Positions 1 through 64,000 of a stretch of 64,000 bases of DNA are shown here, piece by piece. The notes beneath the pieces are model-generated. The model was not told the origin of the DNA, did no database searches, and saw only the letters and a program-made list of their open reading frames with translations. Within the stretch, counting starts at the first letter, position 1; every line of letters starts with the position of its first letter. The position numbers and the translations under genes are program-made. Location: positions 186,001-250,000 of the IMG/VR virus record IMGVR_UViG_3300003322_000571; one strand, given 5' to 3'. This DNA is from a virus.

Positions 1-129
1 ATCCAGAGCCTGCAGTTGACGATCGAAGCGATCGAAGATCAACTGACGACGGCAAACGCCAGCACGACGATCGAACTGCAAGAAGACGTTCGTCTCGTCC
101 TGGTTAACGAGAAGATTTTGGGAGAGTGA
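1..129 (+). CDS. C-terminal end of an unknown protein (partial)
   Basis: Reading frame 1 is open from the window edge to a TGA at 127-129 and gives 42 residues ending in KILGE. The peptide is rich in Gln, Glu, Leu and Thr and looks helical, possibly a coiled-coil tail. The start lies outside the window, so the family cannot be named. It runs in the same direction as the TrpF-like/FolE2 genes, with about 280 nt of untranslated sequence between. Confidence 0.5.
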   Translation: MQSLQLTIEAIEDQLTTANASTTIELQEDVRLVLVNEKILGE

Positions 130-137
130 TCTCACAC

Positions 138-358
138 GCGAAGTGGACCAGCTTCGAATCGAGGACTACAGCGTTTTTCTTTCGCAAGAAAGAACAACAA
201 CCACCTTAATGGCAACTGGTCTCTTGTTATACGTGCGCTAATTACACCCTGTTTGTTGGATTGATGGATAGTCGTACGTTCTCAGGCCTCTAATTGTTAG
301 ATTGTGCAATTGTTTGATTGTCAGAAATTGTACCTTCTTTCGTTGTCTACCACTTCGC
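138..358 (+). ncRNA. Candidate structured RNA or leader before the FolE2 gene group
   Basis: This gene-free stretch is bracketed by two perfectly complementary 9-mers, GCGAAGTGG (138-146) and CCACTTCGC (350-358), which could form a closing stem. Inside is a perfect 7-bp hairpin with a GCAA tetraloop (177-194) and weaker pairings such as AACAA/TTGTT around 194-230. An intrinsic terminator follows at 369-396, directly before the ribosome-binding site of the next gene. Two readings fit: a stand-alone small RNA ending at the terminator, or a cis-acting leader (attenuator or riboswitch type) for the downstream operon. No tRNA fold could be built. The pairing is seen directly; the function is inference. 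Confidence 0.4.
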
Positions 359-368
359 ACCTGATGTA

Positions 369-396
369 AAAAGCCGGCTAAACACCGGCTTTTCTT
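369..396 (+). terminator. Intrinsic terminator just upstream of the TrpF-like gene
   Basis: Stem AAAGCCGG (370-377) with CCGGCTTT (385-392), a 7-nt loop and a TTTTCTT tail. It ends only about 13 nt before the next ATG and 4 nt before its GGAG. Transcription of the following genes therefore needs read-through or conditional termination, since no promoter is visible between. Confidence 0.75.
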
Positions 397-408
397 ATTG
401 GAGAAAAC

Positions 409-1161
409 ATGTCACACCTTTCATTTGTTTCGTACACTGGTGCGGACGATAACACAAACGTAGAAGCACTTGCACGTTTTGTCGAAGGAAACTCACCTAC
501 GCCTCTTTCCAAAAACGTTGAGATTGCATTGCTGTACTTCCCGGAAAAGGAAGGTCAGAACCGTAATCCAACAAAGAATAAGCGGCTTGAGATCATTGAA
601 GCGCTTCCAAGGCACAATCTTGCAGTCCATCTCTGCGGTGAGCAAGTGTTTCGACAGATTCTCGAAAACGACAAAGATGTGTTCGATGAACTCGATCAGT
701 ATAGTCGCATTCAGTTGAACATCAATGCTCGGAAACAGTTGTTTACGCCGCAGGAAGTCGAAGATGTGTATTACACATTGTGGAACCGTGATTATCAATT
801 GATCTTGCAACACCACGAGAGCACACGATTCATTGTTGAAGATTTTGCGTACTCTCGTTTCCGTACGGGGTATAACGTTCCGCACATTTTGTTTGATACA
901 TCTCGCGGAAAGGGAATTGCACCTGAAATCGTGCCGCATCCTTTGCCGTGGTTGTCGTGCGGTTACGCCGGCGGTCTTAACAAAGACAACATTGCAACTG
1001 TGCGTTGTGATGTCGAAGCAATCTATCAACACATTGAGAACAGTATTACGAGCTACATTGGTGAATTTTGGATGGATCTGGAAACGGGTGCTCGAACCAA
1101 TAACGAATTTGACCTTGACGTTTGCCAACAAATCCAGGATGCTGTCAGCATTACAAAATAA
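409..1161 (+). CDS. TrpF-like (phosphoribosylanthranilate isomerase-like) TIM-barrel protein
   Basis: 250 residues. The C-terminal half carries the order of motifs typical of the phosphoribosylanthranilate isomerase family: a strand ending LFDTSRGKG (Asp at the place of the catalytic acid), then GYAGGLNKDN (phosphate-binding Gly-Gly loop), then FWMDLETGART before a closing helix. The N-terminal catalytic Cys of true TrpF is not evident (the first strand reads FVSYTGA), so tryptophan synthesis is not claimed. ATG 409 follows GGAG with good spacing. The neighbours are a kinase-like P-loop protein and FolE2, so a role in modified purine or pterin metabolism is a reasonable inference. The fold is likely; the substrate is unknown. 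Confidence 0.6.
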   Translation: MSHLSFVSYTGADDNTNVEALARFVEGNSPTPLSKNVEIALLYFPEKEGQNRNPTKNKRLEIIEALPRHNLAVHLCGEQVFRQILENDKDVFDELDQYSRIQLNINARKQLFTPQEVEDVYYTLWNRDYQLILQHHESTRFIVEDFAYSRFRTGYNVPHILFDTSRGKGIAPEIVPHPLPWLSCGYAGGLNKDNIATVRCDVEAIYQHIENSITSYIGEFWMDLETGARTNNEFDLDVCQQIQDAVSITK

Positions 1162-1176
1162 GAGGGAAGACCCGTA

Positions 1177-1740
1177 ATGCTATTCGCCATTTCAGGTTCA
1201 CAAGGAACCGGTAAGAGCACATTGCTGAACGCACTTAACTACCCGACTATCGAGCGAAAAACGTCTCGTTCGATTCTTGCGGATTGGGGTGTGACGCTTT
1301 CGCAAGTAAATAACGACCGACCGCTAACGATCAAATTTCAAGACGAAATCCTGCTACGCAAAGTACAGGATGAAAAAGATGCGGTCGACTCGAGTGAAAT
1401 CTACTTCACCGAACGCACATATGCCGATCTGTTTGTTTATGCGCTTGTTGCAATTGGCAAGGATAACGAATACAGTGATTGGCTCGATGATTATTACCAT
1501 CGCTGTGCGGAAGCACAAAAATCGTACCAACGTGTGTTCTATCTAACCGGTGGTCATTTTCGCCCTGTAAACGACGGTGTTCGCGCTATCAACCAGCATT
1601 ACAGCAAGATGGTTGATATGACGATGCTCGAATACACGAAGCGGATGTTTGACCTAGGTGGTGGACTTCAATTCATTGATACGCCTGATATCAATGAGCG
1701 CGTACGATTGGTCCAGCAACAAGTTCAAATCCAACAATAA
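1177..1740 (+). CDS. P-loop NTPase, nucleotide/nucleoside kinase-like
   Basis: 187 residues. A Walker A motif GSQGTGKST lies at residues 7-15, and a TERTYADLF segment near residue 85 resembles the DR/ER-containing region of small nucleotide kinases and of AAA_28/NadR-like ATPases. The length suits a single-domain kinase of nucleotides or nucleosides. It lies 15 nt after the TrpF-like gene and 15 nt before FolE2 in one transcriptional unit, so it probably acts on a related nucleotide or precursor. The substrate cannot be read from sequence. A repair ATPase is the main alternative. Confidence 0.6.
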   Translation: MLFAISGSQGTGKSTLLNALNYPTIERKTSRSILADWGVTLSQVNNDRPLTIKFQDEILLRKVQDEKDAVDSSEIYFTERTYADLFVYALVAIGKDNEYSDWLDDYYHRCAEAQKSYQRVFYLTGGHFRPVNDGVRAINQHYSKMVDMTMLEYTKRMFDLGGGLQFIDTPDINERVRLVQQQVQIQQ

Positions 1741-1755
1741 GAGAAACGTTTTTAT

Positions 1756-2838
1756 ATGTCCAATAACGAAGGTAAGTACCTGAAGCAAGCTGGCGGCCGA
1801 CTGTTCCGCTTTAATGATTACTCGAAGCACATGCCTCACCTCAAGTTCGAGTATGACGAGGACTACTACCCTGAAGATAGCGATCTGCCAGATCCACAGA
1901 TTGATCCGTTCATCCCTGGTCTTCGTGTCGAACTAAACAAGGTCGGCGTTAACGGCGTCCATCTTCCTATCAAGTTCCTCCGTCGGGACGGTACGGTGCA
2001 AGAACTTCAGGCAGAGGCTTCGCTGTATGGCTCGCTCGACAATCCTAACGCAAAAGGTCTTAACCTGTCGCGTTTCCCGATCGTCATGCACGACGAGATC
2101 GCTGACCATCTGTCAATCGACGGTCTAAAGGGTGTTCTGCAGAAGCTCCAATCGAAGCAGGGAAGTAGCAACACGTTCTGCAAACTGCGTTTCAAGTATC
2201 CGTGGACGCAAGAAGCACTGCGCACTCGTCAAGAACTGAAGCTCAGCAACTACAGTTCCGTTGAAGAATTGAAGGCAGACCCAGATTTCTTCAAGGAAGT
2301 CGAAGGTGTTTATCTCAGCCACAAGAAGGCAATTGGTCACATCTTCTACGATTGTGTTCTCGAAGCACGTTACCACACTGACGGTAACACTGGCACGTAC
2401 CGTTTCTTCTTGACTGTCGATTACGTGTACAGTTCGACTTGCCCTTGCTCTTTCGAGCTGTCGCAAGATGCAACGCTGAAGCGCGGCCAGGCTGCAAACG
2501 GTCACAGTCAACGTTCGATCGCAAAGATCACTGTTGAATTCGATCCTTCGAAGCACATCGTGTACATCGAAGATATCGTTGAGATGGCTCGCCGTCAAGT
2601 TCCGACAGAAGTTGTGATCATCTGCAAGCGTCGTGATGAACAAGCATTCGCTGAACTGAATGGTTCGAACCTGCTGTTCACGGAAGATGCATCGCGTCTG
2701 ATGTACCAAGGGCTTGACGAAATGTTCGATGCTGGTCAGATTAAGGACTTTAGCGTCGTAACAGAACACATCGAATCACTCCATCCTTGGAGTGCAACCG
2801 CAGTCGTTTACAAGGGCATTCCTGGCGGCTTGCGTTAA
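1756..2838 (+). CDS. folE2: GTP cyclohydrolase IB (FolE2 type)
   Basis: 360 residues. FolE2 converts GTP to 7,8-dihydroneopterin triphosphate, the first step of folate and of queuosine/7-deazaguanine synthesis. Family marks are visible: CPCS at 229-232 holding the catalytic cysteine, NGHSQRS at 248-254 with the conserved His and Gln-Arg, EDIVE at 272-276, and the C-terminal ESLHPWSA at 340-347. The length is somewhat above bacterial FolE2 (about 250-310), mainly from an N-terminal extension of roughly 60 residues and a lysine-rich insert around 160-190. GAGAAACG precedes the ATG. In phages such a gene usually feeds preQ0-type DNA base modification, but the later enzymes (QueD, QueE, QueC, DpdA) are not in this window. 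Confidence 0.85.
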   Translation: MSNNEGKYLKQAGGRLFRFNDYSKHMPHLKFEYDEDYYPEDSDLPDPQIDPFIPGLRVELNKVGVNGVHLPIKFLRRDGTVQELQAEASLYGSLDNPNAKGLNLSRFPIVMHDEIADHLSIDGLKGVLQKLQSKQGSSNTFCKLRFKYPWTQEALRTRQELKLSNYSSVEELKADPDFFKEVEGVYLSHKKAIGHIFYDCVLEARYHTDGNTGTYRFFLTVDYVYSSTCPCSFELSQDATLKRGQAANGHSQRSIAKITVEFDPSKHIVYIEDIVEMARRQVPTEVVIICKRRDEQAFAELNGSNLLFTEDASRLMYQGLDEMFDAGQIKDFSVVTEHIESLHPWSATAVVYKGIPGGLR

Positions 2839-2850
2839 TAGGAGAACTAT

Positions 2851-3030
2851 ATGACGACACAAGTAACAATTCTCAATCATGGCCCAGACCATGTTGAAAT
2901 CTTCAATGTAACACCGACGGGTGAACATACCGTGCAACAGCTTGCTCCTGGTTCATTCCGACAAGTGTATGTTCATCAAACGCAAGATTTGAAGATCGTT
3001 GAGATTCGACCGCAGCCAAAGACTGCATAA
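2851..3030 (+). CDS. Small unknown protein, 59 residues
   Basis: The ATG at 2851 lies 10 nt after an AGGAGA motif and the frame runs to TAA at 3028-3030, giving 59 residues that start MTTQVTILNHGPDHVEIF. The pattern of alternating hydrophobic residues suggests a small beta-rich domain. It is the last gene of the FolE2 unit, 12 nt after its stop and just before a terminator. No family recognised; coding status rests on the ribosome-binding site, spacing and position. Confidence 0.65.
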   Translation: MTTQVTILNHGPDHVEIFNVTPTGEHTVQQLAPGSFRQVYVHQTQDLKIVEIRPQPKTA

Positions 3031-3032
3031 AC

Positions 3033-3060
3033 AAAAGGGCCCGTGAGGCCCTTTTTCTTT
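3033..3060. terminator. Bidirectional terminator between converging genes
   Basis: GGGCC/GGCCC stem (3037-3041 with 3047-3051) flanked by A-rich and T-rich runs, so it can end both the rightward FolE2 unit and the leftward fibre gene, whose stop codon overlaps it at 3059-3061. Confidence 0.85.
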
Positions 3061-5872
3061 AGCTGATTCCCTGTCCGTGAACAAGCCAGTCGGTTGCACT
3101 AACTTTACGGAGTTCAACGACAGCGTACTGTGCGAGGGATCTATTACCTGTAACCCCCGAGCCAGTTCCAACCCAACGCAATACCATTCCTGGATCGAAT
3201 GTCAATTGATTACCTGTGACAGAACCAACATAGATGGTTACTTTGGCACCAACAGGAACGGAAGGATCGCTCGGTACAGTAACTGTTAAGTTGTTTGCAC
3301 TGACGATAATAACACCGTTGTTATCTGATGCGGATATCACAGTTGACGTAGTTGTATTGCGGACTGTTCCGCTCTTTTCAACCCACAACAACTTCGTGCC
3401 ATCGTTAGACAGAATCTTGTTATCGTTCGATGTGTAAGATGGTAGTCCAGAACCATCGTATGAATACAAAGTGCTTGAGGTAGCAGCTTGTGCATCTGTC
3501 ACGATCTTCGCAAGCAACATTCGAGAGAAAGAGGCAGGCAGAAGCTGTGTTGACACCGTTACAAACACTCCTGTACGTGATCCAGTATCCTTTGTTACGT
3601 AAATGTAGTTTGTTGCATTTGGCAACAGAGAAACCGACGTCGTAGGCGTTTTCGTGAGGTAACCACCAAGGAAAATAGGATATTCAACAAGATACGCAAC
3701 AAGGCCTACAGCAGCTTCAACCGTGTAGAACTTTTGCGGACGAGAGACAGATCCGTCAATCCATTGTACTTCTGTAATTGAAGTTCCCGTTTCAACGTTG
3801 CGAGAGCTGACAACTACCGCAGATGCTGACGACACTTCTGCCATTGACATGAAGTATCCGAAAGTAGATGAAATACCAAATGTACGTGCAGAAATATTCG
3901 ATGCACCGTATGTACCGTATTGTCCGGTTCCGTTTACACCTGTAGGTAAGAACTTGTTTGCAAGGTACGTCGTACTTGTGTTATTAGTCGTGTCGAAGAT
4001 GTTGACGTACTGGTTAGAGCCGCCAATGAACGGAATCGTCATATGGTACAGCATCTTACCTGACGCAGTCAGGATAGAACCACCTGTATAGTAGTTCAAA
4101 TTTGCTGTATCACCACGTGCGGTGTTTCCGTCCGCTACCGCTGTTGCTGCTTGTTCACCGCCGACAAGAGACCACGTTGATCCGCTCCACGTCGCAATGT
4201 ATTGTTTTTGGTCCACAGCATGGACAACAAACCATACCTGAGGCGTAGAAGTACTTCCGTTCCAAACAGGTTGTGAATAAGAAGCGATGTTGATTCCACT
4301 GACAGTTGTAGGAATAACGGGAACGTTAACAGATGTAGCAGTGTACGTCAAAGCTGTTCCTGAAGCAGTCGTTGTATAGATTGGACTTCCTGGCATAGCC
4401 CAGTAGCTAACAGGAGACCCACCGACCATCGTCGAACCATGCAATTCGTTAACCCAGTTGTTCTTTACAATAGTTGGGATACCAGGCTGGTTTTGTGGAG
4501 CAATATATGCGGTTGGCGCATCGAGCTTTAGTGTATCGTTAGTTGTAGGCCCGCTCGTGAAGCTTGTTGTGCTAAATGTAGCAGCGATAGAATTATTACC
4601 ATAGCGAACACTTCCACCATTGAATACAGCGGTAGAATCGTAAATACGAGCGGCGCCTAGTCCTTTAGACCAAGCTGAACCGTCGGGAATTGTAACCTCG
4701 AAGCTGAGCGTTTGAAGTCCAGCGGTATTAGCTCCCATTGTTTTGAGGATTGTACCTGCTGTATATTTGTAGAACGTACCAGCCGTCGTTGATTCAAATG
4801 TGCCACGGCGTGAAAAATATGTCTGACCGCTGTATTCATCGACAATGAATCCGTCAACAAACCCGCTCGTACCGTAGTAGCGAGACATACCACCCGTGTC
4901 TGTATCCCAGGTATCATCTGATAGTTGACGGTAACGATATGTACCATTCTTAATCGTGATGTAGTTTGTTGGTGTGCCTGCCCCTGTATCAAACCACGTC
5001 TTCGGAATGCTCCATGCGATTGAGATACCGAAACCGTCTTCGTGAGCACCTGAAGCATCAGAGTAAGGAGCAAAGTAGTGCCATACACTATTGAAAGCTT
5101 CTGTGTTACGATTCCAAGAGAACGGACACATCAATCCACCAACAGTATATCCCGGACCTTGAATACGAGATACAGTACGACCAGCACCTGTGTGATCTGT
5201 AATGTCAACGTCATTCGTGTAATCAATTAGGACTTGCTGGCGGAGCAAGTTCATTGACGTGTCATACACGTACAAAGTAGCATTCGTACCCGTCGCTGAT
5301 GTAAAGCGCAAAATTCGCTCATTCAATCCTGTGTTGATCAATGCCCAGTTTGTAGTACCACCGATGGACGTAACGTCCTGCAACAGTGTCCAGTCTTGGT
5401 ACTGTGAAGATCCGTTTGTGCGAACCAACAATACACGGCCAGTTGACGTGATCAACGTGATGAAATTTGTACCGAGATTGGAAACAAACTGAACAACTTC
5501 ACCACCAGATACAAATGACGGAGCGATAGGTGCATTGTCAAAGATAAATGATTGATTTTCGTTGTAACGATATGCACGGTACAAGTTAGCAACACCAATG
5601 ATTGGTGAACGTGCTGTGAAGTAGATAACTTGTCGCGATTGGTTGTCTACGAAAATCATCGGTGCTTGCCCCCAAGAACCTAGAGCAAACTTGAAGTCAG
5701 AATAGACAGGAACAATCGAATCTGATGATGTTTGACCAGCTTTAGGACCATATGTCAAAAAATCAGCATCGTCGACGTATGTGCGGGACGTCAATACGTC
5801 AGTTGCGGATCCGGCAGTACCGCCGATGGTCACCGTATTGATTTGATTAGCGCGGATAAGAGGTTGTGTCAT
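3059..5872 (-). CDS. Large fibre-like virion protein
   Basis: 937 residues, almost free of Cys and rich in Thr, Ser, Gly and Asn, as in phage tail or head fibres. The start MTQPLIRANQINTVTIGG resembles the starts of two other putative fibre proteins here (MSQPKIQAKQ and MAQSKIRTSQ), suggesting a shared attachment or folding segment. The middle has many Tyr/Trp-rich beta repeats such as WSGSTWS and YKYTAGT; the C-terminus reads like a beta-rich tip. A late promoter core (5893-5900) lies 21 nt upstream. Probably an adhesin or whisker-like component; exact place on the virion unknown. Confidence 0.65.
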   Translation of the reverse strand: MTQPLIRANQINTVTIGGTAGSATDVLTSRTYVDDADFLTYGPKAGQTSSDSIVPVYSDFKFALGSWGQAPMIFVDNQSRQVIYFTARSPIIGVANLYRAYRYNENQSFIFDNAPIAPSFVSGGEVVQFVSNLGTNFITLITSTGRVLLVRTNGSSQYQDWTLLQDVTSIGGTTNWALINTGLNERILRFTSATGTNATLYVYDTSMNLLRQQVLIDYTNDVDITDHTGAGRTVSRIQGPGYTVGGLMCPFSWNRNTEAFNSVWHYFAPYSDASGAHEDGFGISIAWSIPKTWFDTGAGTPTNYITIKNGTYRYRQLSDDTWDTDTGGMSRYYGTSGFVDGFIVDEYSGQTYFSRRGTFESTTAGTFYKYTAGTILKTMGANTAGLQTLSFEVTIPDGSAWSKGLGAARIYDSTAVFNGGSVRYGNNSIAATFSTTSFTSGPTTNDTLKLDAPTAYIAPQNQPGIPTIVKNNWVNELHGSTMVGGSPVSYWAMPGSPIYTTTASGTALTYTATSVNVPVIPTTVSGINIASYSQPVWNGSTSTPQVWFVVHAVDQKQYIATWSGSTWSLVGGEQAATAVADGNTARGDTANLNYYTGGSILTASGKMLYHMTIPFIGGSNQYVNIFDTTNNTSTTYLANKFLPTGVNGTGQYGTYGASNISARTFGISSTFGYFMSMAEVSSASAVVVSSRNVETGTSITEVQWIDGSVSRPQKFYTVEAAVGLVAYLVEYPIFLGGYLTKTPTTSVSLLPNATNYIYVTKDTGSRTGVFVTVSTQLLPASFSRMLLAKIVTDAQAATSSTLYSYDGSGLPSYTSNDNKILSNDGTKLLWVEKSGTVRNTTTSTVISASDNNGVIIVSANNLTVTVPSDPSVPVGAKVTIYVGSVTGNQLTFDPGMVLRWVGTGSGVTGNRSLAQYAVVELRKVSATDWLVHGQGIS

Positions 5873-5892
5873 AGTTATATCCAGTAAGCTCG

Positions 5893-5900
5893 TATTTATT
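5893..5900 (-). promoter_or_regulatory. T4-type late promoter, leftward (AATAAATA)
   Basis: Late -10 core read on the minus strand, 21 nt before the 937-residue fibre gene. It forms the left arm of a 12-bp inverted repeat with the rightward late promoter at 5925-5932. Confidence 0.6.
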
Positions 5901-5924
5901 GACCTGTAACACTATGAAAGACGT

Positions 5925-5932
5925 AATAAATA
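5925..5932 (+). promoter_or_regulatory. T4-type late promoter, rightward (AATAAATA)
   Basis: Late -10 core 23 nt before the gene at 5955, with AAAGGA as ribosome-binding site between. Right arm of the inverted repeat 5889-5936. Confidence 0.6.
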
Positions 5933-5954
5933 CGAGATGCAAAAGGACTAAGCC

Positions 5955-6422
5955 ATGAAATTTCTCGCCGAATTATTGACCGATTATCGCCGTCTTGGAC
6001 AACAAGATGATTCTGTGCCTCCGCTTCCTAGCGAAGACGGCACGGGAGAATATGATCTTGACAGCGAAGAAGATATCGATGATACGTTGCCAGATCCCAA
6101 CGGTGAGGAGAATGCAGATCCTGATCCAGACCTCGATGGAGTCGTCAGTCAAGCGTCTGAAGATCCAAATCGTGCAGGTCTGATCCGCACAGTCAAGGAT
6201 GCACATTTGGTGTATAAGCGCAAGACGGAAGATGGATCTTTTGAAGAGTTGTGGATTTACAATGTCAGTTCGCTACGCGGTGATCTTGACATTCGTAAGG
6301 CTATTTTGGCAGGCACAGATATCCCTGTTACAAAAACGCGTTCCCCTGATGGTCAACAGTCGTACGAGCTGTGGTCCGCAGGAAACGCTGAATTGATGCG
6401 AATCGAAGGTCTTCCGAATTAA
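5955..6422 (+). CDS. Unknown acidic protein
   Basis: 155 residues. An N-terminal helix (MKFLAELLTDYRRL) is followed by a very acidic, Pro/Asp/Glu-rich linker over residues 25-70 and a C-terminal domain with VYKRKTEDGSFEELWIYNV and ending in IEGLPN. AAAGGA lies 11 nt before the ATG and a late promoter core precedes it, so it is probably made late and may be a virion or assembly factor. No family recognised. The acidic linker suggests a tether or DNA-mimic-like region, but nothing proves that. Confidence 0.6.
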   Translation: MKFLAELLTDYRRLGQQDDSVPPLPSEDGTGEYDLDSEEDIDDTLPDPNGEENADPDPDLDGVVSQASEDPNRAGLIRTVKDAHLVYKRKTEDGSFEELWIYNVSSLRGDLDIRKAILAGTDIPVTKTRSPDGQQSYELWSAGNAELMRIEGLPN

Positions 6423-6454
6423 CGTTTGTTGACCAAACACGGGTACAGATAGGA

Positions 6455-6492
6455 ACATAGAGTCATTCTATAACAATAAGAGGACTCTATGT
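6455..6492 (+). promoter_or_regulatory. Inverted repeat covering the ribosome-binding site and start codon
   Basis: ACATAGAGTC (6455-6464) pairs perfectly with GACTCTATGT (6483-6492). The second arm overlaps the AAGAGGA ribosome-binding site and contains the ATG (6489) of the next gene. The loop holds TCTATAAC, a possible -10 element, without a clear -35. If formed in mRNA, the hairpin would hide the start codon. Confidence 0.5.
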
Positions 6493-6758
6493 CACCAGAC
6501 ACCACGCATGCGGAACTCCGCAATACCCGCCAGGCAGAATGGGCCGCCGCCATTGATGCAGAACTACAGTATCTGCTCGGTGAAATGTCCACTCTTGTGA
6601 AAGAGAAGAATACTGCTCAGACTACAACGAAGCGCAAGTACTATGAGAAGAAGATCGGCAAGATCAAACCTCAAGTGATGCAAATGCTCGCTGCGCAAGC
6701 ACATCTGAACAAAGACAAACCCGTTGAAGCAGAAGCCGATGTCAATGCTCAAGCATAA
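6489..6758 (+). CDS. Unknown small helical protein
   Basis: 89 residues, predicted almost wholly helical with a Lys/Glu-rich central coiled-coil-like segment (about 25-65, including KRKYYEKKIGKIK). The ATG at 6489 follows AAGAGGA and lies inside the arm of an inverted repeat, which suggests translational control. Its stop overlaps the start of the next gene, so the pair is probably co-translated. No family recognised; UvsY was considered, but a better UvsY candidate exists at 25001-25459. Confidence 0.55.
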   Translation: MSPDTTHAELRNTRQAEWAAAIDAELQYLLGEMSTLVKEKNTAQTTTKRKYYEKKIGKIKPQVMQMLAAQAHLNKDKPVEAEADVNAQA

Positions 6759-7158
6759 TATTGATTGGCCTTCTGTCATCATCGCAGCAGAAGCTGCACG
6801 TGAGCCATTCGAAGAGGTGAAGATTGTTACTGCTCGCAGTAAGTTTGTCGAGCAGGCGTACAGTGCAGCTTACGCGATGTACAAAGATCAAGTTCCTGAC
6901 ATGCTCAATGAGCAAAGCGTCAAGAAGCTAGCACAAGTGTTGATTGGAACGAACAAAATGTTCGTTCAAGAGGCGGTCGAAGTAGGCGATAACGGAATTA
7001 CAATTACGGTTAACGCCCCCACGATTACTGATGAACACTCTTTGTATGCACTCGATTTGCTTGCAAAAGCACTCGATCAATTGAATGATGAACACGGGAC
7101 TGTGTATTTCGGCGAAGAGTTGAGGTTCTCTGTCGCCGAAACACTTGAACTGTTGTAA
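6739..7158 (+). CDS. Unknown protein overlapping the previous gene
   Basis: 139 residues from the ATG at 6739. An in-frame TTG at 6724 is possible but the ATG has AGAAG about 7 nt upstream. It overlaps the end of the upstream gene by 20 nt, in another frame. The sequence has an N-terminal helical part and a C-terminal alpha/beta part (ITITVNAPTITDEHSLYALDL) resembling a small binding domain. It ends exactly where the leftward AT-hook gene ends (7158/7159), so the two converge without a visible terminator. No family recognised. Confidence 0.6.
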   Translation: MSMLKHNIDWPSVIIAAEAAREPFEEVKIVTARSKFVEQAYSAAYAMYKDQVPDMLNEQSVKKLAQVLIGTNKMFVQEAVEVGDNGITITVNAPTITDEHSLYALDLLAKALDQLNDEHGTVYFGEELRFSVAETLELL

Positions 7159-7947
7159 TTAACGATTCGCTTCCTCGCGTGTAACTGTCTGCAGATGCAT
7201 TTGCAGGTGGTAGACAATTTCCCACACGTTTGGAACGATTCGCTGCTTTTCCCAATCCATATAGATGCTGGAGAACGCGTTGATAATCTGCGTGATCTCT
7301 TGCATCTTACTTTGGTCGTGCCAGAAAAGTTTGACAATGTCAAACTTTTCTCGTTCCCACTTTTCCTTCATCTGACCGAGCGTCGGAGCAGTACCGAAGA
7401 GCAGGACGTTTTGCGGTGTTCCTGGCTCATGGATGATGTAGTACACCTCAACCTTTTGAGCTTCTTGTCGGACTTCAATTTTCTCGGTTACTTTGTTGCC
7501 GAGCCAGTGATTCCAGCTACGCCAATCACTATACACCAGCTCGGGACGAGCTGGAATGTCAGCAGGAAGATTACCTTCTACTTTACACCATTCGAACCAT
7601 TCGTTCGCGGAGCTGAGTTTCAGTTGATGAACAAAAAGCGTCGCTTCGAGCAGGGGCTTCCATTTCGTGCCGATTTTCTCGTTGAACTTGTTATTCGTTC
7701 CAAGGAAATCGTTCCAGGACGTCCACTCATCAACGTACACGCGGTACGGGTAGCGAGGAATTGCTTTCGGTTTATTGGCGTCGTGCCAGTCGAAGAATTT
7801 ACCGCGCGAAGGAATCATTTCACCGCGAACAAACTCCCTAGCCTCGTTCCAAGGTAGGTAGTTGTCGTTCTTGGGGCGACCGCGCCGCTTTTCTTCCTTC
7901 TTTACAGGTGCCTTAGGACCGTCATCAATTTCTACTTGTTCGCTCAT
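7159..7947 (-). CDS. AT-hook protein with two W-rich integrase-type repeats
   Basis: 262 residues. Residues 18-27 (EEKRRGRPKN) form an AT-hook, a minor-groove DNA-binding motif. Two repeat units of about 53 residues follow (31-83 and 98-150), each ending in Y-x-D-x-W-x-SW-N-x-x-LG (VYVDEWTSWNDFLG and VYSDWRSWNHWLG). Repeats of this kind occur in phage-integrase-associated and other phage proteins of unclear function. The C-terminal 110 residues are alpha/beta and unassigned. Its ATG overlaps the stop of the macro-domain gene (ATGA), so it is translated as the third member of the SOD operon. DNA binding is likely; the role is unknown. Confidence 0.6.
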   Translation of the reverse strand: MSEQVEIDDGPKAPVKKEEKRRGRPKNDNYLPWNEAREFVRGEMIPSRGKFFDWHDANKPKAIPRYPYRVYVDEWTSWNDFLGTNNKFNEKIGTKWKPLLEATLFVHQLKLSSANEWFEWCKVEGNLPADIPARPELVYSDWRSWNHWLGNKVTEKIEVRQEAQKVEVYYIIHEPGTPQNVLLFGTAPTLGQMKEKWEREKFDIVKLFWHDQSKMQEITQIINAFSSIYMDWEKQRIVPNVWEIVYHLQMHLQTVTREEANR

Positions 7948-8540
7948 GGATTTTGCAAATCTTCAGTGGTTGTTGTGTACAGACCCAGATGGCGCAGCTG
8001 CGCTTCTCTCCATGTAGATGGAGCTTGTTGTCCTGTAAACACATCGGTATATGCTTGCTTCATTTGTGAAGCGCACAATTGCGGCGGAACTTTACCAACA
8101 CCAGTACCTAAGCCTGTGATAATGATACTCTTAAATTCCTTCTTGCGCATCTGCAAGAAAGCAGCGCGAGCCGCTAGGTAAGGATTGATCGTATTTGGTC
8201 CAAGAACCATCGGAACACGCATAGTTGGTGCCACGATTAGATATGGCCATAATTGATGATTTGTTAGTTGTGTAAATGCTTGTCCAACTAACAGTTCACC
8301 GTCATAGATGTCATTAATTACGCGCTTCACGTCGCGTTCGACGCTCTCCCCTAGCACTGAGGTTAGCAAATAATCAAAACCGCCATCCATAAATCCGTAG
8401 CTATTGGCTGGACTGACGATTGCTGTAGCTGAAACGGAAAATGCCGATTCAATGATTTTTATCTCAGGACAATCGCTGAACTGTTCAGCCCAGGCGTCGC
8501 GCAAGAGAGGCGACGTATCTGCTAAGAAGACTGTTCTCAT
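7944..8540 (-). CDS. Macro-domain protein (ADP-ribose binding or processing)
   Basis: 198 residues. Macro domains bind or hydrolyse ADP-ribose and related NAD derivatives. The signature AIVSPANSYGFMDGGFD (40-56) corresponds to the AxVNxANxxxxxGGGVD loop, and ITGLGTGVGKVPP (141-153) to the glycine-rich phosphate loop. The first Asn of the usual VNAAN motif is Ser here. Start and stop both overlap neighbours by 4 nt (ATGA), so translation is coupled to SOD upstream and to the AT-hook protein downstream. Plausible roles are reversal of ADP-ribosylation or removal of NAD-derived defence signals; both are inference. Confidence 0.8.
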   Translation of the reverse strand: MRTVFLADTSPLLRDAWAEQFSDCPEIKIIESAFSVSATAIVSPANSYGFMDGGFDYLLTSVLGESVERDVKRVINDIYDGELLVGQAFTQLTNHQLWPYLIVAPTMRVPMVLGPNTINPYLAARAAFLQMRKKEFKSIIITGLGTGVGKVPPQLCASQMKQAYTDVFTGQQAPSTWREAQLRHLGLYTTTTEDLQNP

Positions 8541-9151
8541 TGTGCTTTCTCAAAACGCTGATTAACAACTTCCCAGTTGATAATATCGAAGATTTGCTGA
8601 ACGTATGTCTTACGATCTGCAGCATATTGCTCGTCGTACAGGTAAGCATGTTCCCACACATCGATCGTCAAGATAGGGACATCTCCCGATTCAGAAAGAG
8701 GATTACGTGCATTAGGAGTCGTCTTAATCTTCAGATTGCTACCGTTCCAAATCAACCACGCCCAACCTGAACCGAATTGATCGACTGCTTTTTCTACAAA
8801 CTGCTTCTTGAATGTTTCAAACGATCCAAAAGCATCGTTGACTTCAGCTAGAATCGCTTCAGACGGTTTTCCAGATTGATTCTTAGGGCAGAGTGATTCA
8901 AAGTAAAAGACATGATTCCAAGCCTGTGCTGCGTTGTTGAACAGTTTCGAGTCCAACTTCATAATCATGTCGCGTGTGAGCAAGTCCGACAACTCAGTGA
9001 ACTTCTCGTATACTGTTCCCTTGATCAACTTGTTTGTTACATCAAAGTACTTTGCCATATGCTTGGAATAATGCAAGTCAACTTGTCGCTTTGACAAAAT
9101 TGGCTCTAGCGCATCGAGTGCATACGGAAGTTTTGGTTGTTCAAAAGCCAT
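8537..9151 (-). CDS. sodB: Superoxide dismutase, Fe type
   Basis: 204 residues, normal full length for the Fe/Mn family, which converts superoxide to oxygen and hydrogen peroxide. All four metal ligands are present: His27, His80 (in AWNH), Asp164 and His168 (in DVWEHAY). The active-site His31 and Tyr35 are also there, and Gln76 in NNAAQAWNH is the placement typical of Fe enzymes rather than Mn. FGSGWAWL (126-133) is intact. There is no signal peptide, so it acts in the cytoplasm. GGAGAACAAC precedes the ATG and a late promoter core (9169-9176) lies 18 nt further up. It heads the SOD/macro/AT-hook operon. The family call is very secure. Confidence 0.95.
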   Translation of the reverse strand: MAFEQPKLPYALDALEPILSKRQVDLHYSKHMAKYFDVTNKLIKGTVYEKFTELSDLLTRDMIMKLDSKLFNNAAQAWNHVFYFESLCPKNQSGKPSEAILAEVNDAFGSFETFKKQFVEKAVDQFGSGWAWLIWNGSNLKIKTTPNARNPLSESGDVPILTIDVWEHAYLYDEQYAADRKTYVQQIFDIINWEVVNQRFEKAQ

Positions 9152-9168
9152 GTTGTTCTCCTTTGCGG

Positions 9169-9176
9169 TATTTACA
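9169..9176 (-). promoter_or_regulatory. Late-type promoter for the SOD operon (TGTAAATA)
   Basis: One change from TATAAATA, 18 nt before the SOD start, in the 96-nt divergent region. No sigma70 pair was found here, so the operon is probably expressed late. Confidence 0.5.
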
Positions 9177-9220
9177 TCGCATTTTTACGCTGGTACCAAT
9201 ACTCCCGCTAGGGTGACCTC

Positions 9221-9228
9221 TATAAATA
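9221..9228 (+). promoter_or_regulatory. T4-type late promoter, exact TATAAATA
   Basis: Perfect match to the T4 late consensus, 20 nt before the ATG at 9248 with AGGAGA between. Divergent to the SOD operon promoter. Confidence 0.8.
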
Positions 9229-9247
9229 GCACCACATAGGAGAACAT

Positions 9248-9763
9248 ATGACCGTCAAAAAAGCGTCCGCTAAGCCAACTGCAACGAAACCACGCCTAGT
9301 AGCGGCGGAGCCTAAGAAGGCCGCTGTTCCTTTGATTATTGAATCACACCCGAAGGATTACACCGGATTTCCATTCATTACACTAATCCAGTACCGCAAA
9401 CAACCGATGCTTGCGATTATTGACAATGCAGATGAGGAAATCATTCGTGCGTTTGTTTTGGACCTTTGCGGCCCGGAGCACGTCGATGAAGAGATGGTAA
9501 TCCACGCCGCTGCGGATTGGTATGCGAATAACAAGGGTAATTATCCGTTGTCTATCGAGTTTTCGCGACGTGGAATGACGTCAATTACGTCGAAGATTTA
9601 CCGTGCGTTGAACATTGAGTTCGTATCACGTGTAATCGGTCCTGTGCCAAAGTACCCTCTGACAACAGTTAAAAGTATTAAGAGGCGCCGTCGTAAACCA
9701 ATCCCGAGTGGAGTTGAAATCCACGGCACCAATGTTGTATCACTTGAGCAACTGTTTAAGTAA
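9248..9763 (+). CDS. Unknown basic protein
   Basis: 171 residues. A Lys/Ala/Pro-rich N-terminus (1-27) resembles a flexible nucleic-acid-binding tail. The middle (about 38-125) is an alpha/beta domain, and a strongly basic patch IKRRRRK lies near residue 146. It is preceded by an exact late promoter and AGGAGA, and converges with the next leftward gene, their ends overlapping by 24 nt. Virion DNA-binding or head-associated functions are possible, but no family is recognised. Confidence 0.6.
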   Translation: MTVKKASAKPTATKPRLVAAEPKKAAVPLIIESHPKDYTGFPFITLIQYRKQPMLAIIDNADEEIIRAFVLDLCGPEHVDEEMVIHAAADWYANNKGNYPLSIEFSRRGMTSITSKIYRALNIEFVSRVIGPVPKYPLTTVKSIKRRRRKPIPSGVEIHGTNVVSLEQLFK

Positions 9764-10201
9764 TTCAAGCCCTTCACCGTAACGCATTTCAGGCTGGCGT
9801 GCAGGTGCAGCCTGAGCTGGGTCTTGCGGTGGGACGTCAACACCGCTGAGATCATCAGGGTCGTCTGACGGTTGATCTTGAGCTTGGTCTGTGTCGGGAC
9901 GACCATCAGGACCTGTGTAAGCAAGCATTTGCCCCATCTTTGTCAACTCGCCGTTGTCATCAATGATGTTTTCATCAACGGCAACTTGCGCTCCGCGATC
10001 TGTCAGCGATGCTTCGCCATTACTGACCATGATTAGTCCAAGTTTCATCAACATATCACGAGCTGCAACCATGTTCTGGCTATCAGAGATTTGTTGAGCA
10101 GCAACTGTTGATGTAGGGGAAGCGGCAATTTTAGCGAGGACTCGCTTTTGATTATCCGTAGGATGTACGGAGTTCATGATTTGAACTTCTTGTAGGCGCA
10201 T
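9740..10201 (-). CDS. Winged-helix-like unknown protein
   Basis: 153 residues. Residues 10-75 (from SVHPTDNQKRVLAKI to the ASLTDRG hairpin) look like a winged-helix/MarR-type domain: three helices followed by a small wing with a conserved-looking GLI...LTDRG pattern. A Pro/Asp/Gln-rich linker (95-135) and a short helix follow. The start at 10201 has GGAGAC upstream and an exact TATAAATA late promoter 20 nt further. It could be a transcription-related DNA-binding protein or a structural protein with such a fold; the domain call is tentative. Confidence 0.55.
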   Translation of the reverse strand: MRLQEVQIMNSVHPTDNQKRVLAKIAASPTSTVAAQQISDSQNMVAARDMLMKLGLIMVSNGEASLTDRGAQVAVDENIIDDNGELTKMGQMLAYTGPDGRPDTDQAQDQPSDDPDDLSGVDVPPQDPAQAAPARQPEMRYGEGLELLKQLLK

Positions 10202-10220
10202 ATTTGTCTCCTTAGCACGC

Positions 10221-10228
10221 TATTTATA
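10221..10228 (-). promoter_or_regulatory. T4-type late promoter, exact TATAAATA
   Basis: Minus-strand TATAAATA, 20 nt before the winged-helix-like gene and just after the stop of the polymerase C-half gene. Confidence 0.75.
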
Positions 10229-10799
10229 TCACGTCAGCAGCGATCAAATGCAATTGAAGAACGATAGTCAAAGCATATGAAATAGCGTGAGACTTCTTGT
10301 AGTACGGCGTATCAACCTTCTGATACAACTCTTTTCTCAATGCCGACCGATCAGAACTTGCAATGTACCGATCGATCAAGTACCGCTTACCGGGCCGAAT
10401 CAATGCAATACAATCAGCGAGCTCTTCGACAGACTGTGGTCGAATGCGTTGCAGCATTTCAGCGTGCTTACTTAGTTGGAACAACTTCTTAACGACATTT
10501 TCGTCTAACAGCAGATCCCACTTCGGAGGATGTTTGATCAGTTGACGGATTTCCTCCTTCGACTCAAACATGTCAAGGACACTCAAGTGAAGAAAGTCGA
10601 TCTTGAAGTACCCCAACACTTCTGCCTCTTCATAGGGAATCGCCGCGAAACCTGTGACAGGATCAACGGGAATATCTTGAAAGTAGTGGCCACAATTGTG
10701 TTTGATCAGTTCACCGTTTCTTACTTGAGACGCAGCGACAGCTTCACGCATAATCTTGCGTGGATCAAACTTAGTAGGGAAGTCGATGTCAATATCCAT
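10224..10799 (-). CDS. C-terminal half of a split, minimal Pol III alpha (C-family) DNA polymerase
   Basis: 191 residues. The start MDIDIDF matches the PDxDxDF motif of bacterial DnaE, placing the two catalytic Asp at residues 4 and 6. GYFKIDFLHLSVLD (63-76) matches the GLVKFDFLGL block, with Asp68 as the third catalytic carboxylate. ELADCIALIRPG (126-137) matches the later ALYRPG block and KKSHAISYAL (168-177) the NKSHAAAYA block. PHP, tau-binding and OB parts are missing and inter-motif spacing is greatly shortened. An in-frame stop lies three codons upstream, there is no ribosome-binding site, and a TATAAT box ends only 5 nt before the ATG, implying a leaderless mRNA. The other half is at 21845-22408. 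Confidence 0.75.
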   Translation of the reverse strand: MDIDIDFPTKFDPRKIMREAVAASQVRNGELIKHNCGHYFQDIPVDPVTGFAAIPYEEAEVLGYFKIDFLHLSVLDMFESKEEIRQLIKHPPKWDLLLDENVVKKLFQLSKHAEMLQRIRPQSVEELADCIALIRPGKRYLIDRYIASSDRSALRKELYQKVDTPYYKKSHAISYALTIVLQLHLIAADVI

Positions 10800-10834
10800 G
10801 CAGCATTATACGCTGCAACAGATCAACGGATCAA
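10800..10834 (-). promoter_or_regulatory. Sigma70-like promoter with the -10 inside an inverted repeat, before the polymerase C-half
   Basis: -35 TTGATC (10829-10834), 18-nt spacer, -10 TATAAT (10805-10810). The -10 is flanked by the 5-bp repeat GCAGC/GCTGC (10800-10804, 10812-10816). The expected start point is at or within a few nt of the ATG (10799). The gp44 promoter has the identical hexamers and spacing. Confidence 0.65.
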
Positions 10835-11808
10835 GAAGGGAAACGCCACGAACTTATGTCTCGCAGTATAACATTCGTTGTTGTTTGACGAAGCTGGATA
10901 GCAAACCCTTGTTCACCAAGCGTTCCATCGTTTTGTACGATAATGTCGATTCGGTTAAATCCCTGTCGCAACGTAAAATTGTTCGTTTGATACGTTGTTG
11001 TATAGCCCATCGTTGTGCCAGCTGTCACAGCAACACCGTTAACTACCAGTGATGTCAGGTTGTTGTCAGTACAACCGTACAAATGAGCTGTGATATCAGC
11101 ACCCGTCTCGTTGTAGTACGTATTGAAGTAAGAATAATTGCCAATCGGTTGAGCACCTATAGTACTTGAATACCAGGTTTCACCCATTGCAGCAGTATAT
11201 TCTGGTGTACGACTGTACGGAAGAACGAGCGTTGAGCGATTAACATCGAATACTTTCACCCACGTACCGGCATTATTGACCCACTTTTGTTTGATATTAC
11301 GCCACGTACCGGTATTATCCTGTTGATAAATGACAGAGGGATTACCCCACGTACCGTATGTGTCATATACCCATGTGCGAGGTGTTGTAGTATCGTAAAT
11401 GATATCGCCAGCTAACCCAGGTCCAGTTGGAATGGCGGTCGAAGATGTGAACGTGATGTTACCTACACGTACTTGATTCCAAGCACTCCATGATGATTGA
11501 GAACTTGTATCATCATTGGTGCGAATATACATTGATGTTGGACGTTGTTCTTCTGCATTCCAACTGAATGCAATCTGCATGCTACGTTGACCGACCCCGC
11601 TTGATACGATACCACAAAAATAGTCTCCGGGGAAATCCGTACTATCATACGCATCGTACCCGACAAGACTATCAGAACGGAATTCTTGCGGTCCAGGCGA
11701 CGGAACGCCAACCGTAAAGTTCCTGAAGTCGTCAATCAGGATTCTCGGTTCCGACGAGGAGTCATTAGTAGTAACAAGCTGTTTGGCTTGGATCTTTGGC
11801 TGTGACAT
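10831..11808 (-). CDS. Putative tail-fibre or adhesin protein, paralogous N-terminus
   Basis: 325 residues. Residues 1-140 are clearly related to the whole of the next upstream gene (11808-12236): both share the MxQxKIxxxQ start, the SPGPxxFRSxSLxGxDAYxSTDFPG segment and the NDDT...WSAW ending. After this come GTWxNxxxxW(Y/V)-type repeats and a beta-rich C-terminus (YNETGADITAHLYG, FNRIDIIVQNDGT) resembling carbohydrate-binding jelly rolls. Its ATG overlaps the upstream stop (TGATG), so the two are co-translated. Probably a virion surface protein; receptor binding is inferred. Confidence 0.6.
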   Translation of the reverse strand: MSQPKIQAKQLVTTNDSSSEPRILIDDFRNFTVGVPSPGPQEFRSDSLVGYDAYDSTDFPGDYFCGIVSSGVGQRSMQIAFSWNAEEQRPTSMYIRTNDDTSSQSSWSAWNQVRVGNITFTSSTAIPTGPGLAGDIIYDTTTPRTWVYDTYGTWGNPSVIYQQDNTGTWRNIKQKWVNNAGTWVKVFDVNRSTLVLPYSRTPEYTAAMGETWYSSTIGAQPIGNYSYFNTYYNETGADITAHLYGCTDNNLTSLVVNGVAVTAGTTMGYTTTYQTNNFTLRQGFNRIDIIVQNDGTLGEQGFAIQLRQTTTNVILRDISSWRFPS

Positions 11809-12236
11809 CAGTATACGTAGACAGTATCGCCTGGACGGCCGCCCGTTGGAGTAGCCGTAGATGTTGTAAAAGTAGTCGAACCTACTTGGACGTTAGCCCA
11901 TGCAGACCACGCAGTAGGATCGGTGGTGTCGTCATTGACACGGAAAATCATTTGAGTAGGCGCTGCTTCTTCCGTGTCCCAATTGATAGCAAGTTGGGCA
12001 CTGCGAACAGTGCCCGGACCGACTACAGAAAAACCCGTCCAGCAAGGACCAGGAAAGTCCGTACTACTATATGCATCGAATCCACTGAGACTATTTGAGC
12101 GGAATGCATTCGGACCTGGTGATACTTCCCCAGGTGTGAAAATCTTAAATTCGTCTACAGCAATGCGTGGATCACTGCCAACGATAGGGTCGTTAACAGT
12201 GTACACTTGACTCGTTCGAATCTTTGACTGTGCCAT
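11808..12236 (-). CDS. Short paralogue of the adjacent fibre protein
   Basis: 142 residues, about the length of the N-terminal module of its downstream neighbour and aligning with it from end to end. It ends shortly after the ATPTGGRPGDTVY segment that, in the neighbour, continues into the receptor-type region. It may be a true short protein, or the remnant of a duplicated fibre gene that lost its tip. The stop overlaps the next start by one nt. The start MAQSKIRTSQV is preceded by AAGGTAACAT. Confidence 0.55.
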   Translation of the reverse strand: MAQSKIRTSQVYTVNDPIVGSDPRIAVDEFKIFTPGEVSPGPNAFRSNSLSGFDAYSSTDFPGPCWTGFSVVGPGTVRSAQLAINWDTEEAAPTQMIFRVNDDTTDPTAWSAWANVQVGSTTFTTSTATPTGGRPGDTVYVY

Positions 12237-12244
12237 ATGTTACC

Positions 12245-14107
12245 TTATAGACCAACAAATGCATTCAAGTGTGGTTGGCAGATAATTGTGACCATGTCAC
12301 TAGACGTAGGTGCAGCTACAAACGTTACTTGGTTAGACATTGAACCCACAGCACCAACTTCTTGGTAACCACCAGTAAATGTCGATGATCCGTTCGAAAT
12401 TACTGCATCGTAGCTTGTCAAAGTCGTTAACAAACTCGTACCAGATGATGGTGGAGCGAATGCAACAGACATACCCGCACCAACTCCTGTTGTTGCAACG
12501 GCAACGCGGTTATTGTCAAGGTATGCGATTGCAGGAACAGAACCAGATGTGAACGCACCGTTCAACAAGGCAACAAAACCATCGTATGTTACGCCACCTG
12601 CTGGTACGGTGATCGCAAAGTCAGTATACAATGTACCGTTGACCGTCAAGTTCATTGTGTATGTGCCGGCTGTCGTCAAGAAAGTTGCTGGACCAGACAG
12701 TAGGAACGGGAACGCAAAATTACCTTCGGCGTGACGTGAAAGTACTTGCAACACACCGTTCAAGAACACTGTAAGTTTGTTTGAGCCAACTTTGTACACA
12801 AAAGGAACTGTAATCGTTGGAGCACCTGCTCCAACGTTTTCATAACGCTGTGCATTGTTGAGCAACGTGCTTACGCCAGTATCAAGTGCAGTAACTGCAC
12901 GCTGATCGGACATGTTAGGGTATGAACCGTCTGCGAATGCAACTTGACTAAGGTAGTTACCTTGAGCACCGGAAATAGCAACAGACACGTCTGACGCTAC
13001 GTGTTGGTGAACAAACGGTGCAGCAGAACCTGTCAGTGTGACTGTTGAACCATCCTGACGATTCAGTGTGACAGCACCGTCAATCGTACTGATGTTACCA
13101 CTAACGATCGTTCCTGTAGATCCACCACTCGTCACAGCATCATCAACATATTGTTTAGACGCTGCTTGATCTTGGTTGATAGGATATCCAACATTGTTGA
13201 TATATCCATTGCCCATATCAAGTGAACCACCGCCAGAAACTGTTACTGTTGTAGCAAGAATACTTACTGGACTCGTGAAGATCGATGGACCGTTAGCTTG
13301 CAAGCTGCTTGAGAAGACTACTGGTCCTGAAGCAGTCAAGCCTGCAACGGTCGATGCTCCTGTTACAGTCAAAGTACCATCAACAGTTGTGTTCTTCAGA
13401 GAAGAAGCACCATTAATAGTCAATGTGCCGGACGCACTGATGTTGCCGCTTTGTAGTGTCAAATTGCCGGATGAGATCGTCAAAGGACCCGTCAGCGTAC
13501 CGCCGGATAGTGGCAGGTAATTGTTACCCACGCCAGCTTCTACATCAGCGATCTGAGCATCAACATAAGCCTTTGAGGCTGCAGCAGTAGCACCAACAGG
13601 TACTGCTGGTAGCCCTAGTACTTGACCACCACCGGTAAACGTAAGGTCTGCTCCCGATGCCATCGAGTCACCGGAAATATTGACGTAACGTGATTCAGCA
13701 AAACCAAAGTTCAATGCGTCAGTTGCAGCCGTAGGGTTGCCAAGATTAATGATCTTGAACCCGTTCATATCCAGGTCGCTTGATGTAGGACCTGAATTGA
13801 TCGCGTTCCATGTTGTGCCGTCGTATACGCTTAGTGTATCCGTTGTGTCATTATACCACAACTGACCTTGAATTGGATATGCTGGAGGTGTTCCGTTAGC
13901 AAAGTTCTCCAGCATATAGACGAAGTCTTGCCACACTGGTTGACCGTAGAATACACGTGTTCTACCAAGGATCTGCAGTGTAGTGTTGGCGGAAACCGCA
14001 TCGGGCATCAACGCTGGTCCGTTAGGAGTGGCAGGACCGTTTGTCCCACCCTCTACGACAACGAATGATGGCTTCGCTGGGTTTGTAAAACGAAGAGTAT
14101 AGTTCAT
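12245..14107 (-). CDS. Tail-fibre protein
   Basis: 620 residues. The N-terminus (MNYTLRFTNPAKPSF ... TTLQILGRTRVFYGQPVWQDFVYMLENFA ... GQLWYNDTT) is the connector module found at the start of many T4-like fibre proteins and is shared with the next upstream gene. The middle contains repeated fibre elements: LPLSGGTLTGPLTI, repeats of AxSKxYVDxxI, and hydrophobic TVxGxSTVxG units. The C-terminal 150 residues form a beta-rich domain (VGSNKLTVFLNG) reminiscent of tail-fibre tips. It lies 2 nt after the collar-domain fibre gene and shares its promoter. Confidence 0.7.
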   Translation of the reverse strand: MNYTLRFTNPAKPSFVVVEGGTNGPATPNGPALMPDAVSANTTLQILGRTRVFYGQPVWQDFVYMLENFANGTPPAYPIQGQLWYNDTTDTLSVYDGTTWNAINSGPTSSDLDMNGFKIINLGNPTAATDALNFGFAESRYVNISGDSMASGADLTFTGGGQVLGLPAVPVGATAAASKAYVDAQIADVEAGVGNNYLPLSGGTLTGPLTISSGNLTLQSGNISASGTLTINGASSLKNTTVDGTLTVTGASTVAGLTASGPVVFSSSLQANGPSIFTSPVSILATTVTVSGGGSLDMGNGYINNVGYPINQDQAASKQYVDDAVTSGGSTGTIVSGNISTIDGAVTLNRQDGSTVTLTGSAAPFVHQHVASDVSVAISGAQGNYLSQVAFADGSYPNMSDQRAVTALDTGVSTLLNNAQRYENVGAGAPTITVPFVYKVGSNKLTVFLNGVLQVLSRHAEGNFAFPFLLSGPATFLTTAGTYTMNLTVNGTLYTDFAITVPAGGVTYDGFVALLNGAFTSGSVPAIAYLDNNRVAVATTGVGAGMSVAFAPPSSGTSLLTTLTSYDAVISNGSSTFTGGYQEVGAVGSMSNQVTFVAAPTSSDMVTIICQPHLNAFVGL

Positions 14108-14109
14108 GC

Positions 14110-15936
14110 TTAGTACTTGATAATGAAGCGCATCGACAAGTTAACAGGGCGTGTTTCAGAGCCAATCAAACCAACACGGTTCCAGTTTGCAGCACCGGAG
14201 TTTACACCGTCGGAAGGAATGTCCGCACCGTTGTTTGTGAAGCAATCGTAGTTGTCATTGTCAACACCGTTCATACGGAAACCTTGCAGACCGCCTACCG
14301 TACCGCTACCCCACTGACCAGCAGCCCCGTTGTTAATAGCTTCACGGAGCGCAACGTGTTTGTGAGCTTCAATTTGACCTTGTTGAACCGTACCAAGCGC
14401 ACGGCCAGGATCTGTACCAGCACCGTTAGACCAACCACGTGGGAACATACCACGGAAGTCAGGAACACGGAAAGTTGAAGCCGAACCAGCACCGTATGTT
14501 GTACCAATTGCAGCAAACAAGTTCGCGTATGTACCTGTACGGTTCAAATCCTGTCCTTCGCATTCAACCCAACCAGCTGGAACAGAGTTCACTGGCCACA
14601 TCACGATAGCACCTGTAGGTGTACCACTGTTGGCGGCAATGGCGGCGTCAACGTAAGCCTTGTTTGCTGCGTGAGCTGCCGCAGTTGGCGCATTAGGCAA
14701 CGTTACCTGGCTCGAACCACCGCTCAAAATGATCGAAGAATTTGCAAAGAGAGTGCCAGTTTGTGTCAATGTACCAGCAATCGAAACGTTACCAGAAATT
14801 GGACCACCAACTTTGTCGTACTTCGTACTCAAGTCCGGAACACTACCAGCAACAGCTGTGTCGACATACGCCTTGTTTGCTGCATCACCTGCAACAGTAG
14901 GAGTAGCGACGTTAACAATCTTATTGCCGCTCATGTTAACTTGACCGCTGTATACACCGCCTGTGGAAGTGATACCCGCGGAGAAGTTTGCACCACCGTT
15001 AACTTGCAACGTATTCAGCGTTGTAGATCCAGTAACTGTCAAGTTGCCAGAGATCGTGCCGCCTGACAAAGGCAAATAGTTGGCAACACCGCCTGCAACA
15101 GCACTGTCAACATATGTTTTGTTCGCAGCATCACTACCAACAGTTGCAAGCGCAAGATTCGTTACCTTGAACGAATTCATGTTGATAGGGCCATGAGCTG
15201 CAGGCGCATTGCCACCAATAGCCGGCCCAAGGATATCGTGCCAACGTGCAAGGCCTGAAGCAGCAGTATCAGCTGAGTAGACGCGCAGCACGCCAATAGA
15301 AGGCACGTACCAGAACATACCTGTTTGAGGTGCACTCGGAGGGTTTTCGCCGACGAATGTCGTCGTAGGAACAGACCAAACCGCCGCATTACCGTCACGG
15401 ATGCGGACAACTTGCTCGGGAACAACACCGGAACTGACAGGGTTAAAACCGGTACGCTGTGTGAACGAACGTGGCAACCATGCAGCAGGTTCGTAACGAC
15501 CCAATGAGTAATAGCCCCACAATCCAGTGATTGTTTGGCCGTCATATGTTCCCGTACCGTAGTAGTACTGACCGATTGTAGGTGTTGTTGGCGCTACAGT
15601 TGCAACGTTGCCGTTACCGTTCAACAACTCCCAGTTTGCCGTCGTGAAGTTCCAACGATACCAACCAGCGGACGTTGTACCGGAATTGTGGAAGTAGAGC
15701 TTTGTTTCAACCCAGATTTGGCCGGAAATAGCTGCGCTCGGAGGTGAGGCAGAAGCGAAATTTTCAGACAGACGGAGTAGGTCTTCGTCAACAGCTTCGC
15801 CCCACTCGAGAGCACCTCGACCATACAGGCGGAGCGTGCTGTTCGCAGCGGAACCACCAGGGCCGTTCAGTCCACCGGCAGGGATGGAAAAACTCGGGCG
15901 AAGTGGATCTGAATAGTCAATTTGGTATGCCGACAT
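14110..15936 (-). CDS. Tail fibre with phage tail-collar domain
   Basis: 608 residues. The N-terminal 80 residues form the same connector module as the downstream fibre. Two or three SGGTISGNLTV...AANKAYVDxAV repeats fill the centre. From about residue 440 the sequence follows the tail-collar (gp12-type) domain: GAIVMWPVNSVPAGWVECEG, then FAAIGTTYGAGSASTFRVPD FRG split over a short gap, then an EAHKHV metal-site-like HxH and a beta-rich receptor tip ending in MRFIIKY. It is the likeliest receptor-binding or short-tail-fibre candidate in the cluster. A late promoter core with a following hairpin (15954-15978) lies upstream. Confidence 0.75.
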   Translation of the reverse strand: MSAYQIDYSDPLRPSFSIPAGGLNGPGGSAANSTLRLYGRGALEWGEAVDEDLLRLSENFASASPPSAAISGQIWVETKLYFHNSGTTSAGWYRWNFTTANWELLNGNGNVATVAPTTPTIGQYYYGTGTYDGQTITGLWGYYSLGRYEPAAWLPRSFTQRTGFNPVSSGVVPEQVVRIRDGNAAVWSVPTTTFVGENPPSAPQTGMFWYVPSIGVLRVYSADTAASGLARWHDILGPAIGGNAPAAHGPINMNSFKVTNLALATVGSDAANKTYVDSAVAGGVANYLPLSGGTISGNLTVTGSTTLNTLQVNGGANFSAGITSTGGVYSGQVNMSGNKIVNVATPTVAGDAANKAYVDTAVAGSVPDLSTKYDKVGGPISGNVSIAGTLTQTGTLFANSSIILSGGSSQVTLPNAPTAAAHAANKAYVDAAIAANSGTPTGAIVMWPVNSVPAGWVECEGQDLNRTGTYANLFAAIGTTYGAGSASTFRVPDFRGMFPRGWSNGAGTDPGRALGTVQQGQIEAHKHVALREAINNGAAGQWGSGTVGGLQGFRMNGVDNDNYDCFTNNGADIPSDGVNSGAANWNRVGLIGSETRPVNLSMRFIIKY

Positions 15937-15953
15937 TTGACGTTCCTATAAAC

Positions 15954-15978
15954 AGAGATAGATGTATCTCTATTTATG
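15954..15978 (-). promoter_or_regulatory. T4-type late promoter (CATAAATA) plus hairpin before the fibre cluster
   Basis: The core is at 15971-15978. Directly downstream, AGAGATA and TATCTCT (15954-15960, 15965-15971) form a 7-bp hairpin that would sit at the 5' end of the fibre mRNA. Confidence 0.6.
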
Positions 15979-15996
15979 GAAGTCGACAATGCCTGC

Positions 15997-16722
15997 TTAA
16001 ATCCCCATCTCGGAGATAACTTTGCGGATGTTCTTTACTTCTTCAGCGTATTGTTCCAGTTTTTCGCCCCAGAACTCAGGACGAATCAACTGATCAATTA
16101 AGATCCGTTGCTCACTCGTCAATTGGTCACGATACAAGATTTTGAACTTCTTGCTATTCAGTAGAAGCCACGGGGATAACTGGCGTGTACGTAGTTTTTG
16201 GATAATCTCTTGCGCCTTAAGAACAGTGAATACATCCGCTACGTCAACGTCGTGTTTATCAGATACACTGAGCAAACAGTCGAGCGAAATCTTGAATTGC
16301 TCGATCGGATTTAATTGGCGATCAAGATATTCGATGTACATCACGTATACATCGTCGTTTGTCCACATTGTAGGTGGATAATCCTTACGAACCATCAAGT
16401 TGATGAACTTGTCTGGCTTTGGCATTTCAACGTTCTTAGTAAACTGGACAAAGTTCATGAACGTGCGAAAGAATTTCGATGTCAGGAATGACGACGCAGG
16501 AGGTGGTAGCCGTTTTTGTGCACGTAGCCACAACGAGTAGTAATGCCATGCAGCTTGACCTTGCGGCGTCTTCAGCTCCTCTTCTCGTTTCATTTGCTTG
16601 CACTGATGGACAAGGTACGCTGATTCCTTAACGAAAACCTTGTGGCAGTACTTGCATGTGTACCTCGCTTCAATTGAAGCACGACGTTGTTGCATTTGCG
16701 TCATCGTTCCCAACACGGACAA
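15997..16722 (-). CDS. Zinc-finger protein conserved in T4-like phages
   Basis: 241 residues. Residues 20-45 (YTCKYCHKVFVKESAYLVHQC) form a C2H2/C2HC-type zinc finger: Cys-x2-Cys, then His and Cys after the hydrophobic core. The rest is helical, with WHYYSLWLRAQ and FFRTFMNFVQFTK blocks that I associate with a conserved, uncharacterised family near replication genes of T4-like phages. It is the last gene of the gp44-gp62-MazG operon, 7 nt after the MazG fusion gene. Nucleic-acid binding is likely; the precise role is unknown. Confidence 0.65.
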   Translation of the reverse strand: MSVLGTMTQMQQRRASIEARYTCKYCHKVFVKESAYLVHQCKQMKREEELKTPQGQAAWHYYSLWLRAQKRLPPPASSFLTSKFFRTFMNFVQFTKNVEMPKPDKFINLMVRKDYPPTMWTNDDVYVMYIEYLDRQLNPIEQFKISLDCLLSVSDKHDVDVADVFTVLKAQEIIQKLRTRQLSPWLLLNSKKFKILYRDQLTSEQRILIDQLIRPEFWGEKLEQYAEEVKNIRKVISEMGI

Positions 16723-16729
16723 TTCTTCC

Positions 16730-17671
16730 TTATTTTAACCAGAGCGCGTCATGATGAACCTTTGTGTCATACAGTGCGAACTCTGTGTGTACTTTCCCGC
16801 TGACATAGTCACCTAGGACAGCGACAATCTCTTTGACTTTGCTTTCGAATTGGTCAGCATAACCGTCATACTGGCGGTATGTCAACATCACAATCCCGTA
16901 ACCGTCTTCTAGTTGCTTGAAAGTGTTACGTGATACGTGGACATCCGCAAACCCATTCGTAGCAAGCAGGTACGAAACATTACCGACCTTCTCTGGTTGA
17001 ATACGAACAGGAATGTGTGACTCAAAGTAGCAATCTTTCGGCATTTGGTCACCCTTCTGCTGAGGAGCTGCTGGATGCCAAGGAACAGTTTCAATCTTCG
17101 ACCGAACGACATTAAAACCGGCACCTGTGAGTTGTCCCGCAACCCCGTACACATACTTCAACGCTGACGAATTTGTTCCGAAGTGCTTCGAAGAAGTCAT
17201 CACATCAGACATAACTGACGAACCTTGCTTGTCCTGAAGGTCAAGAATGATTGGCTTGACACTGACTTCAGCACACGTATCGCGGAACTTTTGGATGGCA
17301 CCGGGTCCATCGACCTCATCGAGCTTAACAGTAACGTGGATTTCAAACGGGAGAGGGAATTTTCCTTTTGTTTCACGACGTTGAAGTTCAGCCCACTTCT
17401 GAGCCTTACGCTCCATCATGTTAGTCACTTCAAGGTCAGTTGCCTCGAGATTATACGCAATCGACAGAGCACATAGAATTACGTCAGCAACTTCTTCGAT
17501 GATGTCTTCCCTGCCAACAAGACGGTGATTAGTAGCGAAAGCACCATCATAAGGCAACACTTTCTTTGCTAGCTCACCGACTTCTTCAGCGGTTTTGAGA
17601 GCCTTTTGCGACAATGTCTTAGTATCGTCATCCGACAGAGTCCTTATATAGTCAAGCAAGTTTTGGTTCAT
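16730..17671 (-). CDS. MazG-like pyrophosphohydrolase fused to an uncharacterised FEIHVTV domain
   Basis: 313 residues in two parts. Residues 1-105 carry the MazG-type metal motif: AEEVGEL (28-34) and IIEEVADVILCAL (57-69), supplying the EExxE and ExxD ligands. Such enzymes hydrolyse NTPs or alarmone-type nucleotides. Residues 108-313 form a separate alpha/beta domain opening with PFEIHVTVKLDEV and containing MTSSKHFGT, RSKIETVPWHP, FESHIPVRI, DVHVSRN and a closing YDTKVHHDALWL. This second domain has several conserved-looking His and Arg but no family I can name with a function. The ATG immediately follows the gp62 stop, within the clamp-loader operon. Confidence 0.7.
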   Translation of the reverse strand: MNQNLLDYIRTLSDDDTKTLSQKALKTAEEVGELAKKVLPYDGAFATNHRLVGREDIIEEVADVILCALSIAYNLEATDLEVTNMMERKAQKWAELQRRETKGKFPLPFEIHVTVKLDEVDGPGAIQKFRDTCAEVSVKPIILDLQDKQGSSVMSDVMTSSKHFGTNSSALKYVYGVAGQLTGAGFNVVRSKIETVPWHPAAPQQKGDQMPKDCYFESHIPVRIQPEKVGNVSYLLATNGFADVHVSRNTFKQLEDGYGIVMLTYRQYDGYADQFESKVKEIVAVLGDYVSGKVHTEFALYDTKVHHDALWLK

Positions 17672-17672
17672 A

Positions 17673-18212
17673 TTAGAACTCCATTAAGTCGTTGATCGGT
17701 GCGGCCTTTTTCTTCTTGGCTTTTGGTTCATCGGAATCATCGTCCTTCGAGCTCTTCAGTTCGCGCTTGATCTTGGCAATATCTTCCGGCTGCCAACCCA
17801 TTTCCGATGCGATTTCAAGCACGCGGTCACGACTGAGTAGCTCTAATGCATCAGCGGCGTGATTGACGTTGTATCCGAAGTATTCGCATAACAAACGGAT
17901 CGCATTAGACTTCCCCGTCTCTTTTCGTGAGGGAAGTTTATTCCACGCGTAACGTTGATTTTTGCCGATGTTTGCAACCGTCATCAGCTTCCACAAAAGG
18001 TCGGGATGTTTGTACAAAGAGAACGCATACGGATTGACCGTTTCATTGATCAGGTACACTTGAAGAGGACTCGAAGTCCCCGACATCCAACGCATAATAA
18101 CACTCGGCGCAAACCCCTTCTTTTCTTCATCCGTAAGAGATGAATAGAAGTCCTGCTTGCGAGTATTCGCAGCGTTCAACACCCGGAAGATGTCAAGTTT
18201 GCGCTCAGCCAT
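17673..18212 (-). CDS. 62: Sliding-clamp-loader small subunit (gp62-like)
   Basis: 179 residues, close to T4 gp62 (187). With gp44 it loads the gp45 sliding clamp on DNA. Family-like features are DIFRVLNAANTRKQDFYSSL (8-27), the GFAPSVIMRWMSG block (39-51), and NETVNPYAFSLYKHPDLLWKL (56-76). A lysine-rich acidic tail (150-179) is phage-specific. Its ATG overlaps the stop of the small zinc protein upstream, as part of the gp44 operon. The call rests on motif recall plus the gp44-adjacent position. Confidence 0.8.
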   Translation of the reverse strand: MAERKLDIFRVLNAANTRKQDFYSSLTDEEKKGFAPSVIMRWMSGTSSPLQVYLINETVNPYAFSLYKHPDLLWKLMTVANIGKNQRYAWNKLPSRKETGKSNAIRLLCEYFGYNVNHAADALELLSRDRVLEIASEMGWQPEDIAKIKRELKSSKDDDSDEPKAKKKKAAPINDLMEF

Positions 18213-18553
18213 TATTCAGCCTTTGTCAGCAGTGCAAATGTCTTGTCGCAGAACTTGCACACGATCTTACCGTCTGCCTTGTGGGCGAGATGAGAGTACG
18301 GATGAACGCACTCACGAACCATTTCCTTGCGAAGTGCGGCTACTTCATCGAGAATTGGCGTCTTTTCAGCCAACAGCGCAACGATCTTGTCTTCGACAAC
18401 CTTCAGTCTAGCGAGAATCTTGACCATGTTGTCCATCTTACGATCCCAAGACACCTTCTCACTACGAGAAGCTGCATCGGCAATCATTTCAAGTTGACGG
18501 CGCATTGCTGCTTCGTCAACTGTTTCGTTTTCAGGCTTCTTGCGACGTGCCAT
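18212..18553 (-). CDS. Small coiled-coil protein with a Cys/His zinc-ribbon-like tail
   Basis: 113 residues. Residues 10-80 are helical and charged, consistent with a coiled coil. The C-terminus ECVHPYSHLAHKADGKIVC plus KFC brings Cys, His, His and a CxxC together like a small zinc-binding knuckle. It lies between gp44 and gp62 in the same operon; its start overlaps the end of the 60-residue protein by 23 nt and its stop overlaps the gp62 start. No family recognised. The position suggests a replication or transcription accessory factor. Confidence 0.6.
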   Translation of the reverse strand: MARRKKPENETVDEAAMRRQLEMIADAASRSEKVSWDRKMDNMVKILARLKVVEDKIVALLAEKTPILDEVAALRKEMVRECVHPYSHLAHKADGKIVCKFCDKTFALLTKAE

Positions 18554-18713
18554 TTTGGTTTCCTTGTTCTGTAAATTGAGTACTTTTGTCGTAGTGTGCC
18601 ATCAGTTCTGCACGTGCTTGTTCGTACGTATACCCGTACGCTTCAGGACTGCGTTGCAGATCCTCAAGCCATTCTTCATACGTCAAACAATACCTTCCGC
18701 CATATTCGTTCAT
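18531..18713 (-). CDS. Small unknown protein after gp44, 60 residues
   Basis: 60 residues starting [19 protein letters not shown]. The ATG overlaps the gp44 stop codon (TAATG), a typical coupled arrangement, and the end overlaps the next gene by 23 nt. The sequence is acidic and probably helical, with a YEEWLEDLQRSPEAYGYTYEQA segment. No family recognised; coding status rests on tight overlaps on both sides. Confidence 0.55.
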   Translation of the reverse strand: MNEYGGRYCLTYEEWLEDLQRSPEAYGYTYEQARAELMAHYDKSTQFTEQGNQNGTSQEA

Positions 18714-19648
18714 TAGATCTGTCCCAGTTGAATGAACAATGCTGCTGCATTGATTTCAGGATCAGCAACGAGTGTGTGCTTATACAAATGTTCAGCGATC
18801 GCCATGATCCCAGCATCCCACTTGTCTCGGTCCTTATACTTCGGTGCTTTGTGGAGGTTCTCGTACAGGAAGCGGTACACATCTTCCCATTCATCAGGAG
18901 AAACTGTAGCACAAACCAGCTTACGAGCACCCGACCAGTCGTCTTCAGCAAGAAGGTCAAGTAACTGGAACTTGTAGTCACCACTAGCCGCAGTAGTATC
19001 CGGCTTAGTCAACACACCTTCAATCGTGTATTGCTCAACCTTGTTGACGATCTTACGAACGTCCGGATACGCGCTAGAGATGAAGTAATCGACAGTCTCG
19101 AGCTTGAACTTGACGCCTTCAGCAGCAAGGATGTTGATCACATATTCAGCAATGTCATCTTTGTTCGACGACTTGAACGTGAACTCCTGGCAGCGAGAAC
19201 GAATCGGAGGAATGATCTTGTTAACGTGGTTGCACGTCAGAATGAATCGAACACTGTCGCTGACCTCTTCCATAAACGCCTTGAGAGCGTTTTGTGCATC
19301 AGGAGTCAGTTTGTCCGCTTCTTCCAGGTGAATGATCTTGAAAGCACCCATCGCCATCGATAGAGCGAAGTTCTGAATCTTCTCACGGAAGACATCAATA
19401 CCACGCTCGGATGATGCGTTGATTTCAAGAACGTCAGCAGGATCGAGCTCACAAGCGTCGATTAGGATTCTCGCTAGAGTTGTCTTACCGGTGCCTTGCA
19501 CACCTGCGAAAATCAGCTGAGGGATCGATTTGTCATTGAGGCAGCGATTAACCGTAGCCTTCAAATTATCGTCTTGGAAGACGTATTGATCGATTGAGGT
19601 CGGTCGATACTTTTCGACCCAAATGTCGCGAATTTTACGTGTGGTCAT
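18713..19648 (-). CDS. 44: Sliding-clamp-loader large subunit (gp44-like AAA+ ATPase)
   Basis: 311 residues from the ATG at 19648, close to T4 gp44 (319). The frame opens 54 nt further up but AAGGAG precedes only this ATG, and the [13 protein letters not shown] opening is the usual start of clamp loaders. The Walker A motif is GVQGTGKT. The Walker B region reads [10 protein letters not shown], with Glu instead of Asp at the first acidic position. The arginine-finger motif is PIRSRCQEF. It is the ATPase of the gp44/62 loader for the replication clamp. A sigma70 promoter buried in an inverted repeat lies directly upstream. Confidence 0.9.
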
Positions 19649-19655
19649 CCACAAA

Positions 19656-19702
19656 CTCCTTATTGTGATGCCATTATAGCGATCACAATAAGGGTGGATC
19701 AA
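19656..19702 (-). promoter_or_regulatory. Early-type promoter within an inverted repeat before gp44
   Basis: -35 TTGATC (19697-19702), 18-nt spacer, -10 TATAAT (19673-19678). CTTATTGTGAT (19659-19669) pairs with ATCACAATAAG (19682-19692), with the -10 in the 12-nt loop. The gp44 ribosome-binding site AAGGAG (19656-19661) overlaps the proximal arm by 3 nt. A transcript started here lacks the distal arm; read-through RNA would carry both arms. Confidence 0.7.
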
Positions 19703-19710
19703 CTAAAAGG

Positions 19711-21003
19711 TTACAGATACTTGTCGTATCCATTACGCTTGAGGATCTGTTCAATTTGGCGAAGTTCGCTTGCTTGAACATCGTTCAGCGTCTTACCTTG
19801 CGCCTGCTCGTACTTGAGATGGCGGAGATGAGCAACGAGCTCTTCCAACTTTGCGTCAGTGCTGTTGAACTTCTTGCTCGGATTGTACACATATGGTGGC
19901 TGTGTAGTTACCGGTGCAGGAGTCGGCTCAGCTTTCCGTTCAATAAAGATCGGATTGACACGCTCTCCCTCCACTTCTTCGAACACAAACGAAGTCTGAG
20001 GATCAAGCAAAGCTTCCTGTTCATCAGCTGTAACAACTGTTGACGGTTCTACTGTGTCTTCCGTCACAGTCATCGTTGGAGATACGCTGTAACTAGCGAG
20101 TGCATCCAATGTGTTCTGGAACGGTTTCGAATATTCCGCAGGGTTCTGTGGTTCTTCATCTCCAACAGCATTAGGAATAGGTTGATCGATTTCTGATGTA
20201 ACCTCAGGCATTTGCTTTTGTCTGACATCAGCTTTGATACGATCAAGGTATTGTTGTTTCGCTTCTTTCTCTTTATCTTCCTGGCGGAACTTCAAAGCGA
20301 TATTGACAGCAAGTGTCAATGCAACAGCCATTGGATCGAATGCAAAGATAATCAAGAAGATTAGGTATTTCGTCGCATCGTCAGTCGGCATGTCAAATGC
20401 TTTTGCAACGAACATGATCGGACCGATATGCGCTTCTGTCTTGATCAGTTCTTGCTTTAGCTCCATCAACTGTTTGTCCAAATCCGCAACACGTTGCGTA
20501 ACTTGCTTCTGTTCCTCTCGGAACTGACGATTCAGTTGATCACGACCTCGATTAGTTTCGCGGAGGATACGAGCAGCATTCGCATCCGTACCGACTGCAA
20601 TAGATCCAGAGTTCCCTGCGATGATGTCATCGATTTGCTTTTTGCGATCAAGAGCACGCGACTTTTCTTGTTCAAGGAGAGTCACCTGTTCTTGTTTTTG
20701 CTTAAGCGGAAGAACGTCTTGTTGATAGCCGGTAGAAAGGTAGCCAAAAATACCGGTTGAAGTAAGAACCATCAAAGCGACAACACCCGTAATTAGGTAT
20801 GTCTTGAGAATCCAACCCGTCCGAGACCAGTAGCGGTATAGGTAGGAAGCCGCGACGAGCTTACCCGCTTCAAGTGAAGCGCCCATCACGACTACTGACC
20901 AAAACACGCCACTAAATGTGTACGCGAGACCGTACACACTGAAGTAGGCAGCAGCACCAGCAATAGCGGTAGCCGCTGCCATCAGCAGCGCAATGAAGTA
21001 CAT
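19711..21003 (-). CDS. Membrane protein with periplasmic or cytoplasmic coiled coil
   Basis: 430 residues. Hydrophobic segments are seen at about 1-25, 31-50 and 65-90, then a long charged coiled coil (100-200, with EEQKQVTQRVADLDKQLMEL), and a further paired hydrophobic stretch at about 222-255 (YLIFLIIFAFDPMAVALTL). The C-terminal 170 residues are polar and proline-rich. The combination resembles a conserved inner-membrane protein of T4-like phages whose function is not established; links to host-membrane remodelling are speculation. It is the last gene of the UvsW-GroES-like operon, 3 nt after it. Confidence 0.65.
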   Translation of the reverse strand: MYFIALLMAAATAIAGAAAYFSVYGLAYTFSGVFWSVVVMGASLEAGKLVAASYLYRYWSRTGWILKTYLITGVVALMVLTSTGIFGYLSTGYQQDVLPLKQKQEQVTLLEQEKSRALDRKKQIDDIIAGNSGSIAVGTDANAARILRETNRGRDQLNRQFREEQKQVTQRVADLDKQLMELKQELIKTEAHIGPIMFVAKAFDMPTDDATKYLIFLIIFAFDPMAVALTLAVNIALKFRQEDKEKEAKQQYLDRIKADVRQKQMPEVTSEIDQPIPNAVGDEEPQNPAEYSKPFQNTLDALASYSVSPTMTVTEDTVEPSTVVTADEQEALLDPQTSFVFEEVEGERVNPIFIERKAEPTPAPVTTQPPYVYNPSKKFNSTDAKLEELVAHLRHLKYEQAQGKTLNDVQASELRQIEQILKRNGYDKYL

Positions 21004-21006
21004 TGT

Positions 21007-21600
21007 TTATTCCCCTTGTAGCGTGTACGCGAGAATGTCTGTGTCTTTGATGAACGCAATTGTCTTACCGCGATACTTGATCGTATTGGTAAAATTGCTG
21101 TCATCGTAGAAGATTGTGGCACCAGTCAGATCGTCTACCGACGCTGCTTTTGCATCTGGGCCTACACTCAACACCTTACCAGATGCTGAGTTGTTCACAC
21201 CACCGACGATCATCAACAAACCGTGGCTGCGAACATTTTCGCGGGGTTGGATTTCAAACAGAATCCAGTTGGCGATTGGTTTGAGAGAGGAGCCATCGTT
21301 GTTACTTTCAACAGCGACGACTTCCTTCTCATCAGTCTTCCACAGCTTCTCGCCTTCGACTTTGACACCTTCAGTCCAGCGAAGAGCTGGAACAAGAGCC
21401 ATGTATCCTGGTTTCATCGTTTTGACATCTGGTCCAACGTATCGAACAGTTACAAAACGTGATTCCTTTGCGCTGGAATCGAACTGGTCACCTGCCAGAA
21501 TGATCCCACTATCTGTCTGTCCCTTAACAAACTCATTGCGAGTGTTGATTGCGTCGTTGAACTGGAAGAGAACAGAATTACCGAGTGCCGTGATTGTCAT
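21007..21600 (-). CDS. Tandem GroES-like co-chaperonin (gp31 analogue)
   Basis: 197 residues, about twice a GroES subunit. The second half (100-197) follows the Cpn10 pattern well: WILFEIQP, then SGKVLSVGPDA, then GATIFYDDSNF and the closing FIKDTDILAYT, which matches the VxExDILA ending. The first half (1-95) also fits: VLFQFND, DSGIILAG, VRYVGPDVKTMKPG and KTDEKEVVAVE. It therefore looks like a duplicated Cpn10 fold. T4 gp31 replaces GroES when the capsid protein folds in GroEL, so a capsid-folding role is a fair inference. It lies in the replication operon, 6 nt after the 76-residue gene. Confidence 0.7.
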   Translation of the reverse strand: MTITALGNSVLFQFNDAINTRNEFVKGQTDSGIILAGDQFDSSAKESRFVTVRYVGPDVKTMKPGYMALVPALRWTEGVKVEGEKLWKTDEKEVVAVESNNDGSSLKPIANWILFEIQPRENVRSHGLLMIVGGVNNSASGKVLSVGPDAKAASVDDLTGATIFYDDSNFTNTIKYRGKTIAFIKDTDILAYTLQGE

Positions 21601-21605
21601 TATTG

Positions 21606-21836
21606 TTATTCGCTTTCGTCAGAGGATGGATCTTCATCTTGAAGATCCGTTTCCTCGACTATAGGCTGAGTCGCTTTTTTAGTCAACTTCTTGATCCTAC
21701 GTTTGAATTTCTGGTCAATGAAATCCTCGCGAGCTTTAACCACTTGTGTTTTCGGAGCCGTCGCAATCTGTTGCTTAATCTTGAGCAGGTCAAAATCGAC
21801 GAGTTCTCCACGTGCGCTTCTAACGCTCTTTGCCAT
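21606..21836 (-). CDS. Small basic protein conserved among T4-like phages
   Basis: 76 residues starting MAKSVRSARGELVDFDLLKIK, with a basic helical centre (FKRRIKKLTKKA) and an acidic tail. I recall similarly starting small proteins in other T4-like phages, always without function. It has AGGAGTACC-like sequence before the ATG and lies between the polymerase N-half and the GroES-like gene with gaps under 10 nt. Possible RNA- or DNA-binding role from charge only. Confidence 0.6.
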   Translation of the reverse strand: MAKSVRSARGELVDFDLLKIKQQIATAPKTQVVKAREDFIDQKFKRRIKKLTKKATQPIVEETDLQDEDPSSDESE

Positions 21837-21844
21837 AGGTACTC

Positions 21845-22408
21845 CTATTCATGTAAAAAGTCATTGATATCAAGACCGTACGCAAATGAGTCAACGTCGT
21901 GAACGCCAATAACGTACAAGACGTACGAAGACACGCTACTACCACGACCAACACCCCATACGGATTTGTTAGCAGTTAGTGTATTTATGATCCAAATTAT
22001 CGCTCGCAAAACGTCGAAAAGACCACGAGATTTGTAAGCTGCAATTTCTTCCAGCAATCTGTAGTCGCGTTTTTCGATTTCTTCGGCGGACAAATCTACG
22101 GTTAGTTTGATGTGTTTATCAAACAAGTATTCGACGATGTCGAGATACTTATATTCGTCCGGAAATGTCCATTGCTTTGATAATGGACGACATTGAGTTT
22201 TGACCTCAATTTTCTTATCTTGAGGTGCAAACTTATTGTAGTTGCGAACGTCCGGTGTCATTTCGTCAACGTACCGGACGTCATATTGATTCATATAGCG
22301 CAGCAATTTGGCTGGGTCAAACGATGAATCGCCGTCAAACCACAGCCGGCGGTCTTTCAATTCAGTACTACGCAAACGAGCTTTGGTAATTTCCACGTGA
22401 GGTATCAA
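21845..22408 (-). CDS. N-terminal half of a split, minimal Pol III alpha (C-family) DNA polymerase
   Basis: 187 residues. WGVGRGSSVSSYVLYVIGVH (151-170) matches the DnaE block GPGRGSAAGSLVAYALGIT, and DVDSFAYGLDINDFLHE (171-187) matches the following DPLxYxLLFERFLNPE. In DnaE the catalytic PDxDxDF comes right after; here the gene stops, and that motif opens the gene at 10224-10799. The upstream part (80-150) fits the fingers-adjacent region (RLLEEI...GLFDVLRAIIWI). The PHP domain is absent. The start is uncertain: TTG 22408 gives 187 residues, GTG 22396 gives the natural-looking (M)EITKARL. It overlaps the upstream gene by up to 41 nt. Confidence 0.75.
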   Translation of the reverse strand: MIPHVEITKARLRSTELKDRRLWFDGDSSFDPAKLLRYMNQYDVRYVDEMTPDVRNYNKFAPQDKKIEVKTQCRPLSKQWTFPDEYKYLDIVEYLFDKHIKLTVDLSAEEIEKRDYRLLEEIAAYKSRGLFDVLRAIIWIINTLTANKSVWGVGRGSSVSSYVLYVIGVHDVDSFAYGLDINDFLHE

Positions 22409-22778
22409 TATCAGGGGTTTTTGCCTTCATTCCCTCTGATCCAAACGGTGCACGAACACCGCCAATCTGCTGCGGTGGAAGCATCGGTTGTGATTGCTGA
22501 GGTTGCATCAAAGGCGAAGGACCTGCTGGAATACCTGGCGCATCCATTCCCATAGGGATATGTTGCATAGGATGCGGGAATTGTGGTACTTGCATCATTT
22601 GTGGTTGATGCTGAACAGCAGGTGCAACGGTTTCCTCAAGATTATCAATCATTGCACGAATCCGTTTCCACTGTTTAGGGGTAGGCGTCCACTCCACCGT
22701 GTCATCGATCTCCGTTGCAAATTCAACTGCATCGATGAACGTTTTCAGCTCGGCAACTGTAAACTTCTTGTCACTCAT
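22368..22778 (-). CDS. Unknown Pro/Gln/Met-rich protein
   Basis: 136 residues. The first 55 form a helical domain (FTVAELKTFIDAVEFATEID, then PKQWKRIRAMIDNLEE). Residues 56-136 are low-complexity and rich in Pro, Gln, Met and Gly, likely disordered. GGGAGA precedes the ATG. The end overlaps the start of the polymerase N-half in another frame, so the two are translationally linked; an accessory role to the polymerase is possible but only inferred from that. Confidence 0.6.
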   Translation of the reverse strand: MSDKKFTVAELKTFIDAVEFATEIDDTVEWTPTPKQWKRIRAMIDNLEETVAPAVQHQPQMMQVPQFPHPMQHIPMGMDAPGIPAGPSPLMQPQQSQPMLPPQQIGGVRAPFGSEGMKAKTPDIDTSRGNYQSSFA

Positions 22779-22790
22779 ATATTTCTCCCG

Positions 22791-23282
22791 TCAATCGCCG
22801 ATCAAATCGCCGACGATGATGTCTTTAAGGTACTTATTGTATGTGTCAGACGGGGAGACCGATACCCACTCATCAGGTCCAATCGGATGACACAGCATTT
22901 GATGCTTGTTTAACGACGGACCGACGTTCTTTGCCTCGATGAAATAGTTCGTCACAGTTACCACTGCTGGTGCAGGAGCTGACTTGTTTGGACCGTATAC
23001 CATTGCTGTGAATTCACGTCCTGCACATTCGGCAAGCTCAACTACATCTAGCTGAGCTGTATCACGGTCATACACAAGAATGTTCCAGTTTGCTGGCAGA
23101 TTGAATTCAAACCCTTTAATCATCAGTCTGATTGTGGGGCAAACGACTTCTTCCAACATCAGCAACGGGGAGAGTGTGAAGTCAAGCATAGACAGATCGA
23201 GGACCCACATATGGTCTGACACCGTAGGTCCGTGGATACTGTCGAGAATTACTGGCTGAGATTCGCCATCAAAGATTAGCAT
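22791..23282 (-). CDS. Unknown protein in the replication operon
   Basis: 163 residues with an alpha/beta, fairly hydrophobic character (SMLDFTLSPLLMLEEV, FNLPANWNILVYDRDTAQLDVV) and a C-terminal block CHPIGPDEWVSVSPSDTYNKY. I recall HPIGPDEWV-type endings in proteins of T4-like phages near uvsW but know no function. It lies 2 nt after the 56-residue gene and 12 nt before the Pro/Gln-rich gene, so it shares their transcript. Confidence 0.55.
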   Translation of the reverse strand: MLIFDGESQPVILDSIHGPTVSDHMWVLDLSMLDFTLSPLLMLEEVVCPTIRLMIKGFEFNLPANWNILVYDRDTAQLDVVELAECAGREFTAMVYGPNKSAPAPAVVTVTNYFIEAKNVGPSLNKHQMLCHPIGPDEWVSVSPSDTYNKYLKDIIVGDLIGD

Positions 23283-23284
23283 TG

Positions 23285-23455
23285 TTATTGTCCTTTAGGC
23301 CATGTAAATGCATCAGCCTTGCCTGTTAATACTGCCCATGCGTCTTTGAATCGACGGATAAAAGATCCTGTCAGCGGTCGGGCACGAACCCATTCACCTT
23401 CGATTAATGCGTCGACTTTGAAAGCAGGGTTGAGTAGTTGGTCTAGTGTGTACAT
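23285..23455 (-). CDS. Small unknown protein after UvsW, 56 residues
   Basis: The ATG at 23455 (MYTLDQLLNPAFKVDALI) follows AAGGGA with good spacing. An upstream in-frame ATG (23482) lies inside the UvsW gene and lacks such a site, so the shorter form of 56 residues is chosen. Features are a C-terminal RRFKDAWAVLTGKADAFTWP segment. The N-terminal wording resembles small proteins found between uvsW and replication genes in related phages; function unknown. Confidence 0.55.
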   Translation of the reverse strand: MYTLDQLLNPAFKVDALIEGEWVRARPLTGSFIRRFKDAWAVLTGKADAFTWPKGQ

Positions 23456-23468
23456 TATATGTGTTCCC

Positions 23469-25004
23469 TTACATTTGTTCAAGCATTTTCATTTGTTTAG
23501 CGTAGTCGACTTTGATCTTTTTGTACGGATACTGTGCTTCGTCATAGTAGTTCGTACGTGTCTTCAAGTGCTTCTTGCCATACTTCAAGTCACTGCAAAT
23601 GTCGTAGATATTGACAAAATTCTTGTCAGATGACTTACGCAATCCACGACCAACGGCCTGAATCACTCGGATGAACGACTTACCGATGTCAATGAAGAAC
23701 AAGTTGAAGATTCGGTTGATACTAAGCCCCGTACCAGCGATATGAACAGTTGCGAACACAACGAGGTCGTCTCGCTCCTTGAACAACTGGTAAATCTTGT
23801 CACGCTCTGACGACTTTTTAACATCAGTCCCGTTAACGAAGTAAGATCCAGGAATCAACGAAGCGAGCTTTCGGCCTAGAGCAACACTATCGACGAAGAT
23901 CATCGTATTGCCCTTCTTGTTATCCTGCTTGGCCAGGATCATCTCAGCAATCCACTCCATCCGTGTTTCATTACGGTGCGTGAATGACTTTTCAGCAGAG
24001 AAGTCAGGGAAATATCCATCTTTAAACTGTGTATATGTCGGAGGTTTACTTCCTTCAACGTCATTTTCACAGAACTGACGGTACTCAGCATTGAGGTCTT
24101 CTTCGAGCTGGATCACATCGATGTGAAGATTCGACAGGACACCCTCATCAATCAATTGACGTGCAGCGACAGTTTCTCGCACAGGACCGAGTGCAACATG
24201 CACAGCCATTAGATCAGAAGGATCCTTAGGCAAAGTACCCGTGACGCCAAATCTGTATAGAATGTTAGCTGAATGGTCTGTTAGAATCTTCTGCAGGACA
24301 TTTCCCTTTGCACCGTGACATTCGTCAACGAGAACAAGTTGGAATTGTTCAACGATCTTCGGGTTGTTCTTGAGTGCTTGCCATGTTGAAATCACATGCT
24401 GGTGGTTCAACGTTTTTGTTGTACCACTGTACTCACCAACGTCAAGTCCGTAGTGAACGTAGTCCTTCTTTGTCTGACGAATCAAGTCCTGGTTCGGGAC
24501 AATCGTCAATGTTTTGATTCCAAGCTTACCGTATGAATCAACAAGTGCAGTACAAATGATCGTCTTGCCTGCGCCCGTTGACGCGAGAAGGATCCCGTAT
24601 CCAGATTCAATAAGAGCGTTGATACCAGACACTTGGTAATGTCGTAGAACTGTCGGCTCACCAGTATCAGCGTGTGGAACATGAGCATAGAACTGATCCG
24701 TAATCAACGGCGGATCAGCTTTCTCTCCCGTACGAAGGTCTTCAAGTGTAATTTTGTACCCAAGCTTAACGATGATGGGAATCAATTCGTCAAGCAGATA
24801 CATGTACGTCTTCCCGTTCATCGAGAAGTAGTGGATCTTACCGTCCCATTGTCCCAGCTTGTAGCGTGGATTAAAGAAGTAGTTCGGTGCAGGAACTGCA
24901 TACTTATTGTATAGCATCTCGTAGTGATCTCCGTGGAGACCAACTACGACAGCAGTAACTTCGTTCAACAGGCGGATTTTACATTCGCTCTTTTTGTTCA
25001 TCAT
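23469..25004 (-). CDS. uvsW: UvsW-like ATP-dependent DNA/RNA helicase (SF2)
   Basis: 511 residues (T4 UvsW has 503). Walker A is ASTGAGKT (141-148), the DExH box is DECH (227-230), and motif VI-like QAVGRGLRKSSD lies near 460. The N-terminal 90 residues, with PRYKLGQWDGKIHYF, match the small DNA-binding domain of UvsW. T4 UvsW unwinds branched recombination intermediates and R-loops, switching replication from origin- to recombination-dependent mode. The ATG overlaps the UvsY stop (ATGA), so the two recombination proteins are co-translated. Confidence 0.9.
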   Translation of the reverse strand: MMNKKSECKIRLLNEVTAVVVGLHGDHYEMLYNKYAVPAPNYFFNPRYKLGQWDGKIHYFSMNGKTYMYLLDELIPIIVKLGYKITLEDLRTGEKADPPLITDQFYAHVPHADTGEPTVLRHYQVSGINALIESGYGILLASTGAGKTIICTALVDSYGKLGIKTLTIVPNQDLIRQTKKDYVHYGLDVGEYSGTTKTLNHQHVISTWQALKNNPKIVEQFQLVLVDECHGAKGNVLQKILTDHSANILYRFGVTGTLPKDPSDLMAVHVALGPVRETVAARQLIDEGVLSNLHIDVIQLEEDLNAEYRQFCENDVEGSKPPTYTQFKDGYFPDFSAEKSFTHRNETRMEWIAEMILAKQDNKKGNTMIFVDSVALGRKLASLIPGSYFVNGTDVKKSSERDKIYQLFKERDDLVVFATVHIAGTGLSINRIFNLFFIDIGKSFIRVIQAVGRGLRKSSDKNFVNIYDICSDLKYGKKHLKTRTNYYDEAQYPYKKIKVDYAKQMKMLEQM

Positions 25005-25459
25005 GTAGGCAAGTCATGCAGTTGGTTTACTTTTGCTTCTGTTAAGTCGCGTAGCGCGAAGCCACGTTTTGTGAAAGCGTCAGCAACTGCAGTGTATTTT
25101 TCGTATATCTCATTGACTTCGAGGTACAGCTCAAGCATCGATAGATACTCTTTCTCATTGTCAATGTATGCATTGATTTGACGCTCACCGAGCTTCATCG
25201 AATAGTTTTCATTAAATCGTCTTGTCAACGATCCACGAACCTTCGACATTTGGCCGTCAAAGTACTTGACGAGCGTTTTCAGTTCTGCACGTCGTGCTTC
25301 GTAATAGTAAGGCCACGCAGTTTGTTCCTGCTGAGCAACAGCTAGTGTTTTACCACGAATCGCTAGTCTTTCAGGCACGCGATCAAGTTCTGCGTTGTAC
25401 TCAGCGAGTAAGTCCGGTAGATTTGTGTACTTGTCTCCCAAATCATGAATGCGACTCAT
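25001..25459 (-). CDS. uvsY: UvsY-like recombination mediator
   Basis: 152 residues (T4 UvsY has 137), nearly all helical. The best family mark is the C-terminal TKRGFALRDLTEAKVN, which parallels SRGFAIKHIQDMR of T4, together with the mid-protein Y/W-rich block WPYYYEARRAELKTL. UvsY loads the UvsX recombinase on gp32-covered single-stranded DNA. It overlaps the start of UvsW and the stop of the 172-residue gene by 4 nt each. Position beside uvsW, in a transcript near uvsX, supports the call. Confidence 0.8.
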   Translation of the reverse strand: MSRIHDLGDKYTNLPDLLAEYNAELDRVPERLAIRGKTLAVAQQEQTAWPYYYEARRAELKTLVKYFDGQMSKVRGSLTRRFNENYSMKLGERQINAYIDNEKEYLSMLELYLEVNEIYEKYTAVADAFTKRGFALRDLTEAKVNQLHDLPT

Positions 25460-25974
25460 TGTTTTGTCTCCAGAGTGGTCTGTTGGAAGAACAGCATCTG
25501 TCGAATCTGATCTGTTGTAAGCGCTCCTGGATCAAAACTGACTTTGATCGGCTCTGCTTCTTTCTTTGGCTCTGGCTTTTTCAGTTTGTCGCCAAGCAAC
25601 TCCGTAATGTACTGTTTAACGTCGTTAGCTGGTTGGAATGCAACTTCGATCGGAACGTTAAACCGAATATTACGTTCGACATAAGCTGCGTCGTCAGCAC
25701 GACCAGTAGCTGTCGCTTTAAGAAACTCAGATTCATTTTTGGTTGGGTCGTACGAGATGCGAACAACAAGCGAAATTGCTGAGTCAATGATGTCAACAGA
25801 CACCCAATGCAATTGATCAGTTGGAAGACCGAGCAACTCGACGATCGCAAGTAGCATCGTCGGCGCAAGGTGTTCAGCAATTTGCTTGTTGTAGTCAAGG
25901 TGGATCTGGTCTCGTTCCTCTACCAATGACAACAGTTCTTCGATTTGTTTTAGTTTTTGTTCGTTGTGTTCCAC
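25456..25974 (-). CDS. Unknown protein between nucleotidyltransferase and UvsY
   Basis: 172 residues: an N-terminal coiled-coil-like helix (1-45), an alpha/beta middle with VVRISYDPTKNESEF and FNVPIEVAFQPANDVKQYI, and a lysine/glutamate-rich linker before a C-terminal helix. It overlaps both neighbours (25 nt with the nucleotidyltransferase, 4 nt with uvsY), which argues for a real and co-regulated gene. No family recognised. Confidence 0.6.
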   Translation of the reverse strand: MEHNEQKLKQIEELLSLVEERDQIHLDYNKQIAEHLAPTMLLAIVELLGLPTDQLHWVSVDIIDSAISLVVRISYDPTKNESEFLKATATGRADDAAYVERNIRFNVPIEVAFQPANDVKQYITELLGDKLKKPEPKKEAEPIKVSFDPGALTTDQIRQMLFFQQTTLETKQ

Positions 25975-27017
25975 ACGATATCCTGTGTTTCCATGACCAG
26001 TTTGGCAGCTAATTTGATGTCTGGCTTCTTAGGTAGAGTCGTCTTAGGGTACAACTCATCTCTTACCTTAGCATCCATCATTTCAGCGTACTCAACAACT
26101 TCCTCATAGGTCCAGGAACCGTTTCGGATAGCCAAAAGCTCTTGAGCATCGGGTCTAAGCACAACAATCTCGCCCGTTTCAAGTGCTTCAACACCCATAC
26201 GAAGTAGGCGGACAAGATGCATTGCATGCTTCGTGTCGTAACCAAACTTCTCTTCTAGCTCGCTTCGCTTTTCATTGCGATTTTTCTTCCAGTCCCAGTA
26301 GTGCGACCACGTTTCTTTAGCGGTTTCATACACAGAACGGTTGAACTTGATAATGAACAACGGAACGCCTAGTTCGTGACTATCACCTTCATAGTCGGAA
26401 TTAAGAGCGCCGGTTTCATGATTGAACGGAGAATAACCTTTCGCTGGGAATAATCCGTATACATCACTACTAAACGGAACAAGCCGGTGGTCGTTCGCAT
26501 AATCGCGTAAGTCCACTTTAAACGTCTTTACGCCTGTGAAGTTATGAACAAGACTGATGTAATCAATATGTTTTGGACGGTCAGGAGACTGCGGATTGTT
26601 GATCCACTTGTTGTGCCCTTTGATTCGCTTTAGCTGTGACAGCGCGTATCCGCTAGTCGTAAACGCGATTTTGCTCGACAGCAAAGCGTGGCGATGCGCA
26701 CGCAAGTGTTCGTATGCAGGCGTTGTGTGCGTGATACTCGATTCGTCAACCCAAAGTGTTTCAATAACATTGGGATTACAGTCGAGCGAGAGCTTCATGA
26801 ACTGGAACAGTTCATACAACTTTGTGTCTTCTTCCGTCGTATCATCGACTTCCTTAATTGTGTAAAAGGGAGTACGAATGTTGACAGGGTCAGCTACGAA
26901 AATACCGCGGAAATCGGTGTCAGACGTTGGCAATGACGTGCCATACGCTTTTGAACCTGCGTAGTGCTTGACGAGCAAGTTCTCTTTCATTAGTTCTTGT
27001 GGTGTTCTAATATTCAT
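25950..27017 (-). CDS. Predicted nucleotidyltransferase (YcgL/RlaP type)
   Basis: 355 residues from the ATG at 27017, preceded by GGGGAGAA (an upstream TTG lies inside that site). The nucleotidyltransferase signature is GSKAYGTSLPTSDTDFRG (21-38): GS followed by the DxD metal pair. The helical remainder, including HRLVP-like and KHAMHLVRLLRMGVEAL segments, matches the large bacterial and phage YcgL-like family. Such enzymes transfer a nucleotide to an unknown target; phage members are often found near recombination genes. It heads the leftward uvsY-uvsW operon. Confidence 0.75.
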   Translation of the reverse strand: MNIRTPQELMKENLLVKHYAGSKAYGTSLPTSDTDFRGIFVADPVNIRTPFYTIKEVDDTTEEDTKLYELFQFMKLSLDCNPNVIETLWVDESSITHTTPAYEHLRAHRHALLSSKIAFTTSGYALSQLKRIKGHNKWINNPQSPDRPKHIDYISLVHNFTGVKTFKVDLRDYANDHRLVPFSSDVYGLFPAKGYSPFNHETGALNSDYEGDSHELGVPLFIIKFNRSVYETAKETWSHYWDWKKNRNEKRSELEEKFGYDTKHAMHLVRLLRMGVEALETGEIVVLRPDAQELLAIRNGSWTYEEVVEYAEMMDAKVRDELYPKTTLPKKPDIKLAAKLVMETQDIVWNTTNKN

Positions 27018-27035
27018 TATTGTTCTCCCCAACGG

Positions 27036-27063
27036 AAAAAGAGTACACTATGGTACTCTTTTT
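27036..27063 (-). terminator. Terminator after the uvsX operon
   Basis: Perfect 11-bp stem AAAAAGAGTAC/GTACTCTTTTT (27036-27046, 27053-27063) with a 6-nt loop. It ends the uvsX transcript before the nucleotidyltransferase operon and could work in both directions. The loop reads CATAGT on the minus strand, which recalls the promoter-in-loop pattern elsewhere, but no good -35 is present. Confidence 0.75.
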
Positions 27064-27085
27064 GGTTAGTTAAGGCAACTTCAGG

Positions 27086-27427
27086 TTACATTTCGATGTC
27101 TGCGAGATTAACGCTGACTACTGTATGGACGCCGTCCCTGTACACATGTTCCCACATCGAAGCTCCTTGCTCAAGTTGAGCAAATCGAATCTCACCGTTT
27201 ACCTTGTGACGAAGTAGGACATCCTTGACAGAGTCATCCCACAAATGAGCATCGATGTGTTCATCGTGGTTTTCATCAAAGTGCAGATACCGTTTTCCGT
27301 CGTGTTCGAACGTGTAGTGAGTACCGTAATAATTACTGTCTTCTTCACCAATCAACGCTTCGAGCTCAAGAGCGCATTGCTCCGTCAATTCGACAGAGCT
27401 ACAGATCAATTCGACGTGCCAACTCAT
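27086..27427 (-). CDS. Unknown protein downstream of UvsX
   Basis: 113 residues. A small alpha/beta protein: a strand-helix start (MSWHVELICSSVELTEQCALELEAL), then YTFEHDGKRYLHFDENHDEHID rich in His and Asp, and a closing VHTVVSVNLADIEM strand. The pattern resembles small beta-sheet domains of unknown function found in phages and bacteria. The ATG overlaps the UvsX stop (TAATG), so it is translated with it and may act in recombination; that is inference. Confidence 0.55.
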   Translation of the reverse strand: MSWHVELICSSVELTEQCALELEALIGEEDSNYYGTHYTFEHDGKRYLHFDENHDEHIDAHLWDDSVKDVLLRHKVNGEIRFAQLEQGASMWEHVYRDGVHTVVSVNLADIEM

Positions 27428-28530
27428 TACTCGTCCCCTTCAGCGGCTTCTGCATCAGCCTTTGCCTTGCGGCGACCTTTGGTTTCAGCCTTTGTCTCTG
27501 TTTCAGTATCGATCTCTACATTCGTATCAAGGAATGCAGCTTGTGCTTCAAGCGCTGCGAGGATTCGTGGAACGTATGGTTCCATATCTTTCTCGTAGAA
27601 CTTCTCGTCCGTACCAGCGAGTTGCAAGTACGATCCGCGTTTCTCAAGGATACCAGCCTTAACAGCGACATCCTTAAGACCAGACGTTGGATCCATGCCG
27701 TCTTCGTATGGCACTTCAATTTCAACCTTCTGGAATGGCTTAGTGAAGCGGGTCTTGTAACCTTCACAAATCATACGAACACCAGCAAAGTCGCCGACCT
27801 TCGCATCCTTTGATTCGTCCTTCAGCTTACGCTTTTGGATCAGGATAATTTGTGAGCAAGCATACTTAACAGCATCAGAAACGATCCACAGGCCTTCACC
27901 GTTCATAACGTCTTGGTTCTTGTACACTTGAGATGTACAAATCATCGCAACGTTCAGGTTCTTAATTGCCTGGACGAATGTACGAAGCATAGCCTTCAAC
28001 TGCTTGTTCTTCTGACCTTGGTCACCCTTCGTGTCACCTTTTGCAAAGTGTTCACGTTCGGTTTCCGTCATCAACATGTCAAGTGAGTCGATCAGGATTA
28101 GAACTTGCTGCGCACCTTCGCCTTCACCTTCTTGCGCTTTGTAGGCTTTCAAGAATGATGAAACGATCTTCGTCACTTGCGGAATTGTTGTAACACCAAC
28201 GTACTTGTAGTTTTCGTTGACATTGACACCAATCTTCGACATGAATTCGTCATCAAGAGCGTTTTCACTGTCAATAACAAGAATGTATGCACCTTCGCGT
28301 TGAGCTGCTGCAACGAGGTTAGCAGAGATGAACGACTTACCTGCTCCTGATGGACCAGCCAAGTCAGTGATACGGCCTTGAGGAATACCTTTCAGAGCAC
28401 TGCCTGAAATGATCTTGTTGAGGACGTAGTTACCGGTAGAATACCAATAACGTGGGGGGAGAGATGACGTACCAATGTCGTCAATCTTTTCGAGGTCCTT
28501 CTCGAAATCTTTCAAAAAGTCAAATGCCAT
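27427..28530 (-). CDS. uvsX: UvsX RecA-like recombinase
   Basis: 367 residues from ATG 28530 (MAFDFLKDFEKDL), preceded by GGAGAAAC; T4 UvsX has 391. Walker A is GPSGAGKSF (59-67), Walker B is VLILIDSLD, and the RecA-type loop VQAIKNLNVAMICTSQVYKN is intact. UvsX forms filaments on single-stranded DNA and catalyses strand exchange in recombination-dependent replication. It is upstream of and coupled to the 113-residue gene, and downstream of gp32 across a terminator hairpin. Confidence 0.92.
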   Translation of the reverse strand: MAFDFLKDFEKDLEKIDDIGTSSLPPRYWYSTGNYVLNKIISGSALKGIPQGRITDLAGPSGAGKSFISANLVAAAQREGAYILVIDSENALDDEFMSKIGVNVNENYKYVGVTTIPQVTKIVSSFLKAYKAQEGEGEGAQQVLILIDSLDMLMTETEREHFAKGDTKGDQGQKNKQLKAMLRTFVQAIKNLNVAMICTSQVYKNQDVMNGEGLWIVSDAVKYACSQIILIQKRKLKDESKDAKVGDFAGVRMICEGYKTRFTKPFQKVEIEVPYEDGMDPTSGLKDVAVKAGILEKRGSYLQLAGTDEKFYEKDMEPYVPRILAALEAQAAFLDTNVEIDTETETKAETKGRRKAKADAEAAEGDE

Positions 28531-28547
28531 ATGTTTCTCCAATATAG

Positions 28548-28572
28548 AAGGGAGGGACTAGCCCTCCCTTTT
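28548..28572 (-). terminator. Hairpin between gp32 and uvsX
   Basis: Perfect 9-bp stem AAGGGAGGG/CCCTCCCTT (28548-28556, 28562-28570) with a CTAGT loop. On the minus strand the U tract is short (CTTCTATATT), so it may be a partial terminator or an mRNA-stabilising hairpin allowing some read-through into uvsX. Confidence 0.6.
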
Positions 28573-28586
28573 GTATGCTCGTTGTA

Positions 28587-29522
28587 TTAAGCCTTGTTGC
28601 GACGTGCGCGGATTTGCGCAAGCATGTCGTCAACATCGCTCGCGCCGTCATCGTCACCAGACGATGCAGGTGCTGGAGCTGGCTTCGGGGCCTTCACAGG
28701 CTTAGCCGATTCAACGAATGGAGAATCATCATCGTCTCCGCCCTTCTGCTTCGGTGCAGCCTTAGAAGCTGGCTTAGCAGAGTCATCGGAGTATTCTTCG
28801 CCGTTCAGGTCAGCACTCAACTGAGCGTCAACCTTGTCGAAACCTGGATTCTTCGGCAGAAGAGTCTTCAGTTCGACCATACCAGCTTCGGCAACAGCGA
28901 GTTCATCTTCAGTCAGAGCACGCTGCTTCGACATGAACTTCGTACCAGTCGTGTACGAAGGGTATTGACCTTGGTCAGTACGCTTGATGATGAAGTCGTA
29001 ACCGTCTTCGAAGTCGTAAGGAATGCCTTCCAGCGGATCATCTTCCGAAGCGAACGCTTCCTTGATGATGTTGTAAATCTGGAAGCCCAGAGCGAGGAAA
29101 CGAACCTTACCGGCGTGAGTTTCACCAGTTTCTGGATCAGCTGGCAGCGGATCTTCAACAACCAGAGCTTGCGCCAGGTACTGCTTCTTCCTCCAGTACT
29201 TCTTGCCATTAACTTCGTCCTTGGCCTTGTAGTAGTCTTGAGAAATCTTGCAGACAGGGCAATCTTCACCGTACATGCTCAGGCATGGCACAGTCTTCTT
29301 CTGTCCGTTGATTGTAAGGTTGTGGGAGACTTTTTCAACCATGAATCCACGAGGATTGGATTCATCTGCGTCAGGCAAGAAGCGGATCTTCGCGCTTTGG
29401 CCAGACTTCATGTTCCAGAATGGGTAGTAGTTGTTGACGCGTTGTTCGCCATTACCACCGGAACCTTCCTTGTTAGCAGCAAATTGTGCCTTAAGGGCTG
29501 CGAGTTTGTCTTTGGAGCTCAT
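28587..29522 (-). CDS. 32: gp32-like single-stranded DNA-binding protein
   Basis: 311 residues (T4 gp32 has 301). The basic N-terminal MSSKDKLAALKAQFAANK is the cooperativity segment, and LSMYGEDCPVCKI supplies the Cys residues of the zinc site of the OB-fold core (about 20-225). The C-terminal third is Pro/Ala/Lys-rich and ends in an acidic DDDGASDVDDML tail before RARRNKA, as expected for the protein-interaction tail. It coats single-stranded DNA during replication and recombination. It has an early sigma70-type promoter and a late promoter upstream, plus a hairpin-forming leader. Confidence 0.92.
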   Translation of the reverse strand: MSSKDKLAALKAQFAANKEGSGGNGEQRVNNYYPFWNMKSGQSAKIRFLPDADESNPRGFMVEKVSHNLTINGQKKTVPCLSMYGEDCPVCKISQDYYKAKDEVNGKKYWRKKQYLAQALVVEDPLPADPETGETHAGKVRFLALGFQIYNIIKEAFASEDDPLEGIPYDFEDGYDFIIKRTDQGQYPSYTTGTKFMSKQRALTEDELAVAEAGMVELKTLLPKNPGFDKVDAQLSADLNGEEYSDDSAKPASKAAPKQKGGDDDDSPFVESAKPVKAPKPAPAPASSGDDDGASDVDDMLAQIRARRNKA

Positions 29523-29562
29523 GTCTTTTTCCTTCTAATTGTTTTTGTTAAGACTTCTAATT

Positions 29563-29586
29563 AATGTGAACTGTTTCGATCACATT
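29563..29586 (-). promoter_or_regulatory. Leader inverted repeat of gp32 mRNA, candidate autoregulatory site
   Basis: AATGTGA (29563-29569) and TCACATT (29580-29586) with 10 nt between form a hairpin at or near the predicted mRNA 5' end. About 35 nt of A-rich unstructured leader then leads to GAAGGAAAAAG and the ATG. This matches the layout of the T4 gene 32 translational operator (5' pseudoknot plus unstructured tract). Analogy only. Confidence 0.45.
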
Positions 29587-29591
29587 TGTAG

Positions 29592-29620
29592 ACTATAAAG
29601 TCAGTTCTGATTCAAGTCAA
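29592..29620 (-). promoter_or_regulatory. Sigma70-like early promoter of gp32
   Basis: -35 TTGACT (29615-29620), 17-nt spacer, -10 TATAGT (29592-29597). The expected start is near 29585, giving a leader of about 63 nt. Confidence 0.75.
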
Positions 29621-29644
29621 GAGGTTGGGACCCTACCCAATTTA

Positions 29645-29661
29645 GAGCTGCCTCTCAGCTC
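29645..29661 (-). terminator. Hairpin GAGCTG/CAGCTC upstream of gp32
   Basis: 6-bp stem with a 5-nt loop between the fibre-gene end and the gp32 promoter. It has no clear U tract. With the larger repeat at 29667-29713 it may help stop fibre-gene transcripts. Confidence 0.35.
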
Positions 29662-29666
29662 ATTTA

Positions 29667-29713
29667 GTGTCCTTTTGGACCTAGGTATTTATGCCTAACC
29701 CTCAAAAGGACAC
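29667..29713 (-). promoter_or_regulatory. Nested inverted repeat with a late promoter in its loop
   Basis: Outer arms GTGTCCTTTTG (29667-29677) and CAAAAGGACAC (29703-29713); inner arms TAGG/CCTA (29682-29685, 29694-29697) flank the late core CATAAATA (29686-29693). It may act as terminator for the beta-propeller gene and as late promoter for gp32. Confidence 0.55.
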
Positions 29714-29719
29714 CAATTT

Positions 29720-30745
29720 TTACACACCGTAGATGATCAATTCGGCACGTCCGCCTGTACCTGATCGTGTAACAGCGTACCGATCCATCCAAGGTAGATA
29801 AGCCATTGCGTAATATGGTCCTGCAACAGTTGTATCATAAGATGTCCACGTGATACCATCTGTACTTTCATAGAACAGCGTTGACGTTGTATTCAGAGCT
29901 GTCTTGAACTTACCCAGCGTAGGCACCCATGTAACACAATACAACTGTACGGCTGTCGAAGAACTATTTGTCCAGGTAGTACCGTCGGGAGTATATGCGA
30001 TACAAGGTGTGGCAGCGTTGAAGCCAACAGCAACCAAACGGCCTAGTTCAGGACTGTATACGGTATCACGACCTGCGCGCATCGTATTGGTCTGAACAGT
30101 CCAATTGATACCGTCAGGACTTGTTACTGTATGTGTCAACAAGTTGTTTGTGTTGTTCTGACTAATCCAAACAAACTTTGCTAGTTCAGGAACCCAACGC
30201 ATACGGCCTACACCTGTTGTCGAAGGGAACAAGTTAGCTGGTGTTGTTCGTTCTGTCCATGTTACAGCATCGGGACTTGTCAAAAATACAGTTGCCCCAC
30301 CAGACGTCTTAATAGCAGCACAAGCAAACAAACCGAGTGTTGGAGACCAGTCGATTTGATACAGTTTGTACAAAACAACAGGACTTGTTGTCCATGTAAT
30401 CCCGTCAGAGGACTGAATCGTTGCACCCGCTGAGCCTGAATTCCCCGTAACAACGAACTTGTTTAGCGCAGCTGACCAGCAGCCGTCACTTAATGTAACA
30501 GACGTTGGGTTATAAGTGCCCCACGTAGTGAAGTTACGCGTTGAAGCAATGTGCGGTGAGGACGAAGGAGCACCGCGGTTGATCAATACGATACGTTGCA
30601 ACTCTTCTGAGACGACGATTTTACCCCAGCCACCAGCACCGCCAGCACCAGGTGTTGTCGTTACTTCACCACCTGAAGGTGGGAATACAGGAGCCTCGTC
30701 ACCATCACCGGCCGCTTGACGCATCAATTTCCACAATTCTTGCAT
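29720..30745 (-). CDS. Beta-propeller-like virion protein
   Basis: 341 residues. After a 40-residue Gly-rich linker the sequence has about seven repeats of one pattern: a WxPxLGxF-type strand pair and, 20-25 residues later, a TSPDGxxWT loop (SSDGITWTTS, TSPDAVTWTE, TSPDGINWTVQ, TPDGTTWTNS, STDGITWTSY). The last unit lacks its loop and the first lacks its opening strand, as in closed seven-bladed propellers. The SxDGxxW loops resemble Asp-box/BNR repeats of sialidase-type propellers. It lies in the adhesin cluster, so a receptor- or glycan-binding tip is likely. No catalytic residues could be assigned. Confidence 0.6.
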   Translation of the reverse strand: MQELWKLMRQAAGDGDEAPVFPPSGGEVTTTPGAGGAGGWGKIVVSEELQRIVLINRGAPSSSPHIASTRNFTTWGTYNPTSVTLSDGCWSAALNKFVVTGNSGSAGATIQSSDGITWTTSPVVLYKLYQIDWSPTLGLFACAAIKTSGGATVFLTSPDAVTWTERTTPANLFPSTTGVGRMRWVPELAKFVWISQNNTNNLLTHTVTSPDGINWTVQTNTMRAGRDTVYSPELGRLVAVGFNAATPCIAYTPDGTTWTNSSSTAVQLYCVTWVPTLGKFKTALNTTSTLFYESTDGITWTSYDTTVAGPYYAMAYLPWMDRYAVTRSGTGGRAELIIYGV

Positions 30746-30748
30746 CGA

Positions 30749-31186
30749 TTACTCCTCAGAAGGAGCCGTAGGCCACTGAATAGTCCAAGGAAAACCTGGC
30801 TGAGATGTAATATCGCGCAACGCTTGACGATATTGACGCCATTCCGCTACTTTTGCTTCCGTGAACAACGCATCAGGCAATTGTGTCCAATCACTAGCTG
30901 ACAAAAGCAAATCACGATCTGCTCGTACTTGATTTGCACGTGCGTCGATACGTGCTTGAACTTCAACTGCAGGAGCAGTAACTACCTTCCATTGCTGAAC
31001 CCCGTTAGACGGCGGAGCTTCTTTTACGTCTTGATTCCATTCAACTTGCGGTTGTGTACGTGAAACGTAACCTTTGAAAGGACCAATCTCAGCCGTTGCT
31101 TCTGGAATCGAAACATTGGGAATTGCACGACGAACTTGATACAATGTAATGCCAAATTCACCTGTTTGTGTATTTTCGTAGAACAT
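30749..31186 (-). CDS. Tail-fibre assembly-type protein, copy 1
   Basis: 145 residues. The C-terminal block DRDLLLSASDWTQLPDALF ... WRQYRQALRDITSQPGFPW matches the widespread RDxLLxxSDWTQxxDxPL...WxxYRQxLRD region of phage tail-fibre assembly proteins. The N-terminal 60 residues (MFYENTQTGEFGITLYQVRRAIPNVSIP) are shared with the next upstream gene. It is probably a chaperone or cap for neighbouring fibre proteins. A late promoter core lies 22 nt upstream. Confidence 0.65.
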   Translation of the reverse strand: MFYENTQTGEFGITLYQVRRAIPNVSIPEATAEIGPFKGYVSRTQPQVEWNQDVKEAPPSNGVQQWKVVTAPAVEVQARIDARANQVRADRDLLLSASDWTQLPDALFTEAKVAEWRQYRQALRDITSQPGFPWTIQWPTAPSEE

Positions 31187-31207
31187 AATGTTTTCCTCAA
31201 GAACCAG

Positions 31208-31215
31208 TATTTACT
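31208..31215 (-). promoter_or_regulatory. Late-type promoter (AGTAAATA)
   Basis: 22 nt before the first fibre-assembly-type gene, with AGGAAAAC between. Confidence 0.45.
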
Positions 31216-31264
31216 CAGGGTGTATTGGAACGATTGGCCATGACCCGATCGTAAAACAATATGG

Positions 31265-31690
31265 TTAATCCTTTGGCGGTGGAGGAAATACTGTGTCTGA
31301 AGTGATGAACAATTCACGCAACTTGTTGCGATAATCCGCCCACAATTTACGTTGCTCAACGCTGAGAGGGCTATCAGGAAGTTGAGTCCAAAGTGTATCA
31401 CGAAGAATGCCTTCGCGCTCCAACTTCTTCATCATAACACGAGACTTGTGATATTCGTTAATCTCTTGAGGAGACAAATTAATCACTTCCCATTGCTGCT
31501 TCCCGTCCTTAGGAGGAAGTTCACGGAATCGCTGATATACTGTAACAGCTGGTGGAGGGACCAGCTCGTAGCGTTCAAATACACCAGCTACTGGAATGTC
31601 AGTAGGGACGGAAACGTTTGGCATGCACTGACGTACATGATGAATCGACAGTCCATACTGACCAGTACTTTTGTTGATGTATAGGTACAT
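31265..31690 (-). CDS. Tail-fibre assembly-type protein, copy 2
   Basis: 141 residues, a diverged paralogue of the downstream gene: MYLYINKSTGQYGLSIHHVRQCMPNVSVP aligns with the start of copy 1, and ILRDTLWTQLPDSPLSVEQRKLWADYRNKLREL with its C-terminal block. It lies 2 nt after the repetitive fibre gene, which suggests it serves that fibre while copy 1 serves the beta-propeller protein. That pairing is inferred from order only. Confidence 0.65.
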   Translation of the reverse strand: MYLYINKSTGQYGLSIHHVRQCMPNVSVPTDIPVAGVFERYELVPPPAVTVYQRFRELPPKDGKQQWEVINLSPQEINEYHKSRVMMKKLEREGILRDTLWTQLPDSPLSVEQRKLWADYRNKLRELFITSDTVFPPPPKD

Positions 31691-31692
31691 GA

Positions 31693-33216
31693 TTACGATG
31701 AGTAGTTAATCAATGCAGCGCCACGCCAAGACGTACCACCATTATCCGTTTCAAACAACAGAAGGTCGTAACCACTTGCTGTAAGTGTCGGAGCTGTACC
31801 ACCCGGCCAAACCACACTAGCTGGCCATGTTTGAAGACCCGTGCCACCGTTTTGTAGACGGAGAACCATGATATAAGCACGGTTATTCGGCGGTGGGTTC
31901 GTAAACGTCCACGTCAAAGCACCAGATGCTGTCTTACGGAAATAGTTGCTTGCTGAGCAGTCAATTGCAGATGCCGCCACATCAACAACGTTGCTTGTGT
32001 AACGACCAGAGGTGTTTACAGAGGCGAGTGTTGACGTCGTTGAAACCGCCAAGTTAGGCACCGACAATGTCGAAGCGTTATATGTGAAGTTTGCATCACC
32101 AGTGAATACACCACCGACGTTATACTGTACTTGTGTAGAAGATCCACCTGGTGAAGACGTAACTGGTTGCCACGAAGCAGTTGTACCATCAGTTGACAAA
32201 TAACGACCGTTGTTACCCGACTGTGAAGGCAATGCAGCTGCAATCAACCCAGCAGTCGTATTAGCACCTGTACCGCCGTTTGCCACTGCCAAAACACCGC
32301 TCATCGTCATTGTACCTGACGAAGTGATAGGACCGCCTGTAAATGCCAAGCCAGTTGAACCACCTGATACGTTGACAGACGATACGCCACCTGTAGGAGC
32401 AGCCCACGAAGCAGTAGTACCATTCGTTGTCAGTACGAAGCCAGTTTGACCCGTTTGAACAGGTAGCAATGCTGTCAAAGCAGCTGCAGCTGATGTAGCG
32501 CCCGTACCGCCATTAGAAACACCAAGCGTACCACCGAGAGTCAATGTTCCCGACGTCAAGATAGGTGAACCACTGAACGTCAATCCCGTCGTGCCACCAG
32601 AAGCAGCTACGGACGTAACGCCGCCACCTGCAGCTGCCTGCCATGTTGCGTTTGTACCGTTAGACGTTAGTACGTAACCAGCGTTGCCAGTTTGTGACGG
32701 AAGGAGAGCTGTCAATGCTGCTGCTTGTGTTGTTGCACCTGTACCACCTGCTGCAATACCGAGAACACCACCAAGCGTGATTGTACCAGAACCTGTAATT
32801 GGACCACCTGACGTTGTCAATCCCGTCGAACCACCAGAAACGGCAACAGAAGTCACACCCGTTACAGGAGTTGACCATGTTGCAGTTGTTCCGTTCGAAG
32901 TCAATACTTGACCAACAGAACCAGAAGGAAGAGCGGTGAAACCACCAGCACCGTTACTTGATTGCAAACGGCCAGCAGGACCAGAACTAGCAACAGTTGT
33001 CGAAATAATGTTGCTCGGATCGATCGCAATACCAGCACCTGCAGTGTACGTTGGACCGCCTACATCAACGACAGAGATTGAGTTACCGTCATTCTTCTTT
33101 GTGTAAATCTTACCAGAGTACACGTTAATAGCGATTTCACCGAAGTCCAAGTCACTAACTGTAGGAACTTGGTTCGGAACGCTACTACGCTTGAATTTGA
33201 TCGTTGTATTTGCCAT
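31693..33216 (-). CDS. Repetitive tail-fibre or whisker protein
   Basis: 507 residues. The N-terminus TTIKFKRSSVPNQVPTVSDL plus DFGEIAINVYSGKIYTKKNDG is the attachment module seen in many T4-like fibres. Residues about 110-345 contain three full and one partial repeat of roughly 75 residues, with the pattern VTSVxVSGGxTGL...GTxTLGGxLGxxxGGTGAT...LLPxQTGxxGYVLTSNGTxATW. The C-terminus is a small beta domain ending in WRGAALINYSS. DNA repeats underlie the protein repeats, so copy number may change by recombination. Confidence 0.7.
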   Translation of the reverse strand: MANTTIKFKRSSVPNQVPTVSDLDFGEIAINVYSGKIYTKKNDGNSISVVDVGGPTYTAGAGIAIDPSNIISTTVASSGPAGRLQSSNGAGGFTALPSGSVGQVLTSNGTTATWSTPVTGVTSVAVSGGSTGLTTSGGPITGSGTITLGGVLGIAAGGTGATTQAAALTALLPSQTGNAGYVLTSNGTNATWQAAAGGGVTSVAASGGTTGLTFSGSPILTSGTLTLGGTLGVSNGGTGATSAAAALTALLPVQTGQTGFVLTTNGTTASWAAPTGGVSSVNVSGGSTGLAFTGGPITSSGTMTMSGVLAVANGGTGANTTAGLIAAALPSQSGNNGRYLSTDGTTASWQPVTSSPGGSSTQVQYNVGGVFTGDANFTYNASTLSVPNLAVSTTSTLASVNTSGRYTSNVVDVAASAIDCSASNYFRKTASGALTWTFTNPPPNNRAYIMVLRLQNGGTGLQTWPASVVWPGGTAPTLTASGYDLLLFETDNGGTSWRGAALINYSS

Positions 33217-33245
33217 TGTCGTATGGAATAATCCACCTTATGTAA

Positions 33246-33267
33246 GAGGAGGGGGCGAACCCTCCTC
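33246..33267 (-). terminator. Weak terminator between fibre genes
   Basis: 8-bp stem GAGGAGGG/CCCTCCTC with a 6-nt loop after the 380-residue gene; the U tract is poor, so partial read-through into the next fibre gene is expected. Confidence 0.5.
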
Positions 33268-33275
33268 AATCCAAT

Positions 33276-34418
33276 TTAGAACGTGCCGCAGTCAATCTCG
33301 CCGAACGAGAGGTTAACTTGGTTAGCTGTGTTCGTTACAACGATCTGATTAGCTGTGCCTGTGATTGACTTGTATTCCAATCCTGCACCGTCACCAGAAA
33401 CACCGAGGACCTGGTTAGGGCTACCAATTGGAGGCAACCCACCGCCACCGCCTCCACCACCATTGATGATCGTCGTTGAAGACTTGATCAAGATCGTGTC
33501 AGACGTCAAAACGTGAGCGATGATGATTGGTGTCACAGGAGGTGTTGCTGTCAATCCACCTGTCGTTGTCAAGTACAACGGAGCATTAACACCAGCAGCT
33601 GTCCAGTCCCATGCAGGATTGGAAACTACACCTTCCATCATGACCGATACGATGTCGCCAGTAGCAGCATCTTGGTCCGTCAAACCATAAGGAGCTTCCG
33701 AAGCTACACTGCTGTTGCCAAGGATAATCTTGTTGAAGTCGCTGAATTGAACGACGGAAAACGCTGGGATGTTTGTTTGCGCTGCAGCTTCGAGAACAAG
33801 ACCGCCAAGCTTAACTTGTGAGCTAGAAGCAACACCTGTTACTGCAACATCTTCAGTCGTGAAGAACGTACCATTGTTACGCTTGAGGACTTTACCGTCA
33901 GCATCATACACCAAGGCTCCCGCCAGGATTTGTGTAGGCGTAGAGATGCCTGTTTGCGTTCCAGTGAAGGCTGGAGAGTTAATTGACATACTCGTGAAAG
34001 TATTGCCACCAAGCAACTGTGCTGCAAACACACGGATTTTTTGCTGCCAACGGTTAGCGGTAGTGTTCCACACAAACATTTTGTTGCTTGTTGTGTCATA
34101 CCAGTGTTGGTCATTCTGTGGGAATGAAGGGGCAACTGCACCTTCGACAGGTTCATACAACGTGTGACCGTACGTCTTTGTACCTGTCAAACGGTCAATG
34201 TCCCAGTACAACCAGTACGATTGTGAACCAGTTGCAAATGGTCCTGGCCATGCATCGTTGACATCAAGACGTTCTGTCAACAGGTAGTTCGACGCGCCGT
34301 CTGCAAACGTAACAATAACGCTTTCAGCTGACGGAACAACAATACTAACTGAACCACCCGACAGTTCGAGAAAATTTGGCGGGCAACGAACGATACCCTG
34401 ACGGAATGTAATACGCAT
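33276..34418 (-). CDS. Virion structural or fibre protein
   Basis: 380 residues. The N-terminal 75 residues (MRITFRQGIVRCPPNFLELSGGSVSIVV ... YLLTERLDV) look like a compact beta domain; then come YWLYWDIDRLTG and QHWYDTTSNKMFVWN, a repeat type shared with fibre and gp13-like proteins here. A run of eight glycines near residue 325 links to a C-terminal segment ending in LSFGEIDCGTF. Late promoter core (34452-34459) upstream. Likely a fibre or head decoration component; the family is not firm. Confidence 0.55.
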   Translation of the reverse strand: MRITFRQGIVRCPPNFLELSGGSVSIVVPSAESVIVTFADGASNYLLTERLDVNDAWPGPFATGSQSYWLYWDIDRLTGTKTYGHTLYEPVEGAVAPSFPQNDQHWYDTTSNKMFVWNTTANRWQQKIRVFAAQLLGGNTFTSMSINSPAFTGTQTGISTPTQILAGALVYDADGKVLKRNNGTFFTTEDVAVTGVASSSQVKLGGLVLEAAAQTNIPAFSVVQFSDFNKIILGNSSVASEAPYGLTDQDAATGDIVSVMMEGVVSNPAWDWTAAGVNAPLYLTTTGGLTATPPVTPIIIAHVLTSDTILIKSSTTIINGGGGGGGGLPPIGSPNQVLGVSGDGAGLEYKSITGTANQIVVTNTANQVNLSFGEIDCGTF

Positions 34419-34451
34419 TTCGGCTTCTCCTTGGAGCTTTTGCTTGCCCGA

Positions 34452-34459
34452 TATTTATC
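34452..34459 (-). promoter_or_regulatory. Late-type promoter (GATAAATA)
   Basis: 34 nt before the 380-residue structural gene, with AAGGAGAA ribosome-binding site between. Confidence 0.55.
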
Positions 34460-34508
34460 AGGCAGACACAAAAGTACCTTAAATCAGCCAGGGTTAGTCG
34501 CCGCAGAA

Positions 34509-35066
34509 TTACGCTACCAAACCTTGTTGACGTAGTGTTTGGACGAGTTTCAACAGATGCTTGCACATACCTGGGACTTGCATCGGGTTGACAGGAGGAC
34601 GCGTCGTAGTCTTACGACGGTATAGCGGAGGGGGGCGACCTACAAGTGACTTGTCGCCACTGTTATAGTTCGCAAAACGGAAACGGAAGTCAAGACATCC
34701 GCAACGGACTTTACAATTATGCCCCGACAATTGGATCGGCTTAGCGTGAGCATCGCGACCATCTACTGCTTGGAACGTTACGACTTCAGGGCTGTCCTGC
34801 GAAGCAAATTGAACTCCATTGAATTGAATTGCCTGCTGGTATTGATTGCCATTGCTATTTGAAATCGACCTAACGTGCAGCATTTTAGTGCCAAGATACG
34901 GGATCATTTCCACCCCAGAAATGCGTACTTCACCAGTAGCATTTTGACGCTTTCGAGTATCAGGCCATGCAGCTCGAATGTTTTGGTCAAGTTGAGGAAC
35001 GGTCGACACCTCAGCCAACACTTGTTCGTGTAGCTGCGCAAGGATGCGGTCACCGCGAATGATCAT
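34509..35066 (-). CDS. SWIM-type zinc-finger protein
   Basis: 185 residues from ATG 35066 (MIIRGDRILAQLHEQ). An ATG at 35084 exists but lies at the expected start point of the late promoter at 35091-35098, so the shorter form is preferred. RCGCLDFRFRF (about 122-132) and PGMCKHLLKL (about 164-173) give the CxC...CxH pattern of SWIM zinc fingers. The N-terminal part is a beta-rich domain. Homologous arrangements occur in T4-like phages without known function. DNA or protein binding through the SWIM finger is the likely activity. Confidence 0.6.
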   Translation of the reverse strand: MIIRGDRILAQLHEQVLAEVSTVPQLDQNIRAAWPDTRKRQNATGEVRISGVEMIPYLGTKMLHVRSISNSNGNQYQQAIQFNGVQFASQDSPEVVTFQAVDGRDAHAKPIQLSGHNCKVRCGCLDFRFRFANYNSGDKSLVGRPPPLYRRKTTTRPPVNPMQVPGMCKHLLKLVQTLRQQGLVA

Positions 35067-35076
35067 GCAATCTTTA

Positions 35077-35098
35077 GAGTCCATGGACTCTATTTATG
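35077..35098 (-). promoter_or_regulatory. Late promoter (CATAAATA) adjoining a 16-bp perfect palindrome
   Basis: The core is at 35091-35098. AGAGTCCATGGACTCT (35077-35092) is a perfect palindrome sitting at the predicted start point and overlapping the upstream ATG option of the SWIM gene. Confidence 0.55.
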
Positions 35099-35104
35099 CA
35101 AAAC

Positions 35105-35128
35105 GAAGAGCCCCTCGCGGGGCTCTTC
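35105..35128 (-). terminator. Strong terminator after the HD/kinase gene
   Basis: Perfect 10-bp stem GAAGAGCCCC/GGGGCTCTTC with a GCGA loop on the minus strand, followed by GTTTTG. It separates the HD/kinase gene from the SWIM gene. Confidence 0.85.
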
Positions 35129-35130
35129 TA

Positions 35131-35153
35131 CATGGTGTAATTATTACACCATG
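35131..35153. repeat. 23-nt near-perfect palindrome over the HD/kinase stop codon
   Basis: CATGGTGTAAT and ATTACACCATG are exact reverse complements around a single central base. The right half encodes the last residues (NMV) and stop of the HD/kinase gene. It stands directly beside the terminator at 35105-35128 and may be a protein-binding site or mRNA 3' end stabiliser. Confidence 0.6.
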
Positions 35154-36268
35154 TTGTGGTTCGACGTCGTGATCTTGTCGAATTCACCGATCAGAGGCAT
35201 TTGAAGCGACTTATACTGCTGACGAACAGCCGCTTCCGGAACAACTTTATCACCACGCGTCTTCTGACGGTCGATCAGCGTTTGCAGCTTGATCGGCATC
35301 AGCACAGCTTCCGTGAAGAAACCATGCTTCTTCAGCACACGAAGATACCAGCCACGACGCTTCGCACTGAGGTTCGTGTTGTCGACGTACAGGATTGCGT
35401 TGTCTTCAGCCGCTTGCTTTGCCATAGCATGGAATCGAGCGTTAGCACGCGATTCAAACGACTTGTCTTCCACAGACCCTTGGAAAGCCTTGTTGTAATC
35501 AGTCGGATGGTAGAACTCGTGACGAAGCAGATCGAGCGAAAACACGACCACTTCAACACCAGCTTCCTTTGCCTTGTCACGCAGCTGCTTCAGGTACGTC
35601 GACTTACCAGCACCAGAGGGAGCGATCGGGAAGACCGCATGAGGCGCTTGAAGGTTAACGCTGCGAGGCGACAGATTTTCAACGATCACGTTAAAGTCCT
35701 CAACCCACTTGTCAGAGCGGGCAGTGTTAATATCCCAGTCATCAGACGTACGTCCGTACTGGTCGGCGAGCAGCGAACGGGTGTACACATCGTGACCATA
35801 CAGTTTCGAAGTGTAACCAATCGATTCAAGCTTTTCTTTGTCTTCAATCTTCCACGGCATGTGGTACTCGATCATCCAACTGATCCGCGAGATTTCTTCT
35901 GCAGTGAATCCGCTGTACTTATTCGCAGCGTAATCTTCAAACAGACGAGCAGACAGCAGTTCGTGACCGTGATACGCACGGTACTTGCCACGCGTTTCGC
36001 TGTACTTTTCGATCTCAGCAGGCGGCTTACCGATGTCATGGAAGATGCACTCAACCGCGCCAAGATAGTCGTCGCGAGTCCATTCATCATCAGCCTTGAT
36101 CAGACCAACACGGCGACAGTAATCGTTCAGCACCATTTCGGTGTGAACGAGCACGTTTGCTTCCCGGTGCCACGGAGAACCTTCGACAGTGCGTGCCATC
36201 TTCTGGAACGCAGGAGTGTCCTTCATTGCGTCAAACAGGAGGTGAGCTTTCGCTTTGTAGTTGGTCAT
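35144..36268 (-). CDS. HD hydrolase fused to polynucleotide-kinase-like P-loop domain
   Basis: 374 residues. Residues 30-175 form an HD domain: His42, FHDIGK with His77-Asp78, then YHGHE (99-103). Residues 205-374 form a P-loop kinase: APSGAGKST (216-224), a LDLLRHEFY substrate-side segment, and VDNTNLSAKRR as in AAA_33/Pnkp-type kinases. T4 Pnkp pairs its kinase with an unrelated DxD phosphatase; here the HD domain may supply the end-trimming activity. RNA or DNA end repair against host nuclease defence is a fair inference. It has its own early promoter inside an inverted repeat. Confidence 0.75.
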   Translation of the reverse strand: MTNYKAKAHLLFDAMKDTPAFQKMARTVEGSPWHREANVLVHTEMVLNDYCRRVGLIKADDEWTRDDYLGAVECIFHDIGKPPAEIEKYSETRGKYRAYHGHELLSARLFEDYAANKYSGFTAEEISRISWMIEYHMPWKIEDKEKLESIGYTSKLYGHDVYTRSLLADQYGRTSDDWDINTARSDKWVEDFNVIVENLSPRSVNLQAPHAVFPIAPSGAGKSTYLKQLRDKAKEAGVEVVVFSLDLLRHEFYHPTDYNKAFQGSVEDKSFESRANARFHAMAKQAAEDNAILYVDNTNLSAKRRGWYLRVLKKHGFFTEAVLMPIKLQTLIDRQKTRGDKVVPEAAVRQQYKSLQMPLIGEFDKITTSNHNMV

Positions 36269-36270
36269 TT

Positions 36271-36327
36271 GGGTTACCTAGTTATGAATTGACACGCACT
36301 ATAACTAGGTAACCCTAAAAATGTCAA
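36271..36327 (-). promoter_or_regulatory. Early promoter overlapping a 15-bp inverted repeat before the HD/kinase gene
   Basis: -35 TTGACA (36322-36327), 18-nt spacer, -10 TATAGT (36298-36303). GGGTTACCTAGTTAT (36271-36285) pairs perfectly with ATAACTAGGTAACCC (36301-36315). The expected start (about 36291) is in the loop, so promoter-proximal mRNA keeps only the near arm. That arm contains the weak AGG ribosome-binding site 3 nt from the ATG context. Confidence 0.7.
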
Positions 36328-37898
36328 CCGAAAACCATTCCGCCACCAAGATCGTTTTCATCCCAGTCAGAAACGTCTGACGACGAATCGTCGAAATAAG
36401 CATGTGCGTACAATTTGTCGTATGCTTCTTGGTCAAAAGAAGAGATTTCCTCAAGCAACCTAACAGCAATGACAGAAGCCATAATCAAGTCGTCCGTTGC
36501 ACCAACTTTAGCAGCGTAAGATCCACCTTTACGGACGAAGTTCTTCAACTCATGCAACAAAGCCTTGGACTTGATGTGCAAGCTATTACGTTCAAGCATT
36601 TCTTTCAATGCAAGGCATCCCTTGATCTTTGTCTTACCAGTTGTTGTCATTCCCTTGCGCTTTTGGCCAGCTTCGGAAACAAACTCAGCGATATCTGGTG
36701 GATCATCGTCTGCTTCCATTAGAGCAACAATAGCTTCACCAACACCGTTTACTTCGACAGAGTAGTATACGTTCGCTTCGGCTTTTTCGTAGATCCGCAA
36801 CATCTTCTTTAACATATGATAGCCAGTGACAGACGACGCTGTGTTTGATCTAAACTCAGCTACCTGCTCCATCGAAGGGAATTCATATGACACAATTGTT
36901 GTGTAGTCTGAACCAGTACCTGTCGACGGGTCCATACCAATTAGATATACAGTTCCCGCGGTTGGCATCTTGTAGAAGACAATCTCTCCTGCAGTAGCAA
37001 CAGGTTTTCCTGTTACTTTACTGTTTAAGTTCTCAAGGACAATTGTATCAATTAGCAGCGGATCGTTCGAAATGAACTTGCATTCATATTCTTGCTGCCA
37101 ACGGATTTCACCAATTTTAGCAGTTTCTTCACGCTTGAACTTCTCATCGCGGCCAGGTGGTTCGTCCCACTTGACTTCAATTGGTGCGAAACCGTTGATA
37201 CCAACACCGGCAAGTGCAGGATCAGGGTTCGGGTTATTTGCGCCACGCCAAATCTGTGCAAAACGGTTTGTATCACCGTTGGGAGTAGAACAGATAATGC
37301 AACTACCACCGGTCGCAAGCGTTGGTGAAACGGAAGTCCAGAATTCTTCAGCAATTGTGTCACGTACGAATGCAAATTCGTCGAGGAACATCAAAGAGAT
37401 AGAAAGACCACGACCTGTGTTTTCTGTTGTAGCTTGAGAAATAATACGGCTACCATTATCAAACCCAACGCTGTGTTTATTCCATCCGTCGTCTGGTAGA
37501 CCTGGTTTAATCCAGTGCGGAAGACGTTCGTACATAAATCGAACGCGGTTAATCATTTCCATAGCGTTGTCGTTCTTGTTAGAAGCGATCAACACAGTCT
37601 TCTCAAAGTGGAACATAGCGAACCACAGCAGATACGCTCCAGCGATCCAAGATTTCCCAATCTGACGCGGAGCTAGGGCAATTGACAAACGATTGTTTTC
37701 AAATACCTTGATGATTCGGCGTTGGTAAGCACGAAGCTTGAACGGAGCAGAACCTTGGACAGGGTGTTGCAGTTGACAATATGTGTCAATAAAGTACTCA
37801 GCAGATTGCATGCACTTTGAAATCTCATGCACTTGCTCTGCTGTATATTCGTGCTGTTCATTAGCACGTTTTAGAAAGGGATTACGTGGCGCTGCCAT
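36324..37898 (-). CDS. 17: Terminase large subunit (gp17-like)
   Basis: 524 residues from ATG 37898, which follows AAGGAG; a GTG two codons up is less likely. T4 gp17 has 610. The Walker A-type motif is APRQIGKSW (about 76-84), Walker B is LMFLDEFAF (about 169-177), and the C-terminal RNase H-like nuclease shows GMDPSTGTGSDYT and a late VGATDDLIMA Asp pair. It is the ATP-driven motor and nuclease that packages DNA into the prohead through gp20. A late promoter core lies 22 nt upstream. Confidence 0.95.
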   Translation of the reverse strand: MAAPRNPFLKRANEQHEYTAEQVHEISKCMQSAEYFIDTYCQLQHPVQGSAPFKLRAYQRRIIKVFENNRLSIALAPRQIGKSWIAGAYLLWFAMFHFEKTVLIASNKNDNAMEMINRVRFMYERLPHWIKPGLPDDGWNKHSVGFDNGSRIISQATTENTGRGLSISLMFLDEFAFVRDTIAEEFWTSVSPTLATGGSCIICSTPNGDTNRFAQIWRGANNPNPDPALAGVGINGFAPIEVKWDEPPGRDEKFKREETAKIGEIRWQQEYECKFISNDPLLIDTIVLENLNSKVTGKPVATAGEIVFYKMPTAGTVYLIGMDPSTGTGSDYTTIVSYEFPSMEQVAEFRSNTASSVTGYHMLKKMLRIYEKAEANVYYSVEVNGVGEAIVALMEADDDPPDIAEFVSEAGQKRKGMTTTGKTKIKGCLALKEMLERNSLHIKSKALLHELKNFVRKGGSYAAKVGATDDLIMASVIAVRLLEEISSFDQEAYDKLYAHAYFDDSSSDVSDWDENDLGGGMVFG

Positions 37899-37919
37899 AA
37901 ACACTCCTTGTTTACGGCA

Positions 37920-37927
37920 TATTTACG
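37920..37927 (-). promoter_or_regulatory. Late-type promoter for gp17 (CGTAAATA)
   Basis: Core 22 nt before the gp17 ATG, between gp16 and gp17. Confidence 0.5.
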
Positions 37928-37936
37928 GACTAATTT

Positions 37937-38377
37937 TTAGGGGTTACCTTTGTTAGCGAGCGCGCGCATGATTTCATTACGGTCAGCGACAATCAAATTA
38001 TTTGTTACGTTGCCGTTTACCGTCTGCTGACCTTTTGCTGGTGTCAATTTGTCCTTGTGCATCTTCACAGATGCTTTTTCACGAACAGCAGCCAAAGCAA
38101 CGTTCAACATCGTTGCAGTTACTTCACCAATACGCGCCTTATGGCGACCTTCAACTCGATCCATTTCATCGCTGATGTTTTGGACTTGCGTCATTGCAAC
38201 AGCGTAGATTTCTTCAAGTTGCCCTTCGATTTCTGTGTCTTTTTCGTCGTAATTGGCGGGTTTCACCGGTTCTTCAGCGACTACCTCCTGAAATTCAACC
38301 AAAGTTGTCCCTGTCTCGATATCCAAGATTGTTTCGAGAGGATGTTCAATCAACTTTTCGCCAACTACCGTTTTCAT
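37937..38377 (-). CDS. 16: Terminase small subunit (gp16-like)
   Basis: 146 residues (T4 gp16 has 164). The layout fits gp16: an acidic N-terminal arm (1-50), a helical oligomerisation core (EGQLEEIYAVAMTQVQNI to NVALAAVREKASVKMHKDKL), and a C-terminal VNGNVTNNLIVADRNEIMRAL that parallels the NIQNATVFMGSPTELMDEI end of T4 gp16. It recognises viral DNA and stimulates gp17. The ATG overlaps the stop of the inserted endonuclease-like gene. Confidence 0.75.
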   Translation of the reverse strand: MKTVVGEKLIEHPLETILDIETGTTLVEFQEVVAEEPVKPANYDEKDTEIEGQLEEIYAVAMTQVQNISDEMDRVEGRHKARIGEVTATMLNVALAAVREKASVKMHKDKLTPAKGQQTVNGNVTNNLIVADRNEIMRALANKGNP

Positions 38378-39129
38378 TTGAAAATGCTCTTTTCTGTGAT
38401 GAACGTCTGAATTTGCTGTTGTTGATTCAACTCAAAACATTCAGTGTGTCCACTGAATCGTACGTTCGGTCGGTATTTATAAACCTTAAATGCCCGCTTT
38501 ACCTGTTGTTCAAGTTGAAATAGTTCCCACATTGTACCAACAACAGTTGTAATTGTTTTCACAATATAAGGCATTTGTCCTGTAAAACGCTTTTTAACGC
38601 TAAACTGTGTGATCCCCACCTTAGTAAAACGTTCCGTAGCGTTGTTGCATTCAACGAGGTACAGTATTCCCTGCTTATCTTTCAATTCGGGGAAGGTTGT
38701 GAATCGTTTGACGCCGTATCCGCCTTCGTAATTTTTCTTTGAGCATGTTGGACAGCCTTGTTTTTGACTAATATGTGCTGCTGCCGTTTGGAAGAATGAA
38801 CCGTGTTCATTGCAAATGATCTCAACTTTATCGTGGTACCGTTTGTAGTTAACCTTCACGTAGTCGTACTTGTCACCGTGTATCAGTTGTGCTTTATGCG
38901 CAAACCAATTAGTGTCCTTCTTGTGGTACGCTCCCTTACCATAGTTCCCACATGTTGGACATCCTGATCCATTAAACGTATGCACAGTCGGTATCTGTTG
39001 GAAGGCCCCATGTTCGCGACAAATAATAGTTACAGGTGTTGTACTACCAACATACATGACGTGCGAATAATCGTACTTGTCACCATGAACTGTATAAGCT
39101 GCTCTTGTGAAATCTTCTGTTGAAAGCAT
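38374..39129 (-). CDS. Homing-endonuclease-like protein with zinc repeats and GIY-YIG-like end
   Basis: 251 residues. Two repeats of about 54 residues (7-60 and 75-129) share the pattern HGDKYDY...IICxEHGxF...H...GCPTC, a zinc-binding DNA-recognition module of phage homing endonucleases. The C-terminal part has GILYLVECNN and FTKVGITQFSVKKRF, the shape of a GIY-YIG/T5orf172-type nuclease. It sits between gp4 and gp16, which are normally close. Its last eight residues (ITEKSIFK) repeat the end of gp4. It has its own late promoter and carries another inside its 3' part. Probably a mobile insertion. Confidence 0.7.
   Translation of the reverse strand: MLSTEDFTRAAYTVHGDKYDYSHVMYVGSTTPVTIICREHGAFQQIPTVHTFNGSGCPTCGNYGKGAYHKKDTNWFAHKAQLIHGDKYDYVKVNYKRYHDKVEIICNEHGSFFQTAAAHISQKQGCPTCSKKNYEGGYGVKRFTTFPELKDKQGILYLVECNNATERFTKVGITQFSVKKRFTGQMPYIVKTITTVVGTMWELFQLEQQVKRAFKVYKYRPNVRFSGHTECFELNQQQQIQTFITEKSIFK
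38474..38481 (-). promoter_or_regulatory. Exact TATAAATA inside the endonuclease gene, upstream of gp16
   Basis: Perfect late consensus about 97 nt before the gp16 ATG, within the codons for VYKYRP. It could supply gp16 transcription after the insertion; the match may also be chance. Confidence 0.45.
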
Positions 39130-39145
39130 ATTCCTCTCCTCGAGG

Positions 39146-39153
39146 TATTTATG
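39146..39153 (-). promoter_or_regulatory. T4-type late promoter (CATAAATA) of the endonuclease-like gene
   Basis: Core 17 nt before the gene start, with GAGAGGAA between. Confidence 0.6.
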
Positions 39154-39163
39154 CTCGTATCAG

Positions 39164-39649
39164 TTATTTGAAAATCGATTTCTCGGTAATGATTCTAAAC
39201 TTGATTCCGTGCGCTTTGCAATAAGCAACAGCAGCTTGCCACTTTGCTGTATTGACAGCATAAGTCAACTGCTCATATAACTTATGCTTAGAATTCGAGC
39301 GGGGTGCCTTTGTTTGCGTCAAAGGCTTGACTTCGATAATCTCTTTGACTAGCTGTCCAGCGTTGTTGATATACTCAACATAGTAGTCAGGATAGTACAT
39401 GTGAACTCGGCCGTCGGTCGGTTTCATATAAGGAATTGCAATTTCTTCACTTCCCCAACGAACAACCTTTTCGTTACAATCGAAGAACTTGTGTGTTTCA
39501 AGTTCCCACGACGACATGTAACGAATCTTAGCAGGATCACCCATGTACTTCTGAGGGTTTTTAGGGATATAGTATCCCTGTGAGAACCTGCTACCCTTTG
39601 ATGGCTTCGTTCTGTTTACTTTTCTAGCGAGATTGTCGTTCATATCCAC
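39164..39649 (-). CDS. 4: Head completion protein (gp4-like)
   Basis: 161 residues (T4 gp4 has 150). Strong family pattern: GYYIPKNPQKYMGDPAKIRY, then SSWELETHKFFD, WGSEEIAIPYMKPTDGRVHMYYPDYYVEY in segments, EIIEVKPLTQT, and LTYAVNTAKWQAAVAYCKAHGIKFRIITE. The PDYYV...IEVKP arrangement is that of PD-(D/E)xK/TnsA-like nuclease folds. gp4 finishes packaged heads before tail joining. It is 2 nt downstream of the tube-fold gene and upstream of the inserted endonuclease-like gene. Confidence 0.88.
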   Translation of the reverse strand: MDMNDNLARKVNRTKPSKGSRFSQGYYIPKNPQKYMGDPAKIRYMSSWELETHKFFDCNEKVVRWGSEEIAIPYMKPTDGRVHMYYPDYYVEYINNAGQLVKEIIEVKPLTQTKAPRSNSKHKLYEQLTYAVNTAKWQAAVAYCKAHGIKFRIITEKSIFK

Positions 39650-39651
39650 CT

Positions 39652-41100
39652 TTAACCAAACAAGCCACCAAGACTCTGACTAAACTTCGTAGACAAGTCA
39701 GATACGGCTGTCGTAGCTTGGTTAACCGCCCCGCCGATTCCTGCAACCGGTGAGCCGGTACTTGTAGTGTTAAGAGGATCGCACGATGTAGTCGCAGGAG
39801 TTGGTGCACCAAATGGATTGATACCGCCCGTACGTGGACCTTCCGTAGTTGTAGAGCCGTCGTTGTAGCGCAATGGATACACTGCACCACGCTGAAGGTC
39901 TGCAATCTTGTACTTACCGCCGTTGAGATCGCTGCTGACGCTTGTTGTGTCGATGAAAACGCTGTCGTATGCGAACGACATAGTCAATTCAGTACCTTCC
40001 GTACCGTCAGCCATATCAAGGTCGTCGAGTGCAAGTTGTGTGATACGTGGGTTGAAGAAACGGTGTACGTTCATCATGTTGCCACCGTCGTACACATGGT
40101 ACAGACGAATTTCACGGAAGATTTGCTTAGCGTCACCTGCCAAAGCTCCAAGAGATGCAGCATATGTGCTGCCTGGAACCGCTCCGTTGATCGTATTCGC
40201 AACTAGCGTCTTATCGACAAAGTCCATACCACCTTCTTCAAACATGCCTGAATCACCGTTCTCCATGCTTGTGATTGGAGACATTGCTTGGAGATATGCT
40301 TTGTAGAAAGAAACAGCAAAGTTCAAGTTGTCATCATGGAACGACATACTCATTTCGCCAAATTCAGTACGAATAGGTACTTTTGAGCGGAAATTGTAGT
40401 AATTGACGTCTTCGTGGACAAATTTAGCATCTGGACGAGTCGTCTTCTTGACAGTGAAGGCCATGTCAAGAGGACCAAATTGATTACTTCCGAGTGCTGA
40501 ATATGCAGCATCGGGAATAAACTGGACTACGAACAGAAACTTGAACTTAGGAGCTCGTGCAATCAAGTCAAGAGCGTATGGAGACGCTTCGCAGTGCTCA
40601 CCGAGAGCAGTTTGTGCATCACCTTGCGCAGGCGTGAAGATATTACGCGCCAAGCGTTCCAAATTGGTGAAGTCCTGAATGTATCCTGGAATGTCTCTGG
40701 ACTTAAATGTACCGCCCTTTACCTGCTGGAAAATCTGCTTTGCTTGCCCGTATGCTTGGTTCGCAATTGCGGGATTGAATCCTTGAACGGCTTGAATAAC
40801 CGTTGGTGCGATTCCTGTTTGATCCAACACCCAATTAGCACCTGACTCGAGTGTAGAGCCGATGGTGTTAGGCAATGCGCCACAACCCGCACGGATTGAA
40901 TTTGAAATGCTAGCAAGATTACGAAGGCCAGCACCGATTTTACCGCCACCTACACTATTAAGAACAGCGAGATCGCCGACTTTTCCAACAGAGTTAAAGA
41001 AGTCATGGCGAGTAGATGTAGCGGCTGCAATACCTGCTCCGCTTTTTGCAGCGTAAGCAGGTTCACATTGCTTGACAGTAAAAGTCCTTGGATCAGCCAT
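39652..41100 (-). CDS. Tail-tube-fold baseplate or tube-associated protein
   Basis: 482 residues. The central region (about 180-390) resembles the contractile-tail tube fold seen in gp19/gp48/gp54: FKFLFVVQFIPDAAYS, KTTRPDAKFVHEDVNYYNFRSKV in parts, GEMSMSFHDDNLNFAVSFYKAY, then IRLYHVYDGG and ELTMSFAYDSVFI. The N-terminal 170 residues are Gly/Ala/Ser-rich, the C-terminal 80 a low-complexity tail. Tube initiators in T4 (gp48, gp54) have this fold with extra segments. A late promoter lies 22 nt upstream. The precise T4 counterpart is unsure. Confidence 0.65.
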   Translation of the reverse strand: MADPRTFTVKQCEPAYAAKSGAGIAAATSTRHDFFNSVGKVGDLAVLNSVGGGKIGAGLRNLASISNSIRAGCGALPNTIGSTLESGANWVLDQTGIAPTVIQAVQGFNPAIANQAYGQAKQIFQQVKGGTFKSRDIPGYIQDFTNLERLARNIFTPAQGDAQTALGEHCEASPYALDLIARAPKFKFLFVVQFIPDAAYSALGSNQFGPLDMAFTVKKTTRPDAKFVHEDVNYYNFRSKVPIRTEFGEMSMSFHDDNLNFAVSFYKAYLQAMSPITSMENGDSGMFEEGGMDFVDKTLVANTINGAVPGSTYAASLGALAGDAKQIFREIRLYHVYDGGNMMNVHRFFNPRITQLALDDLDMADGTEGTELTMSFAYDSVFIDTTSVSSDLNGGKYKIADLQRGAVYPLRYNDGSTTTEGPRTGGINPFGAPTPATTSCDPLNTTSTGSPVAGIGGAVNQATTAVSDLSTKFSQSLGGLFG

Positions 41101-41121
41101 ATTCAGCCTCAGTTAATGTGG

Positions 41122-41129
41122 TATTTATG
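41122..41129 (-). promoter_or_regulatory. T4-type late promoter (CATAAATA)
   Basis: 22 nt before the 482-residue tube-fold gene. Confidence 0.65.
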
Positions 41130-41141
41130 CAGTGGAAACAC

Positions 41142-41172
41142 CAAAAGAAAAGGCGCTCCGAAGAGCGCCTTT
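41142..41172 (-). terminator. Terminator after gp19
   Basis: 10-bp stem AAAGGCGCTC/GAGCGCCTTT closed by a UUCG loop on the minus strand, with a TTTTCTTTT tail. Confidence 0.9.
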
Positions 41173-41191
41173 GAAGCTATGTGCTGTTGAA

Positions 41192-41782
41192 TTACTGAAC
41201 TCGACCAGCACCACCAGTTGCAACACCTTGACCTTGTGTGTAGCCACCGATGTTCTGACGAGCATGGTCATAGCTAACTGTCAATGCGATTGTTACTGGT
41301 TCACCAGTTTCATAGTTCAATTCACCGTAGTCGACAGACTCAATGAAGCAGCCTTCAACCGTCCACTTTTCAACAACTTGATCGTTACCGTCCATCAAGT
41401 CGAGGTACGTCACATACTTGTACAGCGAACCTTCACCAGCTGTTGCAAGCCACTGGCCTTCAGCACCAGTAAGCCATTGTTGCTTCTGCATTTGTTGTTG
41501 AACAACAATAGCAGCAGTACCAGTGATATCGTTCTGCAAAGTCAGTGTCATTGGATCCCACGAGTGCTTCGTAGCGATCATCGACACAGAGTTGTAACGG
41601 TGCAAAGCGACCTTTTCCCACGTCAACTTAGGAAGTGTGACTTGCGTAGCCTGCATAGAAACAGGTTGGCTATCAGCACCACCACCCATGTTGGCGAACG
41701 TTACACGCCACAGGTTCTTGCGCTTAGGCTGCAAGATACCCGAGCCTACGCCCGGGATACCAAAATCGTTGATTGTACTCAC
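41192..41782 (-). CDS. 19: Tail tube protein (gp19-like)
   Basis: 196 residues (T4 gp19 has 163). The order matches T4-type tube proteins: an N-terminal FGIPGVGSGILQPKRKNLWRV start, ATQVTLPKLTWEKVALHRYNS, HSWDPMTLTLQND, and the beta-strand pair EKWTVEGCFIESVDYGELNYE before VTIALTVSYDHARQ. It stacks as hexamers to form the inner tail tube. It follows gp18 as in T4 and ends at a strong terminator. A possible late core overlaps the end of gp18. Confidence 0.93.
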   Translation of the reverse strand: MSTINDFGIPGVGSGILQPKRKNLWRVTFANMGGGADSQPVSMQATQVTLPKLTWEKVALHRYNSVSMIATKHSWDPMTLTLQNDITGTAAIVVQQQMQKQQWLTGAEGQWLATAGEGSLYKYVTYLDLMDGNDQVVEKWTVEGCFIESVDYGELNYETGEPVTIALTVSYDHARQNIGGYTQGQGVATGGAGRVQ

Positions 41783-41802
41783 GCTAATCTCTCCTTCTAT
41801 TC

Positions 41803-41810
41803 TATTTAGA
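41803..41810 (-). promoter_or_regulatory. Late-type promoter for gp19 (TCTAAATA)
   Basis: Overlaps the stop codon of gp18, 21 nt before the gp19 ATG. GAAGGAGAG ribosome-binding site between. Confidence 0.45.
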
Positions 41811-43533
41811 TCTCAGCGCCAGTTGCGACGATGCGGATCGGGATGTACAAGAATTCAACTGCCTTGACTGGCTTGACAGCGATGTCGATGTACAGCTCAT
41901 TCCTGTCAATACGATCAGGTGTGTTGTTCGTTTCGTCACAAACTGTTGCGAAGTCATACAGACCGCGCTTAACAATCAGATCACCCAAGAAGCCGTCAAC
42001 CATTGCCTTCAAGTTGTCGCGTGTCAGTTGATCGTTTGGTTCGAACAGGAACGCGATCGTGTTCTTGCGGAGTTGACGCTTGATGTAAACCATCAGACGG
42101 GCAACGTTGACACGGTCAAGTGCGGATGCATCAGGCGCAGAAGTCTTCTGACCAAATACCATCAAACCACGACCTGGCATGTAGTACATTGGGTTGACGT
42201 TCGTGAAGTACTTGTACAAGTTATCACGTTGGCCACGGTTCAAAGCCGTATTAACAAACGTTGTTGCTGTGCCAAGCGTACCGGATACATAACCGACATC
42301 GGAAACGCCAGAGATCAAACCACGACGTGTACCTGCAGGAGCCCACCACACATCAGCAACGTTGTCACTGTATGTGTACGTACGCAGTGCTGTACCGGAA
42401 GCTGCAACGAATACGTTTGCACCGTCCAGGTTTGAAGCCAAGCTGTGTGGGTAGTAGTAAGCGACGTATGGCGAATTGCGACGTGCAGTTGTACCAGCCC
42501 ATGTTGCTGTATCTTCAGGCGACAAATTGAATGGTGTGTCAGCAATAACGAAAGCTTCTTCGTTGATGTCAACGTTCAAAGCGAGCAATTCGTCAATCGT
42601 TTCATGGAAGCCAGGGCACAAGATCAAGTTGTACTCGTACGTTTCACCACGAATGTCTGTATTGCTGTTGATCGAAGCCTGGAGAGCCTGAACAACTGCG
42701 ACACGACGTGCAGCGTCGTTAGCACCGAGACTTGTCTGGTTCATGAATGGAATTGTGTACTTGAACTGATCAGCAGCACCGAGCAACGTGTTAGCTGCTT
42801 CTTGAGCTGTCCATTCCGTAGGAACAACACCGCCGAGACCAGCCGTAACCCATTCGATCGCAATACCTGTCAAACCAATAAACTGGCCTGTAGGAGCTGC
42901 ATCATAGCCGTTAGCGTATACGTTGTACGGAGACGCCGTTGCGTTGTTTGTGAACGTAGCTTGCGAGTTACGGAACGAGAACGATTCCCAAACCATTTGC
43001 GTAGCTTGTGCAGACAACGACAAGAAACGTGTTTGATCAACAGTTACCTTGTAACCAGGATCAGCTGGTGTATAACCGTTCGACAAGTTGTATTCATTCA
43101 ACCAAGCATTAACGAGGTTTTCGAGAACGTATGCGGATTCCTGCAATTTGCGATCCCACATTGCACGAATGTTGAGCAAGCTATCGTCCAAGTTGACGTT
43201 CGCACGAATGACATAAGCGAGATTACCAACACCGAGGAACTGGTTCAGAGCGAACAAACCATACTCGTTACGGCAATCACCGTGCTGCGGCAAGCCGGCC
43301 GTATCTGTCAAGAAACGTGGAACACCATACAATTCTGTACTCTGCTTAAGCGACGTAACAGTACGGATGACGTCATGTTCAAACGTACCAGCGGCATCAG
43401 ACGTACCATTAGCCTGTTTCTTTTCATCAGCGGTAGCAATGAAAATCAAAGGCACAGTGACGGCGGAAGCTGGGATGAAGAAGCTCTCATCCGTAATTGT
43501 AACGCTTACGCCAGGACTCACTAGATTTGCCAT
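41806..43533 (-). CDS. 18: Tail sheath protein (gp18-like)
   Basis: 575 residues (T4 gp18 has 659). It starts MANLVSPGVSVTITDESFF, the usual sheath opening, and carries FLTDTAGLPQHGDCRNEYGLFALNQFLG, GFHETIDELLALNVD and a C-terminal VNVARLMVYIKRQLRKNTIAFLFEPND block that builds the conserved sheath core. The sheath surrounds the gp19 tube and contracts at infection. The protein is shorter than T4's, likely from smaller surface domains. A late promoter core lies 37 nt upstream. Confidence 0.95.
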   Translation of the reverse strand: MANLVSPGVSVTITDESFFIPASAVTVPLIFIATADEKKQANGTSDAAGTFEHDVIRTVTSLKQSTELYGVPRFLTDTAGLPQHGDCRNEYGLFALNQFLGVGNLAYVIRANVNLDDSLLNIRAMWDRKLQESAYVLENLVNAWLNEYNLSNGYTPADPGYKVTVDQTRFLSLSAQATQMVWESFSFRNSQATFTNNATASPYNVYANGYDAAPTGQFIGLTGIAIEWVTAGLGGVVPTEWTAQEAANTLLGAADQFKYTIPFMNQTSLGANDAARRVAVVQALQASINSNTDIRGETYEYNLILCPGFHETIDELLALNVDINEEAFVIADTPFNLSPEDTATWAGTTARRNSPYVAYYYPHSLASNLDGANVFVAASGTALRTYTYSDNVADVWWAPAGTRRGLISGVSDVGYVSGTLGTATTFVNTALNRGQRDNLYKYFTNVNPMYYMPGRGLMVFGQKTSAPDASALDRVNVARLMVYIKRQLRKNTIAFLFEPNDQLTRDNLKAMVDGFLGDLIVKRGLYDFATVCDETNNTPDRIDRNELYIDIAVKPVKAVEFLYIPIRIVATGAEI

Positions 43534-43569
43534 ATTTTTCTCCTGTCCATTCCTAAAGAGGTGTGATGA

Positions 43570-43577
43570 TATTTATG
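43570..43577 (-). promoter_or_regulatory. T4-type late promoter for gp18 (CATAAATA)
   Basis: 37 nt before the sheath gene, with AGGAGAAA between. Confidence 0.65.
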
Positions 43578-43591
43578 GATTTGAACCACAA

Positions 43592-44359
43592 TCAGTCTAA
43601 TTTCAAGTTCGATCCGTCGGCCCACAACTGATACGGAATCCCCTGCTCATCGAGTTCATAGATCATTTCAGCATGCGTGGTAGCTCCGCTGGAGACAGCG
43701 CCAAGACGAACGTAAATCTTCTTGATAAAATCATCATGAACGTCTGCTGGAATATCGATCCAAATAGCGACTTCAAATGTCAAAGTACTCTGACAAATAC
43801 GACGGTCATTACCAATTGGAAAATTGGAGTCCAATTGGACGTTTTTCAAATCAATAGTTGTTTGACGTGCCCAGTCAAAAATAGCATCAGATGTTTGGAT
43901 CTGTACAGTCGGATTAAAGTGAGGAATAATCTGTTCAAGCATCTGACAATGCTGATCAGTATTACTTGCATATAGTCCAAGCTCCACTTCCATAATATAA
44001 GGAACTGGCTTCATCTGGTGAATAACACGTGTATCGTCAGGTACGAGCCCACCTACCGGTGTATACGTTTGACGACGGCCTGTTCCAACTCCTGACAGAC
44101 GTGATGTGTCAAGACGAAGATTACGCATGTAGCAACTCATCGTCGGAAGACGTAGCATCTTGTTCTGCGTGTTTTCAGCAATAATCGAAGCAACAACTCG
44201 TTCACGATGCCCGTACGCAATTGGAACAGTAACGAGTCGTTCTTCCTCAGTAGCGCTCTTGCCAACATGAACTTGGAGTCCGTAGAATACGTTCATGAAT
44301 TGGTAAATCCACTTACGCAATTGTTGGTTGTAGTAAAAACCGTCTTGTCTAATAGCCAT
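43592..44359 (-). CDS. 15: Tail sheath stabiliser / tail completion protein (gp15-like)
   Basis: 255 residues (T4 gp15 has 272). FYYNQQLRKWIYQFMNVFYGLQV (8-30), VPIAYGHRERVVASIIAENTQNKMLRLPTMSCY in segments, and IPHFNPTVQIQ follow the gp15 pattern. gp15 caps the proximal end of the tail so it can join the head. The ATG overlaps the stop of the upstream neck gene (TAATG), and gp18 follows, as expected for the T4 neck-tail order. Confidence 0.85.
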   Translation of the reverse strand: MAIRQDGFYYNQQLRKWIYQFMNVFYGLQVHVGKSATEEERLVTVPIAYGHRERVVASIIAENTQNKMLRLPTMSCYMRNLRLDTSRLSGVGTGRRQTYTPVGGLVPDDTRVIHQMKPVPYIMEVELGLYASNTDQHCQMLEQIIPHFNPTVQIQTSDAIFDWARQTTIDLKNVQLDSNFPIGNDRRICQSTLTFEVAIWIDIPADVHDDFIKKIYVRLGAVSSGATTHAEMIYELDEQGIPYQLWADGSNLKLD

Positions 44360-45930
44360 TATTTGATACTCTGTGGTGTTACTTTTGTTTTGCTCGTCAG
44401 ATACTCTGTCAGAATTGGATTCTGTTCGTTATATTGCTGACGGCGATCGACTTCCATGAAAACCCATGTGTTTTTCACCGCTGAATAACGCGTCAAACGC
44501 GGTGGAATGTCGGCTGCCGCACCTGTATATGTCAGGCGGTGCCAATCACCATTCTTCGGATTCGGCGGATATGAAGGCCCTTCTGTATATGGTTGGCCGT
44601 TTTGTGGAATACCGTCCTCAACGTATAGTTGATTAGGACGGAAATTCATTTTGACAATCGCACCAGCACCTTGCGTACGTGCTTTAGCAATTTCCTCTTC
44701 CGAGAAGTGACGAATCGTGTTTGATCCTTCGCTTCCACGTTCAGGAACGTCTGTAAGCGACTGTTGATTAACAGTTTGACTGTAGTTAGAAATGTCCTGG
44801 TATACCTGGTTATTACCGTCGTCAGTACTAAACAAGCCTGAATCGTCAACATGTCGCGACAAATCACCGAACAAATCTTGTGTTTCCTGTGAAGCAAGAG
44901 CCGGTTGTGCTGTTACAAGCAGCATCGTTGGACGCCAGCCTGGTGTATACGTTGTTGCATCCCATGTGACATCTGTTACTTCGAGATATCGTTTGACAGG
45001 ACGCAGATCTGCTGTATATTGCGTTTCACTTGGCAGTTCGATAATGTCACCAATAACGATCGGACGACCCAGCTTTTGCACTGTCGTCGTAAAGTTGACT
45101 TTGATATAGTATGTCGATGTAGGAATCTCAATACCAAATCGCGTCAAGTCTGTTGTCACATTGACGAGTTCGTAATATCCTTTGAGATTGACAGGTTGCT
45201 CTTGGTAATCACGATCGCGGTTTTCCAGGAAGATAGGATCCTGGACGTTACTGATGTGAGTAGCTGAATAGTCGTACATTTCAAGTGCTTGGACGCCCCA
45301 CGAATCGCATTCACCGCCAACAAAATTGACAGGACGAATACGCCAGTAGCGGTTTGGGACTGATTGCTTGAAGTAGATTGTGTTGAGAGCGTCGTCGTTT
45401 GGCAGGTTGACAATTGCAACACCAAACCACTGCTGACCGTTCTCAGAGCGTTCAATACGAGCTTTTGTTACGCGAGACAGAGGATCAGAGCTTTGCTTGA
45501 TCTTAATCGCTGTAATCATCTGTCGAACACTTGCATCGATTCCGTAGCGTTGTCGACCGTTTGGGATCTTGACCACACCAAAGTCGTATCCGATGTATGT
45601 TGAGGCAGTAATAGCAGCCGCCCCTGATTGCTTGGATTTCCATTCATTGGCGAAAGTGGTGAATGCGTTCGAGGCTGGGTAGCCTGGTGCATTACCACTA
45701 GAAATAGGATTACCATCGCCGATAAGATCAACCAGTTTCGTTTGTTCATGGACGCCAAGTAGTTTATAGACGTTAACATTTGCACCCGCGAGCTCAACCG
45801 CGTCGTTGATTACAGAATCAACGTAGCAATTGTTGGCGTTGTCGTCGGTTAGAGACCAAGGACGGCACGTTGACCAGTCGGAAGGCGCAGGACATACTTT
45901 ACCATCTGGTGTTGTTACGCAATCATTCAT
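44359..45930 (-). CDS. Neck-region protein with a discoidin-like domain (gp14 position)
   Basis: 523 residues from ATG 45930 (MNDCVTTPDGKVCPAP), because the strong terminator at 45951-45976 lies inside any longer form. Residues about 60-220 resemble an F5/8-type C (discoidin) beta-sandwich: NAFTTFANEWKSKQ, RQMITAIKIKQSSD, RIERSENGQQWFGV, and PNRYWRIRPVNF. The rest has IGDIIELPSETQYTADLRPVKRYLEVTDV and a final WVFMEVDRRQQYNEQNP. The gene stands between gp13- and gp15-like genes, where T4 has gp14, so it may be gp14 with an added carbohydrate-binding domain; that is positional inference. Confidence 0.6.
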   Translation of the reverse strand: MNDCVTTPDGKVCPAPSDWSTCRPWSLTDDNANNCYVDSVINDAVELAGANVNVYKLLGVHEQTKLVDLIGDGNPISSGNAPGYPASNAFTTFANEWKSKQSGAAAITASTYIGYDFGVVKIPNGRQRYGIDASVRQMITAIKIKQSSDPLSRVTKARIERSENGQQWFGVAIVNLPNDDALNTIYFKQSVPNRYWRIRPVNFVGGECDSWGVQALEMYDYSATHISNVQDPIFLENRDRDYQEQPVNLKGYYELVNVTTDLTRFGIEIPTSTYYIKVNFTTTVQKLGRPIVIGDIIELPSETQYTADLRPVKRYLEVTDVTWDATTYTPGWRPTMLLVTAQPALASQETQDLFGDLSRHVDDSGLFSTDDGNNQVYQDISNYSQTVNQQSLTDVPERGSEGSNTIRHFSEEEIAKARTQGAGAIVKMNFRPNQLYVEDGIPQNGQPYTEGPSYPPNPKNGDWHRLTYTGAAADIPPRLTRYSAVKNTWVFMEVDRRQQYNEQNPILTEYLTSKTKVTPQSIK

Positions 45931-45941
45931 GTTGTTTTCCG

Positions 45942-45979
45942 GAGGCAAAAAAATACCCCACCTAGGTGGGGTATTTAGT
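45942..45979 (-). terminator. Perfect palindromic terminator overlapping a late promoter
   Basis: A 26-bp perfect palindrome (45951-45976, arms AAATACCCCACCT) followed on the minus strand by seven T residues ends the gene at 45996. The distal arm also contains a late-type core CTAAATA (minus, 45972-45978) that could serve the next gene. Confidence 0.9.
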
Positions 45980-45995
45980 GTCAATGGTTACGTGA

Positions 45996-47072
45996 TTATG
46001 CGCAGACTGGTGTATCGTCGTCCTGGTACAACCATTCCGTACCGTTGTAGTAAACGAACGCAATGCTGTGTGGTGTGTTTGGAAGAACGACTGGCTTCGA
46101 ACCAACTTGTTCAACCTTGATCACGTCGGAGTACAAAGCACCGTTTGGCGAACGTGTCGTCTGGAACAAAGACCACAAATCAGGAGCTGCTGCACCTGGT
46201 GTTACAACCGTACCTGCGTAGCCTGCAATAGCAGCAAACAAGTTACCGTTAGCAACAGCAACTGTCGAAGCGGCACCTGTCGTTGCGGAAGTGATAACGA
46301 TCTTACCTGCTGTCAAAGCAACCGTACCAGCAGCACCAACTGCTGTCGACAATTGCGAAACGAGGTTCGTAAATGTCTGAGCTGCGGAGCCGAGGAACGA
46401 TACTGGCTTAGCAACACCGTCAACAGTGATTGTAGCTGTGTATGTCGTTGCTGGAACTGCTGCCGTACCTGCAACTGCAGCTGCCGTAGACTGGTAACCA
46501 GCGAGTGCTGGGAACAATGTACCTGTACCAGCGATAGCAACCGTTGAAGATGTGCCTGTCGTTGCTGACGTTACTCGAAGAGCTGTCGTACCTTGTGCTG
46601 CGATCGTTGCAGAAGCACCGAGGTCAGCTTGGATTTCAGAGATCAATGCTGTGAAAGTCTGAGCTGCTGAACCAACAACAGAAATTGGCTTAGCGACACC
46701 GTCAACAGTGATCGTAGCTGTGTAAGCTGTTGCGTCGTTTGCGAGGCCAGTAGCCGTCGAACCAACAACAGTCGTGAACAAGGCGTCTTGACGACCTGCA
46801 GTAGCTGCCGTACCGTTGTTCAAACCAGTAGCTGTCGAACCAACAGCTGAGCCGTAGTTCAATTCAGCCTTACCAGCGGATGCTGGCGTCGTCGACGGTG
46901 CTGTACCGCCGTTAGCGTTAACGAAACCAATTACGATATCCTGGTCAGCAACACTGAGGTCGTCCCACAAGATCAACTTGCGAACACCACCTGATGTGCT
47001 GAGAACAACTGCGTTTTCTGTAGTACCGTCGAACTTAACGTTCTGCGGCGTTACGTATGCTGGATTTGCCAT
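45996..47072 (-). CDS. Repetitive Ala/Thr-rich virion protein
   Basis: 358 residues. Two internal repeats of about 85 residues (starting TAYTATITVDGVAKPISVVG near 115 and TTYTATITVDGVAKPVSFLG near 210) each contain SAAQTFTxLxSxxxxxxGA and a TSATTGxxSTVA ending. The N-terminal MANPAYVTPQNVKFDGTTENAV and the C-terminal PHSIAFVYYNGTEWLYQDDDTPVCA are unique. The unit resembles small beta-sandwich repeats in phage collar or fibre proteins. It is located among neck genes and flanked by a late promoter and a strong terminator, so is likely expressed highly. Function: probable collar or decoration component. Confidence 0.6.
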   Translation of the reverse strand: MANPAYVTPQNVKFDGTTENAVVLSTSGGVRKLILWDDLSVADQDIVIGFVNANGGTAPSTTPASAGKAELNYGSAVGSTATGLNNGTAATAGRQDALFTTVVGSTATGLANDATAYTATITVDGVAKPISVVGSAAQTFTALISEIQADLGASATIAAQGTTALRVTSATTGTSSTVAIAGTGTLFPALAGYQSTAAAVAGTAAVPATTYTATITVDGVAKPVSFLGSAAQTFTNLVSQLSTAVGAAGTVALTAGKIVITSATTGAASTVAVANGNLFAAIAGYAGTVVTPGAAAPDLWSLFQTTRSPNGALYSDVIKVEQVGSKPVVLPNTPHSIAFVYYNGTEWLYQDDDTPVCA

Positions 47073-47105
47073 TTGTGTAGCTCCTAGAAATTAGGGTTAT
47101 AGCAA

Positions 47106-47113
47106 TATTTATC
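47106..47113 (-). promoter_or_regulatory. Late-type promoter (GATAAATA)
   Basis: 34 nt before the repetitive protein gene; flanked by AGCAAT/ATTGCT, a 6-bp inverted repeat around the core. Confidence 0.6.
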
Positions 47114-47129
47114 GATTGCTAGTTGAAAC

Positions 47130-48086
47130 TCAGAAAGTTCCGCCGTCGATTTGATTAGAGAACTCAAGACCATCTTCAGAACTCTTAACGATTACAGCGA
47201 ACCCGGCTTGTCCAGAGTAATCATGCGGTACATCAGTCAATTGTGTAAAGAATGACAGAGCAGGAACAGGATCAGCAGCAATCCACTGTGCATCAGCTGT
47301 GCTGTATGTCAACAGTTGTGAATTTGTTGGATTAGGTACACTAACGTCTGCTAGCTGATCGAGCGATGTAGCAGCAATTGTGTTGTTAACGACAGTTTCG
47401 ACCGCTGATGCAAAATCCGTGATCGCTGCAGTCGTATGAGTGTGAACTGTAGCAGCTGCGCCAACATCAACATTGTTGAGAACAACATCGCCTGTCTTAC
47501 CATTGACGGAATCGACAGGAATGAGAGCTTCAACAGCCGTTACGAAGTCAGTGATTGCTGATGCTGTGTGAGTGTGAACCGTCGCCGCAGCACCAACGTC
47601 TACGTTATTAAGAACAACAGCACCCGTCTTTGTGTTGACCGACGTGACAGGTGGTGTAGGGATCAAAGCATTGACGGCAGCTGTGAAGTCGGTGATTTGA
47701 GAAGCAGTATGCGTGTGAACCGTAGCAGCTGCGCCAACATCAACGTTTGTAAGAACAACAGCACCCGTCTTTGTGTTGACCGACGTGACAGGTGGTGTAG
47801 GGATCAAAGCATTGACGGCAGCTGTGAAGTCGGTGATCTGTGATGCAGTATGTGTGTGAACCGTCGCTGCAGCTCCTACGTCAACGTTGTTAAGAACAAC
47901 AACACCCGTCTTACCGTTGACAGAAGCAACAGCTTGAGGGCTTGTGATAGGGATTACCGTTGCGCCACCAACACCACCAATGAACAGTTGGTTAGAACTG
48001 TACGAGAAAGCAAGTTCGCCTTCCTTCAAAGTAGGTGGTGTCGCAGTGGTCTGCGAACGTTTAATCTTAAGTGAGGTATCAGCCAT
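47130..48086 (-). CDS. Repetitive fibre or whisker-like protein
   Basis: 318 residues. The N-terminal module MADTSLKIKRSQTTATPPTLKEGELAFSY split around residue 20 is the fibre attachment type also seen in the 507-residue protein. Residues about 50-235 hold four to five repeats of 42-47 residues: SVNxKTGxVVLxNVDVGAAATVHTHTAxxITDFxxAVxALIP. The HTHT motif can bind metal ions in fibre repeats. The C-terminal 80 residues form a short distinct tip. Two neighbouring repeats are nearly identical in DNA, with a 141-bp period. Located in the neck cluster, so a whisker- or collar-fibre role is plausible. Confidence 0.65.
   Translation of the reverse strand: MADTSLKIKRSQTTATPPTLKEGELAFSYSSNQLFIGGVGGATVIPITSPQAVASVNGKTGVVVLNNVDVGAAATVHTHTASQITDFTAAVNALIPTPPVTSVNTKTGAVVLTNVDVGAAATVHTHTASQITDFTAAVNALIPTPPVTSVNTKTGAVVLNNVDVGAAATVHTHTASAITDFVTAVEALIPVDSVNGKTGDVVLNNVDVGAAATVHTHTTAAITDFASAVETVVNNTIAATSLDQLADVSVPNPTNSQLLTYSTADAQWIAADPVPALSFFTQLTDVPHDYSGQAGFAVIVKSSEDGLEFSNQIDGGTF
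47641..47843. repeat. 141-bp tandem repeat within the fibre gene
   Basis: The segment starting GACGTGACAGGTGGTGTAGG at 47641 recurs at 47782 with near-identity over more than 50 nt; further diverged copies flank it. Each unit encodes 47 residues, so recombination between units can change fibre length in frame. Confidence 0.8.
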
Positions 48087-48120
48087 GACGACTCCAAAAT
48101 ATCGTTACTAAGTGTGCGGG

Positions 48121-48128
48121 TATTTATT
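48121..48128 (-). promoter_or_regulatory. Late-type promoter (AATAAATA)
   Basis: 35 nt before the repetitive fibre gene at 48086. Confidence 0.55.
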
Positions 48129-48151
48129 GTGCCCGCACCCCCATTCCTGGT

Positions 48152-51100
48152 TTATCCGAAGAGGAACTGAGTTCCCATACCGTATTCATCAGGCTTATCA
48201 ACAACGTAGTCCTCAATCTCTTGAATGCACTGTTCAAGCGCTGTTTGAGCTGCTTGACGCAAGTCAGCAGAGTTGAGAGATACAGAGCCCCCAGCACCTG
48301 GCAACGTTGAATACTTACCGCGAATTTCAGCAAGCATCAAACGAGCTGTTGCAGCTGCATACTTACGAATCCACGTGCGAGCGTAACGGTCAGTCATAAT
48401 ATCCTGTTCCGTACGCTCAACAGTAGCTTCAATGGAAACTACAGGTTCAGATTCAGGGAATCGCGTGTACAACTGCAAGTGACGCGTTTGTTCATTCCAA
48501 TTGAACGTGATACGTGTAGAGAACAATTGTTCCATTAGACTCGTGTACTCACCCATCAAGTGGAAACTGAGCAAGTCGAACGTACCCATGTTGTACATAT
48601 GTTGCATAACAATCTGGCCATACACACCTGCACCGTGAGCAGAAGCAAGATACGAAGAGTTCATGCGGTAAACACCAAGAATGTCAACGATCTTGTTCAT
48701 TCCCTGGATCTTGTTTGTCAGGTAGTAATGCTGCGTATTCGGAAGGATACGCATGAAGTAGAAGCCACGCTTATATGCAATGCTAGAGCGACTACGCAAC
48801 TCTTCGAGAGCCTTTGTAATAGCGTAATCAAGCTGTTCCTTCGTCAATTCGACTGTCATGATCGGATAACCGAGCTCATAACGAATTTCGTTCATGATCT
48901 CAGCACGAATTGCATCATTGCCGTCTGTACCAATACCAAGTTCGTCATACGATGGAACATCAGAAGCGCCGTCTGTACCAGGCTTAGGATTATCGAGCTT
49001 ATTAGGAGCGTCGAGCGACTTAAACAACGAACCATCGGTAATTTGGACGTACGAGTAGCTACCGACTGTTGTGTCAGTAAACAGCAAATTACCACGGCAG
49101 TCAAGTTCAACTGTCGCGATCGGTGTTCCCTTAACCCAGCCTACACCGTTCCACTCTTTCAGAATTCCTGTTGAAGTGTCAAACCAGCACGATCCAGTTG
49201 CAGGCGTCAGCGGCGTCGTTGAATACGTTACCGAAACCCACGACACACCATTCCACATCTGCAAAGCAAGATTAGAAGGGTTAAACCAGAATGTTCCTGT
49301 TGGCAAGTTACGTGGATCGACGCCGGCTTTGACAGGAGAAATCTCTGTCCAACCTGACATATCCTTAACATACCACTTATTATTCTTCGTGTCGTGCCAT
49401 ACCGTACCGAGCGTGATACACGTTGTCGGATCACGTTCCCAGAAAATGTAGTCTACCGGCTTCCAGCAATTGTTAACCCAGATTTGGAGAACCTTCGTAT
49501 CGGGATTGTACCAAGCCCATCCTTCCTGCATAACAGGAGCAGCAGACGGATCAGTAGCTTGCTGGTAGAACTTCGCAACGGGAACCCACTTGCCGTGAAC
49601 GCCATCCCAAGTATTGAGAACGTCGTTGGCAATATCCCACCACAAGTCGCAGTAGCTACGAACAGTTGGATCAACTGGGAATGAGATAACGTCAAGATCG
49701 ACCCAAGCTGTGTTGGCTTGGTTGCGTTGCTTCAACGACTCGTCAGAAGGGTTATACCAGTACTTTCCTGGAGCTGGCGTAGTTGGTTCAGTTTCAGTTA
49801 CGGCAACGTTAGATTGCTCATTCCAGCCTGGATTCGGCGTATTCAATGCAAATAGCTTCTGGCGTGTTTCATCAAACCAGTAAGAACCAACAGCCAAAGC
49901 GTTTGGATCGACTTCTGATTGAACAGCAGTCGTTGCTTCCCACAGTTCGAGAACACCATTCCACTTGAACAACCCACCGTTCAAATCATACCAGTATGAA
50001 CCAGGAACAGGAAGAACACCGAGTGATGGGTCGGTTGTCTGCACGAACGTCATCACCGGACACCATGTGGCACCGTTCCACAAATATGCCTGAACCCCGT
50101 CGAACCAATATGACTTGTCAGCAATCGGAGCTGTCGGATCAGAAGAATAGTCGATTACAGTGACTGTAACCCATGTTGTACCATTCCAAAACGACAACAC
50201 GTTCGTTGTTGTGTTCAACCAATATGTACCGACAGGAACGAGGTTTGGTGGATCGACATCAATGATGACAGGAATCTCGACGTGGGCACTACCGTTCCAT
50301 TGATACAGTTTCTGTGTTGCACCGTTCCAGTAGTAACCACCAGTATTTGGTGCGTACGGTCCTTGTGCACAATTTTTCAACAAACCAAACTGTTTGTTAA
50401 TCGATGACACAAGGTCTTCGTAAGTCTGTGCGTACGTACCGTCAACTTCGATTGTGTAAGTTGGAGCTGTAGGTACGCAATCTGTAGGACGAACAGGAGT
50501 GATTGGCTTAGGTACAACACCGAGCTGAATCGAAAAGTCGTACTTGATCCCTGGCATTAGACCAGTGTAATCTGTTGGCTTAACGCCTTGCTGAGGGTTT
50601 GTAGAAGGATTGAGAATGACGACCTGAGAGCCGTTCGTTCCTTCGTGGCCACGGTTGGTGAAATCTTGGCTGTAAGCGTGAACACCTTCAACAAAGTAAC
50701 GGTACTGGCAATCCATAGGGAAACCAGTAACGTAGTACGGAGTGTTAGGCATCAAACCGTCGATATCGAAGAACTTCGTTTCGCGGTCATTGTAGAATGC
50801 ACCAATGACAAAAGCTGTCCCCAGCTTGTCACCAGCAAATAGGTTGGCATCCGCAGTCGCGTCAGAGCTGTACACCTGACCGTTCTTCGGAATCTTCGTG
50901 GCGTTTGTTGACGTTGTGTCAATAGTCACAAGCATACCGCAATATGCTTGTGTATCAGCCGTACAACCTGCCGCAGGCGTTGGAATATTCCAGCTCACGC
51001 GGCCCGTTGACGGGCCTGTGCGCTCGAATTTCAGCGTGATATTGATTGACTCAGCGCGGAGTAGGCCCGGTGCGTCAGGAATTAGATCGAGTGTGCTCAT
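48152..51100 (-). CDS. 13: Giant neck protein: gp13-like C-terminus with repeat-rich extension
   Basis: 982 residues against 309 in T4 gp13. Only the last 250 or so residues look like gp13: IMNEIRYELGYPIMTVELTK, QLDYAITKALEELRSRSS, then a helical and beta neck core ending in a C-terminal helix pair. Residues 1-240 resemble fibronectin-III-type beta domains (GRVSWNIPTP, GLMPNTPYYVTGF). Residues about 260-690 contain eleven repeats of about 40 residues with the pattern G(S/T)YWFN...L..WNG..W..V. gp13 joins head and tail; the extension could form collar or whisker structures. A late promoter core lies upstream. Confidence 0.65.
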   Translation of the reverse strand: MSTLDLIPDAPGLLRAESINITLKFERTGPSTGRVSWNIPTPAAGCTADTQAYCGMLVTIDTTSTNATKIPKNGQVYSSDATADANLFAGDKLGTAFVIGAFYNDRETKFFDIDGLMPNTPYYVTGFPMDCQYRYFVEGVHAYSQDFTNRGHEGTNGSQVVILNPSTNPQQGVKPTDYTGLMPGIKYDFSIQLGVVPKPITPVRPTDCVPTAPTYTIEVDGTYAQTYEDLVSSINKQFGLLKNCAQGPYAPNTGGYYWNGATQKLYQWNGSAHVEIPVIIDVDPPNLVPVGTYWLNTTTNVLSFWNGTTWVTVTVIDYSSDPTAPIADKSYWFDGVQAYLWNGATWCPVMTFVQTTDPSLGVLPVPGSYWYDLNGGLFKWNGVLELWEATTAVQSEVDPNALAVGSYWFDETRQKLFALNTPNPGWNEQSNVAVTETEPTTPAPGKYWYNPSDESLKQRNQANTAWVDLDVISFPVDPTVRSYCDLWWDIANDVLNTWDGVHGKWVPVAKFYQQATDPSAAPVMQEGWAWYNPDTKVLQIWVNNCWKPVDYIFWERDPTTCITLGTVWHDTKNNKWYVKDMSGWTEISPVKAGVDPRNLPTGTFWFNPSNLALQMWNGVSWVSVTYSTTPLTPATGSCWFDTSTGILKEWNGVGWVKGTPIATVELDCRGNLLFTDTTVGSYSYVQITDGSLFKSLDAPNKLDNPKPGTDGASDVPSYDELGIGTDGNDAIRAEIMNEIRYELGYPIMTVELTKEQLDYAITKALEELRSRSSIAYKRGFYFMRILPNTQHYYLTNKIQGMNKIVDILGVYRMNSSYLASAHGAGVYGQIVMQHMYNMGTFDLLSFHLMGEYTSLMEQLFSTRITFNWNEQTRHLQLYTRFPESEPVVSIEATVERTEQDIMTDRYARTWIRKYAAATARLMLAEIRGKYSTLPGAGGSVSLNSADLRQAAQTALEQCIQEIEDYVVDKPDEYGMGTQFLFG

Positions 51101-51122
51101 ACGGTTCCTCTATGGAGGACCG

Positions 51123-51130
51123 TATTTATC
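51123..51130 (-). promoter_or_regulatory. Late-type promoter (GATAAATA)
   Basis: 22 nt before the giant neck gene, at the end of the 205-residue gene. Confidence 0.55.
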
Positions 51131-51137
51131 GAGCAGA

Positions 51138-51755
51138 TCAGACTTCCTCTTCGTCTTCCAGAGCGATATCTGCAAGCAGCGCAATCAATGCGTCACGCTG
51201 CGATTGACGACGTGGTTTACGTGCTGCATCACGGAGAGCCTTCTTTTCAGCTTCTTTCTGTGAAATCAGCATTCGCACTTGTTCCTGAGCGATAATCGCA
51301 TCATCAACACTGCCGTAGTCGTCGCACTCCCGTACGACTTGGATGATGTCTTCGATCAATTCAGGGGCAATCACCAGTGCTTCCATGTGTGAGAGCCCGT
51401 CAAACAGTCGAACGGTTGGCTCGATCACGAGGTGGAACATTGGGAGGTTTCGCTTGCGCCAGTAGGCAAGCTCACTTTCGTCTCGTCCTGTCAAAAGATA
51501 CGACGACATGTCTTGCAGGACTTGTTGTGTGACGTTGAAATCAACACCTTGGTACTTTCGCTTGCCGAGCATTCGACGAGACATTTCGAATGAATCGCGA
51601 ACGCTGTCTAGAGCGGCGATCAAGTCCTGTTCTTCGGCAATAAAACGTCCGTGAAGAGGATCAGCGAATAAGCCAATCATCCTGATAAACGTTCGGACAC
51701 CGTTATGAATTTCTGCGCATTGTGCTTCTGAGTAGTTGGCGGTCAGGTAAGACAT
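51138..51755 (-). CDS. Unknown helical protein
   Basis: 205 residues, mostly helical: QDLIAALDSVRDSFEMSRRML, QQVLQDMSSYLL and a basic C-terminal RDAARKPRRQSQRDALIALL before an acidic end. It lies between the small 57-residue gene and the giant neck gene in the head-neck cluster, so a structural or assembly role is likely. Its ATG directly follows the stop of the 57-residue gene. No family recognised; a head or tail completion factor is only a guess by position. Confidence 0.55.
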   Translation of the reverse strand: MSYLTANYSEAQCAEIHNGVRTFIRMIGLFADPLHGRFIAEEQDLIAALDSVRDSFEMSRRMLGKRKYQGVDFNVTQQVLQDMSSYLLTGRDESELAYWRKRNLPMFHLVIEPTVRLFDGLSHMEALVIAPELIEDIIQVVRECDDYGSVDDAIIAQEQVRMLISQKEAEKKALRDAARKPRRQSQRDALIALLADIALEDEEEV

Positions 51756-51929
51756 CTAAATCAAATCTTCTGGTTCTAATAATGAAATAGGTTTCACACG
51801 CGTCAGGCCCATCGCGTATTCCTGCTCAATCTGGTGCTCCATGCACAGCAAATTGAGCATCTTGCTCTCGAACGACACATCAGCATTGAGAATGTTCTGG
51901 ATGTCGATCGCGGTCATGTCTTGATCCAT
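51756..51929 (-). CDS. Small acidic protein, 57 residues
   Basis: ATG at 51927-51929, AGGG about 8 nt before it, TAG at 51756-51758 directly abutting the ATG of the next gene. The sequence begins MDQDMTAIDIQNILNAD and ends PISLLEPEDLI; it is acidic and helical, possibly with a short coiled coil (SKMLNLLCMEHQIEQEY). Tight coupling to the downstream gene argues that it is translated. Function unknown. Confidence 0.6.
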   Translation of the reverse strand: MDQDMTAIDIQNILNADVSFESKMLNLLCMEHQIEQEYAMGLTRVKPISLLEPEDLI

Positions 51930-51977
51930 GATCAGCCCTAGAGGTTTTAGATTTGCGCATCTTCTTAAACCCCAACG

Positions 51978-52003
51978 AAAAAGGCAACCGATCGGTTGCC
52001 TTT
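51978..52003 (-). terminator. Terminator after the 202-residue gene
   Basis: A perfect palindrome AAAGGCAACCGATCGGTTGC plus CTTT (51980-52003) followed by TTTTTCG on the minus strand. Confidence 0.85.
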
Positions 52004-52025
52004 ATGCGTGAAAACTCTACGTAAA

Positions 52026-52634
52026 TTACATTACGCCAGGTTGTGCTGCCGCCTTGTTTGCGGAGAATGTTGTTTCACCTCGAGCTTCAGAACCGGCTTG
52101 CTGTCCGCCTTGACCTGCAGCTGCCTGACGCATAGCCTGGTCGATCTTCATTTGCAGAACACGAGCCGCTTGTTGAAGCGCTTTACCGTTTGGCTTGCCA
52201 ATTGCTGTGCTTTGCTCGTAGTCGTTAACAATCTTCTGGTACTTTGCGTACATATTCTGATCCTGAGCGCCAAGACGAGCAATTGGCACTGTCGCATACG
52301 TTACTTCGCCAGAAGGATCGACATTGACAGCAGCGAGTGCGCGAAGAGAGTTTGCCTTCTTCGTAGCGTCTTGCAAGTTAGGAAGCTTTTGCGATAGGAT
52401 ATCAACACCGGACAGGAATGCAGCGATTGAGTTTGCATTCATCAACTGGATTGGCTTGTTTTCAGCTGCAGTCGTAGCAATGTTCGCGAGGACATTTGTT
52501 ACGTTTTCAATCAAAACACCTGGATTTTCGCCTTCAATCTTGGCGAACTCAAGCAGGTTCGTGAACATTGTTGTTGCAGCGTCGATTTGCTCTGTCAGAG
52601 CTTGGTTTACCGACTTGATGAGATTAAAACTCAT
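52026..52634 (-). CDS. Unknown helical, Gln/Ala-rich protein
   Basis: 202 residues from ATG 52634 (MSFNLIKSVNQALTEQIDAA), which has GAGGTG upstream; the 33-codon longer frame lacks one. The helical body includes FTNLLEFAKIEG, TNVLANIATTAAENKPIQLM and a C-terminal QAMRQAAAGQGGQQAG low-complexity tail. It overlaps the end of the upstream gene by 11 nt and ends at a strong terminator. It belongs to the late head-neck cluster; function unknown. Confidence 0.6.
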   Translation of the reverse strand: MSFNLIKSVNQALTEQIDAATTMFTNLLEFAKIEGENPGVLIENVTNVLANIATTAAENKPIQLMNANSIAAFLSGVDILSQKLPNLQDATKKANSLRALAAVNVDPSGEVTYATVPIARLGAQDQNMYAKYQKIVNDYEQSTAIGKPNGKALQQAARVLQMKIDQAMRQAAAGQGGQQAGSEARGETTFSANKAAAQPGVM

Positions 52635-52968
52635 TGTTAACACCTCGTTTCGTGTGGCGATTGAGCCATTTTTGTAGTTTGTTTCCGGTCCAGAACACGT
52701 CATGCTTGACATCACTTTCGATGTCCTTTGCACCGATGAATCGGACTGACTCAGGCGTTGGATTGTGGATATCTACGTGACGCCACTCAACGACAATTTG
52801 TGCCTTTGGCTTCAAGCCAACGAGGATCTTTTCCTCTTCAGATTCCCCAATAGTCAAAGAGCAGTACTTTTGCACATCATACACCTCTGTCGTAACGGGC
52901 GTATTCTTGATCGCATCAAGCAACTGCTTCTTGCTCTCGAGGTACTGTTTAAACGTTTGCTTTTCCAT
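52624..52968 (-). CDS. Unknown small protein in the late cluster
   Basis: 114 residues from ATG 52968 (MEKQTFKQYLESKKQLLDAI), with GGGA just upstream; an ATG 3 codons earlier (52977) is also possible. After an N-terminal helix the sequence is beta-rich (VYDVQKYCSLTIG, KILVGLKPKAQIVVEW) with a basic end KLQKWLNRHTKRG. Preceded by a late promoter core at 53002-53009. No family recognised; an internal virion or assembly protein is plausible. Confidence 0.6.
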   Translation of the reverse strand: MEKQTFKQYLESKKQLLDAIKNTPVTTEVYDVQKYCSLTIGESEEEKILVGLKPKAQIVVEWRHVDIHNPTPESVRFIGAKDIESDVKHDVFWTGNKLQKWLNRHTKRGVNNEF

Positions 52969-53001
52969 TAGTCCCATTCAAACCGTTGATTTGTATGGTG
53001 A

Positions 53002-53009
53002 TATTTATC
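53002..53009 (-). promoter_or_regulatory. Late-type promoter (GATAAATA)
   Basis: About 30 nt before the 114-residue gene. Confidence 0.55.
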
Positions 53010-53033
53010 GAAGTCGCAGAACGACAGGCAAAT

Positions 53034-53477
53034 TTAAGGGTTAGTTGGTACCCCGTTAGGTGTTGCTTGCCTCAGATCTACGTAAAACTTTTGTCCGCCA
53101 GTAAGTGAAGGTTTAGTTGTTACGTTTGCGTTGGGTGCAAACCTCTGTATTAATCGTTTGTAGAGGGCGATTCGCGACGGTTCTTCAGCTGTAAAGATCA
53201 CAATGTCTGGACGACGTTTGTTAACATAGTCATTAATTACCTTGATTACAGTACCAAATACTACTGACGATGCAGACTGATCGCCTGTGATATCAAACGC
53301 GTTTCGTCTGCCGTTTGGGTTTGATGACATAAAGTCGACCTCAACTGCTGTCTTTGCAGGGATGTACTTGAATCCAACGTAGTATTGAATTCCGTTCACC
53401 GCAAAAGTAGCTTCGTCATCTCCCCCACCAGCAATCCACTTATACTGAACCGGTTGTAGTAATTCGCACAGCAACAT
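53034..53477 (-). CDS. Unknown alpha/beta protein, acetyltransferase-like look
   Basis: 147 residues. The order of elements, with VEVDFMSSN, FDITGDQSASSVVFGTVIKVINDYV, PDIVIFTAEEPSRIALYKRLIQRFA and KFYVDL, is that of a small GNAT-like or related alpha/beta fold recurrent in phage genomes, where activity is unproven. The SSVVFGTVI segment takes the place of the usual acetyl-CoA loop but lacks a clear R/QxxGxG. Late promoter core 22 nt upstream. Function unknown. Confidence 0.55.
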   Translation of the reverse strand: MLLCELLQPVQYKWIAGGGDDEATFAVNGIQYYVGFKYIPAKTAVEVDFMSSNPNGRRNAFDITGDQSASSVVFGTVIKVINDYVNKRRPDIVIFTAEEPSRIALYKRLIQRFAPNANVTTKPSLTGGQKFYVDLRQATPNGVPTNP

Positions 53478-53499
53478 GTTGTTAGTCCTCTAGAACCTA

Positions 53500-53507
53500 T
53501 ATTTACA
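53500..53507 (-). promoter_or_regulatory. Late-type promoter (TGTAAATA)
   Basis: 23 nt before the 147-residue gene, just after the terminator at 53513-53536. Confidence 0.45.
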
Positions 53508-53512
53508 CACGC

Positions 53513-53536
53513 AAAAGAAAACCGCCCGAAGGCGGT
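53513..53536 (-). terminator. Terminator after the 241-residue virion gene
   Basis: Stem ACCGCC/GGCGGT (53521-53526, 53531-53536) with a UUCG loop and TTTTCTTTT tail on the minus strand. Confidence 0.88.
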
Positions 53537-53543
53537 ATAGTGA

Positions 53544-54269
53544 TTATTCGTTTGCGTATGGATCGTATGGTGGCCATACAGGTGCAACATACGGGTGATG
53601 CGGTGTAATAGCGATCGTAGTATTACGGACACGACTATTAGCAGGAATACCACTCAAATCCCAATCAGGATCACCAAAATATAGTGTACCTGACTTTTGT
53701 GTTGTTGCTTCAAGACGATGGTACGCGTACGTTGTTTTGTCACGCAAGAACACATTAAACTTGAGATTAACGTGTGTGGCTTTGTTTGCAGGGAGAACAC
53801 AAAGTTGCTCATCCGAAACAATATATCCTTCATAGATCCACACAAATCGCAGACGGAGAAGTGTATCACCGGTTTCTGTTGGATCAGCAGGAACGTACTT
53901 CAGAATTGAGGACATGTCAACGAGATAATGTCCTTCTTTCCAGCCTTCAAGGTGTGGATACCAAGCAGGTGTTGAAACAGCAGCGTAAGTTTGATCGGCC
54001 AAAGGAAGATCAGTCCAATCCGACGGTGTAATCACATATCCACCATGCGTACTTGGATGAACTACACTGTTATACGAATGTTGGTGCGTTCGTGTTAGAT
54101 ACTCTGGAGGATGTTGCTCCAAAGACGTCACTTGACTTGCGTCAATAGTCAAAGCCGACTGATTGACATCGATTGTTGGGTTACCAGCAAGACCATCGCC
54201 GTTTGTAACCGTTACTTTGTCGCTTCCCGCGACAATTTCTCGAGTTGTACTAAAAACTAGACCTGACAT
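53544..54269 (-). CDS. Beta-rich virion protein
   Basis: 241 residues. The N-terminal 35 residues (VTVTNGDGLAGNPTIDVNQ) match a linker type common in T4-like fibres. Residues 60-241 look like a jelly-roll: YNSVVHPSTHGGYVITPSDW, EGHYLVDMSSILKYVP, LLRLRFVWIYEGYIVSDEQL and VNLKFNVFLRD, ending in a Pro/Tyr-rich tail. Late promoter and a strong terminator frame it as a single-gene unit, fitting a capsid-decoration or small fibre protein. Family not identified. Confidence 0.6.
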   Translation of the reverse strand: MSGLVFSTTREIVAGSDKVTVTNGDGLAGNPTIDVNQSALTIDASQVTSLEQHPPEYLTRTHQHSYNSVVHPSTHGGYVITPSDWTDLPLADQTYAAVSTPAWYPHLEGWKEGHYLVDMSSILKYVPADPTETGDTLLRLRFVWIYEGYIVSDEQLCVLPANKATHVNLKFNVFLRDKTTYAYHRLEATTQKSGTLYFGDPDWDLSGIPANSRVRNTTIAITPHHPYVAPVWPPYDPYANE

Positions 54270-54327
54270 AATGATTACTCCTTCTAAATGTTGTCTAAAA
54301 TAGTAGATCCCACGAGAGGATCATATG

Positions 54328-54335
54328 TATTTAGG
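54328..54335 (-). promoter_or_regulatory. Late-type promoter (CCTAAATA)
   Basis: 59 nt before the 241-residue virion gene, with AAGGAGTAA between. Confidence 0.45.
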
Positions 54336-54396
54336 GTCAAATTTAGAGGAGTTACCTTACGTATCAAGCGTAGTCACCAATAATCCTACCAGTCCC

Positions 54397-54771
54397 TCAA
54401 CGACGTGGTTTTGGTTGTCTCGGTTGGAAAATTTGCGCCTGCACAGTACTGTCACCACGCAGAATTGCAGCCATCAACCTATGATTTCCATCGATAACAA
54501 CTAGTTGACCATCCTGATCAACCAACGTCAACGGAGCATTGGACGGTTGTTCCACGTAATGTTTAACGCGTGACCGAATCAGATACGGCTGACCTGTTTG
54601 AATAGCACTGATGGGAACGGTTACAACCGGCTGCTCCTTCAGCATCTTCTTGGTCACATTCGGCACATACACAGGCTTAGCATGCATCGTCAGTCCTGCT
54701 TTAACTGAACTGACATAATCAGGCCCAATAGGCAAAGCTGGCAGCTGTGACAATACTTCAAACACCTTCAT
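54397..54771 (-). CDS. ParB-like nuclease-fold protein
   Basis: 124 residues. LTLVDQDGQLVVIDGNHRLM (80-99) followed by AAILRGDSTVQAQIF is the ParB/Srx-type motif (I-DGxHRxxAA...G), and PVVTVPISAIQ (48-58) fits the first strand-helix of the fold. Phage proteins with this motif act as nucleases, methyltransferase partners or CTPases, so activity cannot be fixed. Late promoter core 19 nt upstream. It lies next to the capsid gene, which is unusual for a partition protein. Confidence 0.6.
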   Translation of the reverse strand: MKVFEVLSQLPALPIGPDYVSSVKAGLTMHAKPVYVPNVTKKMLKEQPVVTVPISAIQTGQPYLIRSRVKHYVEQPSNAPLTLVDQDGQLVVIDGNHRLMAAILRGDSTVQAQIFQPRQPKPRR

Positions 54772-54789
54772 AGTGATCCTCCAAGCAGC

Positions 54790-54797
54790 TATTTATT
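54790..54797 (-). promoter_or_regulatory. Late-type promoter (AATAAATA)
   Basis: 19 nt before the ParB-like gene, after GGAGGATC ribosome-binding site region. Confidence 0.5.
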
Positions 54798-54824
54798 CTG
54801 CATACAGAACTTGTGAGTTACCTG

Positions 54825-55016
54825 TCAGTCGGGTATTACAGTGATCTGATATTGTTTTGTACTACCGATGCCAGCTGAAGCGACAATAGCGCCGTCAACA
54901 TATGCGTGAATTTGTGTTAATTGGTCGTTATACTGCGATACTGTGTAGTAATCACATGTCCTATTGATCATGGTGCGAAGCCCCGCTTCAGCTTCAACTA
55001 TGACAGTCAACTTCAT
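54825..55016 (-). CDS. Small unknown protein downstream of gp23
   Basis: 63 residues, MKLTVIVEAEAGLRTMIN then YYTVSQYNDQLTQIHAYVDG and a closing TKQYQITVIPD strand: a small alpha/beta protein. The ATG lies just after a 9-bp hairpin whose second arm overlaps GGAG. It follows the gp23 terminator, so it needs its own promoter or read-through. It is not recognisable as Soc, the T4 decoration protein of similar size. Confidence 0.55.
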   Translation of the reverse strand: MKLTVIVEAEAGLRTMINRTCDYYTVSQYNDQLTQIHAYVDGAIVASAGIGSTKQYQITVIPD

Positions 55017-55018
55017 AT

Positions 55019-55040
55019 GTAGATCTCCAAAGAGATCTAC
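55019..55040 (-). promoter_or_regulatory. Hairpin partly hiding a ribosome-binding site
   Basis: GTAGATCTC/GAGATCTAC, a perfect 9-bp stem with a 4-nt loop, ends 2 nt before the ATG region of the 63-residue gene. On the minus strand the GGAG sits across the loop and the stem, so its folding would limit translation. Confidence 0.6.
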
Positions 55041-55057
55041 AATACCGTAACCGCAAT

Positions 55058-55084
55058 AAAAAAGCCACCCGAAGGTGGCTTTTT
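55058..55084 (-). terminator. Terminator after the major capsid gene
   Basis: 10-bp stem AAAAGCCACC/GGTGGCTTTT with a UUCG loop on the minus strand and a T tract. Confidence 0.9.
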
Positions 55085-55111
55085 GAGATCGTCTTTCGAC
55101 TAACTTAGCAA

Positions 55112-56533
55112 TTAAGCGAAGTTGAAGTTCGAGACATTGATTTTGCCATAGTAGTCTGCGCTGTTACCGAGCGACGTTTCCGTAGCCGTGAACGCTGTCT
55201 TACCGTAGCGAGTCATCATCGATACAACTGGCTGGAACGTGACTGGGTTGATAACAACGCCAGAGCTCATCAGCGGGATGTATGGGCAGTAGAAGTAGCC
55301 CGTGTCAGTTTCGCCATTACCACCTTTGTAACCAACGAGGATAACGTCGTTAACTGCTGCACCGAGACCGGACACTTGGTTCCACAGGTAGCTGTAGACC
55401 TTGATCGTACCATTCAACGTACCAACCAACATTGTGTTGTTAGGACCCTTGAACGAACCTGCAACAGCTGGTGCGAACACCGACTTAGCAGCGGACTGGA
55501 GGATCGAGACAACCATTGGGCTGACAACGATGAAGTTACCTGGACCACGACGTGTCTTACGAGCAATTTCGTTACACACTGCGTTGATCACGATACCGAG
55601 GTTCGCGAAACGGTCACCGAGGTATGCTGGCTGGTACTGTGGGCCGAGGCCGATAGTAGCGTAGTCGTATGTACCGACCGTGCCTGCCAAAGCGAGCAAG
55701 TCAGACAAGATTTCGCTGTCAATTTCCTGAACGATTTCAGCCGAAACAACTTGGCTGAGTTCGCTCTCGAGGTCGAGACCGTGTTGGCTCTTCAAGTCTT
55801 GCATAGCTTCGACTGTCCAACCTGCTTGCAGCTTACGCGTGCCAGCTTCAACAGCCTGCGATACAACTTCGAGCTTAACCTTACGGCCGCCAGAACCTTC
55901 AATGAACGAACCAGAACCACCGTACAGACGACCGGAAACTTGTTGACCAAGACCGTTGCTGTATGGGCCGAAGTACGTTGTGTCATACGAAGGGAGGCTT
56001 GAAGGCCATGCACCACGCGATGCAGCGCCGTCGATGTCACCAACTGGGTTAGCAGCGATGCCAGATGCGCCTGGATCTTGTGCGAGCGGTGTGCCTACAA
56101 CCGTACCAGCTGCGCCAGAGTAGAACTGACGGAGAACTGGGTTGTTACCGAACATTTCGGCGTTAGCAGCGATCGTACCGTCCGAACCGTTAGCCGTCCA
56201 AGGGTTACCTGGAGTGCCAGCAGCTGGAACTTGAACGCCTTCACCGTACTTGTAGCGCATCGTGTAAACGAGGCCAACTGGACCTTGCATTGGCTGAACA
56301 CCAACGATTTCCGTTGCGATCGTACCAGGGATGATACGGCGGATCATTGGGATCAGGATCTTGCGGAAGCCAGCAACGTCGTGAGCAGCAACAGCGCCAG
56401 CAGCAGCTGTTTCAGACAAGATGTGCTGCTTTTGGTTTTCCAAAAGCGTACCAACGATTTGGCGCTTAGTTTGGTCGAGGTCGTCCAGGAGCGTTTCCTT
56501 GACTTCTGACCAATTTTCAAACAATTCGTTCAT
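55112..56533 (-). CDS. 23: Major capsid protein (gp23-like)
   Basis: 473 residues (T4 gp23 has 521). Family marks are AGFRKILIPMIRRIIPGTIA (54-73), VGVQPMQGPVGLVYTMRYKYG and the C-terminal HK97-fold strands with FITSP-like VVSPMVVSILQS. The N-terminal 41 residues end in ILSE before TAAAGA, a good match to the LxE cleavage rule of the gp21 protease, so the mature form probably starts at Thr42. It forms the capsid hexamers. It follows gp22 and ends at a strong UUCG terminator, as expected for the most abundant late protein. Confidence 0.95.
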   Translation of the reverse strand: MNELFENWSEVKETLLDDLDQTKRQIVGTLLENQKQHILSETAAAGAVAAHDVAGFRKILIPMIRRIIPGTIATEIVGVQPMQGPVGLVYTMRYKYGEGVQVPAAGTPGNPWTANGSDGTIAANAEMFGNNPVLRQFYSGAAGTVVGTPLAQDPGASGIAANPVGDIDGAASRGAWPSSLPSYDTTYFGPYSNGLGQQVSGRLYGGSGSFIEGSGGRKVKLEVVSQAVEAGTRKLQAGWTVEAMQDLKSQHGLDLESELSQVVSAEIVQEIDSEILSDLLALAGTVGTYDYATIGLGPQYQPAYLGDRFANLGIVINAVCNEIARKTRRGPGNFIVVSPMVVSILQSAAKSVFAPAVAGSFKGPNNTMLVGTLNGTIKVYSYLWNQVSGLGAAVNDVILVGYKGGNGETDTGYFYCPYIPLMSSGVVINPVTFQPVVSMMTRYGKTAFTATETSLGNSADYYGKINVSNFNFA

Positions 56534-56559
56534 TATGAACTCCTTTAGAGATTAAAAAC

Positions 56560-57498
56560 TCAGTTACGGCGAATGCCACCGAGAGCCTTGAGGCGTTGAC
56601 GGAAATCCGTCGACAAACCTGTCTTAACATCCTCGGACTCGACAATCACCTTGTCCTCGGCAATAGCTTCTTTGTTGTCGCCAGTCTTGACGACACCGCT
56701 AGTTACTTCCTTCTTACCTTCAGCTAGTACTGTAGTTTCCTTCTCTGAGGCACCTTCCTTATTGGAGGTTTCTTTGATCACGCGACCAATGAATGTCTCG
56801 TAACCTTCTTCCAACTGGCTAGTTTCGTAGCGAGCCAGAATTGCTTCCATCACTTCTTTCGCGCGGCCTGAAAGAGGCGACAAAACTTTTTCCATCTTGA
56901 TCGAACGTTCGAACGATGCAGCCTTCTTTTCTGCTTCTTCGAGAGCGATCTGTGTATCTTCCAAACGCTGTTGAGCTTCGTTCAACTTAGCTTCGATCGA
57001 ATCGTCGCCAGCGTAGTGCTTCTTGAATTCTTCAACGAATGCTTCGAAAACACTCTTACCGAATTCTTGCTTCTTGATTTCTTGAACGTCAGTTTCAAAT
57101 TCTGCGAGTTCTTCGCTGAGACGTGTAGTCAAGAATGCATCGAGGCTTTCTACGAGTTCTTGAATACCTGTTTCCAACTGCGTTTGCATGTCAGCACGTG
57201 CTTCAACGAGCTTGACTGCGTATTCAGCTTCTACGTCGCGGAATTCAGCAACGCTTTCTGACCACTCTTGCTTTTCGTCTTCGAACAAGTCCGAAACCTT
57301 TGCGTCAAGTGCTTCAATCAAAGCATCACGTTCTTGTGCCCACGATTCGTGCAGTTCTGCTGTTACCGATGCGATCGCATCTGCCTTAGCGGATTCAACT
57401 GCTTCGCTGAGCTGCTTCTCGAGAGCTGTTTCGAGTTCGGCCTTCGTTTCCTCATTGAGGATGTTGGCTTCGAACAACTTCTTGAACAATTCATTCAT
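56560..57498 (-). CDS. 22: Prohead scaffold protein (gp22-like)
   Basis: 312 residues (T4 gp22 has 269). It is very rich in Glu, Lys, Ala and Leu, with nearly continuous helix and coiled coil over 10-235 (AELETALEKQLSEAVESAK, EEAEKKAASFERSIKMEKVLSPL in part). The PLSGRAKEVMEAILARYETSQLEEGYETFIGRVI region near 205-235 matches the conserved C-terminal scaffold segment of T4-like phages. The scaffold shapes the prohead and is then cut by gp21. It is placed between gp21 and gp23 as in T4, with a late promoter. Confidence 0.9.
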   Translation of the reverse strand: MNELFKKLFEANILNEETKAELETALEKQLSEAVESAKADAIASVTAELHESWAQERDALIEALDAKVSDLFEDEKQEWSESVAEFRDVEAEYAVKLVEARADMQTQLETGIQELVESLDAFLTTRLSEELAEFETDVQEIKKQEFGKSVFEAFVEEFKKHYAGDDSIEAKLNEAQQRLEDTQIALEEAEKKAASFERSIKMEKVLSPLSGRAKEVMEAILARYETSQLEEGYETFIGRVIKETSNKEGASEKETTVLAEGKKEVTSGVVKTGDNKEAIAEDKVIVESEDVKTGLSTDFRQRLKALGGIRRN

Positions 57499-57534
57499 TG
57501 TGAATCTCCCTTACAAGTTCAACTTGTGTGAATT

Positions 57535-57542
57535 TATTTATG
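57535..57542 (-). promoter_or_regulatory. T4-type late promoter for gp22-gp23 (CATAAATA)
   Basis: 37 nt before gp22; no separate core was found before gp23, so both probably depend on it. Confidence 0.65.
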
Positions 57543-57585
57543 GTTCCGCCCTGCGGGCATTTCAAAATTTCCTGCGGAGCATAAA

Positions 57586-57612
57586 AAACCCGCATGAATA
57601 CGCGGGTTTAAT
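57586..57612 (-). terminator. Terminator after the gp21 gene
   Basis: 8-bp stem AAACCCGC/GCGGGTTT with an 8-nt loop, then TTTTTTATG on the minus strand. Confidence 0.8.
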
Positions 57613-57638
57613 AGGCACCTAAAATTTTGGAATTTCAG

Positions 57639-58277
57639 TTATGCTTTACGGGCAAACAGGCCTTCTGACAGATATTTCAGGAATTCCTTCTTGAAATATT
57701 TCTGTGCATCAGCATCGTGTTGCATTTGCTCAGCTAGTGTCAGAACGCGCTTACCGAGCTTTGAATCGAGAGATTCATACATCATGCCTGGATATGCATT
57801 TGGGGCGCTTGGTGTAATAACAATGTCGTAAGTAATGAACTGGAATCCCTGAACATCACCGCTTTCATTGACATTACCTGCACCGCGGCTCGATACCCCA
57901 ATCTTGACGCCACTCTTAACTAGTTCCTGAGCGATCAAGCCCATAGGAGTATTCAAAAGCTTTGCCTTGCCGTATGCGTCATTTCCGTGCATCCACATTT
58001 CTGTAATGACGTGACTAATACGGTCGCTGTTAATAGTCAGCGACTGTGGGTGGTCGAGCTCACCAAAGATACCGTTGCATTCTTTGATGCGCTGTTTAGC
58101 GTTTTCGACTGCTGCCGAAATTTCTGAGATTGGGTAATTGCGACCGTTGCGGTTTTTGATCGAGCTCTGCATGCAGATACCGTTCAACCACATCGATTTA
58201 CCGTCAGAAGAAGACTCGTTAATCACACGAGCTTCCAACGGTTGCAATTCCTCAACGAGAAGGATTGGTGATGTCAT
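57639..58277 (-). CDS. 21: Prohead core protease (gp21-like)
   Basis: 212 residues, equal in length to T4 gp21 (212). The herpes-protease-like catalytic residues are visible: FGELDHP with His76, and IGVSSRGAG with Ser129/Ser130. KNRNGRNYP (41-49) and DIVITPSAPNA are further family blocks. It cleaves scaffold, core and capsid proteins after LxE-type sites during head maturation. It stands in T4 order between gp67- and gp22-like genes. Confidence 0.93.
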   Translation of the reverse strand: MTSPILLVEELQPLEARVINESSSDGKSMWLNGICMQSSIKNRNGRNYPISEISAAVENAKQRIKECNGIFGELDHPQSLTINSDRISHVITEMWMHGNDAYGKAKLLNTPMGLIAQELVKSGVKIGVSSRGAGNVNESGDVQGFQFITYDIVITPSAPNAYPGMMYESLDSKLGKRVLTLAEQMQHDADAQKYFKKEFLKYLSEGLFARKA

Positions 58278-58300
58278 AAGAACTCCTTAAGAAGTGCGAA

Positions 58301-58597
58301 TTACATTTCGCAGTCTTCTTCGTCCTTCTTTTGATCCTTTTTGGCCTTCTTCACATCCTTTTCGACTTTGTCAAGGTCTTTGTCGACTTTCTTATCGTCT
58401 TCATCGTCCTTGTCGTCGTCTTCTTTCTTGTCTTCCTTCTTATCGTCCTTGTCTTCTTCGTCAGCTTCCTCACCAAGGAGGATACCGCGAGTCTTGTCAC
58501 GGAGATATTCATGGAAAGCAGTCTTAGCAGCAGCATCGTCCTTATTGATAACTGCTTCGATAACAGCCGTCAGCTGTTGCTTCATTTTCTCGTTCAT
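58301..58597 (-). CDS. 67: Prohead core protein (gp67-like)
   Basis: 98 residues. The N-terminal 45 residues (KQQLTAVIEAVINKDDAAAKTAFHEYL) form the helical segment typical of T4 gp67-type core proteins, followed by GILLGE, a possible gp21 cut site (LxE), and an extreme run of Asp, Glu and Lys to the end. Such charged core proteins are cleaved to peptides inside the head. The order portal, gp67-like, gp21, gp22, gp23 copies T4 (gp68 not seen). A late promoter core lies upstream. Confidence 0.75.
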   Translation of the reverse strand: MNEKMKQQLTAVIEAVINKDDAAAKTAFHEYLRDKTRGILLGEEADEEDKDDKKEDKKEDDDKDDEDDKKVDKDLDKVEKDVKKAKKDQKKDEEDCEM

Positions 58598-58648
58598 AGT
58601 GGCTCCAAATTTGAAGTTAGGTGTGTTTCGTTGGAGAAACCTCGGGTG

Positions 58649-58656
58649 TATTTATC
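58649..58656 (-). promoter_or_regulatory. Late-type promoter (GATAAATA)
   Basis: 52 nt before the gp67-like gene, in the gap after gp20. Confidence 0.55.
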
Positions 58657-58682
58657 AATAAGGGGTTCAGTGATCCATTAGA

Positions 58683-60362
58683 TCACTGTGTTTGAGGTGG
58701 ATTACCGCTATTTGCGGCGGGCTGCGCGCCGCCTGCATTTTGTGTATTTCCACCTCCACCCGCCATTTCATCGCCTACAGGACCGCCGAAATCGTCGCCT
58801 AGACCTTGTGGTCCACCTAGGGTTCCAGCCATCATTCCGCTTCCTTCCATACCACCCATTCCGCCTTCTTCAGGTGGTGGACCGTATACAGCGAGCATCA
58901 GTTCCTTAGGATCGCTATCGGGATCCAATCCAAGTTCTTCAACACGCATACGGAAGTTGATCAGAATTTCTTCTTCAGTCCAACCGAGGTATTTGCTCAG
59001 ACCCATACGCTTAGACATGTGAGCAATCTGGTCAGCTTGTGAATATGTAGACAACAAATCGTTGTTCAATTGCTGTTCGCGGTAGATACCGAAGTTTTCT
59101 GGTTCAACCAACTTAATACGGAAAATCGTTGGGTCAATGTTGATACCAGCAGCACGAAGATAACGCTTGAATTCACGGTCAACTACTCGGTCAATGTATC
59201 CCTGGAGACGTTTGACATACATCGCGAAACGCAATTCCATAATGTACGCAACGCCTGTCTTACCGTCGTTAACGATTGCGTTATCTTGACCTTCACGCAT
59301 GTACGACAAAGGAATACGCAAGCCACGGAACACCTTCCACTGGAAGTATTCCAAGTCAGCAAGTTCACCGAGTCCTGCACCACCTGGCAATGTTTCAACC
59401 TTCGAACCACGACCATCCGGACGTTGTGCAAAGAAGAAGTCTTCACTCATTTGCTGCGGGTTGTATACGGAGTCAACTTGCTCAACACCGCCGCCGTACG
59501 TAGGGATCTTTTTCTGACGAATTTCGTTCTTGATCTGCTCAAGGTATGATTTAACACGCTGTGGTGGCATCTTGCCTACGTCAATGTAGAATACACGACG
59601 TTCAGGTGCACGCTGAATACGGTAAATGATGACAGCGTCTTCTAGCAGTTCTTTTTGCTTCTGAGCACGGTAAACGGCGCGGAGAATTGATTCGCCAAAC
59701 GGAGCAGACTCACTGATATCGTCGTTCAGTGTGAACCACACAACGTCATCAGCTGGGAACGTATCAATCAACTCGTTTGAGTTGTTGCCGTAGTGACCAG
59801 TTTGAGAATTGACAGGAGAGTTGGGCGCTTTCGTTTCACGCTTAATTTGCCAGCCGATAACATGCGTCATATCACGTTCATCGACAACAGCTGCGACAAC
59901 GTTCTTCGGATGAACGTATTCCCAACGTGCTGTGTCTTTGTGTCGGATGAAGAAGCAGTCACCGTACTTGATCGTTACACGCGATACTTTGAATAGACGA
60001 GTATCCCAGTCGTGCAGCTTGTTCCAGTAGCGGAGAGTTGCACGAAGCGTTTCTACTACAGACGTGGGGATGTTACGGTCCTTCTCACCTTCAATGACGA
60101 GTTCGAGTGGCATATCGGAGTTAGGATCCGAGCCGACCATTTCTTCTGCAATTGTGTCGAGGGAACGTGCGACTTCTACGTCATTGTCCATCAGGTCGTA
60201 TTCGCGGTAACGCGTAATACGCGACGCAGATCCCTGTACGAGACGTTGATACCAAGTGTAATTCGCATACGATCCCTGATCACCAATATTTTGGTTGTCT
60301 GTCATGGTAGTAACGCCCGGACGAGGGGTTACTACCTTGAAGTAATCAGTGAATTTTGCCAT
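58683..60362 (-). CDS. 20: Portal protein (gp20-like)
   Basis: 559 residues (T4 gp20 has 524). Many portal blocks are present: SRITRYREYDLMDNDVEVARSLDTIAEE in parts, YWNKLHDWDTRLFKVSRVTIKYGD, QKQKELLEDAVIIYRIQRAPERRVFYIDVG and the ADLEYFQWKVFRGLRIPLSYM block, typical of T4-like portals. The last 90 residues are Gly/Met/Pro/Asn-rich and disordered. It forms the dodecameric DNA gate at the head vertex. A late promoter core (60399-60406) precedes it. Confidence 0.95.
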   Translation of the reverse strand: MAKFTDYFKVVTPRPGVTTMTDNQNIGDQGSYANYTWYQRLVQGSASRITRYREYDLMDNDVEVARSLDTIAEEMVGSDPNSDMPLELVIEGEKDRNIPTSVVETLRATLRYWNKLHDWDTRLFKVSRVTIKYGDCFFIRHKDTARWEYVHPKNVVAAVVDERDMTHVIGWQIKRETKAPNSPVNSQTGHYGNNSNELIDTFPADDVVWFTLNDDISESAPFGESILRAVYRAQKQKELLEDAVIIYRIQRAPERRVFYIDVGKMPPQRVKSYLEQIKNEIRQKKIPTYGGGVEQVDSVYNPQQMSEDFFFAQRPDGRGSKVETLPGGAGLGELADLEYFQWKVFRGLRIPLSYMREGQDNAIVNDGKTGVAYIMELRFAMYVKRLQGYIDRVVDREFKRYLRAAGINIDPTIFRIKLVEPENFGIYREQQLNNDLLSTYSQADQIAHMSKRMGLSKYLGWTEEEILINFRMRVEELGLDPDSDPKELMLAVYGPPPEEGGMGGMEGSGMMAGTLGGPQGLGDDFGGPVGDEMAGGGGNTQNAGGAQPAANSGNPPQTQ

Positions 60363-60398
60363 GCTTTGCTTCCTAAACGTGGATTGAGGCTATCTACG

Positions 60399-60406
60399 TA
60401 TTTATG
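60399..60406 (-). promoter_or_regulatory. T4-type late promoter for gp20 (CATAAATA)
   Basis: 37 nt before the portal gene. Confidence 0.65.
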
Positions 60407-60429
60407 AAGCGGTTTTCGCGGCAGTCAAA

Positions 60430-62733
60430 TCAGCCGATATATTGATATTTTGAACTAAATTTAGTATCTGCGCGAAGTGGTTGGGTCTTCGTTTGATCGC
60501 TCTTTTCACGATCAGTCAAAGTAGAAGCTGCAAGTGTCTTCTTTTGCAAATCAATTAGTTCGCGATTCTGACTAATCATCGTCGACAAATAATCGTTCGA
60601 CTGATCAAGCTGTTTAACTTGCTGAGCAATTCCGCTAGCAGTAGCAGTTGTCGCTGATTCGATCACGACATTTGACTCAATCATCGCTTTTGTCTGATCC
60701 TTGACAGCCTTAGTAACAGATGTTGTCGGCAAATTAACAGGTGCAGTAGACGCTGGGCTTGCACCTGCAGGACTATCAGGATCAAACTGACTGCCTACGG
60801 CTTTACCAGCTTTACCACCGAGGTACGATCCGCCAATACCGCCGCCAAGTCCGCCTAGCAAACCACCGAGAACCGTACCAATCCCCGGCAAGATAGCCGT
60901 ACCGAGTGCTGCACCAGCAAGTGCACCACCCCATCCGCCTGCAATACCACCACCTGCAGAGCCGACTCCCTTACCAATCGACGCTCCAGCTTTGCCTGTT
61001 TGCTGATACTCGTCATATCCTTCGTACGCACCGTAGGCGAGCGATGCAGCAGGACCTAGGATCTTTCCAGCTGTACCGAGAGTACGGCCAAGACCACTCG
61101 CGGCTTTACCAGCCGCGGCCCCCTCACCAGCGACTGCACCGCCAATTCCAAGCTTTCCACCGAGCTTGCCAATGTTGCCGACCATGCCACGAGCAGCAAT
61201 CACGGCAACCATTGCGGCAATCCCCGATAGCACGACTCCAGACCAATGTTGTCCAGAAGCGATCAGCTTAGCTTGTTCCCAGATACCTGCAGTAGCAAGT
61301 GCTGTTTTAGCGAGTGGATCCTTCGTGGCATCAATGAATTGCTTCGAAAGATCAGCATTAGCACTCTTCAACGTATCACCAAGCGTTGTTGAGAAGTTGC
61401 TATTCTTGCCGTAATACTGTTCTAGATCCAGCTTGTCAAGAAGCGTTGTGGCAAAAATCTCCGTACCTAGACCTTGACCTGCTGCTTGGTCCATTGCATT
61501 AGCAGCACGTTGGCTGAACTCTTGCAACATGCGGGTTTGCTCAGGCGTTGCTCGCTTACCAGCAGTAATTGCCTGCGCAGCTTCCTCACCACCAGCAATA
61601 CCCATTGCTCCCGACAATGCTCGAACGCGAGCTGCTTGACGGAGACGATCAAGAGGTTTTGCAGCAACCATCTTGTTCAACATCTTTGCAGCTTCGCGCG
61701 CTTGCTCAGCAGACATTCCTGCTGCAATAGACTGTTGAATCAACGCACGTTGGCTGCGAAGGATTGCTTCACGTTCTTCCTTACGCGCTGAACGAAGCAT
61801 GTCAATCGATTCAGCGTCACCGGCAACATCGTTATACAGTTGATGCGCTTGTTCGACAGAAAGTCCTGTTTGACGACGAAGCGCTACGAGATCGTTCTGG
61901 TATTGTTCCATACCGATCATCGTTGGGCGAATGCCCTTTGTAGCAAAGTCGTTAGCTGTCTGAGTGGCGAGTTTGAGGCCTTCCTCGAACGAGCCAGTCA
62001 TGATCGTGAAGCGATCAACAGAATTTGTCAGCTGCTTAAGCCCTTCAGACGTGCCGCCCATAGCATTAAACATCTGACGAGCACCGTTTGTGATGTTCGC
62101 AAATGTCGTTGCATCAAGCTTAAACTTGAGAGCTTCGTTCTGCTGAGCAGCCATTGCATCAATCAAGTTCCCGGTACCTTCTACAAGACCACCGTTCGCT
62201 TTATTTTGCGATAGAACTTGCTTGCCTGCTGTCGTTACGGCAGAGCCGAACCATGAAACGGCAAGGCTAGCCCAGTCAACATTCTTAACGAGGCCACTGA
62301 ATGATTTGTTAACAGCGGTCGTTGCTGATTGCAGCCTCTGCGAAGCAGTGCGGTGTCTGTCAGCAGCATTAGTGACAGTACGGCCAAGACGCTCTAGTTC
62401 ATCTGTAGGAGCGTTGTTTGCAATTGCAGCAGCTTGATCACGGTGAGCCTTTTCAAGAGCATGTGCCGCTTCAATCTCAGCCTTCTTTGCCTTGATTGCT
62501 TCTTGGACAAGCTTTTCTTGCTGTTCGTTCAGTTTCCTACCAGCGCGCAATTGCTTCGAGAACTCAGCAAGGTCGTTTGTTGCGTCTTCACGCGCCCGAC
62601 GTTGTGCTTCTTGTGCTCGAGCAATATTCGATTGACTTGCCAACAAACGTTCAATACCTTGAGTCAACAACTGCAGTTGTTGCGCGGTTGCTTGAAGCTG
62701 TTGATTAAGTACTGTGGTGTTGACGTCTGCCAT
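60430..62733 (-). CDS. Tail tape-measure protein (gp29-like)
   Basis: 767 residues (T4 gp29 has 590). The N-terminal third is coiled coil and rich in Gln, Ala, Arg and Lys. The middle is helical with tape-measure-like repeats (GMSAEQAREAAKMLNKM). Residues about 525-680 are Gly/Ala-rich and hydrophobic (GTAILPGIGTVLGGLLGG), the membrane-interacting part typical of tape measures. It sets tail length inside the tube. It is divergent from the gp26-gp51 pair and starts 72 nt from it, an arrangement fitting tape measure beside its assembly chaperones. The gp29 equivalence is by type and place. Confidence 0.75.
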   Translation of the reverse strand: MADVNTTVLNQQLQATAQQLQLLTQGIERLLASQSNIARAQEAQRRAREDATNDLAEFSKQLRAGRKLNEQQEKLVQEAIKAKKAEIEAAHALEKAHRDQAAAIANNAPTDELERLGRTVTNAADRHRTASQRLQSATTAVNKSFSGLVKNVDWASLAVSWFGSAVTTAGKQVLSQNKANGGLVEGTGNLIDAMAAQQNEALKFKLDATTFANITNGARQMFNAMGGTSEGLKQLTNSVDRFTIMTGSFEEGLKLATQTANDFATKGIRPTMIGMEQYQNDLVALRRQTGLSVEQAHQLYNDVAGDAESIDMLRSARKEEREAILRSQRALIQQSIAAGMSAEQAREAAKMLNKMVAAKPLDRLRQAARVRALSGAMGIAGGEEAAQAITAGKRATPEQTRMLQEFSQRAANAMDQAAGQGLGTEIFATTLLDKLDLEQYYGKNSNFSTTLGDTLKSANADLSKQFIDATKDPLAKTALATAGIWEQAKLIASGQHWSGVVLSGIAAMVAVIAARGMVGNIGKLGGKLGIGGAVAGEGAAAGKAASGLGRTLGTAGKILGPAASLAYGAYEGYDEYQQTGKAGASIGKGVGSAGGGIAGGWGGALAGAALGTAILPGIGTVLGGLLGGLGGGIGGSYLGGKAGKAVGSQFDPDSPAGASPASTAPVNLPTTSVTKAVKDQTKAMIESNVVIESATTATASGIAQQVKQLDQSNDYLSTMISQNRELIDLQKKTLAASTLTDREKSDQTKTQPLRADTKFSSKYQYIG

Positions 62734-62753
62734 GGAAACCCCTTTTATCCAGG

Positions 62754-62761
62754 TATTTAGA
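62754..62761 (-). promoter_or_regulatory. Late-type promoter for the tape measure (TCTAAATA)
   Basis: 21 nt before the tape-measure ATG. GTATTTAG (62753-62760) is the mirror arm of the rightward core at 62776-62783. Confidence 0.45.
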
Positions 62762-62775
62762 CGAAGGAACCGTTG

Positions 62776-62783
62776 GCTAAATA
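62776..62783 (+). promoter_or_regulatory. Late-type promoter for gp26 (GCTAAATA)
   Basis: 22 nt before the gp26 ATG, with AAAAGGAG between. CTAAATAC (62777-62784) pairs with 62753-62760 as an 8-bp inverted repeat, making a divergent late promoter pair. Confidence 0.5.
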
Positions 62784-62805
62784 CGCAGTACTAAAAGGAG
62801 TCTAT

Positions 62806-63612
62806 ATGACAGAAACAACAAACCCACTGTTGAAACGTTTGCGCATTCCCGGTGCAACATTTAGATTGCCGTCTCAGGGAATCCTGTATACAAACGGTGA
62901 ACTAGATCAGTCGGTTAAGAATGGTGAGGTTGAAGTAAATCCGTTGACGGCAATTGATGAAATTGCTCTCAGCTCGTCCGATAAACTAATTTCCGGTAAG
63001 GCTGTTACGGAAGTAATCTCACGTTGTATTCCTCAGGTTTTGAAGCCAGAACTACTGCTCAATACCGACGTTGAATTCTTGCTTGTTGCACTTCGCATTG
63101 TTACATTTGGCGATGTGATTGAAGTGCAGTACCAACATACATGCGATGGTGCAAAGGAACATACGTACAAGGTTAACTTGCAAGCCATGTCGGCACGTGC
63201 TCGTCCTCTTGATCCGACTGCGATCACAAAGGAATACACGATCACATTGCCTAATGAACAAGTCGTTGTTCTTCGCCCGCTGATCTTCTCTGATGTAATT
63301 GCACTTGTTCAGTCACATGCAGAACTCAGCGGTAAGGAACGGAACGAGATCCCAGTAGATCAGGAAGAGCTGATGCAATTTGCTAACAAGTCGATTGCAG
63401 CTATTGTGATGTCAGTTGATGGAATCACAAACCAGGAGCAGATTCGTGAATGGGTTTCCGCATTGCCACTGGGCTATAAGAGGCAAATTGAGCAAACTGC
63501 TCATGCGGTAACAAGGTGGGGTGTAGATACGACGAGTAAGCAGGTATGTGCTGATTGCAAAGCGAAAATCGATGTCCCAGTGATTGTCAATCCAGTAAGT
63601 TTTTTTACCTAA
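62806..63612 (+). CDS. 26: Baseplate hub / tail assembly chaperone (gp26-like)
   Basis: 268 residues from ATG 62806, 7 nt after AAGGAG (the frame opens earlier without such a site). NPLLKRLRIPGATFRLPSQG, then TNGELDQSVKNGEVEVNPLT and AIDEI...GKAVTEVISRCIPQ, are the strong N-terminal blocks of the T4 gp26 family. The C-terminus has CADCKAKIDVP, a possible zinc knuckle. The gene ends in seven T residues two codons before the stop, where a -1 shift would join it to gp51. The role is hub or tail assembly, with late expression. Confidence 0.85.
   Translation: MTETTNPLLKRLRIPGATFRLPSQGILYTNGELDQSVKNGEVEVNPLTAIDEIALSSSDKLISGKAVTEVISRCIPQVLKPELLLNTDVEFLLVALRIVTFGDVIEVQYQHTCDGAKEHTYKVNLQAMSARARPLDPTAITKEYTITLPNEQVVVLRPLIFSDVIALVQSHAELSGKERNEIPVDQEELMQFANKSIAAIVMSVDGITNQEQIREWVSALPLGYKRQIEQTAHAVTRWGVDTTSKQVCADCKAKIDVPVIVNPVSFFT
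63600..63606 (+). promoter_or_regulatory. Probable -1 frameshift site (T TTT TTT) joining gp26 to gp51
   Basis: The heptamer lies in frame as AG-T TTT TTT, followed by ACC and the gp26 TAA at 63610. Slipping back one base reads TAC CTA ACA CTT and continues into the gp51-like frame, giving a 344-residue fusion. The gp51 frame has no well-placed ribosome-binding site of its own. Confidence 0.55.
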
Positions 63613-63839
63613 CACTTAGGTCAGGCGATCTGGATAACATCCGAAAGATGTTCGCCAGCTTGAAACAAGACATCGACAATCTGATACTCAATATTACTGA
63701 GCTGACGTACTTCATGCGAGGTGCGATTCAATACGACGACATGTTTGACATGTGTTTCCTAGAGCGGCAGAAGGTGAGTGAATTCATCGAAAAACGCCTG
63801 GAAGTAGAGAAGAAGAAACCACCATCGCAGCAATATTGA
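63606..63839 (+). CDS. 51: gp51-like baseplate hub assembly factor, probably made by frameshift
   Basis: 77 codons in the -1 frame relative to gp26, reading YLTLRSGDLDNIRKMFASLK ... NLILNITELTYFMRGAIQYDDMF and ending KKPPSQQY. The YFMRGAIxYxDM block is the signature I associate with T4-like gp51. T4 also has gene 51 right after gene 26. Independent starts are poor: ATG 63648 has no good ribosome-binding site and would lose the N-terminal 14 residues; TTG 63555 lies deep within gp26. The frameshift fusion therefore seems the likelier product, as in the G/GT tail chaperones. Confidence 0.65.
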   Translation, partial: YLTLRSGDLDNIRKMFASLKQDIDNLILNITELTYFMRGAIQYDDMFDMCFLERQKVSEFIEKRLEVEKKKPPSQQY

Positions 63840-64000
63840 GCTGAACTAAGTGATCTAGTCCTGCATGCCGGCATTATCAGCTTCGCAGAACTCGTAGGAG
63901 CGCTTCGCTTATCCTACGAGTTCTCGTTTCGTTTGAAGTACCTAGCGGAAATAAACGGGAAGCAATCACAATCCCTCCCCCGCATTTTCGTAGCTGACTG
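63840..64000 (+). other. Open frame after gp51 with a long inverted repeat; unresolved
   Basis: The gp51 frame stays open after its TGA to the window edge, reading AELSDLVLHAGIISFAELVG and on, without an ATG. AGAACTCGTAGGA (63887-63899) and TCCTACGAGTTCT (63912-63924) form a perfect 13-bp inverted repeat with a 12-nt loop. It could be a terminator-like hairpin, or the start of the next hub gene with an unusual initiator. The window is too short to decide. Confidence 0.4.

Follow-up and report, generated by a model that had tools for sequence, protein, structure and literature searches.

The presence of an Fe/Mn-type superoxide dismutase (SOD) gene in viral DNA raises the question of whether the phage itself carries the gene, and at what stage of infection and to what effect its product would act. 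The locus lies in a window of 64,000 nucleotides, the whole stretch of DNA analysed here, which comprises bases 186001–250000 of a 350,089-bp virus record.

The SOD Gene and Its Product

The initial annotation had placed a full-length Fe/Mn-SOD at this locus without naming a strand. The gene is intact on the minus strand, with an ATG start, a TGA stop and 0 internal stops, and encodes both Pfam domains (Table 1). Sod_Fe_N (72.6 bits) and Sod_Fe_C (115.6 bits) span residues 3–199 and exceed the curated cut-offs (27 bits for PF00081 and 20.9 bits for PF02777) over the full length. This match is far beyond chance, and by its sequence the protein is a member of the Fe/Mn-SOD family. The residues H27, H31, Y35, N72, Q76, H80, D164 and H168 were all located, including the six that had been listed before (His27, His80, Asp164, His168, Tyr35 and Gln76), each at the position given for it. 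The metal ligands H27, H80, D164 and H168 align with those of all 68 bacterial sequences compared (68/68), while H31 and Y35 constitute the gateway residues. An AlphaFold2 model, based on an alignment of 40 sequences, has a mean pLDDT of 94.7 and the predicted fold is that of an Fe/Mn-SOD; Fe-SOD structures superpose on it with TM scores of about 0.9, and the closest solved structure is Coxiella SodB (3tqj, TM 0.89/0.94).

An Fe-type pattern is given by Q76 and by the C-terminal position at which Mn-type enzymes carry a Gln; there the window SOD has none and reads TTPNARNPL, compared with STSNAGTPL in the Fe enzyme and STANQDSPL in the Mn enzyme of E. coli. The SodB reference agrees with PDB entry 1isa at all of 192 residues. 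Judged by the outer-sphere Gln (Gln69 in E. coli SodB), the protein is assigned to the Fe-type (SodB) subgroup. The SodB equivalog NF007832 is the top-scoring NCBIfam model, yet its 174.5 bits stay below the curated cut-off of 348.

Table 1. Features at the SOD locus, in window coordinates.
Feature	Position	Strand	Basis or remark
Fe-type superoxide dismutase gene	8537..9151	minus	204 aa; profile, residues, model
TGTAAATA, T4-type late promoter element of SOD	9169..9176	minus	motif; same octamer before the sister SOD
AAAGGAG, ribosome-binding site of SOD	9158..9164	minus	sequence; AAAGGAG also in the sister
TATAAATA, divergent late promoter element for gene 9248-9763 (+)	9221..9228	plus	motif
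Macro-domain (ADP-ribose-binding-like) gene	7944..8540	minus	start overlaps the SOD stop (ATGA)
Gene of unknown function	7159..7947	minus	ATGA overlap with the macro-domain gene

Genomic Context and the Sister Phage

The terminase gene of the window (36324–37904) is most similar to those of Xanthomonas phage XacN1 (47%) and Stenotrophomonas phages CM1/RAS14 (45%), with further relatives in Atu_ph07, Phosso, the PA5oct group and Vibrio phage 2.275.O. The record is therefore that of a jumbo T4-like phage and, on sequence grounds, belongs, with its genome of about 350 kb, to the XacN1/RAS14 branch; its relatives presumably infect proteobacteria. A sister phage is represented by two IMG/VR records; its terminase is 76% identical and its SOD, found at the same place, 46% identical. 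The order of orthologues common to both phages, designated by their window positions, is 10224, 9740, 9248, SOD, 7159, 6724, 6489, 5955, 1756 and 1177. The shared order on both sides bears out the earlier description of the SOD as phage-encoded. Some SOD matches in phage databases are indeed bacterial DNA, and a mis-binned or chimeric bacterial fragment would be one way to account for the gene, but this is scarcely credible here: phage genes occupy both flanks, the GC content resembles that of the adjoining genes, a phage late promoter and gene overlaps mark the locus, and the identical gene order in a separately assembled phage contradicts an assembly artefact and rules it out.

Every metal ligand is kept in both SODs, as are His31, Tyr35, Gln76, Trp130, Trp132 and Glu167. 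Since these residues persist at only 46% overall identity, the active site is under constraint.

The nearest cultured relatives lack the SOD gene. XacN1, RAS14 and CM1 retain the 10224-9740-9248 flank, which is followed by the 5955 orthologue in opposite orientation; no Fe/Mn-SOD is present at that locus, and a search for the Sod_Fe_C domain gave no match anywhere in the three genomes. A 230-aa ORF at the XacN1/RAS14 locus was considered as a diverged SOD and rejected, being the orthologue of window 5955–6422 and giving no Sod_Fe_C match. Because the flank is kept without the gene, the SOD was either gained in the lineage of the window and sister phages or lost outside it.

Two other genes of this region deserve mention. 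Window 1756–2838 (+) encodes a FolE2-type GTP cyclohydrolase, which, at 84% identity, is the best conserved of the genes compared with the sister phage and may feed deazaguanine or folate synthesis. The 191-aa product of 10224–10799 (−) matches DNA polymerase III alpha in the finger region alone (PHROG 11778), and this stand-alone polymerase-finger fragment is conserved across many jumbo T4-like phages.

The initial annotation had called for a phylogeny against bacterial SodB. The window and sister SODs form one clade (support 100/99). A quick tree places them within the bacterial Fe-type SODs, a placement limited in what it can say by the selection of the bacterial rows for similarity to the window SOD. 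The best bacterial identity is 49%. Grouping with marine viral SODs was also tried and rejected: these form a separate clade (100/99) with Gly at position 76 in 13/13 sequences, though an AU test does not reject a single clade of window, sister and marine viral SODs (p 0.176).

Late Promoter and Adjoining Genes

The element TGTAAATA lies 25 nt upstream of the SOD start (positions 9176–9169, minus strand). The core motif RTAAATA occurs 27 times over both strands of the 64-kb window. Of the 71 genes in a crude list for the window, 19 have it ahead of them on the coding strand at a distance of 10–50 nt, compared with 0.6 expected, which is an approximately 30-fold enrichment; the antisense control gives 0. 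The genes preceded by RTAAATA include those for terminase, tail tube, tail sheath, a collar/tail-fibre protein and the SOD. A homologue of T4 gp55, a gp55-like sigma, was detected at G000 254286–254582, about 4 kb past the end of the window, with the gp55 sequence of the GenBank T4 record as query (E 7e-8, 30% identity). The combination of a TATAAATA-like element and an encoded gp55 marks the SOD as a putative T4-type late gene, and its expression would fall late in infection. The late-type promoter named in the initial annotation is thus backed by the octamer before both SODs, the enrichment and the gp55 homologue. Independently of the SOD, the RTAAATA elements upstream of at least 19 genes show which genes of the window are likely to make up the late regulon.

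The promoter class is shared with structural genes, which would fit packaging of the SOD in the virion, where it could act as the next infection begins or protect the particle. There is a precedent in the PBCV-1 SOD, a late gene product that is packaged in the virion (PMC7019647), but this is an unrelated SOD type of an algal virus. A late promoter by itself does not imply packaging, and neither a packaging signal nor a virion fusion is visible in the window SOD, so that we regard packaging as unlikely.

The macro-domain gene is probably co-transcribed with the SOD, as the arrangement of the two frames suggests. Relatives of this gene occur on 28 IMG/VR contigs. In the sister phage, the 7159–7947 orthologue directly follows the SOD with no macro-domain gene between them, and a search of the partial sister records gave no macro-domain gene; hence the SOD–macro pairing is not conserved. 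Co-transcription of the two genes would suit a module directed against stress or ADP-ribose-based defence, in which the SOD counters a host defence acting via superoxide or redox stress. Both the lack of a conserved pairing and a late promoter, which is badly timed for blocking an early defence, speak against such a role, and we give it little credence.

Loss of the Dimer-Interface Tyrosine

The initial annotation had credited the protein with all catalytic residues. This is borne out for the Gln, the gateway pair His31/Tyr35 and the metal ligands; the exception is the inter-subunit His30–Tyr166 pair (human numbering), as Leu171 replaces the dimer-interface Tyr beside a 2-residue insertion. 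This Tyr is typical of the Fe/Mn-SOD family, though outside its curated definition, and every row compared has it (68/68 bacterial, 13/13 marine viral). The segment after WEHA reads YY in all of these, YL plus two extra residues in the window SOD (WEHAYLYDEQY) and HY in the sister SOD, which retains the dimer Tyr. In human MnSOD, Tyr166 is hydrogen-bonded to His30 across the dimer, and in the Tyr166Phe variant kcat is reduced about 30-fold and kcat/Km about 10-fold (PMC8024262). The same exchange lowers thermal stability and leaves the enzyme impaired, not dead (PMC9208312). Since the human variant is slowed at the equivalent of Leu171, the activity of the phage SOD may be reduced. Carried over from a human Mn enzyme to a phage Fe-type protein, the comparison predicts a slower or kinetically altered SOD rather than a dead one.

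A more radical reading holds that the broken relay has cost the protein efficient dismutase activity and that it is kept to do something else, for instance to bind metal. Leu171 and the insertion are compatible with this, as is the change of the Tyr position in compact SOD-like proteins of PA5oct-like phages, Vibrio phage 2.275.O and several IMG/VR contigs. However, the protein retains the predicted fold together with the four ligands, Tyr35, His31, Gln76 and Glu167, the sister SOD has the dimer Tyr, and the human variant remains active, which makes such a loss very improbable.

Neither the dimer Tyr nor a counterpart of His30 is present in the compact SOD-like proteins of PA5oct-like phages, Vibrio phage 2.275.O and G041. 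Several jumbo-phage SODs could thus have lost the relay independently, the Tyr only in the window SOD and Tyr and His together in the compact PA5oct, Vibrio and IMG/VR forms, and oligomerisation, kinetics or product inhibition could thereby be tuned to late infection. We put this forward as a speculation, and a rather doubtful one.

Distribution of SODs among Phages

Fe/Mn-SODs had been described as rare in phage genomes, and they are uncommon: by tblastn, only 29 of 50,697 phage records gave a match. Among jumbo phages, clear cases come from 11 Pseudomonas phage records of the PA5oct group and from Vibrio phage 2.275.O; their SODs are already annotated, so a phage SOD is not unprecedented. 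An IMG/VR scan gave 41 loci. No DNA-level relatives, near or distant, were found in phage records. Fe/Mn-SOD is listed among the auxiliary genes of putative Microcystis viruses (PMC12542629), and literature searches on what Fe/Mn-SODs do in phages gave passing mentions only.

Two of the better-scoring non-jumbo matches, MW462191 and Acinetobacter phage MD-2021a, were inspected from outside the set of unannotated OR84xxxx/OR85xxxx records, and both have bacterial chromosome as neighbours. The phage-labelled records MW462191.1 (L158) and CAKLQF020000002.1 (L161) carry the SOD amid bacterial genes (AmpR and a class C beta-lactamase; malic enzyme, Cca and DegS). Some "phage" SOD matches in public records are therefore bacterial DNA, which can mislead surveys of phage genes.

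Jumbo-phage and IMG/VR records also contain SOD-like proteins that are compact or divergent (L159 5935–6483, L160 5833–6402, L194 1363–1869, L036, L038 and L041). They keep the four metal ligands and have changed equivalents of His30 and the dimer Tyr; L159, L160 and L194 lack about 35 residues around the NNAAQ helix.

Proposed Function

The reading that we consider probable is that of a phage-acquired SodB, transcribed late and active in the cytoplasm during virion production. A bacterial Fe-type SodB gene would have been acquired by an XacN1/RAS14-like jumbo phage before the window and sister phages split, and retained by both, presumably to the benefit of the phage. Transcribed late from the T4-type promoter, it would yield a cytoplasmic SOD, with Fe or possibly cambialistic, that converts superoxide to H2O2 and O2 while virions form. 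A working, possibly slower enzyme is the most likely product predicted from the sequence. Protection of iron–sulphur enzymes, proposed in the initial annotation, is a conceivable role. The virus record gave no match to a catalase or an AhpC/TSA family peroxidase, which removes a phage antioxidant pathway from consideration; the peroxide would therefore be left to host enzymes.

The locus represents a synteny-backed case of a phage lineage that retains an antioxidant enzyme behind a late promoter. In a pair of phage SODs that are 46% identical, the active sites are kept and the dimer relay varies, so that both the purpose of a phage SOD and the need for the His30–Tyr166 pair become directly testable.

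Relation to Known Superoxide Dismutases

Bacterial Fe-SODs (SodB; E. coli 1isa and Coxiella 3tqj) share with the window SOD the (predicted) fold, the four ligands, the gateway His/Tyr, the Gln69-type Gln, the Glu bridge and the two-domain architecture. At about 41–44% identity, the window SOD differs from them in Leu171 in place of the dimer Tyr, the 2-residue insertion, extra residues at approximately 50–62 and the phage late promoter.

PA5oct-like Pseudomonas phages (Wroclawvirus) and Vibrio phage 2.275.O are likewise jumbo phages, with terminases 37–40% related to that of the window, and their annotated Fe/Mn-SODs also keep the ligands. In contrast to the window SOD, these proteins are compact, missing about 35 residues around the NNAAQ helix, carry Gly instead of Gln and Leu instead of His31, are only about 31% identical and are encoded in another neighbourhood. 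The SODs of marine viral contigs (IMG/VR; for example L003, L020 and L035) are full-length Fe/Mn-SODs like that of the window, and three of the contigs searched have related T4-like terminases, but the Gly at position 76 in 13/13 corresponds to the Mn-type pattern.

The Cu/Zn-SOD of chlorovirus PBCV-1 (A245R) is also virus-encoded and late-expressed (PMC7019647), the timing predicted for the window SOD. It differs in its unrelated fold and metal, its eukaryotic virus and its reported packaging.
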